From the NCBI RefSeq assembly GCF_003074135.1, contig NZ_PPDK01000001.1, positions 2,418,001 to 2,482,000 on the forward strand: 64,000 bases of DNA. Direction: 5' to 3'. Source of the DNA: Euzebya tangerina. Lineage in GTDB: Bacteria > Actinomycetota > Nitriliruptoria > Euzebyales > Euzebyaceae. Made by a program: the position numbers and the translations under genes. Positions 1 to 64,000 of the stretch are shown piece after piece (within the stretch, counting starts at the first letter, position 1; each line of letters opens with the position of its first letter). The notes beneath the pieces are model-generated. The model was not told the origin of the DNA and did no database searches. It saw only the letters and a program-made list of their open reading frames with translations.

Positions 1-687
1 GGTAACCACGAGGTCGTACAGCCCCGTCGAGGTCACGAAGTCGGCATTCCGCTCGGAGGTGAGGCCGATGATCTCCGGTGCGTCGGCCATCTGACGCAAC
101 GCGAACGCGAGACCGAGACTGGTCTTGGAGGAGGCGCTGACGATGACCACCTGCTCGGCTCCGTGGAAGTCACGGGTCTCCAGCCGATGTCCAAGGACGA
201 ACGACGTCATGTGCAGCGGGCCGAGCAGCATGGTTGCGTCGTCGAATCGCCGATTGGAGCCAGACTCGCCGGTGACCCTGCGGTAGCGGTTGTACAGCGG
301 CGGGAGGGACTGTCGGTGCGCAACGCCGTCGGTCAGCGAGGTGCTCGAGACCCGCGTCGGCAGCATGAGGACCTCCTCGGCGGGCGGGAAGTATCCGTAG
401 AGGCGGTCGCCCACCGGCACCTCGTCGCACCGCGACTCGACCACGTCGGCGAAGCCCCACACCGGGATGATGCCCCAGTTGCCGGTCTCGTCCGCGTCAG
501 TCGGGAAGAACTGCCAGTACCCGAGCATGTCCCCGGCCACTGCGTAGGTGATGTTGTTCGCGGTGAAGGCGAACGCATCCACGCGGACGCGGACCTCGCC
601 GGGCGCGAGCTCGTCACGTGGGATCGTGGCGACCTGCGTGTTCGAGTAGTCGTCACGATCGACGCGGAATGACCTGATCGTGCTCAT
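1..687 (-). CDS. DUF2855 family protein (3' end outside window)
   Basis: Reading leftwards from an ATG at 687, an open frame runs without a stop to the window edge, giving about 229 residues. It starts MSTIRSFRVDRDDYSN and carries blocks typical of DUF2855 proteins, distant relatives of zinc-free medium-chain dehydrogenase/reductases: a GEVRVRVDAFAFTANNITYA segment near residues 31-50, a PVWGFADVV segment, and VVIVSASSKTSLGLAFAL near the start of a nucleotide-binding fold. The start overlaps the stop of the upstream FAD monooxygenase gene by four bases (ATGA), so the two are co-transcribed and probably translationally coupled. The catalytic role of DUF2855 is not established. The pairing with a flavin monooxygenase suggests oxidation of a small carbonyl or lipid-like compound, which is inference. 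The C-terminal part is missing only because the window ends. Confidence 0.8.
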   Translation of the reverse strand, partial: MSTIRSFRVDRDDYSNTQVATIPRDELAPGEVRVRVDAFAFTANNITYAVAGDMLGYWQFFPTDADETGNWGIIPVWGFADVVESRCDEVPVGDRLYGYFPPAEEVLMLPTRVSSTSLTDGVAHRQSLPPLYNRYRRVTGESGSNRRFDDATMLLGPLHMTSFVLGHRLETRDFHGAEQVVIVSASSKTSLGLAFALRQMADAPEIIGLTSERNADFVTSTGLYDLVVT

Positions 688-2105
688 GTGTGGACCTCCT
701 CGGTGGTGGGCGCCTCCATGGCGGCCTGGAACTGCAGCAGCTTGGCCGCGGCCAGGGGTGCGGCCTCCCGGATCCGGTGGATGATGGCCCGCTTGTCCTC
801 GTCATCCTCCCCGACGGACTTCATCAGGGTTCCTGCGCCGTCCAGCCGGTTGCCCGCGATCCAGGACCGGAGCGGCTTGTCCTGGCCCCAGTGGTACTGA
901 TTGACCAGGGCGGCGGCGGTGAAGCGGATGAAGTCGTCAGTTGTGTCGGGGAGTGGGACCAGTCCGCACAGGCGGTTCTTCGTCTCCTCGTCGGCGTAGG
1001 CGAGTTCGACATGTGCCACGAGTGCGGAACTGAACACCGGCTGATAGGGACGGACGAGTTGGGGCGTGATGAGGTTGCCCTGGAAGATCGGCTTGGCCCC
1101 CGGATCGACGATGGCTGAGGCGGAGCAGTCGACGTGCACCGTGTTCCGGGTCGTCGGGATCGCGCCACGCGTGAGGGCGACCTCATCGGGGGTGATGGCG
1201 GTGACGTGGCCCAGGCGTACGACGTCGGTGATCCGTCGCAGCTCCTCGATCTCGCGGTGGGAGACCGTCGCGCCGTGGAACATCTCCGGCTGGACCGACT
1301 GGTCAATCCGCAAGAAGTAGCCGCACGCCTCCAGCCGGTCGAACATGTCCTCGGGCGAGTCGGCCCGGGCGATGCTCTCGTACATCCGGGCCTGGGTCTC
1401 CATCGTGGTGAAGAAGAACTCGGGCGTCATCTGGGTGTTGCGCCGGTCGAGCAGCCAGGCCTCGCGTGAGACGACCCAGGTGATCCTGGCAGGGTCAACA
1501 CCCTGTTCGAGCAACCACAGACAGGCATCGATCCCCGTCTTGCCGCCGCCGATGACGACGTAGCCGTCGGGAGCCTCACGGATGCTCGGCAGGTCGTTCA
1601 GCGGCATGAAGCGCACCCCGTCGGCCACCTCGAAGTTGGGCGTGTGGGTCTTGGGGACGGTGGTCTTCAGGAACGTGGCATCAACCAGCTTGCGGATTGC
1701 CGTGACCTGGTACTGCTCGCCGCTGATCAGGTTGACGACGTGGCCATCGCCTCGGTAGTCGCACATCGGAAAGTACTGCACGCGACCGGAGGGGAGGAAG
1801 GTGTGGCGCATGACATCATCGAAGTACGCGCTCACCGCTGCACCACTGGAGAGTTCGCCCAGTCCGTCGTTCAGCCCGCCCTGCTCCAGCCTCCCACCAC
1901 TGAGTTCCTTCGAGCTGACGCCGTAGAACGACGCGGGCTGATGCAGGGTCACGAACGGGTAGGCCAGGTTCCAGTGCCCGCCCGGCTTGGCGTACCGGTC
2001 GATGATGACCATCGAGGCGTCGGACTCGGCCAGGATCACATCCGCGAAGGCCATGCCGACGGCACCGCTGCCCACGATCACGTAGTCGGCTTCGAGGTGA
2101 TGCAT
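684..2105 (-). CDS. FAD-dependent monooxygenase/oxidoreductase (FMO-like)
   Basis: A 473-residue flavoprotein. The N-terminus YVIVGSGAVG holds the FAD-binding GxGxxG at residues 12-17. A second dinucleotide site, VVIGGGKTG at about 183-191, is placed as in NAD(P)H-dependent flavin monooxygenases, and a PGGHW segment follows the first Rossmann beta strand. The start at 2105 is favoured over a longer frame (to 2165) because an AGGAGG sits seven bases upstream and the promoter and operator lie inside the longer extension. Its stop overlaps the DUF2855 start (ATGA). Likely role: NADPH/O2-dependent oxidation of an unknown substrate together with the DUF2855 protein. Regulation is probably by a repressor binding the palindrome at 2123-2141. 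Confidence 0.85.
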   Translation of the reverse strand: MHHLEADYVIVGSGAVGMAFADVILAESDASMVIIDRYAKPGGHWNLAYPFVTLHQPASFYGVSSKELSGGRLEQGGLNDGLGELSSGAAVSAYFDDVMRHTFLPSGRVQYFPMCDYRGDGHVVNLISGEQYQVTAIRKLVDATFLKTTVPKTHTPNFEVADGVRFMPLNDLPSIREAPDGYVVIGGGKTGIDACLWLLEQGVDPARITWVVSREAWLLDRRNTQMTPEFFFTTMETQARMYESIARADSPEDMFDRLEACGYFLRIDQSVQPEMFHGATVSHREIEELRRITDVVRLGHVTAITPDEVALTRGAIPTTRNTVHVDCSASAIVDPGAKPIFQGNLITPQLVRPYQPVFSSALVAHVELAYADEETKNRLCGLVPLPDTTDDFIRFTAAALVNQYHWGQDKPLRSWIAGNRLDGAGTLMKSVGEDDEDKRAIIHRIREAAPLAAAKLLQFQAAMEAPTTEEVHT

Positions 2106-2122
2106 TCGTCTCCTCCTGGGGT

Positions 2123-2141
2123 ATCTATCCGATGGATAGAT
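2123..2141. promoter_or_regulatory. Palindromic operator, probably for a TetR-type repressor
   Basis: ATCTATCC (2123-2130) and GGATAGAT (2134-2141) form a perfect 8+8 inverted repeat with a 3-base spacer. It overlaps the -10 element and the predicted transcription start of the monooxygenase operon, the classical position for repression. No regulator gene is inside the window here. TetR assignment rests only on symmetry and size. Confidence 0.7.
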
Positions 2142-2165
2142 TAGGGCAGGGCTCCGCGATGTCAA
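2138..2165 (-). promoter_or_regulatory. Sigma70-type promoter of the monooxygenase/DUF2855 operon
   Basis: On the minus strand TTGACA (2165-2160) is followed, after 16 bases, by TAATCT (2143-2138). This is an unusually good consensus match for this GC-rich sequence. The predicted start of transcription near 2131 falls inside the palindromic operator, leaving a leader of about 25 bases before the ATG at 2105. Confidence 0.75.
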
Positions 2166-2224
2166 TGCGCCATGTCAGTGGATGGATTCACGCGTCCATG
2201 CCGGGCCGGCGTACCCTTCGCGGC

Positions 2225-3547
2225 ATGGAGTCGACGGTCGCGCAGACACGTCTGGCCCCCGAGGTCCGGCCGTGGATGTCGCGGGTGGCCAGGGACCGCG
2301 AAGCCGAGATCCTCGCCGACCTGCCAGAGACGCTGGCGGGACTGGCGTCGAGCGTGACCAGTCTCGTCGAGGACAGCCGTCGGATCCACGAGCGGGACGG
2401 GCTGAACCTGAATCCCGCCACCAACGTCATGAATCCGGCAGCGGAGGCGCTTCTCGCGGCCGGTCTGGGGTCTCGGCCATCACTGGGGCACCCGGGAGAG
2501 AAGTACGAGACCGGCCTCGAGTCCGTCGAGCAGATCGAGGTGGTCGCCGCTGCGCTGGCCGGGCAGGTCATGGGGGCCCGCTACGCCGAGATCAAGGTTC
2601 CCTCGGGCTCGATCGCGAACCTGTACGCCTTCATGGCCACCTGCCAACCGGGCGATGCCGTGATCGTCCCCCCACCCTCCATCGGCGGACACGTCACCCA
2701 CGACCGGGCGGGCGCGGCCGGTCTGTACGGCCTGCGCGTGCACCACGCACCGATCGATGCGGGCCGGTACACCGTCGACGTCGCTGGGCTTGCCGTCCTC
2801 GCCGAGGCGGTCAAGCCACGCCTGATCACCGTCGGAGGCAGTCTCAACCTGCTCCCGCACCCGGTAGCGGCGATTCGCGAGGTCGCCGACGCCGTGGGCG
2901 CCAAGGTGCTCTTCGACGCCGCACACGCCTGCGGGATGATCGCGTGGCAGGTGTGGCCGAACCCATTGGCGCAGGGAGCGGACCTGCTGACGATGAGCAC
3001 CTACAAGTCGCTCGGCGGTCCACCGGCGGGACTGGTTCTGACCAACGACGTCGAGCTGGCCGAGCGGGTCGACCAGATCGCCCATCCCGGCCTGACCGCC
3101 AACTTCGACGTCGGCAACACCGCGGCCCTGGCCATCACGCTGCTGGACTGGCTGGCCTGCGGTCGGGCGTACGCCGCGACCATGGTCGCGACCGCGCAGG
3201 CGCTGGCGGCTGAGTTGGGAGCGCGAGGCATGCCCATCTTCCAAACGGACGAGGGAACGACCACATCGCATCAGATCGCGGTCGTCGCAGACAGCTTTGG
3301 CGGCGGCAGCTCGATGGCCCAGCGCCTGCGGCAGGCCAATCTGCTGGCCAGCGCGATCGGCCTGCCGGTCGGCGAGGGGCTTCGGCTGGGCACACCCGAG
3401 TTGGTCCGGTGGGGGATGGGACCGGGCGAGATGCCAAGGCTGGCGGAACTGCTGGCGGCAGCGTTGAGCGCCGACCCGACGGTCGTGGCCCGTCAGGTCA
3501 CCGCGTTCCGGGCGCCCTTCGACGACGTCGGCTTCATCCGGGCCTGA
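2225..3547 (+). CDS. PLP-dependent enzyme of the serine hydroxymethyltransferase type
   Basis: A 440-residue fold-type I PLP enzyme. Blocks resemble glycine/serine hydroxymethyltransferase: a GHPGEKYETGLE segment at about 88-99, LYAFMATCQPGD at 133-144, an aspartate-containing DAAH at 231-234 and the probable Schiff-base lysine in TMSTYKSLGGPPAG (K261). It diverges from housekeeping GlyA in the usual tetrahydrofolate-binding regions as far as can be judged by eye, so it may act on another beta-hydroxy amino acid (threonine-aldolase-like activity) rather than supply C1 units. The ATG at 2225 is chosen because a TACCCT -10-like box lies seven bases upstream, suggesting a leaderless transcript; a longer frame from 2132 would run through the divergent promoter. 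It faces away from the monooxygenase operon. Confidence 0.75.
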   Translation: MESTVAQTRLAPEVRPWMSRVARDREAEILADLPETLAGLASSVTSLVEDSRRIHERDGLNLNPATNVMNPAAEALLAAGLGSRPSLGHPGEKYETGLESVEQIEVVAAALAGQVMGARYAEIKVPSGSIANLYAFMATCQPGDAVIVPPPSIGGHVTHDRAGAAGLYGLRVHHAPIDAGRYTVDVAGLAVLAEAVKPRLITVGGSLNLLPHPVAAIREVADAVGAKVLFDAAHACGMIAWQVWPNPLAQGADLLTMSTYKSLGGPPAGLVLTNDVELAERVDQIAHPGLTANFDVGNTAALAITLLDWLACGRAYAATMVATAQALAAELGARGMPIFQTDEGTTTSHQIAVVADSFGGGSSMAQRLRQANLLASAIGLPVGEGLRLGTPELVRWGMGPGEMPRLAELLAAALSADPTVVARQVTAFRAPFDDVGFIRA

Positions 3548-3583
3548 CGGCGGTCGGACGCAACGAGGCCCTGGAACGCAATA

Positions 3584-3607
3584 ACGGCCGGCCCGGAGGC
3601 CGGCCGT
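3584..3607. terminator. Bidirectional hairpin between SHMT-like gene and csp
   Basis: ACGGCCGGCC (3584-3593) and GGCCGGCCGT (3598-3607) form a perfect 10-bp stem with a 4-base loop, between two convergent genes. On the minus strand the stem is followed by TATTGC, only a weak U-tract. It probably ends both transcripts. Confidence 0.7.
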
Positions 3608-3622
3608 CATCAGACGTCTGTG

Positions 3623-3835
3623 TCAGATCGTGCGAACTTCGCGAGCCTCGTCGCCCTTGCGACCTGGCCCGATCTCGAACTCGACCTTCGCCCCATCGTC
3701 CAGGGTCTTGTAGCCCTCGCTCACGATGTTGGAGAAGTGGACGAACACGTCGTCGCCTCCTCCGTCGGGAGCGATGAAGCCGAAGCCCTTGTCGGCGTTG
3801 AAAAACTTGACCGTACCTGTAACCACAGTTCTCAC
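3623..3835 (-). CDS. Cold-shock domain protein
   Basis: A 70-residue single-domain cold-shock protein that binds single-stranded RNA/DNA. The RNP1 motif (KGFGFI, about 16-21) and RNP2 (VFVHF, about 30-34) are intact with the usual aromatic residues. GTG at 3835 gives [12 protein letters not shown]; a second in-frame GTG three codons on would give the more common VTGTVKFF start, and a purine-rich AAAGAAAAG precedes the first. A hairpin lies in the leader just upstream. Monocistronic. Confidence 0.93.
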
Positions 3836-3850
3836 TTTTCTTTGTAGATG

Positions 3851-3876
3851 AGCCGCCTACATGACGTATGGCGGCT
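3851..3876 (-). other. Hairpin in the csp 5' leader
   Basis: AGCCGCC (3851-3857) and GGCGGCT (3870-3876) form a 7-bp stem with a 12-base loop, ending about 15 bases before the csp start codon. Leader structure is known to regulate several csp mRNAs by temperature. Whether this small stem does so is not known. Confidence 0.35.
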
Positions 3877-4020
3877 ACCAGCGAGCCTACTGTGACGGAT
3901 GTGACGTGGCCGCAGACCGCAACGTGGCACGCGTTCTGCGTATCTTTCGTCGGCCGAGCCCTTCTCCTATGGTGCGGTCGAGGGAACGGCTGCACACCAC
4001 GTCTCGGAGGGAACCTGACA

Positions 4021-6338
4021 TGCAACGACCGACCATCTCGATCTGCTTGGCTGTACTGCTGGTGATCACGCTGCTGCCCACGGTGGTGGGAGCGCAGACG
4101 ACACCGGCAATCGCCCCAGGAGGTGGTGCAGGTGCTGACCAGCAGGGAACGGCGTCCTTCGACGGAGTCGGGCCGGCCATCGCCGGGCCGGAGTACATCC
4201 AGCCGATACCCGATTTTGCGTCGGCTCCGCGAGACACCAGGTTGATCGCGGACTCCGAAGGGCATCTCTTGGCCCAGGAGTTCACCACCGAGCGAGACGA
4301 CAACATCCACCAGCTCGTGGCCCTGAGCGCCGCGGACGGGACGGTTGACTGGCGGCTGGAGGACATCACGATCGGCTGTCAGCCGGTGGCCACTGACGAC
4401 GGCCGGATCTTCGCCCAACTGCATCCGAACTCCGCGACCGCGGGGGAGAGCAATTTCTCCGCCGACCCGGTGGAGATCGACGCCATGACCGGGCAGATCA
4501 CCAACCGCTACAACTCACCCGACACCGACGAGTTCCCCCGCATCGGCCCGTGCCTCGATGGGCTGCGGTTGACCCCCGACGGCGTCCTCGTCGCCTACCA
4601 GCGCGTCGGGTTCGACTACCAGTTGGTCGGGTTCGACACGACCGAGACGCCCATGACGGAGGTGTGGCGCTGGGACGCCGAGGACTCCGACGACGTGGGA
4701 GCCGCGAACCGGATCGTCCTCTCCCCGGACGGTGGCACTGCCTACGCTGGTCGCCGCATCCGGGAGGACGACACGTTGACCCTCGCCGTGGAGGCCATCG
4801 ACACCACGACTGGTGAGTCGATCGGGGGCACGATCGTCCCAGGCACCAGCTTCCTCGGCAATGGTGACGGCATGCTCCACTCGGGTGACCAGCTCCTGGT
4901 CCTGACCCAGTTCGCCGGAGGCTTCGACGACCCGCCGCGACTCATCAGCCTGAACCCGGACACCCTGGCGGAGAACTGGGTCGTGGAGGCGGTGGAGGAC
5001 ACACCCGTGGACGGGATCTCCCGGGCGGCGGTAGCGGACGGCGTCCTCGTCGTGCACACCGGTCGCGACATCGTCGGGCTCGACCCGGCTGACGGCTCTC
5101 TCCTCTGGGAGGCCGAGGCCTCCTCGTTCACGAACAACGCCGGGCAGATCGTCACGGACGCGGCGGGGCGCGCTTACTTCTCCTCCTTCGGCGGATCCCC
5201 ACTGGAGGTGATCGACACCGTCACCGGCGCCTCCATCTTCGAGGCTCCCGACGCCGAGGATTTCCTGGGGACCGGTGTGACCGGCGAGGCGGCCACGTTG
5301 GGCCCGATCCTGGATGACGGCCGGCTCTACGCTCTTCACGTGCTCGTCGACGGCGGGACGGCGCTGGTGGCCTACGGGTCCGGAACCGCCCGCCTCGACG
5401 GCGGGACGGGTGACCCGATCGACATCGCCATCCAGCTGTGCCAGTACCTGTTCGGGGACGATCAGGCCCGGACTGTGGTGCTGTCTCGGGACGATGTCTT
5501 CGCCGACACACTGGCGGGGGCGCCTCTGGCCGGCGACCACTCCTGCATCCTCTTCACCCCCGGTGGGCCGGATGCGCCCGTCGATCCGCGAACCCTGGCT
5601 GAGATCCAACGGGCCCTGCCCGACGGCGCGACCGTCCGGATCGCCGGCGGCGTGAACGCGGTGTCCCAGCAGGTCGAGGACACCGTCGCGGCGGCCGGCT
5701 TCGTCATCGAGCGGCTGGAGGGGCCGTCCCGCATCGAGACGGCGGTCGAGATCGCCCGCATCGTCGCCGTGGAGGGTGCCGACCGGCAGCCGAACGGCGA
5801 GGTCATCGCGATGGTCGCTCGTGCTGATGACTGGCCCGACGCGGTGGCTGGGGGTGCGGCGCTGTCGGCTCAGGGCTCGCCGGTGCTGCTGACCCCGACG
5901 GATGGGCTGCACCCGGCGACCGCCGCCGCGATCACCGAGCTTGGCATCACCTCCACGATCATCGCGGGTGGGACGGCAGCGGTGTCGGATGCAGCGGCGA
6001 ACGCGACCCCGAACCCGATCCGCGTCAGCGGACCGAACCGTCACGCCACCGCAGCGGCCTTCGCGACCGACATCTGGTCGGGCATCGCGACGGAGGGCGA
6101 GTTCGTCCTGGCCAACCTCGAGTTCGAGCAGGGCTGGGCACTCGCGCTGGCCGCTTCACCCCTCAGCGTTCGGATCGGCGCCCCCCAGCTGGGTGTCCGG
6201 GCCGACAACCTGCCGGTGGAGACCTCGGACTACCTGACCGCGCAGGGCGTGACCGACCCCGGTCTGATCGTCCTCGGTGACCTGACGGTGATCAGTGGCG
6301 ACGTGGTGGATGCGGTGGAGGTCACCACAGGCCCCTAG
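4021..6338 (+). CDS. Secreted beta-propeller protein with cell-wall-binding repeats 2
   Basis: A 772-residue exported protein. An N-terminal signal peptide (MQRPTISICLAVLLVITLLP, cleavage near VGAQ, about residues 24-27) is followed by roughly 450 residues of PQQ-like beta-propeller repeats, for example LSAADGTVDWRLED and DGILVVHTGRDIVGLDPADG-like blocks that alternate strand and turn. The C-terminal about 300 residues are three cell-wall-binding repeat 2 (CWB2) units, with the diagnostic pattern of FADTLAGAPLAG, VRIAGGVNAVS and GPSRIETAVEIA. CWB2 tracts hold proteins on the wall by binding secondary polymers. The start at 4021 has GGAGGGAAC upstream; an in-frame extension to 3861 lacks a signal peptide and would overlap the csp promoter region. 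Ligand unknown. Confidence 0.85.
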
Positions 6339-6343
6339 CCCAT

Positions 6344-6398
6344 GGGTGACATGGTGCAAGAAGCCTGCGTCGCGAGGACCTCCTGCACCATGTCACCC
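6344..6398. repeat. Dispersed palindromic repeat, copy A
   Basis: GGGTGACATGGTGCA (6344-6358) and TGCACCATGTCACCC (6384-6398) are perfect 15-base inverted arms around a 25-base centre. A second copy with the same length and about two-thirds identical bases lies at 29839-29892 between mreD and mrdA. Six bases after the stop of the propeller gene, it could also act as its terminator. Confidence 0.75.
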
Positions 6399-6416
6399 CA
6401 TTCGGCGGGGGCCAGA

Positions 6417-6617
6417 ATGGCCCGCATGTCCCTGAACCCGCCGCCCACCATCACCTGCGTGGAGTGCCGCGGCACCTGCCACCTCATCAGCCACACCCCG
6501 GACGACGGGTTCCAGCCGGGCGACTGGGTCGCCTACCGCTGCCCCGAGTGCCTGGATCGCTTCGACCTCCAACTGGTCGAGGAGGACGCCGACGAGGAGC
6601 CGTCCGACGCCTGGTAG
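6417..6617 (+). CDS. Small zinc-ribbon protein
   Basis: A 66-residue protein with two CxxC knuckles, CVEC near residues 12-15 and CPEC near 41-44, spaced as in a rubredoxin-like or zinc-ribbon fold, and a strongly acidic tail (VEEDADEEPSDAW). The ATG at 6417 is preceded by a G-rich stretch at a good distance; a second ATG at 6426 is also possible. It lies between the repeat and tig, with its own short transcription unit. Function unknown; such proteins often bind nucleic acid or other proteins. Confidence 0.6.
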   Translation: MARMSLNPPPTITCVECRGTCHLISHTPDDGFQPGDWVAYRCPECLDRFDLQLVEEDADEEPSDAW

Positions 6618-6690
6618 GCCCAGTGCCACGGGCAGGGGAGCGCGTACCATCAGCGCTTCGATTTCCCTACCTCCCTAGGACGTATTACCC

Positions 6691-8145
6691 GTGGGCACCA
6701 CCACTGTCGAGACCATCGACGAGACCAAGGTCAAGCTGGCCATCACCGTCGACGCCGCTGAGGTCACCGCCGCCATCGACGCCGCACATCGCAAGCTGGC
6801 CAGCCAGATCAAGGTCCCCGGATTCCGGCCCGGCAAGGCCCCGCTGAAGGTCATCGAGTCCCGGCTGGGCAAGGGTGCTGTCATGGAGGAGGCCGCCCGC
6901 GCCTCCCTGCCGCGGATCTACAGCGAGGCCGTGCAGGAGCTCGACATCGACCCCGTCGGCCAGCCCCGCTTCGACGTGGAGACCTTCAACCGCGGCCAGG
7001 ATGGCGAGGTCACCGCCACCGTCGACGTCCGCCCGACGATCGAGGTGCCGGACTACGTGGGCGCCCAGGTCCCCCACCCGGAGTGGGAGCTGACGGAGGA
7101 GGAGCTGCAGCAGAACCTCGATGCCATGCGGGAGCGGTTCGCCGAGGTCGAGACCGTCGAACGGCCGGCGCAGGCCGGTGACCACGTCACCCTCACCCTC
7201 ACCGGCAGGAACGCAGCCGGCGACGTCGTCGATGAGGCCTCGACCGAGGACTTCCTCTACGAGATCCCCGAGGGCGAGACCGACTCCGAGCTGGACAAGC
7301 AGCTGCCCGGCAGCAAGGCCGGCGACATCCTCTCCTTCCGCGACGAACTCGGACCCGACTACGGCGAGGAGTTGGCCGGTCAGACGTTGGACTTCACCGC
7401 CATCGTCAAGGAGGTCAAGGCCACGACCCTCCCCGAGTTGGACGACGACTTCGCGCTGACCGCGAGTGAGTTCGACACCATCGACGAGCTCATCGAGGAC
7501 CTCCGCGAGCAGGCCGGCAGCGAGAAGCGGCAGATGGCCCGCGCGAACCTGCGTGGCGCCGTCATCGAGTTCCTGGCCGACCAGGTGGAGATCCCGCTCC
7601 CCGAATCGCTGGTGGAGGAGGAGCAGCGCTTCCGCCTCTCCCGCATCGCCCACCAAGCCGAACACAACGGGCTCACCTTCGAGCAGTTCGTGACCCTGGC
7701 TGCGGGTGGCGACCCGCAGGAGCTGATCGATCAGATCAAGGCCGAGGCGGAGCAGACCGTGAAGGCCCAGCTCCTGGTCGACGAGATCGGGCAGCAGGCC
7801 GAGATCACCGTCGAGCAGGACGACCTGGGGCAGGAGGTCGCCCGCCAGGCGATGCGCATGGGTCGCGACCCGCAGGAGATCGCCGAGATCATGCTGCAGC
7901 CCGACCGGATCGGGGCGCTCTACGCCGACGCCTACCGGCGCAAGACCATCGACCACGTCCTGGCACAGGTCGAGGTGACCGGCGCACCGCCGGAGGAGTT
8001 GGACGCCGCCGACGAGGACGACGACCTCGACGACATCGAGGAGATCATCGAGTCCAACACCGTCCCGGTCGAGGACGCACCGGACGGGGGCGCAGCCGAC
8101 GAGGACGCAGCCGACGAGGAGGAGGACTCCTCTGACGAGGAGTAG
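6691..8145 (+). CDS. tig: Trigger factor (ribosome-associated chaperone)
   Basis: A 484-residue trigger factor, which meets nascent chains at the ribosome exit and has peptidyl-prolyl isomerase activity. The N-terminal ribosome-binding signature GFRPGKAP is at residues 44-51. The middle FKBP-like domain begins around residue 155 (RPAQAGDHVTLTLTG). The C-terminal helical arms follow, ending in a very acidic tail of about 50 residues rich in D and E. It uses GTG at 6691, with AGGACG upstream. The clpP and clpX genes follow downstream on the same strand, the usual tig-clpP-clpX order, but here two opposite-strand genes are inserted between tig and clpP. The stop is one base from that of the convergent gene. 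Confidence 0.95.
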   Translation: MGTTTVETIDETKVKLAITVDAAEVTAAIDAAHRKLASQIKVPGFRPGKAPLKVIESRLGKGAVMEEAARASLPRIYSEAVQELDIDPVGQPRFDVETFNRGQDGEVTATVDVRPTIEVPDYVGAQVPHPEWELTEEELQQNLDAMRERFAEVETVERPAQAGDHVTLTLTGRNAAGDVVDEASTEDFLYEIPEGETDSELDKQLPGSKAGDILSFRDELGPDYGEELAGQTLDFTAIVKEVKATTLPELDDDFALTASEFDTIDELIEDLREQAGSEKRQMARANLRGAVIEFLADQVEIPLPESLVEEEQRFRLSRIAHQAEHNGLTFEQFVTLAAGGDPQELIDQIKAEAEQTVKAQLLVDEIGQQAEITVEQDDLGQEVARQAMRMGRDPQEIAEIMLQPDRIGALYADAYRRKTIDHVLAQVEVTGAPPEELDAADEDDDLDDIEEIIESNTVPVEDAPDGGAADEDAADEEEDSSDEE

Positions 8146-8146
8146 G

Positions 8147-9415
8147 TCAACCGGCCTCGCGCACCGCGAGTGCCCGACAGGTGACCCGGTCGATCACGAC
8201 ATCGACCTCGAGGGCGACTCGGGCTGAGTCCGTGGAGAAGGCCCCGAAGAACTGATCGCTCCCGAAGACATCAGCACCCTCACTCAGGTACACGACGAAG
8301 GCCTCGTCATTGCCGCCCGACAGTCGGGGTGGCGCGGGGGAGACACACGGTGGCACGGACCGGTCTGGCGAGGGTCTGACGAGGACGCGACGCTCCACCT
8401 CGTCCCACCCGATCAACGTCAGCTGCTCTGTCTCGGTCCGCCGGAGTGACGAGCCGATCCACGCCGACGTCGGCAGGACCGCCACCCCCACGATGGTCCC
8501 GTTCTCGACCCGGACCGCCAGAGGGGTACCCACGCGGGTCGTGACCGTACCCGGGGCCTCCTCCCGCAGCCCCAGGTCCACACGGGCCCCAGCCACGTCG
8601 GCGCACTCCGGCGCGAACCCGCCGTCACGCTGCTCGCACAGTCGTGTCCGGCCGTCGGGCTCCACCTGCACGTAGGCCCGCACCAGCTGCCAGCCCTCAC
8701 GGGTGGCGTCGAAGTCGTCCGCCAAACCGCCGTGGTGGAGCAGTCCCGACAGCCCGCCACCGGTCTCGGGATCGTCAGGATCGGGTAGGCGGCACCCGAG
8801 CGGTGGGCCGTTGCCCAGCTCGCCGCGGATGGGTGCGTCCCGGACCTCTCGGCTTGGCTCCCGTGCGTCGCCGATGCGCAGCGGATCGCCGGCGCGAGCA
8901 CCACCGCCGGCTTCGAACCTGAGCAGGCGCAGGCCAGTGCGTGGGTCGTCTGCCCGCCCCAGCCGACCGGGGATGACGCCGTTGTAGCGCGTGCCGTCAG
9001 GTGCGAAGGACACGCCCAGGATCGGGTCGACGTACCGCTGGCCGGCGGCACACCACCCCACGATCCCCCCGATGGGCCCGGTGCTCGGCGTCAGAGCCTC
9101 GACCACGCGCACGTCTCCGTCGGTGGCTGCAACGACCCAGACGGGTGTGCCGTCGGGCAAGGTCCGAGCCACCACCTCACCACGGTCCGGCACCTCGATC
9201 ACCTGCACCGGCGTCGACGGGCTGCGAAGGAGGAGCACCAGCCCAACCACGCCGACGACCGCGAGGAGCGCGATCGCGCCCTGAGAGAAGCCCCGCGGGT
9301 CAGGCGCGTCCGGATCCTGCTCGGCTGATCTCGGCGGGGCCAACAGGCCTCGCCGTCGCGCGGTTACCGCATCCACGACGTCCGGCCAGCCTGGTGGCTT
9401 CCCATGGCCCAACAC
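8147..9415 (-). CDS. Membrane-anchored protein with degenerate Rieske-like domain (paralogue 1)
   Basis: A 422-residue protein, unrecognised as a whole. A cytoplasmic N-terminus of about 45 residues leads to a single membrane helix (about 47-64, AIALLAVVGVVGLVLLL), and the rest is predicted outside. Residues about 70-150 read like a Rieske fold: GTPVWVVAATDGDVRVVEAL, then IVGWCAAGQRYVDPILGVSF and a DGTRYNGVIPG turn. The paired Cys/His cluster ligands of Rieske proteins are not present (DPIL where CxxH would be), so it should not bind a 2Fe-2S centre. The C-terminus VEVDVVIDRVTCRALAV matches its neighbour at 9482-10753, showing tandem duplication. It starts with GTG at 9415. Convergent with tig. 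Confidence 0.6.
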   Translation of the reverse strand: MLGHGKPPGWPDVVDAVTARRRGLLAPPRSAEQDPDAPDPRGFSQGAIALLAVVGVVGLVLLLRSPSTPVQVIEVPDRGEVVARTLPDGTPVWVVAATDGDVRVVEALTPSTGPIGGIVGWCAAGQRYVDPILGVSFAPDGTRYNGVIPGRLGRADDPRTGLRLLRFEAGGGARAGDPLRIGDAREPSREVRDAPIRGELGNGPPLGCRLPDPDDPETGGGLSGLLHHGGLADDFDATREGWQLVRAYVQVEPDGRTRLCEQRDGGFAPECADVAGARVDLGLREEAPGTVTTRVGTPLAVRVENGTIVGVAVLPTSAWIGSSLRRTETEQLTLIGWDEVERRVLVRPSPDRSVPPCVSPAPPRLSGGNDEAFVVYLSEGADVFGSDQFFGAFSTDSARVALEVDVVIDRVTCRALAVREAG

Positions 9416-9481
9416 TACCGCCAGCCCTCACCGGGATGTGATGGCCATGGCCGTGCAGGAGGCGGTGGGAGGAGCGGGGTC

Positions 9482-10753
9482 TCAGAGCGCGGTTATGGCC
9501 AGAGCGGTGCAGGTCACGGCGTCCAGCTCGACCTCCACCTCGCGGGGCGCTTCGGTCAGATCCAGCCGCGACAGGTCGAGGGCGGTGCTGGCGTCACCGA
9601 CTGCGATGAGCGTGTCGGCGGAGACCGAGAAGCCGAGCGGGGCGGCGTCTTCAACCGCTGGAGCGGTCGGGACTCGGGGCGCCCGGTCAGCGCAGCGCGA
9701 AGGGCCGACGGTGTCGAGCTCCGCCACGCCGACGACCGGCCGGCCCTGGCTCGGAACGTTGGCCAGCACGCCGCGGACGGTTTCGATCCCTCGAAGGCTG
9801 CTGCCCCGCCATGTCGAGTCGGCCATGACGGCGACGCGGGCAACACGGCCGTCGGTGTCGAGCCGAACGGCCAACGGATCACCCAGTGCGGCGCCCGACC
9901 GGCCGACGTCGTCGGGCTCGAAGCCGAAGGCGACCTCAGGCGTCCCCGCGGCGTCGTCGCACGCCGTCGGGTCGTCCGGGCACCACCGGACGGTGCCGTC
10001 GGGCCCGACGACGACCCAGCCGTCGGTGATCTGCCAGCCGGTGCGATCGCCCTCGAGCGGGCCGGCGAGGAAGGAGTGGTCGACCGTCCGCGTGCCGCGC
10101 AGCTGATCGGCGAAGGCCTGCCCATCGGCCACCACGCCGTCGTCGCCCGTGCTGGCCTCCGCCAGCTCGCCCAGCGGCAGCGGGCGATCGGGCAGCCGAC
10201 AGGAGCGGGGCGGCAGCGCCGGTTGCATGAAGGGGCGCTGCTCGACCTGCCACGGCTGGAGGGGTTGGATGCCGCCGACCACGATCGGATCCCCGGGCGC
10301 CTCGCGACCCTCGGCCAGGGTCATCCGGCGGTGGATCAGGTCGTCCAGGGCGGTGTGGTCGGCGAACGTGACGGACGGGTCCTCCCGACCGGCCAGGCTC
10401 GAGGGGACACGCCGTCCGCGGTGGTCGTACACCACACCGTGATGGGGGTCCACGAACTGGCTGGAGGCGCTGCACCAGGCGACCAGTCCGGTGATCGGCC
10501 CCTCCACCTCCGGCGTGAACGCCTGGATGACGTCGAGCGTCGGTGGGGTGTCGCCGAGCGCCGGGGTGCTGATGACGAACACCGGCGTCCCGTTGGCCAG
10601 GCGGTCGGCGCGGATGCTGCCGACGTCCGGGATCGGCAGGACGTCGGTGACGGTCGCACGGTCGGCGGACCGGGCGGCCACCACGACCAGGACCCCAACG
10701 GCTGCGATGGCGAGGACGGCGATCAGACGCCGCCGTGCTCCTGTGACCGCCAT
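9482..10753 (-). CDS. Membrane-anchored protein with degenerate Rieske-like domain (paralogue 2)
   Basis: A 423-residue paralogue of the 8147-9415 product, transcribed just before it with a 66-base gap. An N-terminal membrane helix (about 9-27, LIAVLAIAAVGVLVVVAA) anchors an extracytoplasmic region. GTPVFVI, then LVAWCSASSQFVDPHHGVVY and DHRGRRVPSSLAG correspond block by block to the paralogue and to the distal half of a Rieske domain, but only a lone HH remains and the cluster Cys is missing. The C-terminus VEVELDAVTCTALAI is also shared. The ATG at 10753 is chosen because it puts the membrane helix at the N-terminus and matches the length of the paralogue. Function unknown; the two may form a heterodimer. 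Confidence 0.6.
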   Translation of the reverse strand: MAVTGARRRLIAVLAIAAVGVLVVVAARSADRATVTDVLPIPDVGSIRADRLANGTPVFVISTPALGDTPPTLDVIQAFTPEVEGPITGLVAWCSASSQFVDPHHGVVYDHRGRRVPSSLAGREDPSVTFADHTALDDLIHRRMTLAEGREAPGDPIVVGGIQPLQPWQVEQRPFMQPALPPRSCRLPDRPLPLGELAEASTGDDGVVADGQAFADQLRGTRTVDHSFLAGPLEGDRTGWQITDGWVVVGPDGTVRWCPDDPTACDDAAGTPEVAFGFEPDDVGRSGAALGDPLAVRLDTDGRVARVAVMADSTWRGSSLRGIETVRGVLANVPSQGRPVVGVAELDTVGPSRCADRAPRVPTAPAVEDAAPLGFSVSADTLIAVGDASTALDLSRLDLTEAPREVEVELDAVTCTALAITAL

Positions 10754-10832
10754 GAACCACGACGCTATCGTGGGCGGACGTCGGGCCTGACCACACGGCC
10801 CGACCAAACGGCCCCACCAACAGGAGCACATC

Positions 10833-11453
10833 TTGGAGATCGCCAACTACCTGGTTCCCACCGTCGTGGAGCAGACGAACCGAGGTGAGCGGGCCTTCGA
10901 CATCTACTCACGGCTGCTCAAGGACCGCATCATCTTCCTTGGCACGCCGATCAATGACGAGATCGCCAACGTGATCATGGCGCAGCTGCTGCACCTCGAA
11001 GGTGAGGACCCCGACAAGGACATCAACCTCTACATCAACTCGCCCGGTGGCTCGGTGACGAGCGCGCTGGGCATCTACGACACGATGACCTTCATCAAGC
11101 CGAAGGTCTCGACGATCTGCATGGGCCAGGCTGCCTCCGCGGCGGCCATCCTCCTGGCGGCTGGTGAGCCGGGCAAGCGCTTCGCCCTGCCCCACGCCCG
11201 AGTCCTGATCCACCAGCCGCATGGTGGTGCAGAGGGCCAGTCGACCGACATCGAGATCGCGGCACGTGAAGTGCAGCGGATCCGCGATCTGCTCGACCAG
11301 ATCCTGGCCAACGCCACGGGTCAGCCGAAGGACAAGATCACCGAGGACACCGACCGCGACTTCATCATGAATGCCGAGGAGGCCGTGGAGTACGGGATCA
11401 TCGACCGGGTGCTCGAATCCCGCGCCGAGCAGGGCGACACGACGATGATGTGA
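10833..11453 (+). CDS. clpP: ATP-dependent Clp protease proteolytic subunit
   Basis: A 206-residue ClpP serine peptidase that stacks as heptameric rings and degrades proteins unfolded by ClpX or ClpC. The catalytic triad is visible: Ser102 in MGQAAS, His127 in VLIHQPHGG and Asp176 in EDTDRDF; the INSPGGSV oxyanion segment is at 69-76. Start codon TTG at 10833 with AGGAGCAC just upstream. It lies 218 bases before clpX, with a hairpin between, so the two may be transcribed separately. Actinobacteria often have a clpP1-clpP2 pair; here only one copy is in this locus. Confidence 0.96.
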
Positions 11454-11461
11454 GCCGGGCA

Positions 11462-11479
11462 CGCCCGACTTGTCGGGCG
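11462..11479 (+). terminator. Hairpin after clpP
   Basis: CGCCCGAC (11462-11469) and GTCGGGCG (11472-11479) form a perfect 8-bp stem over a 2-base TT gap, nine bases after the clpP stop. No T-run follows, so termination strength is uncertain. The rest of the clpP-clpX gap holds only a possible TACGAT -10 box near 11591. Confidence 0.4.
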
Positions 11480-11671
11480 AGTCGGGTCAGGCAAGTTGGG
11501 TTAGGTCGTGGCCTGCGCTGCCGATAGGAGTAGGGTCGCAACACACGAGGCTGTGCCGGTCGTTCACCCGTGATGTCACACCCCCGGGTTACGATGACGC
11601 TTCCACGCACGGACGAGGTCGACACCGTCCCGCGAGGCGGCTGACGACAAGAATTGACGTGAGGACACCAG

Positions 11672-12931
11672 ATGGCGAAGTTCGGTGAAGGTGGGGACCT
11701 GCTGAAGTGCTCGTTCTGCGGCCACACCCAGAAGCAGGTCAAGAAGTTGATCGCCGGACCGGGCGTGTACATCTGCGACGAGTGCATCGACCTGTGCAAC
11801 GAGATCATCGAGGAGGAGTTCGCCGAGACCCCCGAGGTCGCCTCCGGTGACCTGCCCAAGCCGCGCGAGATCTTCGAGTTCCTGAACTCCTACGTCGTGG
11901 GTCAGGACGACGCCAAGCGAACCCTCGCCGTCGCGGTCTACAACCACTACAAGCGGATCCGCGCCGGTGCGAAGCCGGGCGATGTCGAGATCGCGAAGTC
12001 CAACATCCTGATGCTCGGACCGACGGGGTCGGGCAAGACCCTGCTGGCCCAGACCCTGGCGCGGCTGCTCGACGTGCCGTTCGCGATCGCGGATGCGACG
12101 GCCCTCACCGAGGCCGGCTACGTCGGCGAGGATGTCGAGAACATCCTCCTCAAGCTGATCCAGGCCGCCGACTTCGACATCAAGAAGGCCGAGACCGGGA
12201 TCATCTACGTCGACGAGGTCGACAAGATCGCCCGGAAGTCCGAGAACCCCTCCATCACCCGGGACGTGTCCGGTGAGGGTGTGCAGCAAGCGCTGCTGAA
12301 GATCCTGGAGGGCACGGTTGCCAGCGTCCCTCCGCAGGGTGGTCGCAAGCACCCGCACCAGGAGTTCATCCAGATCGACACGACCAACGTCCTGTTCATC
12401 TGCGGTGGGGCCTTCGCGGGGCTCGACACCATCATCGAGCGCCGGCTGGGCCGGACCGTGGTGGGCTTCGGTGCCGATCTGGCTGCTGACTCGGCGACGG
12501 CCGACCCGAGCGAACTGCACGCCGAGGTGCTGCCGGAGGATCTGCTGAAGTTCGGCCTGATCCCCGAGTTCGTGGGTCGACTTCCGGTCGTCACCAACGT
12601 CAACAAGTTGGATCGTGCGGCACTGATCGAGATCCTGACCGTGCCGAAGAACGCGCTGATCAAGCAGTTCCAGAAGCAGTTCGAGTACGACAGCGTCGAA
12701 CTCGAGTTCACCCAGGACGCCCTCGAAGCCGTCGCGGACCTGGCCATCCTCCGGGGGACCGGGGCGCGTGGGTTGCGTGCCATCCTCGAAGAGGTGCTGC
12801 TCAACACCATGTACGAGGTGCCGTCGATGGATGACATCAGCCAGGTGATCATCACCGGCGACGTGGTCAACGAGAAGGCCAACCCGACGCTCGTCCCGAC
12901 GAGCGAGATCGAGCAGCGCAAGTCAGCCTAG
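11672..12931 (+). CDS. clpX: ATP-dependent Clp protease ATP-binding subunit ClpX
   Basis: A 419-residue AAA+ unfoldase that feeds substrates to ClpP. The N-terminal zinc-binding domain has Cys13, Cys16, Cys35 and Cys38. Walker A GPTGSGKT is at 116-123 and Walker [10 protein letters not shown] at about 177-185, with the [11 protein letters not shown] pore/sensor segment following and an intact [11 protein letters not shown] sensor-2 region near the C-terminus. ATG at 11672 is preceded by GTGAGGAC. It lies downstream of clpP, separated by 218 bases. Confidence 0.97.
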
Positions 12932-12935
12932 GACG

Positions 12936-12959
12936 GTGCTGGCCTGCGCGGACCAGCAC
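12936..12959. terminator. Hairpin after clpX
   Basis: GTGCTGG (12936-12942) and CCAGCAC (12953-12959) make a 7-bp stem with a 10-base loop, four bases after the clpX stop and between convergent genes. No U-tract. Confidence 0.5.
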
Positions 12960-13010
12960 TGGCGCGCTACTTCAAGTCGACCGGGACACCGACGTCCGCG
13001 GTGGCGGTGA

Positions 13011-13385
13011 CTACTCGCGCATGACGTGGATGGCCGACTGCTCGGCCGGAGCCGGTGCGTCGGGGCGTCCCGAATCGTCCACGTGTGGCTCGCCCACCGG
13101 TAGTTCGGCGACCAGGTCCTTCTCCTCGTCGCGGCCGGACTCGTCGGCGTCGTCCATGATCGGGGTGGAGGTGGTGTCGGCCGGTCCGGCGCCGTCGTCG
13201 GGAACCTCACGGGCCAGCTTGCTGTCCAACGGCTCGCCGGACTCCATCTCCGCTTCGGTGGTGCCGTGGTCCAGGGAGGCCTGGGGCTTCTGCGGAATCT
13301 CGTCGGGGAGCTTCTCGGCATCCAGGGCCTCGCCGGGCTGGTCGGCGTCGGTGGCGTCGGTGACGGTCGGTTCGTGGTCGCTCAT
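13011..13385 (-). CDS. Acidic low-complexity protein, DUF5709-like
   Basis: A 124-residue, highly acidic, probably disordered protein without membrane segments. The centre GTTEAEMESGEPLDSKLARE followed by VPD resembles the conserved ESLDxRLAxEEPD signature of actinobacterial DUF5709 proteins. ATG at 13385 lies 37 bases after the sulfotransferase stop, so it may be the last gene of the M50-sulfotransferase unit. Function unknown. The family call rests on this one motif. Confidence 0.6.
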   Translation of the reverse strand: MSDHEPTVTDATDADQPGEALDAEKLPDEIPQKPQASLDHGTTEAEMESGEPLDSKLAREVPDDGAGPADTTSTPIMDDADESGRDEEKDLVAELPVGEPHVDDSGRPDAPAPAEQSAIHVMRE

Positions 13386-13421
13386 GCGATGGTCATACCC
13401 GGTTGGTCCGGGCCGACAACG

Positions 13422-14330
13422 TCACTCGGGCACCGTCGGATCGTCCAGCGCCCAACGGATTTGGGCCAGGATGCGCTGCTGGGCCGCTGTCAGACGAGAT
13501 GACGCGACGTCAAGACCGGCTCCTCGCTCCCGGTTGGTGGCGTACCCGGTGCCTGACCGCTCCCGCGCGCTGATGGCGTCGTCGTTTGCGGATCCCCATG
13601 CCAGGCCCACCGCCGCTGCGCCGGCCCGGAGCGTGTCGTGTGGTGCCACCGACGCCGCCGCGTACGCGATCGTGGGAAGCCCCAGCCGGTCAGCGTCCCG
13701 ACGCGTCCGGACGACCAGGGCCACGGCCGTCGCCGCCAACTCGGCGAACGGGTCCCCGACCAGGTCCTGACAGCCCGCGGTCGCGAGCGTCCTAGCCGCC
13801 CACGGCTGCCCCCGCCACCCCAGCCGGTGCCACGACGACACGACGTCAGCGGCGTCCCGCTCGACCACGGCGATCTGTCCGAGTTGTTGTGCGGCCAGCC
13901 ACTCCAGCATCCGGCTGGCATGAACGGTCTTCACCAGTGGCCGGCCAGCAGCGGTTCCGGATGCCGGACCCGGCCACCACCCGGTCAGCGCACGCACCCA
14001 CGCCGGCCCCTCGCCCTCGTCCAGCCAGCGGGTGCGGAGGTCCTTGCCCAACTGCTTGGTGATCCCTCGCTGCAGCTTCATGGCGGGGGTGGTCCGGTCG
14101 AACCCGCCCGTTGCCGCGGCCGCCCAGAGGCGGTGCAACTCCCAGTGCTGCGCATCACGCCTCAACTCCGGGAAGGCCGAGAGCCCTCGCTTCGCCCCCA
14201 GGGCGTGGACGTTCAGATCGTGGTTGTCCGGCTCGTGGATCAGGCGCACGTCCTCACCAGCCGCCAGCACCTCGGCGACCCAGGTGGACCCCGACCGGGG
14301 GACACCGGCCAGGATCACCGCCCCACTCAC
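13422..14330 (-). CDS. Sulfotransferase family protein
   Basis: A 302-residue P-loop sulfotransferase. The N-terminal AVILAGVPRSGSTWVAEVLA holds the 5'-phosphosulfate-binding loop (GxPRSGSTW, about residues 9-17) used for PAPS. A second block, AVVERDAADVVSSWHRL at about 155-170, corresponds to the 3'-phosphate-binding region with its Arg and Ser. GTG at 14330 overlaps the stop of the M50 peptidase gene by four bases (GTGA), so the two are coupled. The acceptor is unknown; sulfation of a glycan or lipid would fit its place beside membrane proteins, but this is not shown. Confidence 0.8.
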   Translation of the reverse strand: MSGAVILAGVPRSGSTWVAEVLAAGEDVRLIHEPDNHDLNVHALGAKRGLSAFPELRRDAQHWELHRLWAAAATGGFDRTTPAMKLQRGITKQLGKDLRTRWLDEGEGPAWVRALTGWWPGPASGTAAGRPLVKTVHASRMLEWLAAQQLGQIAVVERDAADVVSSWHRLGWRGQPWAARTLATAGCQDLVGDPFAELAATAVALVVRTRRDADRLGLPTIAYAAASVAPHDTLRAGAAAVGLAWGSANDDAISARERSGTGYATNRERGAGLDVASSRLTAAQQRILAQIRWALDDPTVPE

Positions 14331-15604
14331 CGTGTGGACTCCATCCGGCCGACGATGTCCATCATGCGCGGATCGGCCCGGACCTCCGCGAAGAGCGGGT
14401 CGGACTCGAGCCGCCGGCGATCCGTCCACCCCCGGTCAGCGGCGGTGTAGAGCCAGCGGATGGCGCCGTCGACGTCACGCACCCCGGCCCGAGCCGCCGC
14501 GGCGGTCACGGCCGCTCCCCAGCCGTCGCCCTGATCCAGGTTCCACGCCCGTTCGGCGGCGTAGAGGCCTGACTCGAACCGACCGCCGGCGACGAGGGCC
14601 GACGCCGCGGTGGTCATGGCGTCAGCTGGCAGCTCGCCACCGGTTGTCTGCAGCAACTCCTCGATCTGGTCGTAGCTGCGGGTGCGCGCCAGCACGGCGA
14701 GGTACAGCCGGGCGCTGTCGGGGGTCGGTCGGTAGGTGTACTCCTGCGCCATCACCTCGACGGCGTCCTCGGCTCGGCCCTGGCTGAGCGCCTGCTCGGC
14801 GAGGGCGATCGAGTTGGCCAGCTCGTCGGAGAGGACACGGCGCGGCTGCTCTTGGTCAGCGCTTCTGGTGGCCGTGGACGAGCTGCCCGGCCGCAGTCGA
14901 GCCGCGTTGGCCACCGCCAGGAACACCACGATGAGGAGGAGGAAGATCTGCCCGTTCTGCAGGGCCCACACCCCGACACCGGCAGCGAACACCAGCCCGA
15001 TCGCCGAGGTGATCCGCTCCGCCTGCTTGACGCCGACCAGTTGCAGTGTCGCCTCCAACGACTGACCGCCGTCCAGCGGGTACATCGGAACCAGATTCAG
15101 GATCCCCCAGCCCAGGTTGATGAAGATCAGGTCCACCAGGATCTGTTGGCCCAGCCCGCCTGAGACGAAGTCCGGGATCGGCAGACTGGCTCCGATCACC
15201 TGCCCCACGGAGGCGCCCCGGAAGACGCCCGGCTGCCACAGCCCGGAGGCGAACACGGCCAGGACGATCCCCGCCAGCGCGAAGCCGAAGAACGGCCCGG
15301 CCAGCGTGGTGATCAGCCGCTTGCCGGGCGAGAGCGAACCGGACGCGGAGGTCAGCCCACCCATCCCGTACAGGACCACCGAGGGTTGGCGACCGAAGGC
15401 CCGGAACGACACCGCGTGGCCCAACTCGTGCAGCAGGATGCCGACGAACACCAGGATGATCCACTCGATCAGGATGGTCCAGTTGACCGGGGTCGTCAGC
15501 GCGGCGCGTTGGAAGCCGAACAGGCCCATGATCAGCCAGAACGAGAGGTCCACCCGCACGGGGATGTCGCCGATTCGAAACCGCAGGCCACGCATCAGGG
15601 CCAT
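14327..15604 (-). CDS. M50 (site-2) intramembrane metalloprotease with TPR-like C-terminus
   Basis: A 425-residue membrane protease. HELGH at 59-63 supplies the zinc ligands and catalytic Glu, and the NLVPMYPLDGG motif at about 170-180 carries the third ligand Asp. Four to five hydrophobic helices occupy about residues 20-230. The C-terminal about 190 residues are soluble, alanine-rich helical pairs resembling TPRs, and may recognise substrates. The family cleaves membrane-bound regulators or misfolded proteins. ATG at 15604 is preferred over the frame beginning at 15658, which would overlap valS. It is divergent from valS by 38 bases and the first gene of the sulfotransferase operon. Confidence 0.88.
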   Translation of the reverse strand: MALMRGLRFRIGDIPVRVDLSFWLIMGLFGFQRAALTTPVNWTILIEWIILVFVGILLHELGHAVSFRAFGRQPSVVLYGMGGLTSASGSLSPGKRLITTLAGPFFGFALAGIVLAVFASGLWQPGVFRGASVGQVIGASLPIPDFVSGGLGQQILVDLIFINLGWGILNLVPMYPLDGGQSLEATLQLVGVKQAERITSAIGLVFAAGVGVWALQNGQIFLLLIVVFLAVANAARLRPGSSSTATRSADQEQPRRVLSDELANSIALAEQALSQGRAEDAVEVMAQEYTYRPTPDSARLYLAVLARTRSYDQIEELLQTTGGELPADAMTTAASALVAGGRFESGLYAAERAWNLDQGDGWGAAVTAAAARAGVRDVDGAIRWLYTAADRGWTDRRRLESDPLFAEVRADPRMMDIVGRMESTR

Positions 15605-15642
15605 CTTGCCGCCCCGGCCCCCCGGATACACTGCACCGCTCC

Positions 15643-18345
15643 ATGGATTCGGCATCACCCCTCCACACCAGCTACGAGCCCGGCGACTTCGAGCAGTCGC
15701 TCTACGCCTGGTGGGAGGAGTCCGGGCACTTCCACGCCGAGCCCGACGACGAGGGTGAGCCGTTCGCGATCGTCATCCCGCCGCCCAACGTCACCGGGTC
15801 GCTCCACATCGGCCATGCGCTGGACAACACCTTCCAGGACGTCCTGGTTCGCCGGGCACGGATGCAGGGCAAGAACGCGGTCTGGCTTCCCGGTACCGAT
15901 CACGCCGGGATCGCCGCGCAGATCGTCGTCGAACGGCAGTTGGCGGCTGAGGGGACCAGCCGCCGGGAACTGGGCCGCGACGCCTTCGTGGACCGGGTGT
16001 GGGAGTGGAAGGCCGAGTCGGGCGGCATGATGCTGCGCCAGCTCCGTCGGCTGGGGGCCAGCTGTGACTGGGACCGCGAAGCCTTCACGATGGACGAGTC
16101 CCGCTCGGCCGCCGTCCGCAAGACGTTCTGCGACCTTCACGAGCAGGGCCTGATCTATCGCGGCCTGCGGCTGATCAACTGGGACCCCAAGACCCGGACC
16201 GCGTTGTCGGACATCGAGGTCGAGCACGTCGACGTCACCGGCACGATGACCCACATGCGCTACCCCGCCGCCGACGGCGGGGAGGGAGTGATCGTCGCCA
16301 CCACACGACCGGAGACGATGCTCGGCGACACCGCCGTCGCCGTCCACCCCGACGACGAGCGCTACGCCGACATGATCGGCACCACCGTCATCGTGCCGTT
16401 CGTGAACCGAGAGATCCCGATCATCGCCGACGAACACGTCGACGCCGAGTTCGGGACCGGGGCCGTCAAGGTCACCCCCGCGCACGACCCCAACGACTAC
16501 TTGATCGGTCAGCGCCACGACCTCGAGATGATCGACGTGATGACCGACGACGCGGCCATCAACGCCAATGGCGGTCCCTACGAGGGAATGGATCGCTTCG
16601 ACGCCCGCAAGCAGATCCAGGAGGATCTGAAGACCGAGGGCCTGCTGATCAAGATCGAGGCGTACGAGCACAGCGTCGGCCACTCCGAGCGCAGCAAGGT
16701 CCCGATCGAGCCGCGCCTGTCGGACCAGTGGTTCGTGGACGTCGGACCGCTGGCGAAGCAGGCGATCGCTGCGGTCTCCGACGGTCGGACCCGATTCGTT
16801 CCGGAGCGGAACACCCGCGGCTTCCTCGAGTGGCTGGAGAACCTGCACGACTGGTGCATCTCGCGGCAGCTGTGGTGGGGCCATCGCATCCCCGCGTGGT
16901 ACGACGCCGACGGCGGGATTCACGTCTTCCGAGAGGACCCGACGCGCGAGCAGATCGAGGAGCTCGGGCTGACCCATCAGGACCCCGACGTCCTGGACAC
17001 GTGGTTCAGTTCGCAGCTGTGGCCGCTCACGACGCTCGGGTGGCCCGAGCAGACCCCCGAGTACGACACCTGGTTCCCGACCACCACGCTGGTCACTGGC
17101 TACGACATCAACACCTTCTGGGTCTCGCGCATGCTGATGATCAGCCTCCAGCTGGTCGACGAGGTCCCCTTCCACACGGTGCTGAACCACGGCCTCGTGC
17201 GGGATGCGACCGGCAAGAAGATGTCGAAGTCGTTCGGCAACGTCATCGACCCGCTGGACCTGATCGAGGAGTACGGCGCGGATGCCCTCCGCTTCGCGCT
17301 GCTCCGCGCCGCACCACCCGGGCAGGACGTCCCCCTGGCGGAGGAGTGGGTCGAGGGCGGCAAGCGGTTCGCCAACAAGTTGTGGAACGTGGCACGACTG
17401 GTCGTGGACCGGACACGTGACGAGGCAAGGTTCCCCGCGGTGAGGTCAGGTTCCCCACCAGGAGGGCTGAGCGGACCCGCTGAGGCCCCGGGCGAGGCAC
17501 CGACCCTCCCCGACGGCATCGAGTTGCGGCTGGAGGACCGGTGGATCCTCTCCCGCCTCCAGGTTGCCCAGCGCCAGGTCGATGCCGGCTACGACGCCGG
17601 CGACCTCGCCCCGGCCGCCCGCGGGATGTACCACTTCATCTGGGACGAGTTCGCCGACTGGTACCTGGAGCTGGCCAAGCTCCGCACGGACGAGGCTTCA
17701 GCGCAGGTCCTGGTCACCGTGCTCGACCAGGCGCTGCGACTGCTGCACCCGATCATGCCCTTCGTCACCGAGACGATCTGGCGGACGCTGCACGGCCTCA
17801 GCGACGCCGACACCGACGTCACGCTGATGCGATCAGCGTGGCCCACTGCCCTGCGTGAGGTGGATCCCGAGGCTGAGCGGGACTTCCAGACCCTCCAGGA
17901 GATCGTCACCGAACTCCGCAAGGTCCGTGCCCAGTACAACCTGGCGGCCAAGACCACCATCACCGTCGACGCCATCGCGAGCGGGCGCGCCGCACAGGCC
18001 ATCGCCACGGGTGCGGACGGCATCAGCCGCCTGGCCGGCGTCGAGACCCTGTCGATGGTGGAGCAGGCCCCCGACGGACTGGTCGGCAAGGTCCTGGCGG
18101 CTGGTGCGGAGTTCTACGTCTCCTTGGTCGGACTGGTCGATCCCGCCGAGGAGTTGGCCCGTTTGCGCGGCGAGTTGGGCGAGGCCAGCGGTGAGCTGCG
18201 CCGAGCCGAGGGCAAGCTCGCCAACGAGTCCTTCGTCAGCCGTGCCCCTGACCACGTCGTGCAGGCCGAGCGCGACAAGATCTCCCACTGGACCGAGGTC
18301 GCCGACAAGTTGCAGACGCAGATCGAGCGCCTGGAGAGCTCGTGA
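15643..18345 (+). CDS. valS: Valyl-tRNA synthetase
   Basis: A 900-residue class I synthetase that charges tRNA-Val. The HIGH motif is at 55-58 (LHIGHALDN) and KMSKS at 526-530. The connective editing domain lies between (TRPETMLGDTAVAVHPDDERY near 220-240). The C-terminal coiled coil, with LARLRGELGEASGELRRAEG, is present. A proline/glycine-rich insertion of about 25 residues near 600-625 separates the catalytic core from the anticodon domain and looks lineage-specific. ATG at 15643; a TACACT -10-like box ends ten bases upstream. The stop overlaps the GTG of the next gene. Confidence 0.96.
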   Translation: MDSASPLHTSYEPGDFEQSLYAWWEESGHFHAEPDDEGEPFAIVIPPPNVTGSLHIGHALDNTFQDVLVRRARMQGKNAVWLPGTDHAGIAAQIVVERQLAAEGTSRRELGRDAFVDRVWEWKAESGGMMLRQLRRLGASCDWDREAFTMDESRSAAVRKTFCDLHEQGLIYRGLRLINWDPKTRTALSDIEVEHVDVTGTMTHMRYPAADGGEGVIVATTRPETMLGDTAVAVHPDDERYADMIGTTVIVPFVNREIPIIADEHVDAEFGTGAVKVTPAHDPNDYLIGQRHDLEMIDVMTDDAAINANGGPYEGMDRFDARKQIQEDLKTEGLLIKIEAYEHSVGHSERSKVPIEPRLSDQWFVDVGPLAKQAIAAVSDGRTRFVPERNTRGFLEWLENLHDWCISRQLWWGHRIPAWYDADGGIHVFREDPTREQIEELGLTHQDPDVLDTWFSSQLWPLTTLGWPEQTPEYDTWFPTTTLVTGYDINTFWVSRMLMISLQLVDEVPFHTVLNHGLVRDATGKKMSKSFGNVIDPLDLIEEYGADALRFALLRAAPPGQDVPLAEEWVEGGKRFANKLWNVARLVVDRTRDEARFPAVRSGSPPGGLSGPAEAPGEAPTLPDGIELRLEDRWILSRLQVAQRQVDAGYDAGDLAPAARGMYHFIWDEFADWYLELAKLRTDEASAQVLVTVLDQALRLLHPIMPFVTETIWRTLHGLSDADTDVTLMRSAWPTALREVDPEAERDFQTLQEIVTELRKVRAQYNLAAKTTITVDAIASGRAAQAIATGADGISRLAGVETLSMVEQAPDGLVGKVLAAGAEFYVSLVGLVDPAEELARLRGELGEASGELRRAEGKLANESFVSRAPDHVVQAERDKISHWTEVADKLQTQIERLESS

Positions 18346-19406
18346 GCCAACCGGACGTCCCGGACGGCCGCGCAGGTCAGCTGGCCGCCCACATCAACGC
18401 GCTGAACCTCGCAGGGCTCAGCTTCGCCACGAAGCGACTGCTGGGCAGCGACGCCTCGCGCGTCTCCGGCCAGTTCACGATGTGGGCCCGGCAGGAGCTG
18501 AACGGGCTTCCCTCACTCACCACGCCGCTGTGGACCGCGCTGGCACCGCTTGACATGGGTCGGCCGGCGGAGGAGTCTGCCGGGACCTGCGAGCGGGTTC
18601 TCCGCGGACGCCACGGCGACGCTGACGAGGCCATCGCAGCTGCCTCCCGCTGTGCCACGGCGGGGAAGATGGCCTTCGCCGTGTCGCCTGCCCCGGGCCC
18701 GGCCGGCGTCCCGGAGGACGTCGCCGCCCGACGCAAGGCGCTGATCCGAGGCGTCAAGGACTACTGGCGGGCGCTGGGTGCGGTCTACGACGAGGTCCGC
18801 GCGCGGGTTGTCACCGGGGAGTATCCCCGTGCGGTCCGGATGGTCGCCAAGGCCCAGTCGGCCCTCGAGCCGACCTTGCACGACATCGCTGCACTGGCTG
18901 CAGCGCTCGGCACCGGTGTGCCGGAGAGCGCCAGCGCGCCCGCCCACAGCGACATGCTGGAGGATGAGGCCGTGGTGGACGCGTCGCCGGTGCTCGAGGA
19001 GACACTCGAGCCCGCCGCCGCCGAGGCCCACGCCCCGCCGGCGCACGAGCGCGCACGCCAGGACGACGTCACCTCCGACGTCGAGACCTCCGACGACCCG
19101 CTCGGCGCTGAGGCCGACCTCACGGTCCCGGAGTCGGTGGCGCCAACACGTCCGCGGCGACAACCCACCCCCTTGGGGGCCCGTGAGGAGATCGAGGCCA
19201 AGGCGGAGGCGTTCGCCCGCGCCGGACAGGTCCGGCAGGTGAGGGACCAGTCCGAGGTCCAGCCGCGGCCTGTCGAGGTGCTGTCGACCAAGCCGGTCCG
19301 CAACCGGGTGTTCGCCCCCATCCTGTTCCTGATCGCCGTTGCGGGTGTCGCGCTGTTCGTCATCTTCAACGTGCTCAACGGCCCCAATCCGCTGGCCGGC
19401 AACTGA
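18342..19406 (+). CDS. Tail-anchored protein of unknown function
   Basis: A 354-residue protein with no recognised family. Residues 1-200 are alanine-rich and predicted helical. About 205-310 are acidic, proline-rich and probably disordered. One membrane helix sits almost at the C-terminus (about 327-346, FAPILFLIAVAGVALFVIF) followed by only eight residues, so it is a tail-anchored protein with its bulk in the cytoplasm. It starts with GTG inside the valS stop (GTGA) and ends one base before the folC start, so it is co-expressed with both. Confidence 0.75.
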   Translation: MSQPDVPDGRAGQLAAHINALNLAGLSFATKRLLGSDASRVSGQFTMWARQELNGLPSLTTPLWTALAPLDMGRPAEESAGTCERVLRGRHGDADEAIAAASRCATAGKMAFAVSPAPGPAGVPEDVAARRKALIRGVKDYWRALGAVYDEVRARVVTGEYPRAVRMVAKAQSALEPTLHDIAALAAALGTGVPESASAPAHSDMLEDEAVVDASPVLEETLEPAAAEAHAPPAHERARQDDVTSDVETSDDPLGAEADLTVPESVAPTRPRRQPTPLGAREEIEAKAEAFARAGQVRQVRDQSEVQPRPVEVLSTKPVRNRVFAPILFLIAVAGVALFVIFNVLNGPNPLAGN

Positions 19407-19407
19407 C

Positions 19408-20730
19408 GTGGCCTCCGTGTCATCCTCCAGCTCCTTCGACGCGGCGATCGCTGCGATCTTCCAACGCCAGCCAGGCCGGATGGTTCCTGACCTGGACCGC
19501 ATCACCGATCTCGCGGAGCTGCTCGGCAACCCGCAGACCACCTTCGACACCATCACGGTCACCGGGACCAACGGCAAGACGTCGATCGCGGCGATGCTCG
19601 CCAGCCTGTGCACCGCTGCAGGGCTGATCCCCGGCTCGTACTCGAGTCCGCACCTGCAGTCGGTGACCGAGCGGATTCGCGTCGCGGGTGTCCCCATCGC
19701 GGAGGAGGACCTGGCCCGCCACATCGCCTATCTGCAGCCGTTCCTGGATGTCGTGGACCCGCGTCACGACGACACGGTGACCTTCTTCGAGGTGCTCACG
19801 GCGTTGGCGATCCTGCACTTCGTCGACGTCCCGGTGAACGTCGCCGTGTTGGAGGTCGGCATGGGCGGGACCTGGGACGCCACGAACGTGGTGGATGCCG
19901 CTGTAGCCGTGATCGGCCGGATCAGCCTGGATCATCCGGAGCTCGGCCCGACCGTGGCGGACAAGGCTGCGGAGAAGGCCGGGATCATCAAGCCCGGGTC
20001 CTTCGCGGTCTGCGCGGCCCAAGAGCCGTCGGCGTTGTCGGTCATCCGCGACCGTGCCGACGCCATGGACGCCGTCCTGAAGATCGAGGGCGTCGACTTC
20101 GAGCTGCTCGGACGCGCGGCCGCCGTCGGCGGCCAGCAGGTGGACCTGCAAGGGGTCGGGTCGACGCACAACGAGGTGTTCCTCCCACTCTACGGACGCC
20201 ACCAGGCCGTGAACGCGGCCCTTGCCCTGGCGGCCTTTGAGGCGTACCACCGCTTCGAGGTCGAGCTCGACCCCGAGTTGGTGCGGGAGGGCTTCGCGGG
20301 CGCGCAGGTGCCGGGCCGCTTGGAGGCCATCCCCCGGGAGGGCCAGTCCCTGATCGTCCTGGACGGGGCTCACAACCCGGCTGGGATCGCGAGCCTCGCC
20401 GCGGCACTGACCCAGGACTTCGCGTTCGAGCGGCGGGTCGCCGTGCTCGGGATCCTGGAGGACAAGGACGTCGAGGAGATGGTCCAGGCGCTGGCCCCTG
20501 CGGTGGACCACGTCGTGGCCGTGGCCCCCGACAACGTCAGGGCAGGCGACCCGTCGCGGATCACGGCCGTCTGTGACCAACTCGGCCTCAGCTGCGAGGA
20601 GGCCGACGACGTCGACCACGCCTTGGACCTGGCTGACGGTGTCACCCGCCCCTCCGACGGGGTCGTCGTGACCGGATCCCTCTTCCTGGTGGGGGAGGCG
20701 CGGGAGCTGCTGGGCCTCGACCCGGCGTAG
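19408..20730 (+). CDS. folC: Dihydrofolate synthase / folylpolyglutamate synthase
   Basis: A 440-residue Mur-ligase-family enzyme that adds glutamate to dihydropteroate and folates. The P-loop TGTNGKTS is at 52-59, followed by the folate/Mg segment SPHLQSVTERIRV at about 78-90. VLDGAHNPAG at about 315-324 is the signature of the C-terminal domain. The GTG at 19408 lies one base after the stop of the tail-anchored gene; this start gives the right domain boundary and avoids the membrane helix of the previous frame. Last gene of the valS operon. Confidence 0.92.
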   Translation: MASVSSSSSFDAAIAAIFQRQPGRMVPDLDRITDLAELLGNPQTTFDTITVTGTNGKTSIAAMLASLCTAAGLIPGSYSSPHLQSVTERIRVAGVPIAEEDLARHIAYLQPFLDVVDPRHDDTVTFFEVLTALAILHFVDVPVNVAVLEVGMGGTWDATNVVDAAVAVIGRISLDHPELGPTVADKAAEKAGIIKPGSFAVCAAQEPSALSVIRDRADAMDAVLKIEGVDFELLGRAAAVGGQQVDLQGVGSTHNEVFLPLYGRHQAVNAALALAAFEAYHRFEVELDPELVREGFAGAQVPGRLEAIPREGQSLIVLDGAHNPAGIASLAAALTQDFAFERRVAVLGILEDKDVEEMVQALAPAVDHVVAVAPDNVRAGDPSRITAVCDQLGLSCEEADDVDHALDLADGVTRPSDGVVVTGSLFLVGEARELLGLDPA

Positions 20731-20774
20731 ACCCGTCAGGGTCCTGGCGACGGCCTGCGAGCCAAGACGAGCTC

Positions 20775-21854
20775 CTAGATCCCGGCCTCGTCGGCGTAGG
20801 CGGCCGCATCCCGGGCCATCGCGGGGACGTACTCCTCGAACATGCGCACACTCTCGGCCTGCTCGCCGTAGGCGCCCGCCAAATTCCGCTGGTACACGCC
20901 CTCGATGATGGCGGCCAGTCGCCACACCCCGAACGACAGGTAGTAGGGCACCAGGTGGTCGGGCATCTCCTGGCCGCCGGCGGCGTGATAGGCGCGGCGG
21001 AAGTCCCCACGGTTGCCGAAGCCCTCCACGGTGGTCGGCCGGCCGATGATCTCGGCGGCGGCGTCCTCCGCCTCGGTCCAGTACGACATCGTGATGGCGA
21101 CATCGGCCAGGGGGTCGCCGAGGGTCCACAGCTCCCAGTCCAGCACGGCCGCGACGGAGCCGTCGTCAGCGAGCATGACGTTGTCCAACCGATAGTCGCC
21201 GTGGACGATGCCGACGGCGCGCTGGTCGGGGATGGCGGCCGTCAGCCGCGCGTGCAGGTCGTCCATCACGGGGAGCTCACGGCCCTTCTGGGCGTCCAGT
21301 TGCCGGCGCCACACGTGGAGCTGCCGGGCCAGGTAGTTCTCGCCCTTGGCCCGCTCACCGAGCCCCAACTCCTGCGGGTCCAGGGCATGCAGGGTGGCCA
21401 TGGTCCGGGCCAGGGAATCGGCCGCCGCCCGCCGGACGGCCGGTTCCAGGGACTCTGCCTCCCGCGCCGTGCGGACGATCTGCCCCTCGACGAACCGCAT
21501 GACGTAGAAGTCGGCCCCCAGGACCGAGTCCGGCCCGGTGCTGATCCCCACCATCTCCGGCACCGGCACGTCGGTGTCGGCCAGGGCGGCCATGACGCGG
21601 TGCTCCCGGGACATGTCGTGTGCACCGGGGAGGAGGTCACCGAGTGGTGGGCGGCGGAGCACGAAGGCCTGCCCGTCGGCGTCCTCGACGCGATAGGTGA
21701 GGTTCGAGCGGCCGCCGGCGATCTGGGTGGCCGTCAGCGGGCCACTGGTGCCCGCGTGATCCGCCAGCCAGCCCTCCAGCGCGTCGGTGTCGAGGGCGAC
21801 TCCGTCGGTGTCGACGCCGCTGGTGTCCGGCTCGTCGCTGTCAGGGTCGGTCAT
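20775..21854 (-). CDS. Aminoglycoside-phosphotransferase-fold kinase (ACAD10/11-like)
   Basis: A 359-residue APH-fold protein. GGRSNLTYRV at about 48-57 is the nucleotide loop, the catalytic HGDYRLDN is at 218-225 and the metal-binding LDWELWTLGDP at 238-248. The combination with QIAGG near the start and PPLGDLLP is typical of the group related to the N-terminal kinase domain of mammalian ACAD10/11, which phosphorylates 4-hydroxyacyl-CoAs for degradation. That substrate is only suggested by similarity. ATG at 21854 has GAGGGTG upstream; GTG at 21863 is an alternative. Confidence 0.75.
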   Translation of the reverse strand: MTDPDSDEPDTSGVDTDGVALDTDALEGWLADHAGTSGPLTATQIAGGRSNLTYRVEDADGQAFVLRRPPLGDLLPGAHDMSREHRVMAALADTDVPVPEMVGISTGPDSVLGADFYVMRFVEGQIVRTAREAESLEPAVRRAAADSLARTMATLHALDPQELGLGERAKGENYLARQLHVWRRQLDAQKGRELPVMDDLHARLTAAIPDQRAVGIVHGDYRLDNVMLADDGSVAAVLDWELWTLGDPLADVAITMSYWTEAEDAAAEIIGRPTTVEGFGNRGDFRRAYHAAGGQEMPDHLVPYYLSFGVWRLAAIIEGVYQRNLAGAYGEQAESVRMFEEYVPAMARDAAAYADEAGI

Positions 21855-21945
21855 GGCGCACACCCTCGCACAGCTGTTCGCTGGTGGCGTGTTATCTCAC
21901 GCATCCGCCGGAGGACGTGCACGGGCTATGCGCGGTAACGCAGCA

Positions 21946-24411
21946 CTAGCCGAGCTGAGCCTGCAGATCGGCCAGCGCCTGCGTGTACTCGGGCTCCCGC
22001 CCGTAGACCATGTGGTTGCGGGCACACGGGTCATCGGTCAACACGCGGTCGACGTCCGGTCCGTCCGGCAGATCGATGGGTGCGCCGATCGGGTCGCTGG
22101 TGCGGAGCAGGTTGATCCACCGAGTCCCGTCCAATCGGTCCCGCAGCGCAGCAGGCGTCGGCTGCCAGAACAGCCGGGGGAAGAACTCGGCGTAGAACTG
22201 CCGCAGCGGTGAGCCGTGCGTCAGCAGACCCAGCCGCGAGGTGTCCACGTCAGTCTCGAGGCCAAGCACGGCCGTGGCGGCGATGACGGTGCCCTGGCTG
22301 TGTGGTGAGAGGATCAGCGTCCGCTGCGGGTCCTGGAGCTCCTCGGTCACCAGCGCCGTCAGGTCGGTCACGACACGGTCGCCGTAGCTCGGCGGCGACA
22401 GCGGGTGGAACCAGCGCGGGAAGAAGGTGCCGACGTCCCAGAGGATCGCGATCGTTCGTCGCTGGGAGCGGTTCCTGATCGACGAGAGGCCCTTGCCCGC
22501 GATCAGCGAAGCCGGCCCCAACAGGCCGATCAGGGTTGCCGCGGGCCGGATCGCCCCGATCACCCGCTCACTCGGGAGCAGCGCAACGGCCACCGTGGCG
22601 GCGACGACGAGCACCACCAACACCACCACGGCCCACCGACCTCCGGCGAGGAAGGCGACACCCAGCGCGACGAACCCCGCGACCAGCGCCAAGGCTGCCA
22701 TCACGATGGACTGGGAGACCGCCGGCAGGCCGTCCAGCACGACCAGGGGGTTCTCGGCCCCACTGCTCAGCCACAACAGCAGCACGACGCCGATCAGACC
22801 AGCCGCCGTGAGGGACGCCATCAACCAGGAACCGCCCCGCAGCAGGCGTTGGACCGCAGTGGTCACGATCACCAACCGGCGCCTCGAACCGTCGCTCGGG
22901 ACGTTGGTGGTCTGCTCCACGGTTGATGCCCCCGGCCCCGCCGCCAGACCAGCCACCTGCCGCACTTGGACGACCAGTCCGATCAGCAGCATCCATCCCA
23001 GCGCCAGCAGGAGTGCGGCGAAGCTGATCGCAAGTGCCTCCGGCAGTGGACCGGGGACGAGCACCTGCCCGGACCGGTCTCCACCCAGCAGGCGGCTGAC
23101 CGCAAGCGACCCGGCGGCTCCCATCCCGGCGGCCACGGCACCGGCCAGCAGGAGGAACCCGGTCAGGTTGAAGGGCGCCCAGCGGCTCCGCGACCAACCG
23201 TCCGAGCGGTCCGCGGAGCGGTCTCTGACGGCGAAGGCCAGAAACCCCGCGACCACCAGCCAGACGGTGGACAGGACGGTGAGCGCGACCCCGACGTCCC
23301 GGATGACGGGGAGGAAGAGCGGCCGCCCCTCCTCCTCCAACTCCTCCACCACGTCCATGGACAGGTCCTCGACCGGGCCGTCGAACACCATCGACTGCGC
23401 CGGCTGACCGTCCGCTGCCGGACCGGCCTCGACCATCGCCTGTGGCAGGTTGATCGACGTGACGACGACCACGGCGGCCACGATCGCTGCCCGCGGGACC
23501 CACGCGGAAAAACGCGAGACCACCACTGCCGCAGGCGGGGTCGAGCGGCCCGGGGCCAACGAGTGGGCCACGGTCAGGCCGATGCCCGTGACCAACGAGA
23601 TCACGGCCAGCGGGATCGCCAGGAACGCCGAGGCTGCCTCCAGCATCGTGGACGGTGCCTCTCCCCAGGCCGTGGTCATGGCCACCGCGACCCAGGCCAT
23701 CGCGCCGAGCGCGGCGGCGTGATGGGCGTTGCGCTGCATCGCGATGGTGCCGGGGGAGTCCCACAAACGCGCCTGCTCGTGGGTGATCCAGGCGTACCCC
23801 ACGGGATCGATGGTCTCGGTGTCGGTCCGCAGCGGCGGTGCACCCGGCCGCAAGCGGACCCGAGTCACCCAGCGCTGGAGCTCGACGACCGCCCAGGCAA
23901 CCAGCAGTCCAGCGCCGAGCACCCACGGATCGAACCCGCGGACGCGCACCCCCCACTGGTAGGCGACGATGTCGACCGCGATCAGCAACGCCCACTGCGC
24001 GAAGATGATCGTGATGCCGAGGCCCGCCAGACGTACCGCGGCCGCGACCAACCGCACCCCCAGTGGCCGGGTGCCCCCGCCAGCGTGGAGCGAGGAGGCC
24101 CCGGAGCGTTGACCAGGGAGCGCCGCCCACCCGGCGAGGTTGGTCAGCAGGTAGGGCAGGAGGAGCAGGTACAGGGCCGTCGAGACGCTGCCCGAGGTCA
24201 CCGAGCCCCACGAGTACGCCCGGACGCCCCGGTCGGTCGTGGCGCGGCCCCAGACCGTCACGTCGTCCCCGCCGTCCCCGCAGTCGTCCGGTGTCGGGTG
24301 GGTCAGCCGCAGGTCATCGAGCACGGCGTCCGGCGGCGACCCGGCCACGCCGTGGATCCGCAGCTCGTGGTGATCGCCGTCACCCAGGCGGCTGCGCGGT
24401 GTGGTGGGCAT
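21946..24411 (-). CDS. Large multi-pass membrane protein with alpha/beta-hydrolase-like C-terminus
   Basis: An 821-residue protein of unknown function. A short cytoplasmic N-terminus contains ELRIHGVAGSPPD (about 16-28), an IHGVxG block seen in serine-hydrolase-like folds. The middle 550 residues have roughly ten to twelve hydrophobic helices, for example ALYLLLLPYLLTNLAGW and VVLVVLVVAATVAVALL. The last about 150 residues are soluble and include RTLILSPHSQGTVIAATAVL, where HSQGT fits a nucleophile elbow with Ser at its centre. The ATG at 24411 has CAGGAGT seven bases upstream. The hydrolase fold appears split by the membrane domain, which is unusual. Confidence 0.6.
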   Translation of the reverse strand: MPTTPRSRLGDGDHHELRIHGVAGSPPDAVLDDLRLTHPTPDDCGDGGDDVTVWGRATTDRGVRAYSWGSVTSGSVSTALYLLLLPYLLTNLAGWAALPGQRSGASSLHAGGGTRPLGVRLVAAAVRLAGLGITIIFAQWALLIAVDIVAYQWGVRVRGFDPWVLGAGLLVAWAVVELQRWVTRVRLRPGAPPLRTDTETIDPVGYAWITHEQARLWDSPGTIAMQRNAHHAAALGAMAWVAVAMTTAWGEAPSTMLEAASAFLAIPLAVISLVTGIGLTVAHSLAPGRSTPPAAVVVSRFSAWVPRAAIVAAVVVVTSINLPQAMVEAGPAADGQPAQSMVFDGPVEDLSMDVVEELEEEGRPLFLPVIRDVGVALTVLSTVWLVVAGFLAFAVRDRSADRSDGWSRSRWAPFNLTGFLLLAGAVAAGMGAAGSLAVSRLLGGDRSGQVLVPGPLPEALAISFAALLLALGWMLLIGLVVQVRQVAGLAAGPGASTVEQTTNVPSDGSRRRLVIVTTAVQRLLRGGSWLMASLTAAGLIGVVLLLWLSSGAENPLVVLDGLPAVSQSIVMAALALVAGFVALGVAFLAGGRWAVVVLVVLVVAATVAVALLPSERVIGAIRPAATLIGLLGPASLIAGKGLSSIRNRSQRRTIAILWDVGTFFPRWFHPLSPPSYGDRVVTDLTALVTEELQDPQRTLILSPHSQGTVIAATAVLGLETDVDTSRLGLLTHGSPLRQFYAEFFPRLFWQPTPAALRDRLDGTRWINLLRTSDPIGAPIDLPDGPDVDRVLTDDPCARNHMVYGREPEYTQALADLQAQLG

Positions 24412-24524
24412 CTCGACTCCTGGGTGAATCGGGGGATGGGCGTCACGGGGGAAGAGACCGGGCGCGGGGCCCGTGATACGACGTGCTCCGCCATCGCCGG
24501 CGGGAGCGCGTACCCTGCCGGGCC

Positions 24525-24929
24525 ATGAGCACCCAATCAACCCTCATCCTGATCAAGCCCGACGGCGTTCGTCGGGGTCTCATCGGCGAGGTCATCCGCC
24601 GGATCGAGCGCAAGGGCCTGACCATCGAGAAGATGGAGCTGCGCACGCTGGAGCGGGCCGTGGCCGAGGAGCACTACGCCGAGCACGAAGCGCGTCCCTT
24701 CTTCGGCGAACTGGTCGACTTCATCACCGGTGGCCCGCTCGTGGCATTGGTGGTGTCAGGCGAGGAGGCGATCGTGGCGATGCGTCAGCTGGCCGGCGCG
24801 ACCAACCCGCTGGAGGCCTCGCCGGGCTCGATCCGCGGGGAGTTCGCCACCATCATCGGCGAGAACATCATCCACGGCTCGGACAGCCCCGAGTCGGCCG
24901 AGCGCGAGATCGGTATCTTCTTCCCGTAG
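24525..24929 (+). CDS. ndk: Nucleoside diphosphate kinase
   Basis: A 134-residue NDP kinase that transfers the gamma-phosphate of ATP to NDPs. The active-site phosphohistidine is His117 in IIHGSDS, and the N-terminus [13 protein letters not shown] is canonical. ATG at 24525. A TACCCT box lies eight bases upstream with no Shine-Dalgarno, suggesting a near-leaderless mRNA. Single-gene unit divergent from the large membrane protein. Confidence 0.96.
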
Positions 24930-24974
24930 CGCGGCCTCGGTATTGGTCCGCCTGACGAGGTCTCTGTACGGGTC

Positions 24975-25625
24975 TCAGCTCACCCGGGCACCGTCCGCCC
25001 AGAGCTCGATGGTTCGGGTCGGCCCGGCGGTCGACGCCACCTCCAAGGACAGGCGCCACCCGTCGGCCGGCAGGATCTCAGCGCCCACATCGCCAGCGAG
25101 CGACGCCAGCAGAGGATGCCCGACCAGCGAGCTGGGGACGTCCAGTCGAGTCGCCTGGCAGTGGGTGAGCCCAGCCGCCGTCTGTCGTGCCCCCGCCCGG
25201 CCGTCGGTCCACTCCGCGGGCCCTGCCGTCCCCGGGCTTGCGAACACCAACGGCAGGGCTGGGTCCCGGGACGCCTCCGCCACCGGCAGCGTCATGCCGT
25301 CGGGCAGGAAGGTCGGCGCCCACGCGAAGGTCGGCGCAGACGGGCCTGACCCTCGGACGGCCACGCCGAAGGGGCACGTTCCGTCCTGTCGGGCCACCCG
25401 CGGGCCGAGCGCCGTGGGGGCGACGGCAGCGGAGGTGACCTCGGCCTCATCGACCAGCCACAGCAGCTCGATGAACACGTCGTCGAGGGCGTAGCAGATG
25501 TTGGCCGTCCCCTGCCCCACATGCCGCCGCCGGTAGGAGGGGACAAGGCCGGCCTCTTCCAGCGCCGATGCGTGGACGCCGCCGTCGGTCTCCGTCGCCA
25601 CGAAGATGTGATCGAGCGTCGTCAT
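24975..25625 (-). CDS. Glyoxalase-like (VOC fold) protein
   Basis: A 216-residue protein. MTTLDHIFVATE with GLVPSYRRRHVGQGTANICY is the start of a Glyoxalase_3-like domain of the vicinal-oxygen-chelate superfamily; FIELLWLVDEAE carries a Glu in the position of a metal ligand. The middle and C-terminus fold back as a second half. Substrate unknown. The start ATG at 25625 fits the domain boundary; an extension to 25655 adds only basic residues. Confidence 0.75.
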   Translation of the reverse strand: MTTLDHIFVATETDGGVHASALEEAGLVPSYRRRHVGQGTANICYALDDVFIELLWLVDEAEVTSAAVAPTALGPRVARQDGTCPFGVAVRGSGPSAPTFAWAPTFLPDGMTLPVAEASRDPALPLVFASPGTAGPAEWTDGRAGARQTAAGLTHCQATRLDVPSSLVGHPLLASLAGDVGAEILPADGWRLSLEVASTAGPTRTIELWADGARVS

Positions 25626-25670
25626 GAGGGCCACTCGACGCCGCCCCCTCCCCACCTCACGCGTCCCACC

Positions 25671-26234
25671 TCACCCGTCGTCCTTGGGTGGGGAATCCCA
25701 GTCGTGGACGTCCTCCCCGGCCTCTCTCGAGAGGATGTCAAGCGCCGCGGCCGCTCCGATCCCGGCCGAGACGATGGCCTGGCTGCGATTGGGCTTGGCC
25801 ACGCGGCCCAGCACGTAGACCTTGTCCACGTCGGTCCGACCGTCCCGATCGGTGTCGATCCCCTCACCGGAGGTGTCGACGCCCAGGGAGGCGGCCAGCT
25901 TGGCCGACGCCTTCCCACCGGCGATCATCACGTAGTCGGCGGCCACAGCGTCCTCGTCCTGCTCGGTGGAGCCGACGAAGCCGTCGCCGGTAGCCCGGAC
26001 GGCGGTGATCTGGGCGTCGACCAGCGTGGCCCCCTGCTCGGTCACCTGTGCCCGGGCGATCTCCTGGAACGTGCTGCCGTGCGTGTCGGGAACACCCAGG
26101 TAGTTGTGCAGCCAGGCGTAGTGCATCGCGGTCTCGTCGGTGCCGTACACCGAGACCTCATGGCCATTCTTTGCCAGAAATAGAGCCGCCGACAGCCCCG
26201 CTGGGCCGTCACCGATGATAAGAGTTGAAACCAC
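25671..26234 (-). CDS. Small FAD/NAD(P)-binding oxidoreductase
   Basis: A 187-residue single Rossmann-type flavoprotein. It begins VVSTLIIGDGPAGLSAALFL, with GDGPAG at the FAD site, and later has DYVMIAGGKASAKLA and VYVLGRVAKPNRSQAIVSAG. The last is the GxD-like flavin segment typical of thioredoxin-reductase-type enzymes. It is much shorter than thioredoxin reductase (about 310) and lacks a separate NADPH domain and a CxxC, so it probably needs a partner or works as a minimal oxidoreductase. GTG at 26234 with AAAGGA upstream is chosen. Divergent from the YceI gene with a 50-base gap. Confidence 0.75.
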   Translation of the reverse strand: MVSTLIIGDGPAGLSAALFLAKNGHEVSVYGTDETAMHYAWLHNYLGVPDTHGSTFQEIARAQVTEQGATLVDAQITAVRATGDGFVGSTEQDEDAVAADYVMIAGGKASAKLAASLGVDTSGEGIDTDRDGRTDVDKVYVLGRVAKPNRSQAIVSAGIGAAAALDILSREAGEDVHDWDSPPKDDG

Positions 26235-26271
26235 TGGTGATCCTTTCGTGAACCAATCCGTCCCGGTCGTC

Positions 26272-26278
26272 GTATAGG
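26272..26278. promoter_or_regulatory. Shared -10 region of divergent YceI / flavoprotein genes
   Basis: GTATAGG reads as TATAGG on the plus strand (26273-26278), six bases before the YceI ATG, and as TATACG on the minus strand (26277-26272), about 38 bases before the flavoprotein GTG. One box could serve both directions, as the 50-base gap leaves no other AT-rich site. Confidence 0.4.
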
Positions 26279-26284
26279 GCAAGC

Positions 26285-27109
26285 ATGAGCACCTCATCGA
26301 ACTCCCGAAACATCATCATCGGAATCGTCGTCCTCGTCGTTCTCGGCGCCGTCGGCGGGTTCCTCTACCTCAACCGTCCGGCCGCCGAGGAGGCCAGCCT
26401 GGACAACGCGCTGACCGCCCTCGACGACGAGGAGAGCACGGAGGACGCTGCCTCCGACGACGGCGCACCGCAGACCGAGTCTGCCGACGCTGCGGGTGAC
26501 GGCGAGGCAACAGCCACCGCAGCAGAAGACGACGCCGGCGACGCCCTGGCTGACGCCTCGGGCACCTGGCAGGTCGACACCACGATCGGTGAGTTCGACT
26601 TCGCTGATGCGACCTCCACGTTCGCTGGATTCCGGGTCAATGAGGAGTTGAGCACCGTCGGGCAGACCGAAGCCGTGGGACGCACGCCCGCCGTCTCAGG
26701 CAGCCTCGAGATCAACGGCACCGTGCTGGAGGCGGCCACGATCGAAGCCGACTTCGCAGCCATCGAGAGCGACATCCCGCGCCGCGACAACGCGATGCGC
26801 AACGCCATGAACGTGGACGAGAACCCGATCGGCACCTTCGAGCTGACCAGCCCCGTTGACTTCGGTGAGGTCCCCGCCGAAGGGACACCCATCGCCTTCA
26901 CCGCCAGCGGCGACCTGACCGTCAACGGCATGACCAACCCCGTCGAGGTCGACATGGAGGCCCAGGTCGCGGACGGCAACATCGTCGTGGTCGGCAGCAC
27001 CAACGTGGTCTTCGCCGACTACGGGATCGAGGCCCCGCAGGTGGGCCCGGTGGTGTCCATCGAGGACAACGGCACGGTCGAGATGCAGATCTGGTTCACC
27101 CGCGCCTGA
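26285..27109 (+). CDS. Membrane-anchored YceI family protein
   Basis: A 274-residue protein. A single N-terminal membrane helix (about 10-28, IIIGIVVLVVLGAVGGFLYL) is followed by an acidic, alanine-rich linker to about residue 95, then a YceI-like lipocalin domain (about 97-274) that ends in QVGPVVSIEDNGTVEMQIWF. Typical YceI features are GTWQVDTTIGEFDF, the R-RDNAMRNAMNVDENPIGTF segment, GDLTVNGMTNPVEVDM. The fold binds polyprenyl chains or other lipids. The domain sits outside the membrane. The nearby flavoprotein suggests an electron-carrying quinone ligand, which is speculation. Confidence 0.88.
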   Translation: MSTSSNSRNIIIGIVVLVVLGAVGGFLYLNRPAAEEASLDNALTALDDEESTEDAASDDGAPQTESADAAGDGEATATAAEDDAGDALADASGTWQVDTTIGEFDFADATSTFAGFRVNEELSTVGQTEAVGRTPAVSGSLEINGTVLEAATIEADFAAIESDIPRRDNAMRNAMNVDENPIGTFELTSPVDFGEVPAEGTPIAFTASGDLTVNGMTNPVEVDMEAQVADGNIVVVGSTNVVFADYGIEAPQVGPVVSIEDNGTVEMQIWFTRA

Positions 27110-27229
27110 GCGGCCGGATCGGGGCGGTTCCGGAGAATCGGCCCCTGTCCGGGCAGACCTTGGACAGGTCCCGATGTGGGCGGCGCCTGAGGGCTACACT
27201 CAAGCGACCGCCCACCCCGGAACCACCCC

Positions 27230-28288
27230 TTGTCAACTCCTCCTCAGCAGCTCAACACCCTTCCCCTGTTCGGCCGCGACATCGCTGTCGACCTGGGGAC
27301 CGCGAACACGCTCGTGTATGTGCGTGGGCGCGGCATCGTGTTGAACGAACCGTCCGTGGTCGCCATCAACACCAAGAACGGTGCGATCCTGGCGGTCGGC
27401 GCAGAGGCCAAGCGCATGATCGGTCGGACCCCCGGCCACATCGTCGCGATCCGGCCACTGAAGGACGGCGTCATCGCCGACTTCGACGTGACCGAGAAGA
27501 TGCTGAACTACTTCATCCGCAAGGTCCACCGCCGCCGCTACATGACCTGGTTGAACAAACCGCGGGTGGTCGTCTGTGTCCCGTCGGGCATCACCGGCGT
27601 CGAGCAGCGGGCTGTTGAGGAGGCGTCGATCCAGGCCGGCGCCCGCGCCGCCTACATCATCGAAGAGCCCATGGCGGCCGCGATCGGTGCCGGCCTTCCG
27701 GTCCACGAGCCGGCCGGGAACATGGTCGTCGACATCGGCGGTGGAACCACGGAGGTGGCCGTGATCTCCCTGGGGGGCATCGTGACCTCCGCCTCCATCC
27801 GCATCGGCGGCGACGAGCTTGATGAGTCGATCATCAACTACGTCAAGAAGGAGTACAGCCTGATGCTGGGGGAGCGGACCTCGGAGGAGATCAAGATGGC
27901 CATCGGGTCTGCCTTCCCGATGCCGGAGGAGTCCCACGCCGAGATCCGCGGGCGTGACCTCGTCAGCGGACTCCCCAAGACGATCATCATCTCCGCCGAA
28001 GAGATCCGCCGGGCCATCGAGGAGCCGGTCAACTCCATCGTCGACGCAGTCAAGAACACGCTGGACCGCACCCCGCCCGAGCTCGCCGCCGACATCATGG
28101 ACAAGGGGATCGTCCTGACGGGTGGCGGGGCGCACCTGCAGGGGCTGGACGAGCGGCTGAAGCACGAGACCGGCATGCCGATCCACGTCGCTGACGCACC
28201 GCTCAACTCCGTGGCGATCGGCTCCGGGAAGTGCCTGGAGGAGTTCGAGGCGCTGAAGCGGGTCCTGATCTCATCCTCGCGACACTGA
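27230..28288 (+). CDS. mreB: Rod-shape-determining actin homologue MreB
   Basis: A 352-residue MreB. The phosphate-1 loop [13 protein letters not shown] is at about 20-32, phosphate-2 [16 protein letters not shown] at about 170-185 and the adenosine motif [13 protein letters not shown] near 300. It forms membrane-attached filaments that direct lateral wall synthesis. It starts with TTG at 27230. A TACACT -10-like box lies about 30 bases upstream. First gene of mreBCD-mrdA-rodA; 34 bases precede mreC. Confidence 0.96.
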
Positions 28289-28322
28289 TCGGCGCCCCGA
28301 CCACGCGGGAGGGACACGACTC

Positions 28323-29312
28323 GTGAGGAACAGACGCACCTTGGTCGGTGCGCTGGTGCTGATCGCGCTGGTGCTGATCACGTTGGACTTCCGCCAGACG
28401 GGTGGACCCGTCGGGTCGGCCCAGCAGGCCGCCGATGGCGTCTTCGCGCCGATCCAGAACGGCTTCGCCGCCATCACGCGGCCCATCGGCAATTTCTTCG
28501 GATCCATCCTCGAGGTCGGCACCCTGCGGTCACGGGTGGACGCGCTGGAGACCGACAACCAGCTGCTGCGCCTCGATCTCCAGGTTCAGGCCGACCTCGA
28601 ACGACGGCTCGCCGAAGCCGAGGGGCTGCTGAACATGGCCGAGCAACAGCAGGTCCAACTGGTCGGCGCCCGGGTGATCGCCTCCCCACCGGGCAGCTTC
28701 GAACGGCAGATCGTGCTCGACGTCGGCGCTGCTCAGGGCGTGGCGCCCGAGATGGCCGTGATCAACGAACGGGGCGTGGTCGGCCTGGTCGTTGAGGTGA
28801 CGGGCACCCGAGCGCGGGTGAACCTCCTCTCCTCGACCGAGGGGCGGCTGTCGGTCCGCGTCGCCGAGTCCGGTGACCGTGGGACCCTGGTGGGGCAGGG
28901 GAGTGGCCTGCTGCAGCTGACGATGATCGACTCCGATCCGCAGGTGCCGCTGGACGCCACCATCGTGACCCAGGTGTTCCAGGGATCTCTGGTCCCCAGC
29001 GGTCTGCCCGTCGGGGTGCTCGAGACGCCGCCCGACGGTGATCCGCAGGGGGAGCGATTCCTGGAGGTTCGTCCCTTCGTCGACTTCTCGGCGCTGTCCA
29101 CCGTCGCCGTCGTGGTGGCGGGACGGGAGGACTCCGAGGAGTTCGGCGAGGGGGAGCTGATCGCACCGCAGTTGGTCGACCCACCGACGGTGGACATCGG
29201 CCCCGATCAGGACGAGCCGACCATTCCCGGCGTGGACCTGCCAGGCACCTCCCCCTCCCCAGACCCCAGCGGCACGCCGACGGCCACCGCAAGCCCGACT
29301 GACGGGCAGTAG
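28323..29312 (+). CDS. mreC: Rod-shape-determining protein MreC
   Basis: A 329-residue MreC. A short cytoplasmic N-terminus is followed by a membrane helix (about 8-25, GALVLIALVLITL), a coiled coil (about 65-100, RSRVDALETDNQLLRLDLQ) and two extracytoplasmic beta domains with VIASPPGSFERQIVLDVG and VINERGVVGLV. The tail is proline/threonine-rich (TSPSPDPSGTPTATASPTDG) and likely disordered. GTG at 28323. It bridges MreB and the PBP2/RodA complex. Only three bases separate it from mreD. Confidence 0.92.
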   Translation: MRNRRTLVGALVLIALVLITLDFRQTGGPVGSAQQAADGVFAPIQNGFAAITRPIGNFFGSILEVGTLRSRVDALETDNQLLRLDLQVQADLERRLAEAEGLLNMAEQQQVQLVGARVIASPPGSFERQIVLDVGAAQGVAPEMAVINERGVVGLVVEVTGTRARVNLLSSTEGRLSVRVAESGDRGTLVGQGSGLLQLTMIDSDPQVPLDATIVTQVFQGSLVPSGLPVGVLETPPDGDPQGERFLEVRPFVDFSALSTVAVVVAGREDSEEFGEGELIAPQLVDPPTVDIGPDQDEPTIPGVDLPGTSPSPDPSGTPTATASPTDGQ

Positions 29313-29315
29313 GCC

Positions 29316-29831
29316 GTGCCGATCCGGGTTGTGGTGTTCGCTGGACTGATCCTGGTGGCACTCCTGCTGAAGACCACGCTGCTGCCGACCTTCGCGTTCC
29401 TGTCGTTCCGTCCCGATGTGCTGATCGTCATGGTGGTTGCGGTCGCGCTGGTGGAGGGAGCCGACATGGGGATCAAGTTGGGCTTCGCGGCGGGTCTGGC
29501 CCAGGACCTCATCAGCGGGCAGGCGGCGCTGGTCGGCCTGGGCGCCCTGGTCGTCATGGGCGCCGGGTATGCCGCGGGGCGGATGAAGCCCTACATCGCG
29601 GCCTCGGAACGAACGGGCTCGATCGCGCTCTGCGGCGCGCTGTCCGGCGCCGGGACCCTGGTTGCAGGGCTCCTGGGGTTGATGTTCGGGGTGATCGAGC
29701 CGTCACTGCCGCGCGTCCTGCTCGCGACCGTGGTCGTCGGGCTGTACTCGGCGCTGGTGTCACCGCTGGTGCTCCGCCCCACCCGGTGGCTGGTCAAGCA
29801 GTTCCCGCCTCCGTCGCTGGCGTCCTCGTGA
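29316..29831 (+). CDS. mreD: Rod-shape-determining membrane protein MreD
   Basis: A 171-residue, five-to-six-helix membrane protein with a MreD-like pattern (PTFAFLSFRPDVLIVMVVAVALVEGADMGIKLGFAAGLAQDL). GTG at 29316, three bases after mreC, implies coupled translation. It ends before a dispersed palindromic repeat and mrdA. Confidence 0.85.
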   Translation: MPIRVVVFAGLILVALLLKTTLLPTFAFLSFRPDVLIVMVVAVALVEGADMGIKLGFAAGLAQDLISGQAALVGLGALVVMGAGYAAGRMKPYIAASERTGSIALCGALSGAGTLVAGLLGLMFGVIEPSLPRVLLATVVVGLYSALVSPLVLRPTRWLVKQFPPPSLASS

Positions 29832-29838
29832 CCATCCG

Positions 29839-29892
29839 GTGACATGCCGCACGAGGCCTGCGTTGTGCGGGGTTCCTGCACCATGTCGCTCA
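29839..29892. repeat. Dispersed palindromic repeat, copy B
   Basis: In the mreD-mrdA gap. Read on the minus strand, it has GACATGGTGCAGGA (29887-29874), then ACGCAGGC (29864-29857) and ATGTCACC (29846-29839). The same three blocks in the same spacing occur in copy A at 6344-6398. The ends are still partly inverted (GACATG / CATGTC). It contains no obvious promoter and lies 67 bases before the mrdA start. Confidence 0.7.
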
Positions 29893-29958
29893 TGCCGCGA
29901 CCACCGGCCTCCCCGTACAGGCAGAAGTAACTGCGCACCACCGATACCGTGGTCCGTC

Positions 29959-32055
29959 GTGCAGCCAACCAACGCGAAGCCGCCGGTCTCGCGGCAGAGC
30001 ACCGCACTCCGTCTGACGTTCCTCGGTGCCCTGATCGTCAGCCTCTTCGTGCTGCTCGTCGGTCGGCTCTGGTTCCTGCAGGTGATGACCGGCGACCGCT
30101 TCGCCGTGCGGGCCGAGGACCAGTCGATCCGCACCATCGACGTCGAGGCACCTCGTGGCGACATCGTCGACCGCAACGGCATGGCCATCGTCGACAACCG
30201 GTTCGCCCAAGTCGTGTCCGTCCGACCCGACCAGATGGGCGACGAGGAAACGCGGGCCGAGACGGTTGCCCAGCTCTCCGAGATCCTCGCCCTGACGCCC
30301 AGCCAGATCAACGAGCGGATCGACGACACCAATGCCGGCCCCTTCGCCAACCGGCCCATCGCCATCGACGTACCCGAGGACGTGATCCTCTACATCCACC
30401 AGAACGGGCCTACGCGCTTTCCGGGCGTGACGGCGGAGCGCATCCCGCTACGTGAGTACCCCTTCGGTGATCTTGCCGCGCACGTCGTCGGCTACACGGG
30501 TCAGATCAGCGCCGAGGAGCTCGAGGAGGAGCGGTACGCCGAGTACGGCCCTGGGGACATCATCGGCTGGGCCGGCGTCGAGGCGACCTACGAGGAGTAC
30601 CTGCAGGGCATCGAGGGCGAGCGGCGCGTCCGGGTCAACAACGTCGGGGAGATCCTCGAAGACCTGACCGACGAGGACGCCCCCCAGGCGATCCCCGGCG
30701 ACACCGTGCAGCTAACCCTCGACCTCGAGATCCAGCAGGAGGTCGAGGAGGCGCTCGAGGGTGGAATCCAGCTGGCGCGAGGCACCGACGACGGGGAGAC
30801 CGGGATCGGGCGGGGTGGCACGTTCGCCGCACCTGCAGGCGCCGCGCTGGTCCTCGACGCCGACACCGGTGAGATCGTCGCGATGGCCTCCCACCCCACC
30901 TTCGACCCGGAGGAGTTCGTCGGCGGGGTCTCGAGCGACTACTGGGGCTTCCTCAACAGCGAGGCCAACCACTTCCCGTTGATCAACCGGACGATCGCCG
31001 GGACCTATCCGCCGGGCTCGGTCTTCAAGGTCATCTCCTCTGCGGCCGCCCTGACCTACGACGTGATCGGCGAGAACGACTTCATCCCTTGCCCGGCCGA
31101 GTTCGAGTTGGGTGACATCGGCAACGTCTATCGGAACTGGAACACCGTCGACGAGGGGTCGCTCAACATCCCGCAGGCGCTGATGCGGTCGTGCAACACC
31201 GTCTACTTCGAGTTGGCGAACCGGATGTTCAACCGTGAGGTCAACTCCGAGAACGGCGGTAGCTACAACGCTCGTGCTGCCGAGGCTCGTGAGACCGGTG
31301 AGGCTCCGGAGGCACCGTTCGAGTTCCTGGGTGAGATGAGCCGGGCGTTCGGGATGGACAGCGTGACCGGCATCGACTTGCCCGGTGAGCGGGACGGCGT
31401 GGTTCCGGGTCGCGACTGGCGCTTCAACTTCTGGGTGGACTCCCGGGAGGTCACCTGCACCCAGGCCGACGGGGCCGAGCCCGGCAGCGGGACGCGGGAG
31501 CTGCTGACCGAGCTGTGCAACGAGGGCTATCTCTGGCGCGGTGGTGACGCGGTCAATATGTCCGTCGGCCAGGGGGACGTCCAGATGAGCCCGATGCAGG
31601 TGGCCAACATGTTCGCGGCGGTGGCCAACCGTGGGCCGGTCCTCCGGCCCCACGTCGTGCGTGCGGTCCTCGAGAACGACGGCGAGCCCGTCCTGGTCAA
31701 CGAGCCGGAACTGCTGCACGAGGTGCCGGTGGCCCAGGAGCACCTCGAGCTCATCGAGCAGGGCCTGGTCCTGGTCACCACCGACGAGGAGGGTGGGACG
31801 GCCTATCGGACCTTCGCGGACTTCCCCGTCACCATCGCCGGCAAGACCGGTACGGCACAGAACAAGCCGCGTCAGCCCTACGCCTGGTTCGGTGGCTACA
31901 ACATGGAGCCGATCAACGGTGAGACCTACGTCGTGGTCGCCTTCGTGGAGGAGGGCGGTAGCGGCTCGCAGATCGCCGCCCCGATCGTCGAAGCCATCTT
32001 CGGCGCTCTGGCTGATCAGGAGGTCGTGATCGAGGCGGGGGAGGTCACCGAGTGA
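29959..32055 (+). CDS. mrdA: Penicillin-binding protein 2 (elongation transpeptidase)
   Basis: A 698-residue class B PBP, the transpeptidase of the elongasome. The N-terminal membrane helix (about 19-38, FLGALIVSLFVLLVGRLWFL) precedes the dimerisation domain. Catalytic motifs are SVFK at 354-357, SCN at 411-413 and KTGT at 629-632. An insertion of about 50 residues between the SxN and KTG motifs (VNSENGGSYNARAAEARETG, residues about 428-447, and RELLTELCNEGY near 510) is likely lineage-specific. GTG at 29959 is selected because it puts the helix near the N-terminus and lies after the repeat. A TACCGT box lies eight bases upstream. The stop overlaps the rodA GTG (GTGA). Confidence 0.93.
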   Translation: MQPTNAKPPVSRQSTALRLTFLGALIVSLFVLLVGRLWFLQVMTGDRFAVRAEDQSIRTIDVEAPRGDIVDRNGMAIVDNRFAQVVSVRPDQMGDEETRAETVAQLSEILALTPSQINERIDDTNAGPFANRPIAIDVPEDVILYIHQNGPTRFPGVTAERIPLREYPFGDLAAHVVGYTGQISAEELEEERYAEYGPGDIIGWAGVEATYEEYLQGIEGERRVRVNNVGEILEDLTDEDAPQAIPGDTVQLTLDLEIQQEVEEALEGGIQLARGTDDGETGIGRGGTFAAPAGAALVLDADTGEIVAMASHPTFDPEEFVGGVSSDYWGFLNSEANHFPLINRTIAGTYPPGSVFKVISSAAALTYDVIGENDFIPCPAEFELGDIGNVYRNWNTVDEGSLNIPQALMRSCNTVYFELANRMFNREVNSENGGSYNARAAEARETGEAPEAPFEFLGEMSRAFGMDSVTGIDLPGERDGVVPGRDWRFNFWVDSREVTCTQADGAEPGSGTRELLTELCNEGYLWRGGDAVNMSVGQGDVQMSPMQVANMFAAVANRGPVLRPHVVRAVLENDGEPVLVNEPELLHEVPVAQEHLELIEQGLVLVTTDEEGGTAYRTFADFPVTIAGKTGTAQNKPRQPYAWFGGYNMEPINGETYVVVAFVEEGGSGSQIAAPIVEAIFGALADQEVVIEAGEVTE

Positions 32056-33230
32056 GCGGCCTGACCTCACGCGGCGTCGACCGCGCTGCCCGCGAGTCCA
32101 TCCAGCGGAGCTGGGCTGGCACCTTCGCCCCAGCGACCCAGATCGACTGGCTGCTGCTGTTCGCGGCACTTGCCCTGACCTTGCTGGGCTTCGTCATGAT
32201 CGGCGGGGCGACCGCGGGTGACCCGGCCGTGGTCCAGGGCGAGGGCAACATCTACATCCAGCGTCAGGTCATCGCCTTCCTGCTGGGGATCGTGGCCGCG
32301 GCGGTGACGACCCTGTTCGACTACCGGAACTTCCGGGCCTGGTCCGTCGTGGCGTACGGGGGAGCGGTCCTGCTGCTGGCTCTCGTGCTGGTTGCAGGCG
32401 CCACGGTCAATGGTGCTCAGGCGTGGTTCAGGATCGGACCGCTGCAGTTCCAGCCAGCCGAGTTCGCCAAGATCGCCATCGTCCTGATGCTGGCGGCGCA
32501 CTTCCACGAGTACCGCGAGGAGAGTCTGGGCCTGCGAGCGCTCCTCGAGGCGCTGGCGTTCGCGCTGATCCCGATGGGGCTCATCCTCCTTCAACCCGAC
32601 TTCGGGACCTTCATCGTGTTCGCGGTCATCGTCGCCGGGATCCTGTTGATGGCCGGCGTGCACGTCCGCTACCTGCTGGGCCTCGTGGCGGGGTCTGTCG
32701 CCGCCATCGCGGCCGCGCTCCAGTTGGGGATCGTGCAGGAGTATCAACTGGATCGCCTGACCGCGTTCCTGGATCCCGAGGGCACCGACTCGCTGGCCGC
32801 CGGCTACAACGTCGTCCAGGCTCAGATCGCCGTGGGCTCGGGGCGGGTCTTCGGGCAGGGCCTCGGGAGTGGTTCCCAGACGCTCTCCGGCTTCGTCCCC
32901 GAGAGTCAGACCGACTTCATCTTCACCGTGGTGGGGGAGCAGACCGGCTTCTTCGGTTCGATCCTCGTGCTCGGCCTCTTCGGCATCCTGATCTGGCGTG
33001 GGATGCGGATCGCGGCGACCAGCCGAGACATGTTCGGCACGCTCATCTCGGCCGGCGTGGTGAGCATCTTCACCTTCCAGATGTTCATCAGCATCGGCAT
33101 GGCGATCGGCATCATGCCGGTGACCGGACTGCCGCTGCCGTTCATCTCCTACGGCGGCACCAGTCTGATCACGTCCTGGGTGCTGGTCGGGTTGATCCAG
33201 AACGTGCACATGCGTCGCTACGCGAAGTAG
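32052..33230 (+). CDS. rodA: Rod-shape SEDS glycosyltransferase RodA
   Basis: A 392-residue SEDS protein with about ten membrane helices, the peptidoglycan polymerase partner of PBP2. It contains the family signatures NGAQAWFRIGPLQFQPAEFAKI (about 115-135, with the key Glu/Lys), LLQPDFGTFIVFAV and GVVSIFTFQMFISIGMAIGIMPVTGLPLPFISYGGTSL, given here as positions about 335-370 with the conserved SYGGTS. GTG at 32052 overlaps mrdA. Its last codons lie inside the first unit of a 27-bp tandem repeat. Confidence 0.94.
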   Translation: MSGLTSRGVDRAARESIQRSWAGTFAPATQIDWLLLFAALALTLLGFVMIGGATAGDPAVVQGEGNIYIQRQVIAFLLGIVAAAVTTLFDYRNFRAWSVVAYGGAVLLLALVLVAGATVNGAQAWFRIGPLQFQPAEFAKIAIVLMLAAHFHEYREESLGLRALLEALAFALIPMGLILLQPDFGTFIVFAVIVAGILLMAGVHVRYLLGLVAGSVAAIAAALQLGIVQEYQLDRLTAFLDPEGTDSLAAGYNVVQAQIAVGSGRVFGQGLGSGSQTLSGFVPESQTDFIFTVVGEQTGFFGSILVLGLFGILIWRGMRIAATSRDMFGTLISAGVVSIFTFQMFISIGMAIGIMPVTGLPLPFISYGGTSLITSWVLVGLIQNVHMRRYAK

Positions 33231-33287
33231 CGCGATTGGTGGGGCTACGCGATGTAGCGCGATTGGGGGGCTCCGCGATGTAGCTAG
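33217..33287 (+). repeat. 27-bp tandem repeat (2.6 copies) at the end of rodA
   Basis: Units at 33217-33243 and 33244-33270 differ at two or three positions; a partial third begins at 33270 and runs to 33287. Each unit begins with a small hairpin, GCTAC, GCGAA or GCGAT, GTAGC, followed by GCGATTGG(T/G)GGG. The first unit encodes the last four codons and stop of RodA (RRYAK, TAG inside GTAGC). It may act as a terminator array or arise from slippage. Confidence 0.8.
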
Positions 33288-33333
33288 TCCCTCGAACCGG
33301 TTTCACTTCTGGTGACGCTGTGCGGTGGGCGCC

Positions 33334-33339
33334 TACTCT
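33334..33339 (+). promoter_or_regulatory. -10 box of a probable leaderless promoter (CWB2 gene)
   Basis: TACTCT lies seven bases before the GTG start, with GTGACG (33312-33317) 16 bases further upstream. No Shine-Dalgarno sequence is present. The geometry puts transcription start at or near the start codon. Confidence 0.4.
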
Positions 33340-33346
33340 CTAGGCC

Positions 33347-34435
33347 GTGCGCCCATCTCGCTTGCTCGGGGCACTGGTCGCAGCCGCCGTGGCTGTCACG
33401 CTCAGTCCGCTCACAGTCACCGCCCAACCGCCCCCATCACGGGCCGGTGAGGATGATGGTCCGCCGGTGATCGAGATCGGCCCGGCCACCTCCGTCATCA
33501 GCGCCATCAGTCACTCGGTGGCGGTGTCGCGGGCCCGGTTCGCGCCGGTCGCCGGACCACAGTCCGTCGCCCAGACCGCAATCGCGTCCCATGTGGTGAT
33601 CGCGCGCTCGGACGTCTTCGCCGACGCGCTGGCGGGGACGGTGCTGCTCGGCCGTGGACCGATGTTGCTCTCCGACGGCGACGGGTTGGCCGAGGACGTG
33701 GAGGAGGAACTGCGCCGCACCCTGGGCGATGCGGGTCTGGTGTACCTGCTCGGTGGTGAGGCAGCGTTGGGAACAGGCGTCGCCGAGGAGCTGGTCGCGC
33801 TGGGGTACGACGTGATCCGACTGTCGGGCCCGACCCGGATCGAGACGGCCATCGCCATCGCCAACGAGGCCGAGCAGGTCGGGGCCCTGACCGATGTGGC
33901 CCTGGTCCGCGCCGACGGGCCGTTCATCGACGGAAGCGCCTGGGCCGACTCGGTGACCGCAGGTGTGTGGGCCGCTCGCGATCGGGTCCCGGTGCTGCTG
34001 ACGCCCACCGAGGCCCTGCACCCCTCGGTGTCTGCCTGGTTGAGTGAGCGGCCCAGCGTGTCCCGCGTCGTGGTCGGCGGCGTCGCGGCTGTCACGGAAG
34101 AGGTGGCCGGCGCAGCCTCGGCCGACCGCCGCATCGCGGGTAGCAACCGATTCTCCACCGCGGTCGCGGTGAGCGATGAGCTGCTGACGACCGATCAGGC
34201 GGGCTACGTCATCGCCAACGGGTCGGATCCGGATGCCTGGGCCTTCGCGCTGCCGGCCACGGGGTACGCCGCCGACTTGTCCTGGCCGATGCTCCTGGTG
34301 GCGCAGGGGGTCATCCCCGCTGAGACGGGAGAAGCCACCTGCCGGGACGGCGTCCGGGCACCCGCCCGCTTCGTGGGGGACTACACGATGATCTCGGCGA
34401 TGCAGCGGGATTTCCTCGAGTCCCCCTGCCCCTGA
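33347..34435 (+). CDS. Secreted cell-wall-binding repeat 2 protein
   Basis: A 362-residue exported protein. Signal peptide MRPSRLLGALVAAAVAVTLS with cleavage near VTAQ (about 25-28). Almost all of the mature protein is CWB2 repeats: FADALAGTVLLGRGPMLLSD, VYLLGGEAALGTGV, RLSGPTRIETAIAIA, VLLTPTEALHPSVSAWL, RVVVGGVAAVTEEV. Repeats near the C-terminus are less regular. No separate catalytic domain is visible, so it may be a wall-bound adaptor or structural protein. It follows the elongasome cluster but has its own probable promoter. Confidence 0.85.
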   Translation: MRPSRLLGALVAAAVAVTLSPLTVTAQPPPSRAGEDDGPPVIEIGPATSVISAISHSVAVSRARFAPVAGPQSVAQTAIASHVVIARSDVFADALAGTVLLGRGPMLLSDGDGLAEDVEEELRRTLGDAGLVYLLGGEAALGTGVAEELVALGYDVIRLSGPTRIETAIAIANEAEQVGALTDVALVRADGPFIDGSAWADSVTAGVWAARDRVPVLLTPTEALHPSVSAWLSERPSVSRVVVGGVAAVTEEVAGAASADRRIAGSNRFSTAVAVSDELLTTDQAGYVIANGSDPDAWAFALPATGYAADLSWPMLLVAQGVIPAETGEATCRDGVRAPARFVGDYTMISAMQRDFLESPCP

Positions 34436-34465
34436 CGCGCTGCTCGGTCGTGGGAGCGCGTCAGG
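34431..34465. terminator. Bidirectional hairpin containing both stop codons
   Basis: CCTGACGCGCT (34431-34441) and AGCGCGTCAGG (34455-34465) make a perfect 11-bp stem with a 13-base loop. The TGA stop of the CWB2 gene (34433-34435) is in the left arm and the stop of the convergent LLM gene (34461-34463 on the minus strand) in the right arm. Confidence 0.7.
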
Positions 34466-35489
34466 CGAGCGGAGCCAGCGTGTCCAGGGTGGCGATCAGG
34501 TTGGCCTCCGCCTCCTCCGGCGTCATCAGGTACCACGGTCCTCCGACCACCCAGTGGTCAGCCAGATGGCTCATCGAGGCCAACTGGTCCGCTACCTCAT
34601 CGGGGGTCCCGGCGACGGCGTAGCGGTCCACCGCTGACTCCGGCACGGCGGCACGGAGGGCATCAACGTTGCCGCGGTCGGCCTTGAACACCGCCCGCAG
34701 CTCATCGGTCAGGTGTCCGTCGCCGTAGGACTCGAAGACCCCCTTGTAGTTGGGTGTGGTGCCGTAGAAGGCGATCTGCTGCTTGGCCCACTCCCGGGCC
34801 TGCGTGCCGTCCTCGCTCACCGCGATCATCGCCCCCTGGGCCAGCTTGAAGTCCGCTCGATCACGGTCAGCGGCCTCCAACCCCTCGGCGATGCGGGGCT
34901 GGACGACGTGTTCGATGTAGCGGTCGGAGGTGAAGGGGTGCCCCAGGATCCCGTCGGCCACCGCGGCCGCACCGGCCACCATCAACGGGCCGACCGCGGC
35001 CACGTAGACGGGGATCTCCAGCTCCGAGCCGGCGGCTGCGCCACCACCGGTCACCCCGGGGTGGCGAACGTGGTAGTGCTCTCCCTCGAAGGCCGCGTCA
35101 GGCTCACCCCGATGGAAGGCCCACGTGGATCGCATCGCCTGGACGTACTCCCGCATGCGGGCGGCCGCCGGAGAGAACTCGACGCCGAACCGGTCGGTGA
35201 TGATGCGCTTGACCTGAGAGCCGAGACCCATCGTGAACCGTCCGCCGGAGAGCTCACCCACGTCCCAGGCGAGCATGGCCTGCGCAGCTGGTGCGACCGG
35301 GAACGCAAGCGAGATGTTGGTCCCGACCTGGACCCGCTCGGTCGCCTGGGCGACGACAACAGCCTGGATGATCGCCGTCCGGTCGGTCTCGGCCACCCAG
35401 AGGGCGTCCACGCCACCTGCCTCGGCGCGCTGGGCCAGCGCCGGCAACTCGTCGAGGGGTGCGTTGATGGTGATGCCGAGGCTTGTCAC
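34461..35489 (-). CDS. LLM-class (probably F420-dependent) oxidoreductase
   Basis: A 342-residue luciferase-like TIM-barrel protein. ALAQRAEAGGVDALWVAETD (about 14-33), the TERVQVGTNISLAFP segment, RFTMGLGSQVKRIITDRFG and VYVAAVGPLMVAGAAAVADG are typical of actinobacterial F420-dependent LLM oxidoreductases. Cofactor assignment is by family. GTG at 35489 has GGAAAGAG upstream. Neighbours are the thiolase and FadB genes, divergent by 187 bases; a role in lipid or aromatic acid breakdown is possible but unproved. Confidence 0.82.
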   Translation of the reverse strand: MTSLGITINAPLDELPALAQRAEAGGVDALWVAETDRTAIIQAVVVAQATERVQVGTNISLAFPVAPAAQAMLAWDVGELSGGRFTMGLGSQVKRIITDRFGVEFSPAAARMREYVQAMRSTWAFHRGEPDAAFEGEHYHVRHPGVTGGGAAAGSELEIPVYVAAVGPLMVAGAAAVADGILGHPFTSDRYIEHVVQPRIAEGLEAADRDRADFKLAQGAMIAVSEDGTQAREWAKQQIAFYGTTPNYKGVFESYGDGHLTDELRAVFKADRGNVDALRAAVPESAVDRYAVAGTPDEVADQLASMSHLADHWVVGGPWYLMTPEEAEANLIATLDTLAPLA

Positions 35490-35676
35490 GACGCGCTCTT
35501 TCCGGGGGTTCGGGTGACCTTGCGAGCCTGATTTCGTCACCTCGGAATAGTTGGGTGACTCCAGTCAGTTTGATTTGGAGATTGCCATACCTGCCGGGTT
35601 ACAGTCGAGTCAGCCGACCACCCCCGATGGCTCATCCTTCTTGCCCGGCGACCCTCTACCCCGATTGGACGCACAC
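35490..35676. other. Divergent intergenic region between LLM gene and thiolase
   Basis: This 187-base gap holds GTCACC/GGTGAC inverted arms (about 35537-35562) and TTGGAG (35576-35581) followed, after about 18 bases, by TTACAG. These may be an operator and a promoter for the thiolase. No Shine-Dalgarno sequence precedes the thiolase start. Confidence 0.35.
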
Positions 35677-36888
35677 GTGAACGACGTCTTCATCTATGAC
35701 GCACTCCGTACCCCCCGAGGCCGAGGCAAGTCCTCCGGCGCGCTGCACACCGTCAAGCCGATCGATCTGCTGACCACCCTGCTGTCCGCCGTCGAGAAGC
35801 GAAACCCCGAGCTCGACATCGCCCAGATCGACGACGTCATCACCGGCGTCGTCTCACCGGTGGGGGACCAGGGGGCTGACCTGGCCCGCACGGCCGTCAT
35901 CGCCGCCGGGTGGCCGCAGCCCGTTGCCGGCGTCCAACTCAACCGCTTCTGCGCGTCGGGCCTGGAGGCCGTCAACCAGGGGGCCGCCCGGGTCCGCTCG
36001 GGGTGGGAGGACCTCATCCTCGCCGGCGGTGTCGAGTCGATGTCCCGCGTCCCGATGGGCTCCGACGGCGGACCCTACGGCATGGACCCGGCCACCAACT
36101 ACGACGGCTACTTCGTTCCGCAGGGCATCGGCGCCGACCTGATCGCCACCATCGAGGGCTTCAGCCGCGAGGACGTCGACAGCTTCGCGCTCGAGTCCCA
36201 GGTCCGCGCCGCAAAGGCCCAGGCCAACGGCTACTTCGACGGCTCGATCATCCCGGTCACCGACCCGAGCGGGATCACGATCCTCGACCACGACGAGCAC
36301 GTCCGGCCCGACACGACCCTGGAGGGCCTGGCCAAGCTCAGCCCGTCGTTCAAGGCACAGGCCGAGATGGGCGGCTTCGACGAGGTGGCGCTGCAGAAGT
36401 ATCCCGAGGTCGAGAAGATCAACCACGTCCACCACGCCGGGAACTCCTCCGGCATCGTCGACGGTGCGGGCCTGATCCTCGTGGGATCCGAGGACGCCGG
36501 CACGCGCAACGGCCTCACGCCGCGCGCGAAGATCATCTCCGTGGCGGTCATCGGATCCGAGCCGACCATCATGCTGACCGGACCGGTTCCCGCCTCGCAG
36601 AAGGCGCTCGGCAAGGCCGGCATGACCGCGGGCGACATCGATCTGCTGGAGATCAACGAGGCCTTCGCCGCCGTGGCGCTGAAGACCCACCGCGATCTCG
36701 GCATCCCCCACGACCGCACCAACGTCAACGGTGGCGCGATCGCCATGGGGCACCCGCTCGGTGCCACGGGTGCGATGATCCTCGGGACCCTGGTGGACGA
36801 GTTGGAGCGTCGCGACCTGTCGACCGGCCTCGCCACGCTTTGCGTCGGTGGGGGCATGGGAATCGCCACTATTGTTGAGCGGGTCTGA
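35677..36888 (+). CDS. fadA: Acetyl-CoA acyltransferase (thiolase, FadA type)
   Basis: A 403-residue thiolase that cleaves 3-ketoacyl-CoA to acetyl-CoA and a shortened acyl-CoA. The nucleophile is Cys92 in [13 protein letters not shown], with NEAFA and [15 protein letters not shown] (His359) and the acid/base Cys389 in TLCVGGG. GTG at 35677; the longer frame from 35551 adds residues without homology. The partner FadB-type gene begins 183 bases downstream after a large stem-loop, so the two may be one operon with a modulated junction. Confidence 0.93.
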
Positions 36889-36909
36889 GCGTCGACTCTT
36901 GTCCCGTCT

Positions 36910-37018
36910 GCGCTGGGGCTGGTCCGGGACCATGCCACTCCGCAGGCGGATCGCGGCCGCTCCGCGGCTGCGCCCTTGAAAGCCTGCTTCCGGGCACGTC
37001 CCGACCCAGCCCCGGCGC
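36910..37018. repeat. Long imperfect inverted repeat between thiolase and fadB
   Basis: Arms 36910-36930 and 36998-37018 are each 21 bases and complementary at 18 positions (one mismatch is a G.U pair in RNA). The centre includes GCGGCCGC TCC GCGGCTGC, a further stem. The 109-base structure begins 22 bases after the thiolase stop and ends 54 bases before the fadB start. It may partially terminate or stabilise mRNA between the genes, or be a REP-like element. Confidence 0.65.
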
Positions 37019-37071
37019 GGACTGTCGTGTCGTGACGCTCACCATCATGCGTACAGAGAAAGAGGAACATA

Positions 37072-39282
37072 GTGTCTGACCACACCAACGTGATCGAGTG
37101 GGACCTCGCCGACGACGGCGTCCTCACCCTCACCTTCAACGACCCGAACGCGGGCGCCAACACCATGAACGCCGACTTCAAGGCGTCGCTGTCGGCCACC
37201 ATCCGGCGGATCGGCGACGAACTCGAAGATGACAACTCGGCCATCACGGGTGTGATCCTCACCTCGGCCAAGAAGACGTTCTTCGCGGGCGGCAACCTCA
37301 ACGATCTCTACCGCGCCGGGCCGGACGACGCCCAGTCGATCTACGAGAACTCGATGGAGATCAAGCGGGACCTGCGGACCCTGGAGACCTTCGGGATCCC
37401 GGTCGTCGCAGCCCTGAACGGCACCGCGCTGGGCGGGGGCCTCGAGATCGCGCTGGCCTGCCACCACCGGATCGCGGTTGCTGGCTCGCGGGCCAAGTTC
37501 GGCCAGCCCGAGGTCAAGCTCGGCCTGCTCCCCGGGGGTGGCGGCATCGTGCGGCTGACCCGGATGCTGGGTGTGGTCTCGGCCATGATGAACGTCATGG
37601 GCCAAGGGCAGGACCTCTCACCCGAGAAGGCCCTGGAGCTCGGTGTGATCTCTGAACTGGTCGACAGCACCGAGGACCTGATCCCCGCGGCCAGGACCTT
37701 CATCAAGGCCAACCCCGAAGTCACCCAGCCCTGGGACGTCAAGGGCTACAAGGTCCCCGGCGGCACGCCGAGCAACCCGAAGTACGCGATGATGGCGCCC
37801 GGGATCCCCTCCAACCTGCGCAAGCAGCTGAAGGGTGCCCCGATGCCGGCTCCGCGGGCCATCCTGGCCGCCGCGGTCGAGTCGCTGCAGGTTCCGGTCG
37901 ACCGGGCCTGGGAGATCGAGGCGCGGTACTTCGCCGACCTGGCAACCGGTCAGGTCCAGAAGAACATGACCAAGGCGTTCTTCTTCGACCTCCAGGCGAT
38001 CAACCGGGGGACGGCGCGGCCGGACGGCTACGACCGCCACACCGCCAAGAAGGTTGCGGTGTTGGGTGCTGGGATGATGGGTGCTGGCATCGCCTACGCC
38101 TGTGCGCGGGCTGGGATGCAGGTCGTCATCAAGGACGTCTCACTCTCCAACGCCGAGCGCGGCAAGGAGTACGCGGAGAAGAAGCTCGCCAAGCGCTTCG
38201 AGCGGGGCAAGATCGACCAGGCGAAGATGGACGACATCCTGGGTCGGATCACCCCCACCGAGGACTACGACGACCTCGAGGGGTGTGACCTCATCATCGA
38301 GGCGGTCTTCGAGTCCACGGCGCTCAAGCACGAGGTCTTCGGCGACGCCGAGCCCCGGCTGACCGACGACGCGTTGCTGTGCTCCAACACCTCCACCATC
38401 CCGATCACGACGCTGGCCGAGGGTGTCTCGCGCCCCGAGGACTTCATCGGCCTGCACTTCTTCAGCCCGGCTGACGTGATGCCCCTGGTCGAGATCATCA
38501 AGGGTGAGCAGACCTCGGACGCCGCGGTCGCCAAGGCGATCGACGTCGTGCAGCAGATCTCCAAGACCCCCATCGTCGTGAACGACAGCCGCGGGTTCTT
38601 CACCTCACGGGTCATCGGGACCTTCCTCATGGAGGCCTTGGCCATGGTCGCCGAGGGGATCAGCCCCGCGAAGATCAACCGCGCGGGCGAGATGGCCGGG
38701 TATCCGACCGGGCCGCTGCAGCTCATGGACGAGCTCAACATGAAGCTGTCGCTCAAGATCAACAACGAGGCGAAGGAGGCCCAAGGGGACGACTACGTCG
38801 CCCACCCCGGGATCGCCGTCGTCGAGACGATGGTCGAACTCGACCGCCCGGGGCGCCTGGAGGGCGCCGGCTTCTACACCTACGACGACGACGGGAAGCG
38901 GCAGGGACTGTGGGACGGGCTCGGCGAGACCTTCCCGATCAACCCCGAGGCCGACATCCCGCTGGAGGACATCCAGGAACGGATGCTGTTCGCTGAGGCG
39001 ATCGAGACGGTCAAGTGCTTCGACGAGGGCGTTCTGGAGACCGTGCCCGAGGCGAACATCGGCTCGATCTTCGGCATCGGCTTCCCGGCGTGGACCGGTG
39101 GCGTGATCCAGTTCATCGACGGCTACGCCGGAATGCCCCCGGCCAAGACCGCAAGCGGCGTCACCGGGTTCGTCGCGCGGGCCAAGGAGTTGGCTGATGC
39201 CTACGGCGAGCGGTTCGTCCCGCCGGCGTCACTGCAGGCCAAGGCGGACTCGGGCGAGCCCCTGTCTCCCCCACCGTTCTAG
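37072..39282 (+). CDS. fadB: Fatty-acid oxidation bifunctional protein (enoyl-CoA hydratase / 3-hydroxyacyl-CoA dehydrogenase)
   Basis: A 736-residue FadB/FadJ-type enzyme catalysing steps two and three of beta-oxidation. Residues 1-190 are a crotonase domain with TSAKKTFFAGGNLND and GTALGGGLEIALACHHRIA. The NAD-binding domain starts with VAVLGAGMMGAGIAYA at about 329-344 and contains SNTSTIPIT and GLHFFSPADVMPLVEII. The C-terminal 3HCDH domains include NDSRGFFTSRV. GTG at 37072 has AAAGAGGA upstream. A terminator follows. Together with the thiolase it forms an alpha/beta trifunctional complex. Confidence 0.95.
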   Translation: MSDHTNVIEWDLADDGVLTLTFNDPNAGANTMNADFKASLSATIRRIGDELEDDNSAITGVILTSAKKTFFAGGNLNDLYRAGPDDAQSIYENSMEIKRDLRTLETFGIPVVAALNGTALGGGLEIALACHHRIAVAGSRAKFGQPEVKLGLLPGGGGIVRLTRMLGVVSAMMNVMGQGQDLSPEKALELGVISELVDSTEDLIPAARTFIKANPEVTQPWDVKGYKVPGGTPSNPKYAMMAPGIPSNLRKQLKGAPMPAPRAILAAAVESLQVPVDRAWEIEARYFADLATGQVQKNMTKAFFFDLQAINRGTARPDGYDRHTAKKVAVLGAGMMGAGIAYACARAGMQVVIKDVSLSNAERGKEYAEKKLAKRFERGKIDQAKMDDILGRITPTEDYDDLEGCDLIIEAVFESTALKHEVFGDAEPRLTDDALLCSNTSTIPITTLAEGVSRPEDFIGLHFFSPADVMPLVEIIKGEQTSDAAVAKAIDVVQQISKTPIVVNDSRGFFTSRVIGTFLMEALAMVAEGISPAKINRAGEMAGYPTGPLQLMDELNMKLSLKINNEAKEAQGDDYVAHPGIAVVETMVELDRPGRLEGAGFYTYDDDGKRQGLWDGLGETFPINPEADIPLEDIQERMLFAEAIETVKCFDEGVLETVPEANIGSIFGIGFPAWTGGVIQFIDGYAGMPPAKTASGVTGFVARAKELADAYGERFVPPASLQAKADSGEPLSPPPF

Positions 39283-39309
39283 GACGCGAGGCCGGCACAG
39301 GCGACGTCT

Positions 39310-39329
39310 GCCGGCTGGGGCTGGCTTTT
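39310..39329 (+). terminator. Intrinsic terminator after fadB
   Basis: GCCGGC (39310-39315), loop TGGG, GCTGGC (39320-39325) with one G.U pair, followed directly by TTTT. One of the few hairpins in the window with a U-tract. Confidence 0.6.
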
Positions 39330-39360
39330 CACGAGGGCCGGGCGTGGGGAAGGCATGGCC

Positions 39361-39501
39361 ATGAACAAGAACGCACTCGGACGAATCCTGCAGAAGATCG
39401 GCTCCATGCTCTCGGGCAGCAGCCGACGGCGAACGCACACGACGTCGACGCGGCGCTCAGGAGGCGGCCTCCGCGGGTTGCTCCGGCGGATCTTCGGCTG
39501 A
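39361..39501 (+). CDS. Small basic protein of 46 residues
   Basis: A short frame with ATG at 39361, preceded by GGGGAAGG at seven bases, a good ribosome-binding site. It begins MNKNALGRILQKIGSMLSGS and ends GGGLRGLLRRIFG. The middle is Arg/Thr/Ser-rich. Both ends could form amphipathic helices and the net charge is strongly positive. It lies just after the fadB terminator, on its own. I do not recognise a family. Possible roles include nucleoid or membrane binding or a peptide with antimicrobial-like properties. It could also be a chance frame; the clean ribosome-binding site argues for translation. Confidence 0.45.
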   Translation: MNKNALGRILQKIGSMLSGSSRRRTHTTSTRRSGGGLRGLLRRIFG

Positions 39502-39520
39502 GGCGCAGCCGGCCGGCTAG

Positions 39521-40024
39521 CTAGAGGCGGCCGATGGTGAAGTCGTCGACGATGGATGAGGCCACCGTCAGCGGACGCACGGTCGGCGTCGGCAGCGCCA
39601 TCAACGCGTGCCACAGCAGATCCCGTGGCACGAACGCCGGACCCCGGACCCATGCCAGCGTCGACCGGTCGACCGGCCCCGTGACAACACCGCCCTTGAT
39701 CTCCTTGACCGCGTCGGTCACCGGCGCGTAGAAGGCCGCCACGGTGAACTCCGTCAACTGCTTGCAGCCCGCCGTCAGCATCGGGGTCAGGTCAGGCTCG
39801 ACGATGTGATCCGGCACGAAGGCCACCACATCGGCGGCCTGGGCGTTGTCAACGACCTGTCGCAGCGGCGCGGTGGCGCACTCGAGCGAGCGCGCCTCGC
39901 GGCCGATCTGGTCGTAGGTCAGGAGCAGCACGTCCTCGCCCTCGATGTGGACGACCCGAGGGGACGCCAACTCGACCACGCTGGTGCGCAGCAAAGCTGT
40001 TTGCAGATTGTGGCCGGCGTTCAT
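39521..40024 (-). CDS. Hypothetical protein, 167 residues
   Basis: A soluble protein of mixed alpha/beta composition, with no signal peptide or membrane segment and no family recognised. Codon usage agrees with neighbours. Segments EGEDVLLLTYDQIG and VTGPVDRSTLAWVRGPAFVP look like structured strands. ATG at 40024. It is divergent from the IspD-type gene with only 53 bases between, so the two may share control. Confidence 0.6.
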   Translation of the reverse strand: MNAGHNLQTALLRTSVVELASPRVVHIEGEDVLLLTYDQIGREARSLECATAPLRQVVDNAQAADVVAFVPDHIVEPDLTPMLTAGCKQLTEFTVAAFYAPVTDAVKEIKGGVVTGPVDRSTLAWVRGPAFVPRDLLWHALMALPTPTVRPLTVASSIVDDFTIGRL

Positions 40025-40077
40025 AGGGTCATGTCAATGCAGCAGGTCGTGACGTTGGAGCGTCGAAAGCCCATCGG

Positions 40078-40782
40078 TTGAGTGAGGTCGCCGCCGTTGT
40101 CCTGGCCGGGGGCTCTGGCACCCGGTTCTCCGACGACATCAGCAAAGTGTACGTCCCCCTGGGAGAGAGACCTGTCCTGCAGTACGCGCTGGAGACGGTC
40201 GAACTCAGCAGTCATGTCGACCACATCGTAGTGGTCATCCGTGACGTGGACGAAACGCACTGGGCAGATGTGCAAGCCATGGTGCAACCGACCAAGGTGC
40301 GCGCGGCCGTGGTTGGTGGGTCGACCCGCCATGCGAGCGAGTGGGCGGGTCTGCAGGCCATCGTCGAACATGTACCCCAGACGCGGTGGGTCATGCTCCA
40401 CGACGCGGCGCGGCCGTTCCTGACCCTCGACCTGGTCGCCAGGCTGGTCGACACGGCCACGGGGACCGGGGCCGGCGTGGTGCCGGCCCACAGCTTCACC
40501 GACGACATCGTCGACCAGTCCGGGCGGTTGGTCGACGGCTCCAAGTTGGTCAGCGTGCAGACGCCGCAGCTCTTCTCACTGGCGGATCTGACGGCGGCCT
40601 ACAGCGCCGCTGCAGCCGACAACTTCCACGGGGTGGACACGGCCGAGACGGTGCAGGTCTACCGCTCGACCCCCATCCGCCACGTCGCCAGCGACCGCCG
40701 CAACATCAAGATCACCACGCTCGACGACCTCCTGGTGGCCGAGTCGTGGGTGTCGGAGTGGGACCGCGGCCGCTGGGTCTAG
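40078..40782 (+). CDS. ispD: IspD-type cytidylyltransferase (MEP or polyol-phosphate)
   Basis: A 234-residue nucleotidyltransferase of the IspD/TarI family. AAVVLAGGSGTRF at 5-17 with Lys23 forms the CTP-binding loop; HDAARPFL (about 101-108) and VQTPQLFS carry further active-site residues, and FHGVDTAE fits substrate binding. IspD makes CDP-methylerythritol from MEP and CTP; the related TarI uses ribitol 5-phosphate. Starts with TTG at 40078, with AAAG eight bases upstream. It is upstream of, and collinear with, the SorC-PTS-DRL operon (88-base gap), and not beside ispF or carD, the frequent actinobacterial arrangement. MEP is preferred as substrate, also because of the DRL gene downstream. 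Confidence 0.8.
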   Translation: MSEVAAVVLAGGSGTRFSDDISKVYVPLGERPVLQYALETVELSSHVDHIVVVIRDVDETHWADVQAMVQPTKVRAAVVGGSTRHASEWAGLQAIVEHVPQTRWVMLHDAARPFLTLDLVARLVDTATGTGAGVVPAHSFTDDIVDQSGRLVDGSKLVSVQTPQLFSLADLTAAYSAAAADNFHGVDTAETVQVYRSTPIRHVASDRRNIKITTLDDLLVAESWVSEWDRGRWV

Positions 40783-40816
40783 GGAGTCGGTCCAGCGCCA
40801 CGGCGAGGGCGTAGCG

Positions 40817-40826
40817 CACATATGTG
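40817..40826. promoter_or_regulatory. Palindrome upstream of the SorC regulator
   Basis: CACATATGTG is a perfect 10-bp palindrome 45 bases before the regulator start, in an unusually AT-rich stretch. It may be an operator for autoregulation or part of a promoter. Confidence 0.4.
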
Positions 40827-40870
40827 AGTCTTACTTGCTCGATGTGCATCCAGGCGATTGAGTGCTGTTC

Positions 40871-41887
40871 ATGAGCCCCTCGCGTGAACCCACGGCTTTG
40901 GCTCGGGCCGCCCAGCGGTACTACCTGGACGGTCTGACCCAGAGCGAGGTGGCCCGCGAGATGCACACCACCCGATCCAACGTCTCACGCATGTTGCAGG
41001 CCGCGCGCGACCAGGGGATCGTTCACTTCCGCGTGCGACACCCACTGGGGCGGCACTCCGCTCTGGAGGCCGAGCTCGGCCGTCTGTTCCCCTCCCTCCG
41101 CGAGGTGTGGGTCCTCTCCGCCGAGCACCAGGCCGATGGCGACAGCGGGATCCACCCGACCGAACCCATCGGCCAGCTCGCCGCCCGCTGGCTCGAGACC
41201 AACCTGCGAAACGGCACCAGCGTGGCCCTGTCCTGGGGACGGACGCTGCGGTCGACCGTCCGCTCCGTCGAGATCGACGGCGCCATGGACGTGGAGGTGT
41301 GCATGATCGGCGGTGACCTGCAGGTGGACCCCGAGGTGTCCGGACACGACGTGGTGCGCGAGTTGGCCGCACGCGTGGGTGGTTCCTACAACTACCTCCA
41401 CGCCCCCGCGCTCTGCTCGAGCCCCGAGATGGTCGCCGAGCTGCGCCGCAACCCGGGCATTGCCCGCGAACTCGAGCGAGCCCAGGTTGCGGACGTCGCA
41501 CTGGTCGGCATCGGCGCCTACGGCACGGGCTTCTCGGCGCAGCTGGTCGACTCGGCGTACCTGACGAGCGGCGAGCGGAACCAACTGGAGGCGCTGCACC
41601 CCGTCGGCGACATCGCCGCCCGCTTCTTCGACGAGAACGGTCAGGTCCTGCACGGACCGCTGGACGACCGGGTCCTGGCGCTCGCGCCGGATGAGATCAC
41701 CCAGATCAACACCGTCGTCGGCGTCGCGGCCGGACACGAGAAGGGCGCTGGCGTTCTGGGTGCACTTCGCGCCGGCTTCCTGGACGTCATCATCTGCGAC
41801 CAGTCGGCGGCCGCTGCCGCCATCCGACTGCACAACCGCTCCGCCCAGGCTGACCAGGACGATCAAGCTGAGGAGGTCGTGGCGTGA
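40871..41887 (+). CDS. SorC/DeoR-family sugar-responsive transcriptional regulator
   Basis: A 338-residue regulator. N-terminal helix-turn-helix: RYYLDGLTQSEVAREMHTTRSNVSRML at residues about 17-43. The remaining about 280 residues are a sugar-phosphate-binding (SorC C-terminal) domain with GTSVALSWGRTLRSTV, DVALVGIGAYG, and GVAAGHEKGAGVLGALRAGFLDVIICD. Family members such as SorC, DeoR and EryD control sugar or polyol catabolic operons in response to phosphorylated intermediates. ATG at 40871 (GTG at 40862 possible). The stop overlaps the gutM start (GTGA), so it is probably the first gene of the operon it controls. Confidence 0.88.
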   Translation: MSPSREPTALARAAQRYYLDGLTQSEVAREMHTTRSNVSRMLQAARDQGIVHFRVRHPLGRHSALEAELGRLFPSLREVWVLSAEHQADGDSGIHPTEPIGQLAARWLETNLRNGTSVALSWGRTLRSTVRSVEIDGAMDVEVCMIGGDLQVDPEVSGHDVVRELAARVGGSYNYLHAPALCSSPEMVAELRRNPGIARELERAQVADVALVGIGAYGTGFSAQLVDSAYLTSGERNQLEALHPVGDIAARFFDENGQVLHGPLDDRVLALAPDEITQINTVVGVAAGHEKGAGVLGALRAGFLDVIICDQSAAAAAIRLHNRSAQADQDDQAEEVVA

Positions 41888-42285
41888 CCAACACCACGGT
41901 GCTGGTGCTCGGTCTGCTGTTCGCCGCTCTGTGGATCATCCAGGCCTGGTTCGCCACCCGCCAGACCAAGGCCTTCATGGCCGAGGTGCGGATCCTCAAG
42001 ACCTGCGGCGTGACGGCCGTCGGATCGCACAGCAAGCGCGGCCTCCGGGCGTTCGTGGCGATGGCCGCAAGCGACGACGACGAGGTGCTGCGGGCCACGA
42101 GGTTCGATGGCGTGAGCCTGTTCGCCCGACCTGAGCGCTACACCGACGTCGAGGGACACCACCTCACCGAGATCGCGACTTGGGACGGCAGCCGGGTGCG
42201 GCTGGCGGCGGCCGACTCCGCCACCCATCTGCTGAACCGGCATACCGACGCCGCCGCGACGGACCCTGCAGCCACCGATACCTGA
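41884..42285 (+). CDS. gutM: GutM-type regulator / PTS-associated membrane protein
   Basis: A 133-residue GutM-family protein. It starts with a hydrophobic segment (about 5-20, VLVLGLLFAALWIIQ) and then AWFATRQTKAFMAEVRILKTCGVTAVGSHS-like GutM residues, with FDGVSLFARPERYTDVEGHHL. E. coli GutM is an activator of the glucitol operon; the membrane segment makes direct DNA binding uncertain. GTG at 41884 overlaps the SorC stop. The following 101-base gap contains a 22-bp palindrome. Confidence 0.8.
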   Translation: MTNTTVLVLGLLFAALWIIQAWFATRQTKAFMAEVRILKTCGVTAVGSHSKRGLRAFVAMAASDDDEVLRATRFDGVSLFARPERYTDVEGHHLTEIATWDGSRVRLAAADSATHLLNRHTDAAATDPAATDT

Positions 42286-42317
42286 CCCCCAACCAGCGAC
42301 AGCAATCACAACGATCT

Positions 42318-42339
42318 CCGATCACCACGTGGTGATCGG
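42318..42339. promoter_or_regulatory. Perfect 22-bp palindrome upstream of the PTS IIC gene
   Basis: All 22 bases are self-complementary, centred on CACGTG (42326-42331); each half is CCGATCACCAC. It lies 47 bases before the IIC start, in the longest gap of the PTS operon. It is the best candidate for the SorC or GutM operator. A half-site GATCACCAC recurs at 43543-43551. Confidence 0.7.
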
Positions 42340-42386
42340 CCAACAGAGAGCGGCGGCGCCATGGCGGCGTTTGAAAGGAGCCGAAT

Positions 42387-42953
42387 GTGCTAGGAGCAAT
42401 CGAACAAGTTGCCGAGGTCTTCACCGGCATATTCCAGCAGGGGGCCGAGTTCTTCACAGCCCTGGTGACCGGCATCCTGCCGCTCATCATCGTGCTACTG
42501 ACCGCAGTCAACGCGCTCATCAAGTTCATCGGTATCGAGCGGGTCAACAAGGTCGCCGAGTTGGCCGGCAAGGAGGGCATCCAGTACGCACCACTGCGGT
42601 TCCTGGTCCTCCCGGTGCTCGCGGTGTTCTTCCTGACCAACCCGGCGTGCTACTCGATGGGGACGTTCCTGCCGGAACGCAACAAGCCAGCCTTCTACGA
42701 CTCCGCGGTCAGCTTCGTGCACCCGCCCCTCGGGCTGCTGCCACACGTCAACCCCGGCGAGCTCTTCGTCTGGGCCGGCATCGCCAGCGGTGTGGAGATG
42801 GCGGGCAACGAGCTGACGCCGCTGGCGGTCCGCTATCTGCTCGTCGGACTGATCGTGATCTTCATCCGCGGCCTGGTGACGCAGTTCATCTACGACTTGT
42901 TGGCCTCCCGCGCTGACGACACGTCCAACGACACCGCTGCTGCGGCGGCCTAA
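42387..42953 (+). CDS. srlA: PTS glucitol/sorbitol-type IIC component
   Basis: A 188-residue membrane protein of the Gut IIC family. Four to five hydrophobic helices; PLRFLVLPVLAVFFLTNPACYSMGTFLPE (about 70-98), a conserved core, and HPPLGLLPHVNPGELFVWAGIASGVE (about 112-137) with the substrate-site NPxEL. GTG at 42387 with AAAGGAG at an ideal distance. Together with the split IIBC and IIA genes it imports and phosphorylates a polyol. Confidence 0.9.
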   Translation: MLGAIEQVAEVFTGIFQQGAEFFTALVTGILPLIIVLLTAVNALIKFIGIERVNKVAELAGKEGIQYAPLRFLVLPVLAVFFLTNPACYSMGTFLPERNKPAFYDSAVSFVHPPLGLLPHVNPGELFVWAGIASGVEMAGNELTPLAVRYLLVGLIVIFIRGLVTQFIYDLLASRADDTSNDTAAAAA

Positions 42954-42964
42954 GGAGCCTCACC

Positions 42965-43513
42965 ATGGATTTCATCACCAGAATCGGACGCAGCGTCGGC
43001 GGTGTCGTCGGCACCATCTACCAGGCCGGCCGGGAGACCATCGACGTGGTCATCGGCACGATCCTGCCCTTCATCGCCTTCATCTCCGTGATCATCGGGA
43101 TCATCCTCTACGACTGGAACCCCGAGAACGAGTTGAGCTCGATCGGGGACGCGCTGGCCGACGTGCTGGCCCCGCTGGCCGAGAGCCTCGTCGGGCTCGT
43201 CATCCTCTCCATCATCATCGCCCTGCCGTTCCTGTCACCGGTCCTCGGTCCGGGCGCCGTCATCGCGCAGGTCATCGGCACGCTGCTCGGGACCTCCTTC
43301 GCGAGCGGCGACATCGACCCGCAGTACGCGCTGCCGGCGCTGTTCGCCATCAACCCACAGGTCGGGTGCGACTTCATCCCGGTCGGGCTCGCATTGGGTG
43401 AGGCCGAACCGGAAACAGTGGAACTCGGCGTGCCGGCTGTCCTGTTCAGTCGGCTCATCACCGGTCCGCTGGCTGTGGTGATCGCCTTCGCCTTCAGCGT
43501 CGGTCTCTACTGA
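42965..43513 (+). CDS. srlE: PTS glucitol/sorbitol-type membrane component (C-terminal half of SrlE, split gene)
   Basis: A 182-residue membrane protein matching the C-terminal membrane domain of glucitol IIBC (SrlE): TIYQAGRETIDVVIGTILPF, then ALPFLSPVLGPGAVIAQVIG and ALFAINPQVGCDFIPVGLAL. In E. coli this domain is fused behind IIB in one 319-residue chain; here it is separate and encoded before the IIB domain. ATG at 42965, with AAGGAG upstream. It lies 11 bases after the IIC gene. Confidence 0.88.
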   Translation: MDFITRIGRSVGGVVGTIYQAGRETIDVVIGTILPFIAFISVIIGIILYDWNPENELSSIGDALADVLAPLAESLVGLVILSIIIALPFLSPVLGPGAVIAQVIGTLLGTSFASGDIDPQYALPALFAINPQVGCDFIPVGLALGEAEPETVELGVPAVLFSRLITGPLAVVIAFAFSVGLY

Positions 43514-43542
43514 ACCGGCGTCTCGCCACTGAGCCCGCGTCT

Positions 43543-43578
43543 GATCACCACCACCCACCCACCACCACCCACCACCAA
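43543..43578 (+). other. A/C-only leader tract before the IIB gene, with an operator half-site
   Basis: After GATCACCAC (43543-43551, equal to half of the 22-bp palindrome upstream), the sequence is ACC/ACCC repeats on the plus strand up to about 43577, ending shortly before the GAGGAA ribosome-binding site of the IIB gene. It would be unstructured in RNA and may raise translation. Confidence 0.4.
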
Positions 43579-43590
43579 GCGAGGAACATC

Positions 43591-43962
43591 ATGAGCGAGT
43601 ACACCCCGGTCGTCGTCAGCAAGGGCAGTGGAGGGTGGGGTGGTCCGCTGACCATCCAACCCACCGAGGCCAAGAAGTACGTCGTGTCGGTCACCGGCGG
43701 CGGGATCCACCCCGTCGCCCAGCGGATCGCGGACCTGACCGGCGGCGAAGCGTTCGACGGCTTCAAGTCCAGCGTCAAGTTCGATCAGATGGCCTGCGCC
43801 GTCATCGACTGCGGTGGCACCGCCCGGGTCGGGGTGTACCCCATGAAGGGCGTCATGACCGTCGATGTCCACCCCACCTCACCCGCAGGGCCGCTGGCTC
43901 GCTTCATCACCGACAAGATCTTCGTGTCCGGTGTGACACCGGACGACGTGAGCGAGGCATGA
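43591..43962 (+). CDS. PTS glucitol/sorbitol-type IIB domain protein
   Basis: A 123-residue soluble IIB protein matching the N-terminal half of SrlE. KGSGGWGGPL at about 10-19, YVVSVTGGGIHPVAQRIADL at 31-50, and ACAVIDCGGTARVGVYPMKG at 70-89. The Cys in IDCGG is retained; the second Cys of the IDCGGxxRCGxYP motif seen in glucitol enzymes is a Val here. One of these Cys should carry the phosphoryl group; DCGG is the candidate. ATG at 43591 with GAGGAAC upstream. The stop overlaps the IIA start (ATGA). Confidence 0.85.
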   Translation: MSEYTPVVVSKGSGGWGGPLTIQPTEAKKYVVSVTGGGIHPVAQRIADLTGGEAFDGFKSSVKFDQMACAVIDCGGTARVGVYPMKGVMTVDVHPTSPAGPLARFITDKIFVSGVTPDDVSEA

Positions 43963-44363
43963 CACCAGACGGCGCCGCCGTCCGCCTCGACACGACGGTC
44001 ACCGGCGTCGGCGAGATGGCACCGGAGTTCTTTGCGGCGGACATCGTGGTCCTCTTCGGGGAGGACGCGCCCGAGGAGCTCCTGGACGTGGCTGTGGTCC
44101 ACGCCCCGAACGCGCCGGTCTCGAGCATCCAGGTCGGCGACACCATCACGATCTCGGGCGCTGTCGAGACACGGCTCGAAGTGCTGGCCGTCGGAGACGT
44201 CGTCAACGAGAACCTCGCCAACCTCGGCCACCTGGTCATGAAGTGCAACGGCGAAGGAGACGCGGCGTTGCCGGGCGACCTGTGCTGCACCAAGGCCGAG
44301 GTCCCCGTGATCAAGGCCGGCGACAGGATCCTCATCACCGACTCCCCGGGAGCACAGGCGTGA
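43959..44363 (+). CDS. srlB: PTS glucitol/sorbitol-type IIA component
   Basis: A 134-residue IIA-Gut protein. IVVLFGEDAPEELLDVAVVH holds the family block, with His48 the predicted phosphorylation site that receives phosphate from HPr. Then HAPNAPVSSIQVGDTI and NENLANLGHLVMKCNG complete the fold. ATG at 43959 overlaps the IIB stop; a longer frame in the same register is not supported. The stop overlaps the DRL gene start (GTGA). Confidence 0.9.
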   Translation: MTPDGAAVRLDTTVTGVGEMAPEFFAADIVVLFGEDAPEELLDVAVVHAPNAPVSSIQVGDTITISGAVETRLEVLAVGDVVNENLANLGHLVMKCNGEGDAALPGDLCCTKAEVPVIKAGDRILITDSPGAQA

Positions 44364-45622
44364 GCGACCGCCTCGCGCGTCTGACGGCGTTCGCCGACGA
44401 CATCGGTCGACCGGTCCGGATCTGCCTGGTCGGCGCAGGCCAGATGGGTTCTGGGCTGGCAGCACAGCTCGGGCGCATGCCCGGGCTCGAGCTCGCGGCC
44501 GTGGTTGACATCAACGCGGACCGTGCGGCAGCTGCCCTCGGGCTGGCTGGCCGCGACAGCGTTCACGTGGGGGCGGCCGGGGCACCCGCTGCGCTGGCTG
44601 CCGGTCGCCCTGTGGCGCTGGACGACCCCAAGGCCGTTGCGGAGTTGGACATCGACGTCGTCGTCGAGGCCACCGGCGTCCCGCTCGTCGGCGCCGCGGT
44701 GGCCCACAACAGTCTCCTGGCCGGCCAGGACGTCGTGATGCTCAACGTGGAGACCGACGTCACCGTCGGGGTCTACCTGGACGACCTGGCCCGCAGTGCC
44801 GGGCAGGTGTACACCATCGCCGACGGCGACGAACCGGTCTGCGGCAAGGAGCTGGTCGACCTCGCCCACGAGATGGCCTTCGACGTGGTCTGCGCCGGCA
44901 AGGGGAAGAACAACCCGTTCCGACCGTCGGCTGTCGCGGGGGAGTTGCAGGACGAGGCCGACCGCAAGCACATGAACCCCAAGATGTTGGCCAGCTTCGT
45001 CGACGGGTCCAAGACCATGATCGAGATGGCGGCCCTGTCCAATGCCACCGGCCTCCCGGTCGACACCGTCGGCATGCACGGTGTGACGAGTGAGGTGGAC
45101 GGTCTGGCCTCCACCCTGATTCCGGCCGCAGACGGTGGCGTTCTGTCCGAGGCAGGGCGGGTCGACTACGCCTTCGGACCGGCACCCGGCGTCTTCGTCG
45201 TCGTGACCCACCAGGATGAGACCGTCCGGCAGGAGATGAGCTATCTGGGAATGGGTGCGGGCCCGTACTTCACCTTGTACCGGCCGTTCCACCTGGCCAG
45301 CCTGGAAGCGCCTCGCACCATCATCACCACCGTCCTCGACCGCCGGCCGGTCCTACGCCCGGCGGGATGGCACGCCGAGGTCGTGGCGACCGCCAAGCAC
45401 GACATCCCCGCCGGCACCACCCTGCAGGGGATCGGTGGCGACCACGTCCGCGGCGTCACCTACCGGGCCGACCAGGCGACTGAGTTCCTGCCGCTCGGCC
45501 TGGCCGAGAACGGCGTCGTCCAGACCGACATCGGTGCTGGGGACCCGCTGCCACGCAGCGCAGTGGATGTCCCCGCATCCGTCATCTCGACGCTGCGATC
45601 CCTGCAGGAGATGCGGGCCTGA
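44360..45622 (+). CDS. DXR-II/DRL-type NAD(P)-dependent oxidoreductase with SAF domain
   Basis: A 420-residue protein of the homoserine-dehydrogenase-like group with a C-terminal SAF domain (COG4091 type), which includes DRL, the alternative 1-deoxy-D-xylulose 5-phosphate reductoisomerase of Brucella. The nucleotide site RICLVGAGQMGSG is at 20-32. Family-conserved blocks follow: GQDVVMLNVETDVTVG, AGKGKNNPF, FVDGSKTMIEMAALSNATGL, GMHGV, AADGGVLSEAGRVDY and GPYFTLYRPFHLASLE. The SAF part starts AKHDIPAGTTLQGIGGDHV at about 343. GTG at 44360 overlaps the IIA stop, so it is tightly coupled to the PTS. Some family members lack DXR activity, so substrate is not certain. In this operon, MEP-DXP interconversion is the best guess (see findings). 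Confidence 0.82.
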   Translation: MSDRLARLTAFADDIGRPVRICLVGAGQMGSGLAAQLGRMPGLELAAVVDINADRAAAALGLAGRDSVHVGAAGAPAALAAGRPVALDDPKAVAELDIDVVVEATGVPLVGAAVAHNSLLAGQDVVMLNVETDVTVGVYLDDLARSAGQVYTIADGDEPVCGKELVDLAHEMAFDVVCAGKGKNNPFRPSAVAGELQDEADRKHMNPKMLASFVDGSKTMIEMAALSNATGLPVDTVGMHGVTSEVDGLASTLIPAADGGVLSEAGRVDYAFGPAPGVFVVVTHQDETVRQEMSYLGMGAGPYFTLYRPFHLASLEAPRTIITTVLDRRPVLRPAGWHAEVVATAKHDIPAGTTLQGIGGDHVRGVTYRADQATEFLPLGLAENGVVQTDIGAGDPLPRSAVDVPASVISTLRSLQEMRA

Positions 45623-45692
45623 GCCCATCCTCAGGCGGCCCGTCCTGACCGTCCACCCGCCGCCGACCACCCCACCGATCAAGGAGACACCT

Positions 45693-46709
45693 GTGGCTGA
45701 CACCACGCCCCGCTTTGCCGATCCATCAGACGCAACCGGCGCCGCGACGCACCTGGAGACCATGTGGACCATCCGGGCCTTCGAGCAGGGCTTGGAGGAG
45801 CTGTTCCAGCGCGGCCTGCTGCACGGCACCATGCACCTGTCCATCGGCCAGGAAGCCGTGGCGACCGGGGTCTGCGGCGCCCTGGCTGAGGGAGACCTGA
45901 TCACCTCGACGCACCGTGGCCACGGCCACTGCCTGGCCCACGGCGCCGACCCTGAACGCATGATGGCCGAGTTGCTGGCCAAGGAGTCCGGCTACTGCAA
46001 GGGCCGTGGCGGCTCGATGCACATCGCCGACGTCAGTCGGGGCAACCTCGGCGCCAACGGGATCGTCGCGGGGTCCATGACCATCGCGGCCGGTGCAGCA
46101 CTCGCGCAGCAGCAGCAGGGCAGCGATGCCGTCGTCGTGTGCTTCTTCGGCGACGGCGCAGCCAACGAGGGCGCCTTCCACGAGGCGCTCAACCTGGCGG
46201 GCATCTGGGACCTGCCGGTGATCTACGTCTGCGAGAACAACCAGTACGGCATGTCGATGGCCACGGCACGAGCCGCAGCGGGCAACGACATCGCCGGTCG
46301 GGGGGCCGCGTACGGCCTGCCGGGGACGAAGGTCAACGGCAACGACATCCTGGCTGTACGCGAGGCGACCCTCGAGGCGGCGGCGCGGGCCCGAGCAGGG
46401 GAGGGGGCCAGCCTCATCGAGGCGGTCACCTATCGCTACCGGGGGCACTCGAAGTCGGATCGAAACCTCTACCGCACGCGGGAGGAGATCACCGAGTGGC
46501 GCGACGAGCGGGATCCGATCGACGCCTTCACCCGCTACTGCACCGAGCACGAGGTGCTCAGCGAGCAGGAGATCACCGCGGCCAGTCAGCGCGGCAAGGA
46601 CACCATCAAAGAGGCGGTGGCTGGTGCGATGACCGGTGCCGAACCCGATCCGACCGAGCTGGCGGGCGCGGCCTACGCCGCCAACCCTGGCATGGAGGGT
46701 GCAGCGTGA
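45693..46709 (+). CDS. Thiamine-dependent dehydrogenase E1 alpha (acetoin/pyruvate dehydrogenase type)
   Basis: A 338-residue E1-alpha of the alpha2beta2 type. The thiamine diphosphate motif GDGAANEGAFHEALNLAG starts at 153 and ends with NN at 182-183. GTMHLSIGQEAVATG and THRGHGHCLAHGAD are substrate and cofactor regions; YRYRGHSKSD matches the phosphorylation-loop region of E1-alpha enzymes, close to AcoA of acetoin dehydrogenase as well as PdhA. GTG at 45693 with AAGGAGAC upstream. Starts 70 bases after the DRL gene; the E1-beta gene overlaps its stop. Confidence 0.9.
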   Translation: MADTTPRFADPSDATGAATHLETMWTIRAFEQGLEELFQRGLLHGTMHLSIGQEAVATGVCGALAEGDLITSTHRGHGHCLAHGADPERMMAELLAKESGYCKGRGGSMHIADVSRGNLGANGIVAGSMTIAAGAALAQQQQGSDAVVVCFFGDGAANEGAFHEALNLAGIWDLPVIYVCENNQYGMSMATARAAAGNDIAGRGAAYGLPGTKVNGNDILAVREATLEAAARARAGEGASLIEAVTYRYRGHSKSDRNLYRTREEITEWRDERDPIDAFTRYCTEHEVLSEQEITAASQRGKDTIKEAVAGAMTGAEPDPTELAGAAYAANPGMEGAA

Positions 46710-47698
46710 CCCGGACGACGTACGCCAAGGCGCTTGCGGAGGCCTTCCGCGTCGCGCTTGCTGAGGACGAGCGGGTCTTCATGGCCGGGGAGGACATCGG
46801 CATCTACGGCGGCGCATTCGGGGTCACCGATGGCCTGCTGGACGAGTTCGGGCCCAAGCGGATCCTGGACACGCCAATCTCGGAGGAGGTCATCGCCGGC
46901 TTGGCCGTCGGTGCCGCCATCGTCGGGCAGCGCCCGATCGTGGAGATGCAGTTCAGCGACTTCATCGTCAACGCCATGGACCCGATCGTGAACCAGGCGG
47001 CCAAGCTGCACTTCATGTATGGCGGCCAGGTCTCGGTTCCCATGATCATCCGAGGTCCTGGTGGCGGCGGAACGGGTGCGGCAGCTCAGCACAGCCAGTC
47101 GCTGGAAGCCTGGTTCGCCCACGTCCCCGGCCTGAAGGTCGTCACCCCGGCCACAGCGCAGGACGTCCACGACCTGCTGCTGGCCTCGCTGCTCGATCCC
47201 GATCCCGTCGTGTTCCTCGAGCACAAGCTGCTGTACAAGGTCGAGGAGGACGTCGAGTTCCGATCCTCGATCGCCGACACACCGGCACAGCTGGGCCAGG
47301 CCCTGGTCCGTCGGGAGGGAGGCGACTGCTCGATCGTCGCCTACTCGATCATGGTGCCCCGGGCGCTCGAGGCCGCCGAGGTCCTAGCCGAGGAGGGCAT
47401 CGACGTCGAGGTGGTCGACCTGCGGACCCTCCGGCCCATGGACACCACGACCATCCGGTCGTCGGTCAAGAAGACCGGACGGCTGGTGACGGCGCAGGAG
47501 GCCCCGGTCCCCGTGAGCATCGGCGCCGAGGTGGCGGCCTGTGTCGCCGGCTCCGACGCCCTGGACTACCTGCTCGCACCCATCCAACGGGTCGGGTCGC
47601 TGGATGTCCCGATGCCCTACGCCAAGACACTCGAGACCGCGACGATCCCCCAGACCGGTGACATCGTCGATGCCGCCCGCCGGGTCATGAAGGACTAG
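46706..47698 (+). CDS. Thiamine-dependent dehydrogenase E1 beta
   Basis: A 330-residue E1-beta. VFMAGEDIGIYGGAFGVTDG with RILDTPISEEVIAGLAVGAA (conserved Glu of the thiamine site), VPMIIRGPGGGGTGAAAQHS, and LRPMDTTTIRSSVKKTGRLV are standard. GTG at 46706 overlaps the E1-alpha stop (GTGA), implying equal amounts. It completes the active-site heterotetramer that decarboxylates or cleaves the substrate and passes an acyl (or hydroxyethyl) group to lipoyl E2. Confidence 0.92.
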   Translation: MTRTTYAKALAEAFRVALAEDERVFMAGEDIGIYGGAFGVTDGLLDEFGPKRILDTPISEEVIAGLAVGAAIVGQRPIVEMQFSDFIVNAMDPIVNQAAKLHFMYGGQVSVPMIIRGPGGGGTGAAAQHSQSLEAWFAHVPGLKVVTPATAQDVHDLLLASLLDPDPVVFLEHKLLYKVEEDVEFRSSIADTPAQLGQALVRREGGDCSIVAYSIMVPRALEAAEVLAEEGIDVEVVDLRTLRPMDTTTIRSSVKKTGRLVTAQEAPVPVSIGAEVAACVAGSDALDYLLAPIQRVGSLDVPMPYAKTLETATIPQTGDIVDAARRVMKD

Positions 47699-48955
47699 GT
47701 GACCACGCCCATGAGCACCCTGACTGTGCGGCTGTCGGCCCTCACGACGGACATGACCGACGGCGAGTTGCTGAAGTGGATCGTGGCCGCCGGCGACGAG
47801 GTCACCGAGGGCGACCCCATCGCGGAGTTCACCACCGACAAGGTCGACACCGAACTCGAGAGCCCCTACACCGGCACCGTCGTCGAGCTGCTGGTCGAGG
47901 AGTCGGCCATCGTCAACGTCGGCGACGCCATCGCCACCATCCAGAGCGACGAGGACGACCTGCTCGGCGGCCTGGACCTCGGTGACGCAGAGGCCCCGGA
48001 GTCCCCGGAGGAGCCAGCCCAGGCGGATCAGCCAGATGACGATGCCTCCTCCGCCACTGACACCAGCGGGCTGGCCCTGATCCCGGCCCCGCCGCCCGTC
48101 CGCAAGCGCGCCAGGCGTGAGGGCATCGACCTCGGCGACGTCAACCCCACGGGCAGCCGCGGCCAGGTCACCCACGCCGACCTGGACGCCTACCAGGCCA
48201 CCTCGTCGGCGGGTGGCAGCAGCTCGCCCGACGAGCAGGCGACGTCCCAGGAAAGCCCGGCCCAACCGACCGCGACCACACCCTCGGCCGCGATGCCGCA
48301 GGCGGAGGCAGACTCCCGGGACCAGGCCAGACGACGACGGGTCCGTGCCGCCACCGCCGCCTCGACCTCGCGATCACAGGCCATCCCGCAGTTCACGCTG
48401 TTTCGCAGTGCCGACGTCACCGAGACGGCCGGGCGCCGGAGCGGCATCGGCTGGACCACCATCCTGGCGCGGAGCTACGCCGCGATGCTGTGGCGCCACC
48501 CCGAGCTGAACGCCATCTGGGACGAGGAGCGCGGTGTCGTGGCCCCGCTCGACGAGGTGCGGATCGGGCTCGCCGTCGACACGCCGACCGGACTCGTGGT
48601 CGTAGCCTTGGACGACCCCGACAAGCAGGGCCCGGCCTCGGCGGACGCCGACCTGCGCGCCGCGGCCGAGCGGGCCCGCGCCGGCGACATCCGTCGCGAG
48701 GACCTGGAGGGGGTGTCGGCCACCATCTCGAACCTCGGCGGGTGGAACGTGGAGCGCTTCACCGCGCTCCTGGTCCCACCCCAGGCCAGCATCCTCTCCG
48801 TCGGCGCCATCGCTGAGCAGCCATCGGTCGTGGACGGCCGGGTCAAGCCGCGTCTGAAGATGGAGCTCGGCCTGACGGTGGACCACCGAGTTGCGGACGG
48901 AGCCGACGCCGCCCGCGCACTGCAGACCCTGATCGAGATCCTGGAGGACGCATGA
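47699..48955 (+). CDS. Dihydrolipoamide acyltransferase E2 of the E1-E2 complex
   Basis: A 418-residue E2. Lipoyl domain at about 5-80 with the lipoylated Lys in TTDKVDTELESP; a hinge rich in A, P, S, D and E; peripheral-subunit-binding domain at about 123-165 (VRKRARREGIDLGDVNPTGS); second hinge; and CoA acyltransferase catalytic domain from about 205, ending with the active-site motif VDHRVADGADAARAL. One lipoyl domain only. GTG at 47699 follows directly after the E1-beta stop; ATG at 47711 is an alternative. No E3 gene is in the window, so dihydrolipoamide dehydrogenase must come from elsewhere. The stop overlaps the HPr ATG. Confidence 0.9.
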   Translation: MTTPMSTLTVRLSALTTDMTDGELLKWIVAAGDEVTEGDPIAEFTTDKVDTELESPYTGTVVELLVEESAIVNVGDAIATIQSDEDDLLGGLDLGDAEAPESPEEPAQADQPDDDASSATDTSGLALIPAPPPVRKRARREGIDLGDVNPTGSRGQVTHADLDAYQATSSAGGSSSPDEQATSQESPAQPTATTPSAAMPQAEADSRDQARRRRVRAATAASTSRSQAIPQFTLFRSADVTETAGRRSGIGWTTILARSYAAMLWRHPELNAIWDEERGVVAPLDEVRIGLAVDTPTGLVVVALDDPDKQGPASADADLRAAAERARAGDIRREDLEGVSATISNLGGWNVERFTALLVPPQASILSVGAIAEQPSVVDGRVKPRLKMELGLTVDHRVADGADAARALQTLIEILEDA

Positions 48956-49212
48956 TCGCTCGAGCCGAGATGACCCTGACCAACGAGGTCGGCCTGCACG
49001 CCCGCCCGGCTGCTGCGTTCGTGAAGACCGCGTCGACCTTCGCCGCCGACATCACGATCACCAACGGAGACCGGTCGGCCGACGCCAAGTCGATGCTGGG
49101 TGTCTTGAAGTTGGAGGCGACGCAGGGGTCGACGATCGTCCTCGAGGCCGACGGGGAGGACGCGCAGGACGCCATCGATGCCCTGATCACCCAACTGGAG
49201 AGCGCCCACTGA
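48952..49212 (+). CDS. ptsH: Phosphocarrier protein HPr
   Basis: An 86-residue HPr. The phosphorylated His16 is in NEVGLHARPAA, and the region around Ser47 (SADAKSMLGVL) resembles the HPr-kinase site of Gram-positive bacteria. It overlaps the E2 stop by four bases (ATGA), placing a general PTS phosphocarrier at the end of a substrate-specific operon. Its phosphate donor, Enzyme I, is encoded at 57487-59202. Confidence 0.95.
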   Translation: MIARAEMTLTNEVGLHARPAAAFVKTASTFAADITITNGDRSADAKSMLGVLKLEATQGSTIVLEADGEDAQDAIDALITQLESAH

Positions 49213-49248
49213 CCAATCGGGTGCAATCGAGGTCTAGGCTGCCATCTC

Positions 49249-50787
49249 ATGGCCGACCACACCCACGCTGCCGACCCTGATGCCAGGCCGCCCGTAACGC
49301 CGACCTACGAACCGCCGGGTGAGGCCAGGACCACCCTGAACTGGTCGCCGCCGGACGGGGAGGCACTCGAGGTGCAGGTGACGGCCGGATGGACCGTCCT
49401 CCGGCGCGGTGAGTCGCCCTCCGCGGAGATCTTCAGCACCGCCTACGTCGTTGCTTCTGACCACCCCCGACCGGTGACGTTCGTCTTCAACGGCGGGCCC
49501 GGTGCCAGCTCGGCGTTCTTGCACCTGGGAGCCATCGGACCGCTCCGCGTGTCCCTGCCGGATGACGGGTCCCTACCCGCCATGCCGATCCAGCTGGTCG
49601 ACAACGACGAGTCGTGGTTGGGCCACACGGACCTCGTGTTCGTGGACCCGGCCGGGACGGGGTTCAGCCGCTTGGTCCGCCGGCCGTCGGCGGGCGGGAG
49701 GGACGACACGGCCACCGACCCGGACGGTCTCAACAGCCATCACGATGACGACGACCGGTACTACCGCTTCGGCTCGGACGTGGCCGGGCTGCGGGAGTTC
49801 ATCAGCCGGTGGCTCTCCACCCATCGGCGGTGGTCGGCCCCCGTGTTCATCGCCGGTGAGTCCTACGGCGGCTACCGCGTCGGCCGGTTGGCGAAGGCGC
49901 TGCAGGAGGAGGAGGGCGTCGGCGTCGCAGGGATCATCGCCATCTCACCGGCGCTCGAGCTCACACCGCTGACGGCGACGGACTACTCGCTCGAGGCGTT
50001 CATCGACACCCTGCCGACCATGGCGGCTTCAGCCCTCCATCACGGACGCAGTCGTGCGGCGGCCGAGGGAGCGACCGCTGATGAGGTCATGGCACAGGCG
50101 ACCGACTTCGCGACCGGGCAGTACGTCAGCTACCTGGCCAGTGGGGCGGCGATGCCGGAGGAGGAGCGGGAGGCCGTCCTCGACCGGCTGGGTGACCTCA
50201 TCGGGCTGGACGCCGCCGTGGTGCGGCGGCATCACGGCCGGATCACCCTGGAGACCTTCGCCCGGGAGCTGCTGCGGGACCAGGGCCTGGCCGTGGGTCT
50301 GTACGACACCACCCAGACGACCGTCGACCCCTTCGGTGACCGCGACGGGTTCGGTTCGTGGCCGGACGCAACGCTCTCCGGTTCGACGCCGGCCTTCACC
50401 ATGGCGGTCAACCAGATGCTGCGGGAGCGGATCGGCGTGGAGACGCAGCGGCGCTATGAGCTGATCAGCATGGACGTCAACGCGCGCTGGAAGCCGGACG
50501 CCGACGCACACGCCCTCGAGACGCCGGCCGGGGCCACCGACGACCTGCGGTATGGGCTGGCGCTGAACCCGCACATGCGCGTGCTGATCGTCCACGGTCG
50601 ACACGACCTGGTGACGCCTGCCCATCACAGCCAGCGCCTGGTCAACCTGATGCGGCTGGACCCGACGGCGGCGGAGCGGCTCTCGCTGGCCCGCTACGAC
50701 GGCGGCCACATGTTCTACACGCTGGCGGAGAGCCGTCGCGCCTTCACGGCGGATGCGGTGGCGCTGATCGAGGCGTCGCTGGCCTGA
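49249..50787 (+). CDS. Peptidase S10 (serine carboxypeptidase-like)
   Basis: A 512-residue alpha/beta-hydrolase of family S10. VTFVFNGGPGASSAFLHLGA (about 75-95) supplies the oxyanion NGGPG motif, FIAGESYGGYRVG has the nucleophile Ser205, VLIVHGRHDLVTP the Asp and ARYDGGHMFYTL the catalytic His. No signal peptide is evident, so it may be cytoplasmic. ATG at 49249; TAGGCT lies eight bases upstream. A hairpin containing its stop codon follows. Confidence 0.85.
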   Translation: MADHTHAADPDARPPVTPTYEPPGEARTTLNWSPPDGEALEVQVTAGWTVLRRGESPSAEIFSTAYVVASDHPRPVTFVFNGGPGASSAFLHLGAIGPLRVSLPDDGSLPAMPIQLVDNDESWLGHTDLVFVDPAGTGFSRLVRRPSAGGRDDTATDPDGLNSHHDDDDRYYRFGSDVAGLREFISRWLSTHRRWSAPVFIAGESYGGYRVGRLAKALQEEEGVGVAGIIAISPALELTPLTATDYSLEAFIDTLPTMAASALHHGRSRAAAEGATADEVMAQATDFATGQYVSYLASGAAMPEEEREAVLDRLGDLIGLDAAVVRRHHGRITLETFARELLRDQGLAVGLYDTTQTTVDPFGDRDGFGSWPDATLSGSTPAFTMAVNQMLRERIGVETQRRYELISMDVNARWKPDADAHALETPAGATDDLRYGLALNPHMRVLIVHGRHDLVTPAHHSQRLVNLMRLDPTAAERLSLARYDGGHMFYTLAESRRAFTADAVALIEASLA

Positions 50788-50807
50788 CCTCACCGACCGG
50801 GGTCAGG
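50783..50807. terminator. Hairpin containing both stop codons (S10 peptidase / PIN remnant)
   Basis: CCTGACC (50783-50789) and GGTCAGG (50801-50807) form a 7-bp stem with an 11-base loop. The S10 stop TGA is in the left arm and the stop of the minus-strand PIN fragment (50803-50805) in the right arm, as at 34431-34465. Confidence 0.6.
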
Positions 50808-50943
50808 TCGAGAGGAGGTCGGTGACGTCGGGGTGTGCTGCGGCAAGACCGCTGTCGAAGGTGGCGACGACGCATCTCGCACGTTGCGCGACTGCAGCCA
50901 AATAGAAGTCAGTGATGCACGGCTCCACGGAAGTCGCACTCAG
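50803..50943 (-). pseudogene. PIN-domain (VapC-like) C-terminal remnant
   Basis: About 46 codons on the minus strand read TDFYLAAVAQRARCVVATFD, followed by SGLAAAHPDVTDLLST and a stop. This equals the C-terminal end of a PIN-domain ribonuclease toxin (TDxxLAAxA-x-VATFD pattern). The upstream part of the domain, including its catalytic acidic residues, is gone and its place is taken by the end of the sigma-associated membrane protein gene. It is therefore a decayed gene. Confidence 0.65.
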
Positions 50944-52238
50944 AACACGCCTGGCAGTGCACACCCTGGATCGTCCCGGATCAACTCGGCCAGTTCCGCG
51001 GCTGTGTCCATGGTCCCCACACCGAGGATCTCGATGCTGTAGCCGATGCCGCACTCGAACTCGACCCCCTGGGCACCCGGAGCGAGTCCGACCTGACTGG
51101 TGCCACCGGCCCGGACCTGGAACTGCCGACCGTCGATCGCGACGGTGAGGTCGGCGACGGGCTGGTAGCCGACGCCGTCCGGGATGTCGTCGATGCCGAT
51201 GCGGGTCAGCAGGGCGCCGAGTTCGGCGTTGGCCAGCAGGCCGGCCGGGATCTCCGGGAGACAGCCGATGGCCGTGAGGAACTCGGTGATCGTGGCCAGG
51301 TCGCCATCGGCGGGCCAGGCGGTCACGTCCGCAGCTGCACACGTGAACGTTGCCGAGGTGCCCGTCTGATTGGGAGGGGGCACGTGCTCGGCTACCCGTC
51401 CGCCGGCAAGCTGGACGGCGGCCACCGCACCGGGGCCCCCGTCCGACGGCGACGAGGTGACGGAGATGGACAGTCGCGTGTCGGCATCGACGAAGATGCC
51501 CCAATCGGTGATGGACCCGAACGTCTCAGGATCGTCGTGACCGAACACCGTGGTGCAGCAGGTGGCCAGGCCGGCCTCGTCGATCGCGGCTGCGAGGGGC
51601 CCGATCCAGTCGGCGGCAAGCGTCGGCGTCGTGGGTGTCTCAGGCGGTGCATGGGGCGTGCAGTCCATCCGCTCGGCCAGCTGGCGAGCCGCCTCCACCA
51701 GAGCCCCCGCGGGCAGGAAGCGGGCGCTCCCCGGCCGGCCGGCCTCGAAGGCCGGAGCACCCGCCGCTCTGCCGACCTCGGCGATCCGAACCACCTGGGT
51801 GTCCGGTCCGCAGCCGAACCAGAGCCGGTTGCGCACCGCCTGGTAGGCCTCGTTGCCATCGGACCGATAGTCGCTGGGCAGGACGTTGAGGGCCGCCTCT
51901 CCCTCACCCACCACCACCCGATGTTGCAGTGGCTCTGTCGGGCCGTCGTGCACGACGACCTCGACCTCCACGCCGGCGAAGTCGATGCTGGTCGGCCAGT
52001 CCTCAAGAGACGTCAGTTCGGTGGTGGGTGAGCCGTCCGACAGCACGACTGGTTCGTCGTCGGTGACGAACGGGCCTGCCACGGACCCAATGGAGAGCAC
52101 CATCACCACGGCAACGACGGCCACGATCGCTTGCCGGAGTCGACGTCGGCGCGCGGCGGCCTCCCGGATATCCCGCTCGGTGAATGGCGGCTCCACGGGG
52201 GGAGCAGCGTTGGTCAGCATCTGCTGCAGATCAGGCAT
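50940..52238 (-). CDS. Membrane protein co-encoded with ECF sigma factor (possible anti-sigma)
   Basis: A 432-residue single-pass protein. A cytoplasmic N-terminus of about 38 residues (with ERDIREAAARRRRLR) precedes one membrane helix (about 38-56, AIVAVVAVVMVLSIGSVAG), and about 370 residues lie outside, with no family recognised. It has several Cys, among them FTCAAADVTAW and CTPHAPP. ATG at 52238 overlaps the sigma gene stop by eight bases, so the two are co-translated. The position is that of an anti-sigma factor, but the zinc-binding HxxxCxxC motif of that class is not visible. Confidence 0.7.
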   Translation of the reverse strand: MPDLQQMLTNAAPPVEPPFTERDIREAAARRRRLRQAIVAVVAVVMVLSIGSVAGPFVTDDEPVVLSDGSPTTELTSLEDWPTSIDFAGVEVEVVVHDGPTEPLQHRVVVGEGEAALNVLPSDYRSDGNEAYQAVRNRLWFGCGPDTQVVRIAEVGRAAGAPAFEAGRPGSARFLPAGALVEAARQLAERMDCTPHAPPETPTTPTLAADWIGPLAAAIDEAGLATCCTTVFGHDDPETFGSITDWGIFVDADTRLSISVTSSPSDGGPGAVAAVQLAGGRVAEHVPPPNQTGTSATFTCAAADVTAWPADGDLATITEFLTAIGCLPEIPAGLLANAELGALLTRIGIDDIPDGVGYQPVADLTVAIDGRQFQVRAGGTSQVGLAPGAQGVEFECGIGYSIEILGVGTMDTAAELAELIRDDPGCALPGVF

Positions 52239-52809
52239 GGGTGGGTGCCTCCTCGTCTGCCGTGTCGTCGATGTGCAGGCCTGCCCGTCGTAGGCTCGCG
52301 ATGGCATGCGAGGTGGTGGACTTGACCGTGCCCTCGGCACACCGCATGGCTCGCGCGGTCTCCCGAACGGAGAGGCCCCCGTAGAAGCGGCACAGGATCA
52401 CCTGTCGCTGCCGGTCCGGCAGTTCGCTGACGGCGGCACGAACCGCGATGGCTGTTGATGTGTCCGGGTCCACCGGGGAGGCAGACAGATCTGCGATCCG
52501 TGCCTGCGCTCGGCGCTCGGCACGCGTTCGACGAAAGCGCGACCGAGCCAGGTTGAAAGCAGTCGCGAAGGTCCAGGCCCGAGGACTGTCCAAGGTCGCC
52601 CAACGCTCGAACGCCCGGGTCAGGGCCTCCTGGGCCAGTTCTTCCGCGACGCCCCGGTCACCGCAGAAGAGCGTCATCGCTCCCACGAGCTCGGCACGGA
52701 TCGCTCGACAGAACGCTTCGGCGGTCACGCTCGCGTCGGGCCCGTGAGCGCCGTTGAGATCAGACATGTCGTGGGGGAGACGCGACGGTTCGTCGATCGG
52801 TTCAGTCAC
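52231..52809 (-). CDS. ECF sigma factor (SigE-like)
   Basis: A 192-residue sigma factor with region 2 (EAFCRAIRAELVGAMTLFCG then AEELAQEALTRAFERW) and region 4 (SELPDRQRQVILCRFYGGLS then VRETARAMRCAEGTVKSTTS). The region-2 to region-4 spacing of about 40 residues is normal. The family resembles actinobacterial SigE/SigM-type ECF factors. Start GTG at 52809 is not certain; TTG at 52815 and ATG at 52767 are alternatives. It controls its own operon in most known cases. Confidence 0.85.
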   Translation of the reverse strand: MTEPIDEPSRLPHDMSDLNGAHGPDASVTAEAFCRAIRAELVGAMTLFCGDRGVAEELAQEALTRAFERWATLDSPRAWTFATAFNLARSRFRRTRAERRAQARIADLSASPVDPDTSTAIAVRAAVSELPDRQRQVILCRFYGGLSVRETARAMRCAEGTVKSTTSHAIASLRRAGLHIDDTADEEAPTHA

Positions 52810-52839
52810 CCCCAACAGATCAACTCGATGAGCCCTGGC

Positions 52840-53664
52840 TCAGCCGGCGGCCTCGACCGGCCGCAGCAGAGCCTCGAGGAAGGCCGCCACGTCCTCGGTC
52901 AGGTGCACGTCCGCGGCCGCGAGAGCCGCCGCTGAGGCAGAGGCCACGGCGACGCCGGTCCCGGCGACCCGGAACATCGACGCATCGTTCTCGGAGTCTC
53001 CCACGGCAACCATGTCGGCGAGCGGCCAGCCGTGCTCCCGGGACAGATGGGTCAGCGCGGCGCCCTTCGACGCGTGCGGGTTGTTCCACTCCAGGAAGTG
53101 CGGGCCGGTCCGCTGGATGTGGGCCCGGTCGGCGCACAGCTCGCGGAGGTCCGACTCCTCCTGCTCCTCAAGGACAGCCAAGACCTTTAGGACCGCCATG
53201 GCGGCGGTGCCGTTGCCGTTGCTCGCCCCCTGACCATCGGCTGCGATGGGCCCGTACTCGGGATGGGCCTCGCCCAGGTCGGTGATGCGGTCGAACTCGG
53301 GTCGGTAAGTGTCTGCCAGGATCGAGCCGTCGGCCCGGTAGACCGCAAACGCGATGTCTCGTCTCCGGAGCTCTTGGATCACCAAGCTGCTGACCGCTGC
53401 CGGCAGCGCGTCCAGCACCTCGATCTCGCCGGTCGACATCGCCGTGGCGGCCCCGTTGCAGATGATGTGAGGCCCGTCCAACCCGAATCGCCTGACCAGG
53501 TCGACGATGGACGGCCACGTCTTGCCGGTCGCGAACACGGTCCGGATCTGCCGGGAGACAGCGGTGATCGCCGCCGCCCGCTTCGGCGTCAGGTGGCCCT
53601 GCCCATCGAGCAGCGTCCCGTCGACATCCAGGGCGAGGAGAACCGGCAGATCAGAAGAGGTCAT
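52840..53664 (-). CDS. HAD-superfamily (Cof-type, class IIB) phosphatase
   Basis: A 274-residue HAD-IIB phosphatase. Motif I LALDVDGTLLDG has the nucleophile Asp13 and Asp15; motif II lies near TVFATGKTWPSI; the cap is between; Lys in NNPHASKGAALTHL; and motif IV MVAVGDSENDASMF binds Mg. Substrate is a small phosphate ester, unknown. ATG at 53664. It is followed by the sigma factor operon on the same strand. Confidence 0.88.
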   Translation of the reverse strand: MTSSDLPVLLALDVDGTLLDGQGHLTPKRAAAITAVSRQIRTVFATGKTWPSIVDLVRRFGLDGPHIICNGAATAMSTGEIEVLDALPAAVSSLVIQELRRRDIAFAVYRADGSILADTYRPEFDRITDLGEAHPEYGPIAADGQGASNGNGTAAMAVLKVLAVLEEQEESDLRELCADRAHIQRTGPHFLEWNNPHASKGAALTHLSREHGWPLADMVAVGDSENDASMFRVAGTGVAVASASAAALAAADVHLTEDVAAFLEALLRPVEAAG

Positions 53665-53748
53665 GCCGCCATCGTGCCTGCGTTGTCGGAGAGCTCACGC
53701 GATCAGGTTGGGCGGGCACCTGGCTGCGCCCTGCCCCACTGTGGCCAA

Positions 53749-53868
53749 TCTGCCTCCACCGGCGTCCGTTCTGCCTCCACCCATTGTTGCTCAGCCAGCG
53801 TCGGGGCGGCCGACTGAGCCAGACTGCCTCCGGCTCTGCGGCGGCACCGGCGAAGTGGAGGCAGAACG
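53749..53868. repeat. Iteron-like repeats and 14-bp inverted repeat between HAD and ABC genes
   Basis: TCTGCCTCCACC occurs at 53749-53760 and 53770-53781 (21 bases apart). CGTTCTGCCTCCAC (53767-53780) has a perfect inverted copy at 53855-53868. A further partial copy, ACTGCCTCCGG, starts at 53823. The region is 243 bases without a gene. Confidence 0.6.
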
Positions 53869-53907
53869 CTCCAGGCTGCAGGTCAGTCGCTGGGACCGTC
53901 AGGCACC

Positions 53908-54720
53908 TCAGCCGGCGATGTCGCTCCGCAGGACCCGCCAGCACCCGAGCGCCAGCGGGAGCAGGGTCCACTCGGCAGTCGTCGCCAGCAGCTGGAACAC
54001 CTGGCGGGACGTGAGGTCCACGCCCTCGGACAGCCAACCCTGCGCGAGGCCGTAGTCGATCCAGGGCTGGACGCCCTCGAACCAACTGAACACCGAGGCC
54101 GCGACGAAGAACAGTGGTGGCAGCACGAGCGACCAGAGCAGGTAGATGACGATCGCGACGGGGGTGCTCTGGAACAGTGCCCCGAGCGCGAACGCGGTCA
54201 GCAACCCGATCAGGTGCAGCACCAGGAAGCCGGCGACGTGCCCGGCATCGACGTCCCACACGGCGGTCGTGTCGGCCGCGGCAGCCAGCAGTGCGTTGCC
54301 GGCAGCCGCACTCGCGACCCCGATGCCGACCGCGGCCACGGCCATGCCGGCGACGGAGGCGAGCTTCGCGACGAGGACACGCGCTCGGTCCGGTTCCAGG
54401 ACGAAGGTCGTCAGGTGCGTGCGTTGCGTCCACTCCGAGCTGACGGCGAGGACCCCGAGGACCGGGACGAAGATCCCGAGCCCGGCGTTTGCGCCGAGCA
54501 TGAAGTCGGCCATCGTCAACTCGATGTCGGCCGCCACCCCGACGGCGACCTGGATGCCGATGATCACGGTCGTGCCAAGTACCGTGGCGACCAGCAGCCA
54601 GAAGCCGGCGCGGGTGTCGACGGTCTTCCTCGCCTCGACGGCGATCAGCCGCGACAGCGGCGTCCGAGCAGATCCGGACACTGCAGAGGGCGACGCCGCC
54701 CAGGAGTTCGCGGCGCTCAT
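53908..54720 (-). CDS. ABC-2 type transporter permease
   Basis: A 270-residue membrane protein with about six helices, for example FWLLVATVLGTTVIIGIQVA, GIFVPVLGVLAVSSEW and GFLVLHLIGLLTAFALGALF. SSEWTQRTHLTTF near residue 95 is a common block in ABC-2 permeases. ATG at 54720 overlaps the ATPase stop (ATGA). Forms an exporter with the ATPase. Confidence 0.85.
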   Translation of the reverse strand: MSAANSWAASPSAVSGSARTPLSRLIAVEARKTVDTRAGFWLLVATVLGTTVIIGIQVAVGVAADIELTMADFMLGANAGLGIFVPVLGVLAVSSEWTQRTHLTTFVLEPDRARVLVAKLASVAGMAVAAVGIGVASAAAGNALLAAAADTTAVWDVDAGHVAGFLVLHLIGLLTAFALGALFQSTPVAIVIYLLWSLVLPPLFFVAASVFSWFEGVQPWIDYGLAQGWLSEGVDLTSRQVFQLLATTAEWTLLPLALGCWRVLRSDIAG

Positions 54721-55472
54721 CGTCGCGCCCCCGCCACGTCGGCGTCCGCGTGCGGCTCGCGCTGGTCGTCACTGGTCATGTCGAGGAACAGGTCCTCCAG
54801 GGTCGTGGTCGGTGGTCGGTCGGCCAGCAGTTCCTCTCGGCTGCCCTGGGCGACCAGACGACCCCTGCCGATCAGCACCAGCCGGTCGGCCACCTGCTCG
54901 ACCTCGTGCAGCAGGTGGCTTGACAACAGGACGGTCCCACCACGTCCGCGGTGGTCGGCAAGCAGGTGGCGCATCCACCTGATCCCTCCTGGGTCCAGGC
55001 CGTTCGCCGGTTCGTCGAGCATCAGGACCGGGGGATCGCCGAGCAGCGCGACCCCGATCCCCAGCCGCTGTTGCATGCCGAGCGAGTACGTGCGCAGCCG
55101 CCGCCCGGCTTCGTCCTCGGTGAGGCCGACCAGGTCCAGGACCTCCTCCACCCGACCGGCCTCCACCCCCATGACCCGGGCAGCGATCGTGAGCGCCTCC
55201 CGGCCGGTGCGCCCGGCGTGCTGCGCCGACGCGTCGAGCAGAACCCCCACGTGCCGGCCGGGGTTTGGGAGCGCCTCGTAGGCCCGCCCGTCGAATGTGA
55301 CCGCGCCGGCATCAGGTCGCATAAGGCCGACCATCAGTCGCATCGTCGTCGTCTTCCCCGCCCCGTTCGGACCGAGGAACCCCGTGATGGTGCCGGGTGT
55401 ACATCGGAACGTGACGTCGTCCACGGCGGTGACGGGGCCGAAGGTCTTGGTGAGTGCATTGATTTCGATCAT
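54717..55472 (-). CDS. ABC transporter ATP-binding protein
   Basis: A 251-residue ATPase. Walker A GPNGAGKT at 34-41, signature YSLGMQQRLGIG at about 134-145 (LGMQQ in place of LSGGQ, common in drug/antibiotic exporters), Walker B VLMLDEPANGLD, switch His in LLSSHLLHEVEQ. ATG at 55472. With the permease it forms an efflux system, and it is divergent from a two-component system that may control it. Confidence 0.92.
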   Translation of the reverse strand: MIEINALTKTFGPVTAVDDVTFRCTPGTITGFLGPNGAGKTTTMRLMVGLMRPDAGAVTFDGRAYEALPNPGRHVGVLLDASAQHAGRTGREALTIAARVMGVEAGRVEEVLDLVGLTEDEAGRRLRTYSLGMQQRLGIGVALLGDPPVLMLDEPANGLDPGGIRWMRHLLADHRGRGGTVLLSSHLLHEVEQVADRLVLIGRGRLVAQGSREELLADRPPTTTLEDLFLDMTSDDQREPHADADVAGARR

Positions 55473-55625
55473 GACCAGAGCGTCGAGGCGCCCTCGCGCC
55501 AGCGCATCCCACGCGGGTCCCGATCTGGCGCGACGACAGTCGACACCTGCTACCGACCAAAGGCGGATGCGCGGTCGACGTTCGTCGGTCGCGGATCGTT
55601 GACCGGCTCAACTACGATCGCGCCC

Positions 55626-56825
55626 TTGAGCGACGTGGAGGACCCGCCCTACCAGCCCAGACTCGGGCTTCGGCAGCACGTGTGGCGCGCCGCGATCGTG
55701 CTCGCGTTCTCGGGCTTCCTCATCCTCACGCGGGCCGAGATCCCCCAGGCCTCCATCTATCGGCAGCTCGTCGTCCTCGACGTCCTGACGGGACTCGTCG
55801 CCTTCGTCCTCGTCCACTGGCGTCGTCGGTGGCCGCTCCCGGTGGCGGTGACGCTGAACGTCGTCTCCACGTGGTCGCTGTTGGCCGCTGGCCCGGCGCT
55901 GCTGGCGACCGTCTCCCTGGCCACCCGGAGGGTCTGGCGGGAGATCGGCGTGATCTTCCTGGTCGTGATGGCTGCCGGCGAGGTGCAGTTCAGGATCTGG
56001 CCAGGCGATCCCGCGACACCACCGCTCATGGCGACCGCCTTCAACCTGCTGCTCACCGCTGCCCTGCTGGCGTGGGGCATGTTCGTCGGGTCGAGACGCG
56101 AGCTGGTCTGGACCCTGGCCGAGCGAGCCGAGCGAGCCGAGGCGGAGCGCGACGCCCGGGTCGCCGCTGCGCGCTCGACCGAACGGACCCGGATCGCCCG
56201 CGAGATGCACGACGTCCTCGCGCACCGCATCTCACAGGTGTCGATGCACGCCGGTGCGCTGGCGTTCCGCGAGGATCTGCCAGCCGCCGAGCTGCGATCT
56301 GGAGCGCGGGAGATCCAGGTCAAGGCGAACGCGGCGCTCGAGGATCTCCGCGGACTCCTCGGTGTGCTGCGGGACCCGCTGACGGGGGAGCTGGCCGACA
56401 GCCCGCAGCCCACCTATGGCGACGTCGCCGCGCTGGTGGAGGAGTTCCGCTCCACCGGGCTCGAGGTCGTGGTCGACACCGACGTCGATGGTCACGTGCC
56501 GACGGATCTCGGCCGGACGATCTACCGCATCGTGCAGGAGACGCTGACCAACGCGGCCAAGCACGCACCATCGTCCTCGGTGTCGGTTGGGCTCTCCGGC
56601 GGCCCCACGACCGGCATCGAGTTCCGGGTCAGCAACCCAACGGGGTTTCCCGCGTTGGCCGGGGGTCGTGATCGTGGCGGGTCCGCTGCACCGACGGACA
56701 CGCCGGGGGCCGGGCTCGGCCTGGTGGGCCTGGCCGAACGGGTGGCCCTCCGAGGTGGCCGCCTGCAGCACCGTCAGCGCGACGGCCAGTTCATCGTCGA
56801 GGGGTGGCTGCCGTGGGACGGATGA
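55626..56825 (+). CDS. NarL-family sensor histidine kinase
   Basis: A 399-residue sensor. Five or so N-terminal membrane helices (to about residue 145), a coiled coil with AERAERAEAERDARVAAARS, then HisKA_3 with the phospho-acceptor His195 in REMHDVLAHRISQVSMHAGAL, and a HATPase domain with NAAKHAPSSSV (N box) and GAGLGLVGLAERVALRGG (G box). TTG at 55626 is the most likely start; GTG at 55635 also possible. The stop overlaps the response regulator ATG (ATGA). Confidence 0.9.
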   Translation: MSDVEDPPYQPRLGLRQHVWRAAIVLAFSGFLILTRAEIPQASIYRQLVVLDVLTGLVAFVLVHWRRRWPLPVAVTLNVVSTWSLLAAGPALLATVSLATRRVWREIGVIFLVVMAAGEVQFRIWPGDPATPPLMATAFNLLLTAALLAWGMFVGSRRELVWTLAERAERAEAERDARVAAARSTERTRIAREMHDVLAHRISQVSMHAGALAFREDLPAAELRSGAREIQVKANAALEDLRGLLGVLRDPLTGELADSPQPTYGDVAALVEEFRSTGLEVVVDTDVDGHVPTDLGRTIYRIVQETLTNAAKHAPSSSVSVGLSGGPTTGIEFRVSNPTGFPALAGGRDRGGSAAPTDTPGAGLGLVGLAERVALRGGRLQHRQRDGQFIVEGWLPWDG

Positions 56826-57475
56826 TCCGCGTGTTGATCGTCGACGACGACCCCCTCGTCCGGCAGGCCCTGGTGCTGATGCTCGGCGGTCAGGCCGACA
56901 TCGAGGTCGTGGGCGAGGTCGACGACGGGACACGTGTGACGCGAGCCGTCCAGGAGCTGGCCCCGACCGTCGTCCTCATGGACATCCGGATGCCCAGACG
57001 GACCGGGTTGGAGGCGACGCTCGACCTCAGGGCGGCGCCGGCCGCGCCGCACGTCATCGTCCTGACCACCTTCGACGCCGACGAGTACGTCGTGCAGGCG
57101 TTGGCCGCCGGCGCAGACGGGTTCCTCCTGAAGGACTCCGAGCCTGCGGAGATCGTCTCCGCGATCCGGAAGGTCGCCGACGGCGAGACCATGCTGTCGC
57201 CGTCGGCCACCAAGACGCTGGTCCGACGCATCCGGGAGGGTGCCGCCGACGACCGGACCGCGATGGCGGAGGCCAGGATGGCCTCCCTCACCGACCGCGA
57301 ACGGGATGTGGCGCTCGAGGTCGGACGGGGGCTGTCGAACGCCGAGATCGCGGGCCGGCTGCACCTCGCGGTGCCGACCGTCAAGTCGTACGTGTCGAAG
57401 CTGTTCGACAAGCTCGAGGCGAGCAACCGCGTGCAGGTGGCGATCTGCGTGCACGACGCCGGGCTGCTCGACTGA
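56822..57475 (+). CDS. LuxR/NarL-type response regulator
   Basis: A 217-residue regulator. Receiver with acidic DDD at 8-10, phospho-acceptor Asp54 in VVLMDIRMP and Lys in FLLKDSEP; C-terminal GerE helix-turn-helix SLTDRERDVALEVGRGLSNA then EIAGRLHLAVPTVKSYVSKL. ATG at 56822 overlaps the kinase stop; GTGs at 56804 and 56813 are less likely. Predicted to control the ABC exporter divergent from the kinase. Confidence 0.92.
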   Translation: MIRVLIVDDDPLVRQALVLMLGGQADIEVVGEVDDGTRVTRAVQELAPTVVLMDIRMPRRTGLEATLDLRAAPAAPHVIVLTTFDADEYVVQALAAGADGFLLKDSEPAEIVSAIRKVADGETMLSPSATKTLVRRIREGAADDRTAMAEARMASLTDRERDVALEVGRGLSNAEIAGRLHLAVPTVKSYVSKLFDKLEASNRVQVAICVHDAGLLD

Positions 57476-57486
57476 GCACCGGACCA

Positions 57487-59202
57487 CTAGGCCACCAGGT
57501 CACCCAGCGCGTGGGCCACCAGGCTGCGCACCGCCGCAGCGCTCGGGGCGGCCAGCGCCTCGGTGACCAGCGGATCGAGGATCTCGGGGTCGAGTCCGTC
57601 GACCAGCATCCGGATGGCGTCCACCTGGATCGGTGGGACACTGAGCTCGTGGGCCCCCATGCCGACGAGGAGGGCCGCGGGGATCGGATCGGCCGCCGCG
57701 CCGCCGCACACTCCCGCGGGGATGCCGGCGTCACGGGCCGCCCGGATCGTCAGGTCGCACAGCGCCAGCACCGGCGGAGCGGCCGGGTCGTGATAGGCCG
57801 ACAACGCCGCCGCCCCCCGGTCAGCCGCCGCGGTGTACTGCGTCAGATCGTTGGTCCCGATGGAGAAGAAGTCCACCACCCGCGCGAGGTGCGGCGCCAT
57901 CAGGGCGGCGGCCGGGGTCTCGATCATGATGCCGACCGGGGGGACGTCTGCCCCCAGCTCGGCGGCGCGCAGGTCGATGACCTCCCTGGCCCGCCGCACG
58001 TCGTCCACGGCGGTCACCATCGGCAACATGATCTGCAGTGGCCCGTCGGCGGCAGCCACCAGGAGGGCGTCGATCTGGGGGGAGAACAGCTCGGGGTGGG
58101 CCAGGCACAGCCGCAGGCCTCGGACCCCGAGGTAGGGGTTCTCCTCATCGGGGAGCCTCATCCAGGGCACGAACTTGTCACCGCCGATGTCCAGGGTTCG
58201 GACGATGACCGGATCGGTGAACGCGACGGCGGCCGCGCGGTAGGCCTCCGCCTGCTGGGACACCCGGGGCGCCTGCGGGGCGTCCAGGAACAGGAACTCG
58301 CTGCGGTACAGCCCGATGCCGTCCGCCCGGGCGGCCGTCGCGTTGGCCAGTTCCTCGGAGTTGCCGATGTTGGCCGCCACCAGGACCCGGTGCCCGTCGT
58401 AGTGGACCGGCTGCCCGGCCAGCTCAGCAGCCGCCTCGGCCCGGGTGCGGAGTCGGGCCTGCTCCTGCTCGGCCTCCAGCAACTGGCCGGCGGAGGGGGC
58501 CACGGTCACCTGCCCCGAGCCGCCATCGGCGATGACGGTGACCACCTCGTCCTGGCTCGCGAGCTGCTGGATCGCCGCGACCGCACCCTCGGCGCCCACG
58601 ACCGCTGGGATGCCCAGGGACCGCGCGACGATCGCGGTGTGGGAGGTGACGCCCCCGCCCTCCACGACCAGCGCACGGACCCGGTCGAGTTCGATCTGCG
58701 CGGTGTCGGCCGGACTGAGGTCGGTGGCCACCACCACCGATCCCGGTGGTACCTCGGGGGTCGCCAACTCACCGCCGGCGGTGACGGTGGCCAGATCCGC
58801 GACGACGGCCCTCACATCCTCCGCGCGCTGTGCCAGGTACTCATCGCCCAGGGAGGCCAGCATGTCGGCCTGCTCGTTCCCGGCGGAGCGGACGGCGGCT
58901 GGCAGCGGCTGATCCGCCGCGGCGGCGGTGATCGCCCGGACCAGTTCCGGGTCCGCGACGAGCATGGCGTACGTTCCGAGGACCTCTGCCTCATCGGTCC
59001 GGTCCCGGGCGGAGGCGCGGTCTGCCAGATCGGTGTAGTGCGCCGCGGCCCGCTCCACAGCCTCCTCCAGACTGATCTCCGCCGACGTCTCCTCCGCGGT
59101 GCGGTCCGACCCGCCACCGCGGAGGACGAAGGCCGTGCCGACCCCGATGCCGGGGGCGGCGGCGATGCCGGCGATGACGTTGGCAGGTGCTGAGTCGGTC
59201 AT
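57487..59202 (-). CDS. ptsI: PTS Enzyme I (phosphoenolpyruvate-protein phosphotransferase)
   Basis: A 571-residue Enzyme I, which takes phosphate from PEP and gives it to HPr. Active-site His188 is in GGGVTSHTAIVARSLGIPAV; the PEP-binding C-terminal barrel has RSEFLFLD (about 270), GVRGLRLCLAHPELF, and the catalytic Cys in ALCDLTIRAARDAGIPAGVC then GGAAADP. ATG at 59202. It ends 11 bases before the stop of the response regulator and is not within the PTS operon 8 kb upstream, but no other Enzyme I is seen in the window. Confidence 0.95.
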   Translation of the reverse strand: MTDSAPANVIAGIAAAPGIGVGTAFVLRGGGSDRTAEETSAEISLEEAVERAAAHYTDLADRASARDRTDEAEVLGTYAMLVADPELVRAITAAAADQPLPAAVRSAGNEQADMLASLGDEYLAQRAEDVRAVVADLATVTAGGELATPEVPPGSVVVATDLSPADTAQIELDRVRALVVEGGGVTSHTAIVARSLGIPAVVGAEGAVAAIQQLASQDEVVTVIADGGSGQVTVAPSAGQLLEAEQEQARLRTRAEAAAELAGQPVHYDGHRVLVAANIGNSEELANATAARADGIGLYRSEFLFLDAPQAPRVSQQAEAYRAAAVAFTDPVIVRTLDIGGDKFVPWMRLPDEENPYLGVRGLRLCLAHPELFSPQIDALLVAAADGPLQIMLPMVTAVDDVRRAREVIDLRAAELGADVPPVGIMIETPAAALMAPHLARVVDFFSIGTNDLTQYTAAADRGAAALSAYHDPAAPPVLALCDLTIRAARDAGIPAGVCGGAAADPIPAALLVGMGAHELSVPPIQVDAIRMLVDGLDPEILDPLVTEALAAPSAAAVRSLVAHALGDLVA

Positions 59203-59259
59203 TGGTCGAGCCTAGAAGTCCGCGGTGCCGCGCGTACGGCGAGGATGCAGATGTGCCGC

Positions 59260-59288
59260 TTGGGGCCGCACGGTCTCGGCCGTAGGAT
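59260..59288 (+). promoter_or_regulatory. Leaderless promoter of ilvD
   Basis: TTGGGG (59260-59265), 17-base spacer, TAGGAT (59283-59288), then six bases to the ATG. Transcription would begin at or next to the start codon. There is no Shine-Dalgarno sequence other than GGAG within the six bases, too close to function. Confidence 0.6.
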
Positions 59289-59294
59289 TGGAGC

Positions 59295-61184
59295 ATGACC
59301 GACTCCACCTCGCCATCCGACGGGCCAGCCCCCCGGTACCGCTCGCGCACCACGACCCACGGTCGGAACATGGCGGGAGCGCGCGCCCTCTGGCGTGCCA
59401 CCGGCATGACCGATGACGACTTCGGCAAGCCCATCATCGCGGTCGCCAACTCCTTCACCCAGTTCGTTCCCGGTCACGTCCACCTCAAGGACCTCGGGCA
59501 ACTCGTCGCCCGGGAGGTCGAGCGCTCCGGCGGCGTCGCGAAGGAGTTCAACACCATCGCCGTGGACGACGGGATCGCGATGGGCCACTCCGGGATGCTG
59601 TACTCCCTGCCCAGCCGCGAGATCATCGCGGACTCCGTCGAGTACATGGTCAATGCGCACAAGGCCGATGCGCTGGTGTGCATCTCCAACTGCGACAAGA
59701 TCACCCCGGGGATGCTCAACGCCGCGCTGCGCCTGAACGTCCCCGCGATCTTCGTCTCGGGCGGACCGATGGAGGCCGGCAAGACGATGCTGGCCGGCGG
59801 CGAGGTCAAGCTCGACCTGGTCGACGCGATGATGAAGGCCGGCGACGCGCGGGTCTCCGACGAGGAGGTCGCGCAGATCGAACGGTCGGCCTGTCCGACC
59901 TGCGGCTCGTGCTCGGGGATGTTCACCGCCAACTCGATGAACTGCCTGACCGAGGCGCTCGGCCTCTCCCTGCCCGGCAACGGCTCGACCCTGGCGACCC
60001 ACACCGACCGGGAGCGGCTGTTCCTGGAAGCCGGTCGACGGATCGTCGACCTGGCCCGTCGCTACTACGAGAAGGGCGACGATTCCGTCCTGCCACGCGC
60101 GGTCGCCTCCCCGGCGGCGTTCGGCAACGCCATGGCCCTCGACATCGCCATGGGCGGGTCGACCAACACCGTGCTGCACATCCTGGCCGCGGCGCAGGAG
60201 GCGGAGCACGACTTCACCTGCAGCGACATCGACCGCATCAGCCGGGTGGTGCCCAACATCTGCAAGGTCGCCCCGTCGACACCGCTGTATCACATGGAGG
60301 ACGTCCACCGCGCCGGCGGTGTGATGGCGATCCTGGGGGAGCTCGACCGTGGCGGACTGCTGGACACCGATGTGCCGACGGTTCACGCCGAGACCCTGGG
60401 TGCTGCTCTGGACCAGTGGGACATCGTGCGCGACACCGTCACCTCCGAGGCCGATGAGTTCTTCCGCGCCGGCCCGGCCGGGATCCCGACCCAGCAGGCC
60501 TTCTCCCAGTCGACGCGGTGGGACTCCCTCGACACCGACCGGGAGAGCGGCTGCATCCGATCCGTCGAACACGCCTACTCCGCCGATGGTGGCCTGGCGG
60601 TGCTCTACGGCAACATCGCGGAGGACGGCTGCATCGTGAAGACGGCCGGCGTGGACGAGTCGATCCACGTCTTCAGCGGGACCGCCCGGGTGTTCGAGTC
60701 TCAGGATGACGGCATGACCGGCGTCCTGGATCCGAAGCAGGTCAACGCCGGGGACGTCGTCGTGATCCGCTACGAAGGACCGAAGGGCGGGCCGGGCATG
60801 CAGGAGATGCTGTACCCGACCACCTACATCAAGTCCCGCGGGTTGGGGAAGGAGTGTGCGTTGCTGACCGACGGTCGGTTCAGCGGAGGCACCTCCGGCC
60901 TGTCGATCGGGCACGCCTCACCCGAGGCGGCAGCCGGTGGCGCGATCGCGCTGATCCGCGACGGCGACACCATCGACATCAACATCCCGGAGCGCTCGAT
61001 CAACCTGGCGATCTCCGACGAGGAGTTGGCCCAGCGCCGTGCTGAGGAGGACGAGCGGGGCGAGGATGCGTGGACGCCGCGGGAGCGCGATCGGACGGTC
61101 TCCACGGCACTGCAGGCCTACGCGGCCCTGACCACCTCGGCAGACCGAGGCGCGGTCCGGGATCTGTCCCAGCTCGCGCGGTAG
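59295..61184 (+). CDS. ilvD: Dihydroxy-acid dehydratase
   Basis: A 629-residue enzyme of valine/isoleucine and pantothenate synthesis, converting 2,3-dihydroxy acids to 2-oxo acids. Iron-sulfur and Mg ligands: Cys133 in [10 protein letters not shown], Cys199/202/205 in [20 protein letters not shown]; the C-terminal part includes [20 protein letters not shown]. The 629-residue length matches the longer group of enzymes, which usually have a 4Fe-4S cluster. No other ilv genes nearby. ATG at 59295. Confidence 0.95.
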
Positions 61185-61256
61185 CGCTCGACCGGCTCGC
61201 CGGGTCGATTGGGTGGGGTCGACTGTCAGAGGTCGGCCGGAGTGCCTGCTCCGCCC

Positions 61257-61760
61257 TCAGGCGGTCTGGGAGACGCGCCCCGAGTCGCGCAGGTCGACCT
61301 CGGTGGGGGCGTCGGCGGCAGCTGTCTCGAGCCCCAGTGCGTGATCCACACTGAAGCGACCAGGCCCCAGCGCGACGACGCCGAGGGCCAGCGCGATAAG
61401 CGCCAGGTCGAGCTCGGCGCCGGGCAGGTTTGCTCCGGCCGTCGAGAGGAACCCGATGTCGACCTTGACCAGCAGGGTCGCGGTGGCCAGGAACGCGGTC
61501 AGCGCAATGCCGCTGAGTCGCGAGAGAAAGCCGACGATGAGCAGCGCACCGCCGACGAGTTCGATGCCGGTGCCCAGCCAGCCGAAGAAGACCGGCGCCG
61601 GGAAGCCGAGGCCGGCGAGCATGTTGTTGCCGAAGTTGGCGGGACCCATCTCGGTCAGCTTCTGCCACCCGTGGGCGAACATGATGACGCCGAGGGTGAC
61701 GCGGATGATCACCGGTGCGGCGGGGGAGAGGCGGTGGAGTTGTGCGTTGAGTGCAGACAT
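61257..61760 (-). CDS. DoxX-family membrane protein
   Basis: A 167-residue protein with four membrane helices (VIIRVTLGVIMFAHGWQKLT near 15-35, GFPAPVFFGWLGTGIELVGG, ALLIVGFLSRLSGIALTAFL, LDLALIALALGVVAL). GWQKL-type and GxxEl motifs mark the DoxX family, found in quinone-linked redox or sulfur metabolism. ATG at 61760 is preferred over an extension to 61931, which adds a long polar N-terminus. Convergent with ilvD. Confidence 0.85.
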   Translation of the reverse strand: MSALNAQLHRLSPAAPVIIRVTLGVIMFAHGWQKLTEMGPANFGNNMLAGLGFPAPVFFGWLGTGIELVGGALLIVGFLSRLSGIALTAFLATATLLVKVDIGFLSTAGANLPGAELDLALIALALGVVALGPGRFSVDHALGLETAAADAPTEVDLRDSGRVSQTA

Positions 61761-62075
61761 GGCGAGTTGGCCTTTCGGTGTGGCGGGGTGGCGGAGACAG
61801 AACGCATCGGCGACGCCTGTCGGAGGGCACAACTCATGAACGCTGTGCAGGATTTCGATCACGCTCGGCCAGAGGGGAAGGAATGTCGTGGAACTCCACC
61901 ACCCCGTCAGCCGTTTGAGGGGTCTCCTCACGGCGTACCCGTGGCATGGGCGAAGTCCGCGGCGGGGGACCGCTACAGTGGCGGAACCCCCCGAACCACC
62001 TCGTCAACCACGCCGAGGGACGTGTTCCACGCACTGCGCACCAGCCCAACTCGTCCAACCGAAGACCCACTTCCC
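61761..62075. other. 315-base intergenic region between doxX and the radical SAM gene
   Basis: A divergent promoter region without a convincing gene. A hairpin, GCCG..TGAGG (61910-61920) with CCTCACGGC (61926-61934), has a 9-bp stem and two-base bulge. TACAGT (61974-61979) may be a -10 box, leaving a leader of about 90 bases before the radical SAM ATG. I see no riboswitch that I recognise. Confidence 0.4.
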
Positions 62076-63998
62076 ATGCCCCCCTCACCCGTGTCCGTCT
62101 GGTCACAACTCGAGCCGCACCTGCTTGCCGTTCGCAAGCCCGCCAGGTACGTCGGCGGCGAGGACAACATCGTGGTCAAGGACCCCTCTGCGGTCTCGTC
62201 CCGGTGGCTGCTGTGCTACCCCGACACCTACGAGATCGGCCAGCCGAACCAGGGCATCCAGATCCTCTACGAGGTGCTGAACGAGCGCGCCGACACCGCC
62301 GCCGAACGCGGCTTCGCGCCCTGGCCCGACATGGAAGAGGTCATGCGTGCCGAGGGCATCCCGTTCTTCTCGCTCGAGAACCACCTCCCCGGCCGCACGT
62401 TCGACGTGGTGGCCTTCTCCCTGGCTGCCGAGGTCGGCCACACCAACCTGCTGACCTGCCTCGACCTGGCCGGCATCCCCCTCCGCGCCGCCGACCGCGG
62501 GCCCGACGACCCGATCGTCATGATCGGTGGGCACGCCGCCTTCAACCCTGAGCCTCTCGCCCCCTTCGTGGACGTCGCCTGCGCGGGCGACGGGGAGGAG
62601 TTCGTGCTCGCCGTCGACGATGTCCTGAAGACGGTCGAGGGCCGAGCAGACCGGCTGGAGGCCATCGCGGCGATCAGCGGGGCCTACCTGCCGGACCGCT
62701 ACCGGCCGGAGTACCTGGACCCCAAGGACGGCGAGTCCATGGGGCGCCTCCGCGGCATGTTCCCCACCCGGGGTGCCACGCCGACGGTGGAGAAGCGTAC
62801 CGTCACCGACCTGGATGAGTGGCCCTACCCCAAGCAGCAGATCGTGCCGCTGACCGAGACGGTCCACGAGCGCTACGCCGTCGAGATCTTCCGCGGCTGC
62901 ACCCGTGGATGCCGGTTCTGCCAGGCCGGGATGATCACCCGCCCTGTCCGCGAACGCTCCAGCGAGACGATCCAGCAGATGGTCGCCGACGGCCTGGCCA
63001 ACACCGGCTTTGAGGAGGTCGGGCTGCTCTCCCTCTCCTCGGCTGACCACGCCGAGATCCGCGGGCTCTGCGGCGACCTGGCCGACACCTACGAGGGGAC
63101 CGCCACCTCCCTGGCCCTGCCCTCCACCCGCGTCGACGCATTCAACGTCGAACTGGCTGACGAGCTGGCCCGCAACGGCCGGCGTACCGGCCTTACCTTC
63201 GCGCCCGAAGCGGGCAGCGAACGCATGCGGAAGGTCATCAACAAGATGGTCTCCGAAGACGATCTGCTCCGCACCGCGGAGACGGCGTTCAGCTCCGGCT
63301 GGCGCCACATCAAGCTGTATTTCATGATCGGTCTGCCAACCGAGACCGATGAAGACGTACTCGCGATTGCCGACATGGGCCTGAAGGCCCTCGAGATCGG
63401 CAGATCCTACGGACGAAAGAACAAGGTCACGATCTCGGTCGGCGGCTTCGTCCCCAAACCGCACACACCGTTCCAGTGGGCGGCCCAGGACGACCCGGCA
63501 GAGCTCGACCGCAAACTCGGGCTGATCAAGCACCGCGTTGCGCGCGACCGCAACCTCAACCTGCGCTACCACGACCCCTACCCCGGTCAGATCGAGGGCC
63601 TGCTGGCCCGTGGCGACCGACGTGTCGCCGACGTCGTCCAACGAGCCTGGGAGCTCGGCGCCCGCTTCGACGGGTGGGACGAGATGTTCGACTACCGGGC
63701 CTGGATAGACGCCGCCACCGAGCTTGGCGTCGACCTGGACTGGGTGTGTCAGCGGGAGCGCGCGGAGAACGAGGTCTTCGCCTGGGACGTCATCGACTCG
63801 GGACTGGACAAGTCCTGGTTGTGGACGGACTACCGCGATGCCCTCGGCTCACTCGCCGAACTCGACGATTGCCGCTGGACCCCGTGCTACGACTGCGGTG
63901 TGTGTCCCAGTCTGGACCTGTCCAACCAGACCGCACACGCCCAACCGTCGCAACAACACAGCAGGCGCCTGCCGATACTCAGTGCGAGTCCGGGTTAG
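62076..63998 (+). CDS. Radical SAM protein, TIGR03960 type (B12-binding-like N-terminus)
   Basis: A 640-residue radical SAM enzyme. An N-terminal B12-binding-like region (YVGGEDNIVVKDPSAVSSRW and LLCYPDTYEIGQPNQGIQIL) lacks the DxHxxG cobalamin motif. The 4Fe-4S cysteines are C275, C279 and C282 in GCTRGCRFCQAGMI. LTFAPEAGSERMRKVINK and GLPTETDEDVL are substrate/SAM segments; the C-terminus CYDCGVCP could hold a second metal. Homologues are often beside or fused to a DUF2344 protein and ribonuclease E; the downstream side lies outside the window. ATG at 62076. Reaction unknown. Confidence 0.88.
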   Translation: MPPSPVSVWSQLEPHLLAVRKPARYVGGEDNIVVKDPSAVSSRWLLCYPDTYEIGQPNQGIQILYEVLNERADTAAERGFAPWPDMEEVMRAEGIPFFSLENHLPGRTFDVVAFSLAAEVGHTNLLTCLDLAGIPLRAADRGPDDPIVMIGGHAAFNPEPLAPFVDVACAGDGEEFVLAVDDVLKTVEGRADRLEAIAAISGAYLPDRYRPEYLDPKDGESMGRLRGMFPTRGATPTVEKRTVTDLDEWPYPKQQIVPLTETVHERYAVEIFRGCTRGCRFCQAGMITRPVRERSSETIQQMVADGLANTGFEEVGLLSLSSADHAEIRGLCGDLADTYEGTATSLALPSTRVDAFNVELADELARNGRRTGLTFAPEAGSERMRKVINKMVSEDDLLRTAETAFSSGWRHIKLYFMIGLPTETDEDVLAIADMGLKALEIGRSYGRKNKVTISVGGFVPKPHTPFQWAAQDDPAELDRKLGLIKHRVARDRNLNLRYHDPYPGQIEGLLARGDRRVADVVQRAWELGARFDGWDEMFDYRAWIDAATELGVDLDWVCQRERAENEVFAWDVIDSGLDKSWLWTDYRDALGSLAELDDCRWTPCYDCGVCPSLDLSNQTAHAQPSQQHSRRLPILSASPG

Positions 63999-64000
63999 GT

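Follow-up and report, generated by a model that had tools for sequence, protein, structure and literature searches.

A DXR-II-type oxidoreductase in a glucitol-type PTS operon of Euzebya tangerina and its possible role in the catabolism of a branched tetritol

The window, a stretch of 64,000 nucleotides from the Euzebya tangerina genome, contains an operon in which a DXR-II-type oxidoreductase (DRL) is encoded between a glucitol-family phosphotransferase system (PTS) and an E1/E2 complex. This operon probably serves to break down a C-methyl-branched tetritol, with 2-C-methyl-D-erythritol (ME) as the most likely substrate. The proposal builds on features that were seen directly – the genes present and their families, signature residues, a conserved linkage, and the absence of dxr from four of the five closest relatives. 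A broader proposal, that the DXR-II family is catabolic both in origin and in its main role, breaking down 2-C-methyl-D-erythritol phosphate into acetyl-CoA and glyceraldehyde-3-phosphate, is more tentative, and we give it slightly less than an even chance.

DXR-II has been treated as a biosynthetic enzyme, and its patchy distribution is unexplained. Its bearers include bacteria with the mevalonate pathway alone and two with neither pathway, and they share no unifying trait except a weak enrichment of animal pathogens (PMC3847144); a 2026 review still calls the distribution hard to explain (PMC13001223). Among the papers searched, none was found to describe ME catabolism or a catabolic role for DXR-II. 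A catabolic role, if true, would account for the distribution. It would also reveal an unrecognised pathway for eating ME through an enzyme known only for isoprenoid building blocks, show a route for imported ME into isoprenoid synthesis, and identify bacteria capable of using 2-methyltetrols, compounds that arise widely in air from isoprene oxidation.

The operon and its genes

The genes of the operon run in the order SorC-type regulator, GutM, IIC, split IIBC, IIA, DRL, E1-alpha, E1-beta, E2 and HPr, with IspD directly before them on the same strand and all neighbours from IspD to HPr overlapping or less than 110 bp apart (Table 1). The operon is larger than was described in the first-pass annotation. 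The DRL ORF spans 420 codons from a GTG start to a TGA stop, has a third-codon-position GC of 0.87 and is a real gene. It had been noted that the start of this gene overlaps the stop of the IIA gene, and this is correct: the GTG at 44360–44362 and the IIA TGA at 44361–44363 share the sequence GTGA.

Table 1. Features of the operon and associated genes in the window
Feature	Coordinates	Strand	Evidence or remark
Short IspD-like partner	39521–40024	-	beside IspD
IspD-family cytidylyltransferase	40078–40782	+	PF01128 4.5e-38; only strong match in genome
SorC/DeoR-type sugar-binding transcriptional regulator	40862–41887	+	PF04198 1.3e-53
GutM-like protein	41884–42285	+	PF06923 3.1e-14
Glucitol-family PTS IIC (SrlA-like)	42387–42953	+	PF03608 5.6e-68; NF049923 above cut-off
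Glucitol-family PTS, C-terminal half of IIBC (SrlE-C)	42965–43513	+	PF07663 8.3e-46
Glucitol-family PTS, N-terminal IIB half (SrlE-N)	43591–43962	+	PF03612 2.3e-54
Glucitol-family PTS IIA (SrlB-like, PTSIIA_gutA)	43959–44363	+	PF03829 2.5e-28
DXR-II-type oxidoreductase (DRL)	44360–45622	+	PF21135 1.7e-59; Brucella 3upl 1e-86; residues; tree
E1-alpha, acetoin-dehydrogenase-like TPP enzyme	45693–46709	+	PF00676 4.2e-89; GTG start
E1-beta	46706–47698	+	PF02779, PF02780; NF006667 above cut-off
E2 acyltransferase (lipoyl, E3-binding, catalytic domains)	47699–48955	+	PF00364, PF02817, PF00198
HPr phosphocarrier	48952–49212	+	TIGR01003 above cut-off; PF00381 2.8e-29
PTS enzyme I	57487–59202	-	PF02896 7.9e-89, PF00391, PF05524; 8 kb downstream

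All the Gut-family PTS domains (IIC, IIBC and IIA) are present, and the operon shares all PTS subunits and GutM with the glucitol/sorbitol operon (srlA-srlE-srlB, gutM). It differs from the srl operon in that IIBC is divided between two genes, sorbitol-phosphate dehydrogenase is lacking, and the PTS genes are followed by those for DRL, E1, E2 and HPr. An ordinary operon for sorbitol or another linear polyol, with DRL acting as an unrelated dehydrogenase, would be in keeping with the IIC, which the glucitol/sorbitol equivalog model scores above its cut-off. We consider this improbable, as no sorbitol-6-phosphate dehydrogenase was found among the operon genes, and DRL and E1 remain together in other organisms where the PTS is replaced.

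Family membership of the DRL protein

The DRL protein has the Pfam domains DRL_cat, NAD_binding_3 and SAF, and phmmer aligned residues 5–417 with the Brucella abortus DXR-II (3upl and 3upy; E ~1e-86), which bears out the first-pass assignment to the SAF family as a DXR-II-like protein. The named contigs with the closest DRL homologues carry the label Nitriliruptoraceae or Nitriliruptorales, apart from one whose label goes no further than Actinomycetota.

Positions reported for substrate binding and for the dimer cavity (PMC3847144) were mapped onto an alignment of DRL proteins. The window DRL keeps K191, K193 and T229, which contact fosmidomycin or substrate, as well as R320 and two other positions typical of DXR-II, G121 and H250. 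F178, Y322 and V351 of the Brucella enzyme are replaced by L, F and H. These three replacements could be read as the mark of a DRL clade that has drifted from DXP/MEP specificity, with the same pathway logic serving another branched polyol (e.g. 2-C-methyl-threitol or an apiitol-type compound), and the substrates of glucitol-type transporters are not readable from sequence. This alternative is unlikely, though less so than the sorbitol operon – K191, K193, T229 and R320 are retained, close DRL relatives appear to replace dxr (see below), and a complex of the acetoin dehydrogenase type would fit a methyl-ketone product such as DXP.

The homologous DLO1 and DLO2 oxidoreductases have the same domains as the window DRL. 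Unlike the DXR-II-type proteins, they lack the E168/K193/T229 signature, a combination absent from all 12 DLO-like homologues compared, and T229 itself was absent from all 12. In a maximum-likelihood tree the DXR-II-type and DLO-like proteins were split with moderate support (84/75), and the window DRL fell on the DXR-II side, apart from DLO1 and DLO2. By residues and tree, the window DRL is classed as a genuine DXR-II-type protein and not a member of the related DLO families. The Brucella DXR-II was nested in the tree among rhizobial homologues that are linked to operons. While the two proteins share domains, full-length homology and substrate-binding residues, the Brucella enzyme has been described as a biosynthetic substitute for DXR, and the window DRL is encoded in an operon with a transporter and E1/E2, in a host that has DXR-I.

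Two homologues of the DLO type, in Deinococcus aetherius and Persicobacter, are encoded in surface-polysaccharide clusters, beside genes of the CDP-glucose pathway.

Isoprenoid genes in the host and its relatives

The host genome (4.78 Mb, 98% complete) was found to encode DXR-I (dxr), DXS (dxs), IspD and IspG. Since both dxr and dxs are present, isoprenoid biosynthesis does not require DRL, which is redundant in this respect.

DXR-I was found in 60 of the 66 genomes of the class. Of the six without it, two are incomplete (74% and 64%), and the other four (G031–G034) make up the whole of one genus. The DRL proteins of these four are 59–65% identical to the window DRL and make up four of its five closest relatives; ispG was found in all four of the genomes and dxs in three. 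The absence of dxr from four of the five closest relatives suggests that the DRL proteins of the window clade interconvert DXP and MEP. In two of the four (loci L025 and L026), DRL is in the same PTS/E1 operon, and in the other two (L027 and L028) it is found with IspD, with no PTS or E1 nearby. The fifth relative, G048, which is the single closest (66%), keeps DXR-I, and this counts against the catabolic reading.

No recognisable DXS was found in several of the genomes that carry DRL. This absence was considered as a sign of ME salvage and then dropped as specific evidence, because 24 of the 66 class genomes (e.g. G022, G023, G003, G025, G030) had no PF13292 match at E 1e-20 regardless of DRL, most of them with DXR-I and two of them DXR-I-bearing genomes of the same genus, and because DXS-less species are many (181 in PMC10663253).

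In loci of Ca. Actinomarina (L051, L053, L096 and others), the genes for Enzyme I, IspD and DRL are consecutive, and in L051 a mannitol-type PTS is found further on. No DXR-I, DXS, glucitol PTS or E1 was found in these loci and genomes.

The IspD of the window is the only full-length IspD in the genome. It was considered as a member of the catabolic unit, but this was weakened by a genome of the same genus (G024), in which the fadJ-IspD arrangement is present without the operon, so the window IspD is probably a housekeeping protein. In several Pseudonocardiaceae loci IspD is found downstream of E2. Equivalents of E. coli T140, K142 and R157 are missing from many IspD proteins that are linked to DRL or of the Nitriliruptoria type, and K, D and R are kept at these positions in a short IspD-like protein encoded near them. 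Among 15 such short partners, the only invariant columns of the alignment were K, D, R and P. Such a pair of IspD and short partner is present in the window (40078–40782 and 39521–40024) and also occurs at L024, L050, L052, L056, L066, L067, L069, L073, L076, L077, L084, L162, L165 and L175. IspD makes contacts across its dimer. T140 contacts the substrate in the E. coli enzyme (PMC3111433). It is possible, judging from these residues, that IspD and its short partner form a heterodimeric IspD.

Conserved linkage and the proposed pathway

Gene linkage was tallied at 92 loci with the DXR-II signature (80 from a scan of a genome collection, the window, and 11 plasmid loci) and at 12 DLO-like loci for comparison. 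Because the 80 genome loci were selected by similarity to the window DRL, the figures are skewed to Actinobacteria and are counts, not independent events: E1-alpha and E1-beta are near DRL in 68 of the 92 DXR-II-type loci, the glucitol PTS is present in 64, and E1-alpha or the PTS in 73, while neither E1-alpha/E1-beta nor the PTS was found in any of the 12 DLO loci. IspD matches were found in 52 of the 92 and an IspD-like match in one of the 12.

The phosphorylating step varies between phyla, while DRL and usually E1 stay. The PTS is found at DRL loci of Actinobacteria, Listeria, Rhizobium and Pseudoroseomonas, with enzyme I added to the glucitol PTS in the plasmid loci of the latter two. Plasmid loci of Agrobacterium and S. 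meliloti have an ABC transporter and sugar kinase together with E3 and lipA; that of Shinella carries E3; and that of Priestia has an MFS transporter, FGGY kinase, E1-beta, E2 and E3. In Aerophobetes and Chloroflexi an FGGY kinase adjoins DRL. Two observations count against the catabolic reading: some Actinobacteria have DRL with IspD and no PTS or E1 nearby, and in Listeria, where DRL is found with the PTS, no E1 was found in the DNA stretch viewed.

The E1-alpha proteins linked to DRL in Actinobacteria and Rhizobiales are 54–66% identical to that of the window, and those in Aerophobetes and Chloroflexi 46–50%, versus 32–46% for the four E1-alpha paralogues of the window genome itself. In a spread sample of plasmid matches, the identity was 46% to Thermus AcoA, 27–41% to five named PdhA proteins and 31% to BkdA; a Sphingobium protein named acetoin oxidoreductase alpha was 36% identical. 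By these identities the complex is at most acetoin-dehydrogenase-like. It shares the E1-alpha/E1-beta/lipoyl-E2 architecture of the acetoin dehydrogenase complex (AcoA, AcoB, E2), and its E1-alpha is nearer the named AcoA than the named PdhA or BkdA. Unlike that complex, it is linked to DRL and a supply of phospho-polyol, and its cleavage of an acyloin is putative.

In the proposed pathway, a polyol (most likely ME) would be imported and phosphorylated by the PTS to give MEP, which DRL, assumed to be reversible, would oxidise to DXP in the reverse of its biosynthetic direction. DXP is an acyloin with a methyl ketone, and acetoin is cleaved by acetoin dehydrogenase. By analogy, the E1/E2 pair and an E3 presumably encoded at another site would convert DXP to glyceraldehyde-3-phosphate and acetyl-CoA. 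Pyruvate and acetoin dehydrogenase form 1-deoxyketoses (cited in PMC3424233). The adjoining IspD could also send imported MEP into isoprenoids. Against this, the glucitol PTS family owes its name to sorbitol, and we know of no documented case of ME transport. A catabolic or salvage use had been suggested in the first-pass annotation from the coupling to a transporter. The three checks proposed there (tree, residues and isoprenoid genes of the host) did not refute this idea, and the linkage to E1/E2 genes and the exchange of the PTS for kinases elsewhere strengthen it, with the reaction and substrate still putative.

The E1 complex might instead serve DXP synthesis, with the PTS incidental. In E. 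coli, dxs can be bypassed by mutants in aceE (PMC3424233), and both the DRL-bearing genomes without recognisable DXS and the frequent adjacency of IspD to DRL would agree with such a role. We give it little credence, since both DXS and DXR-I are encoded in the host genome, and PF13292 is lacking at the cut-off in 24 of the 66 class genomes regardless of DRL. The full lipoyl, E3-binding and catalytic domains of E2 are not needed to make DXP, nor are the E3 and, in some cases, lipA that rhizobial operons add, and import or kinase genes recur across several phyla.

A cluster on a C. difficile plasmid (36533–49435) encodes a SorC regulator, E1-alpha, E1-beta, E2, E3, an MFS transporter and glycoside hydrolases. 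DRL was not found in this stretch, and from its gene content the cluster perhaps encodes another acyloin pathway.
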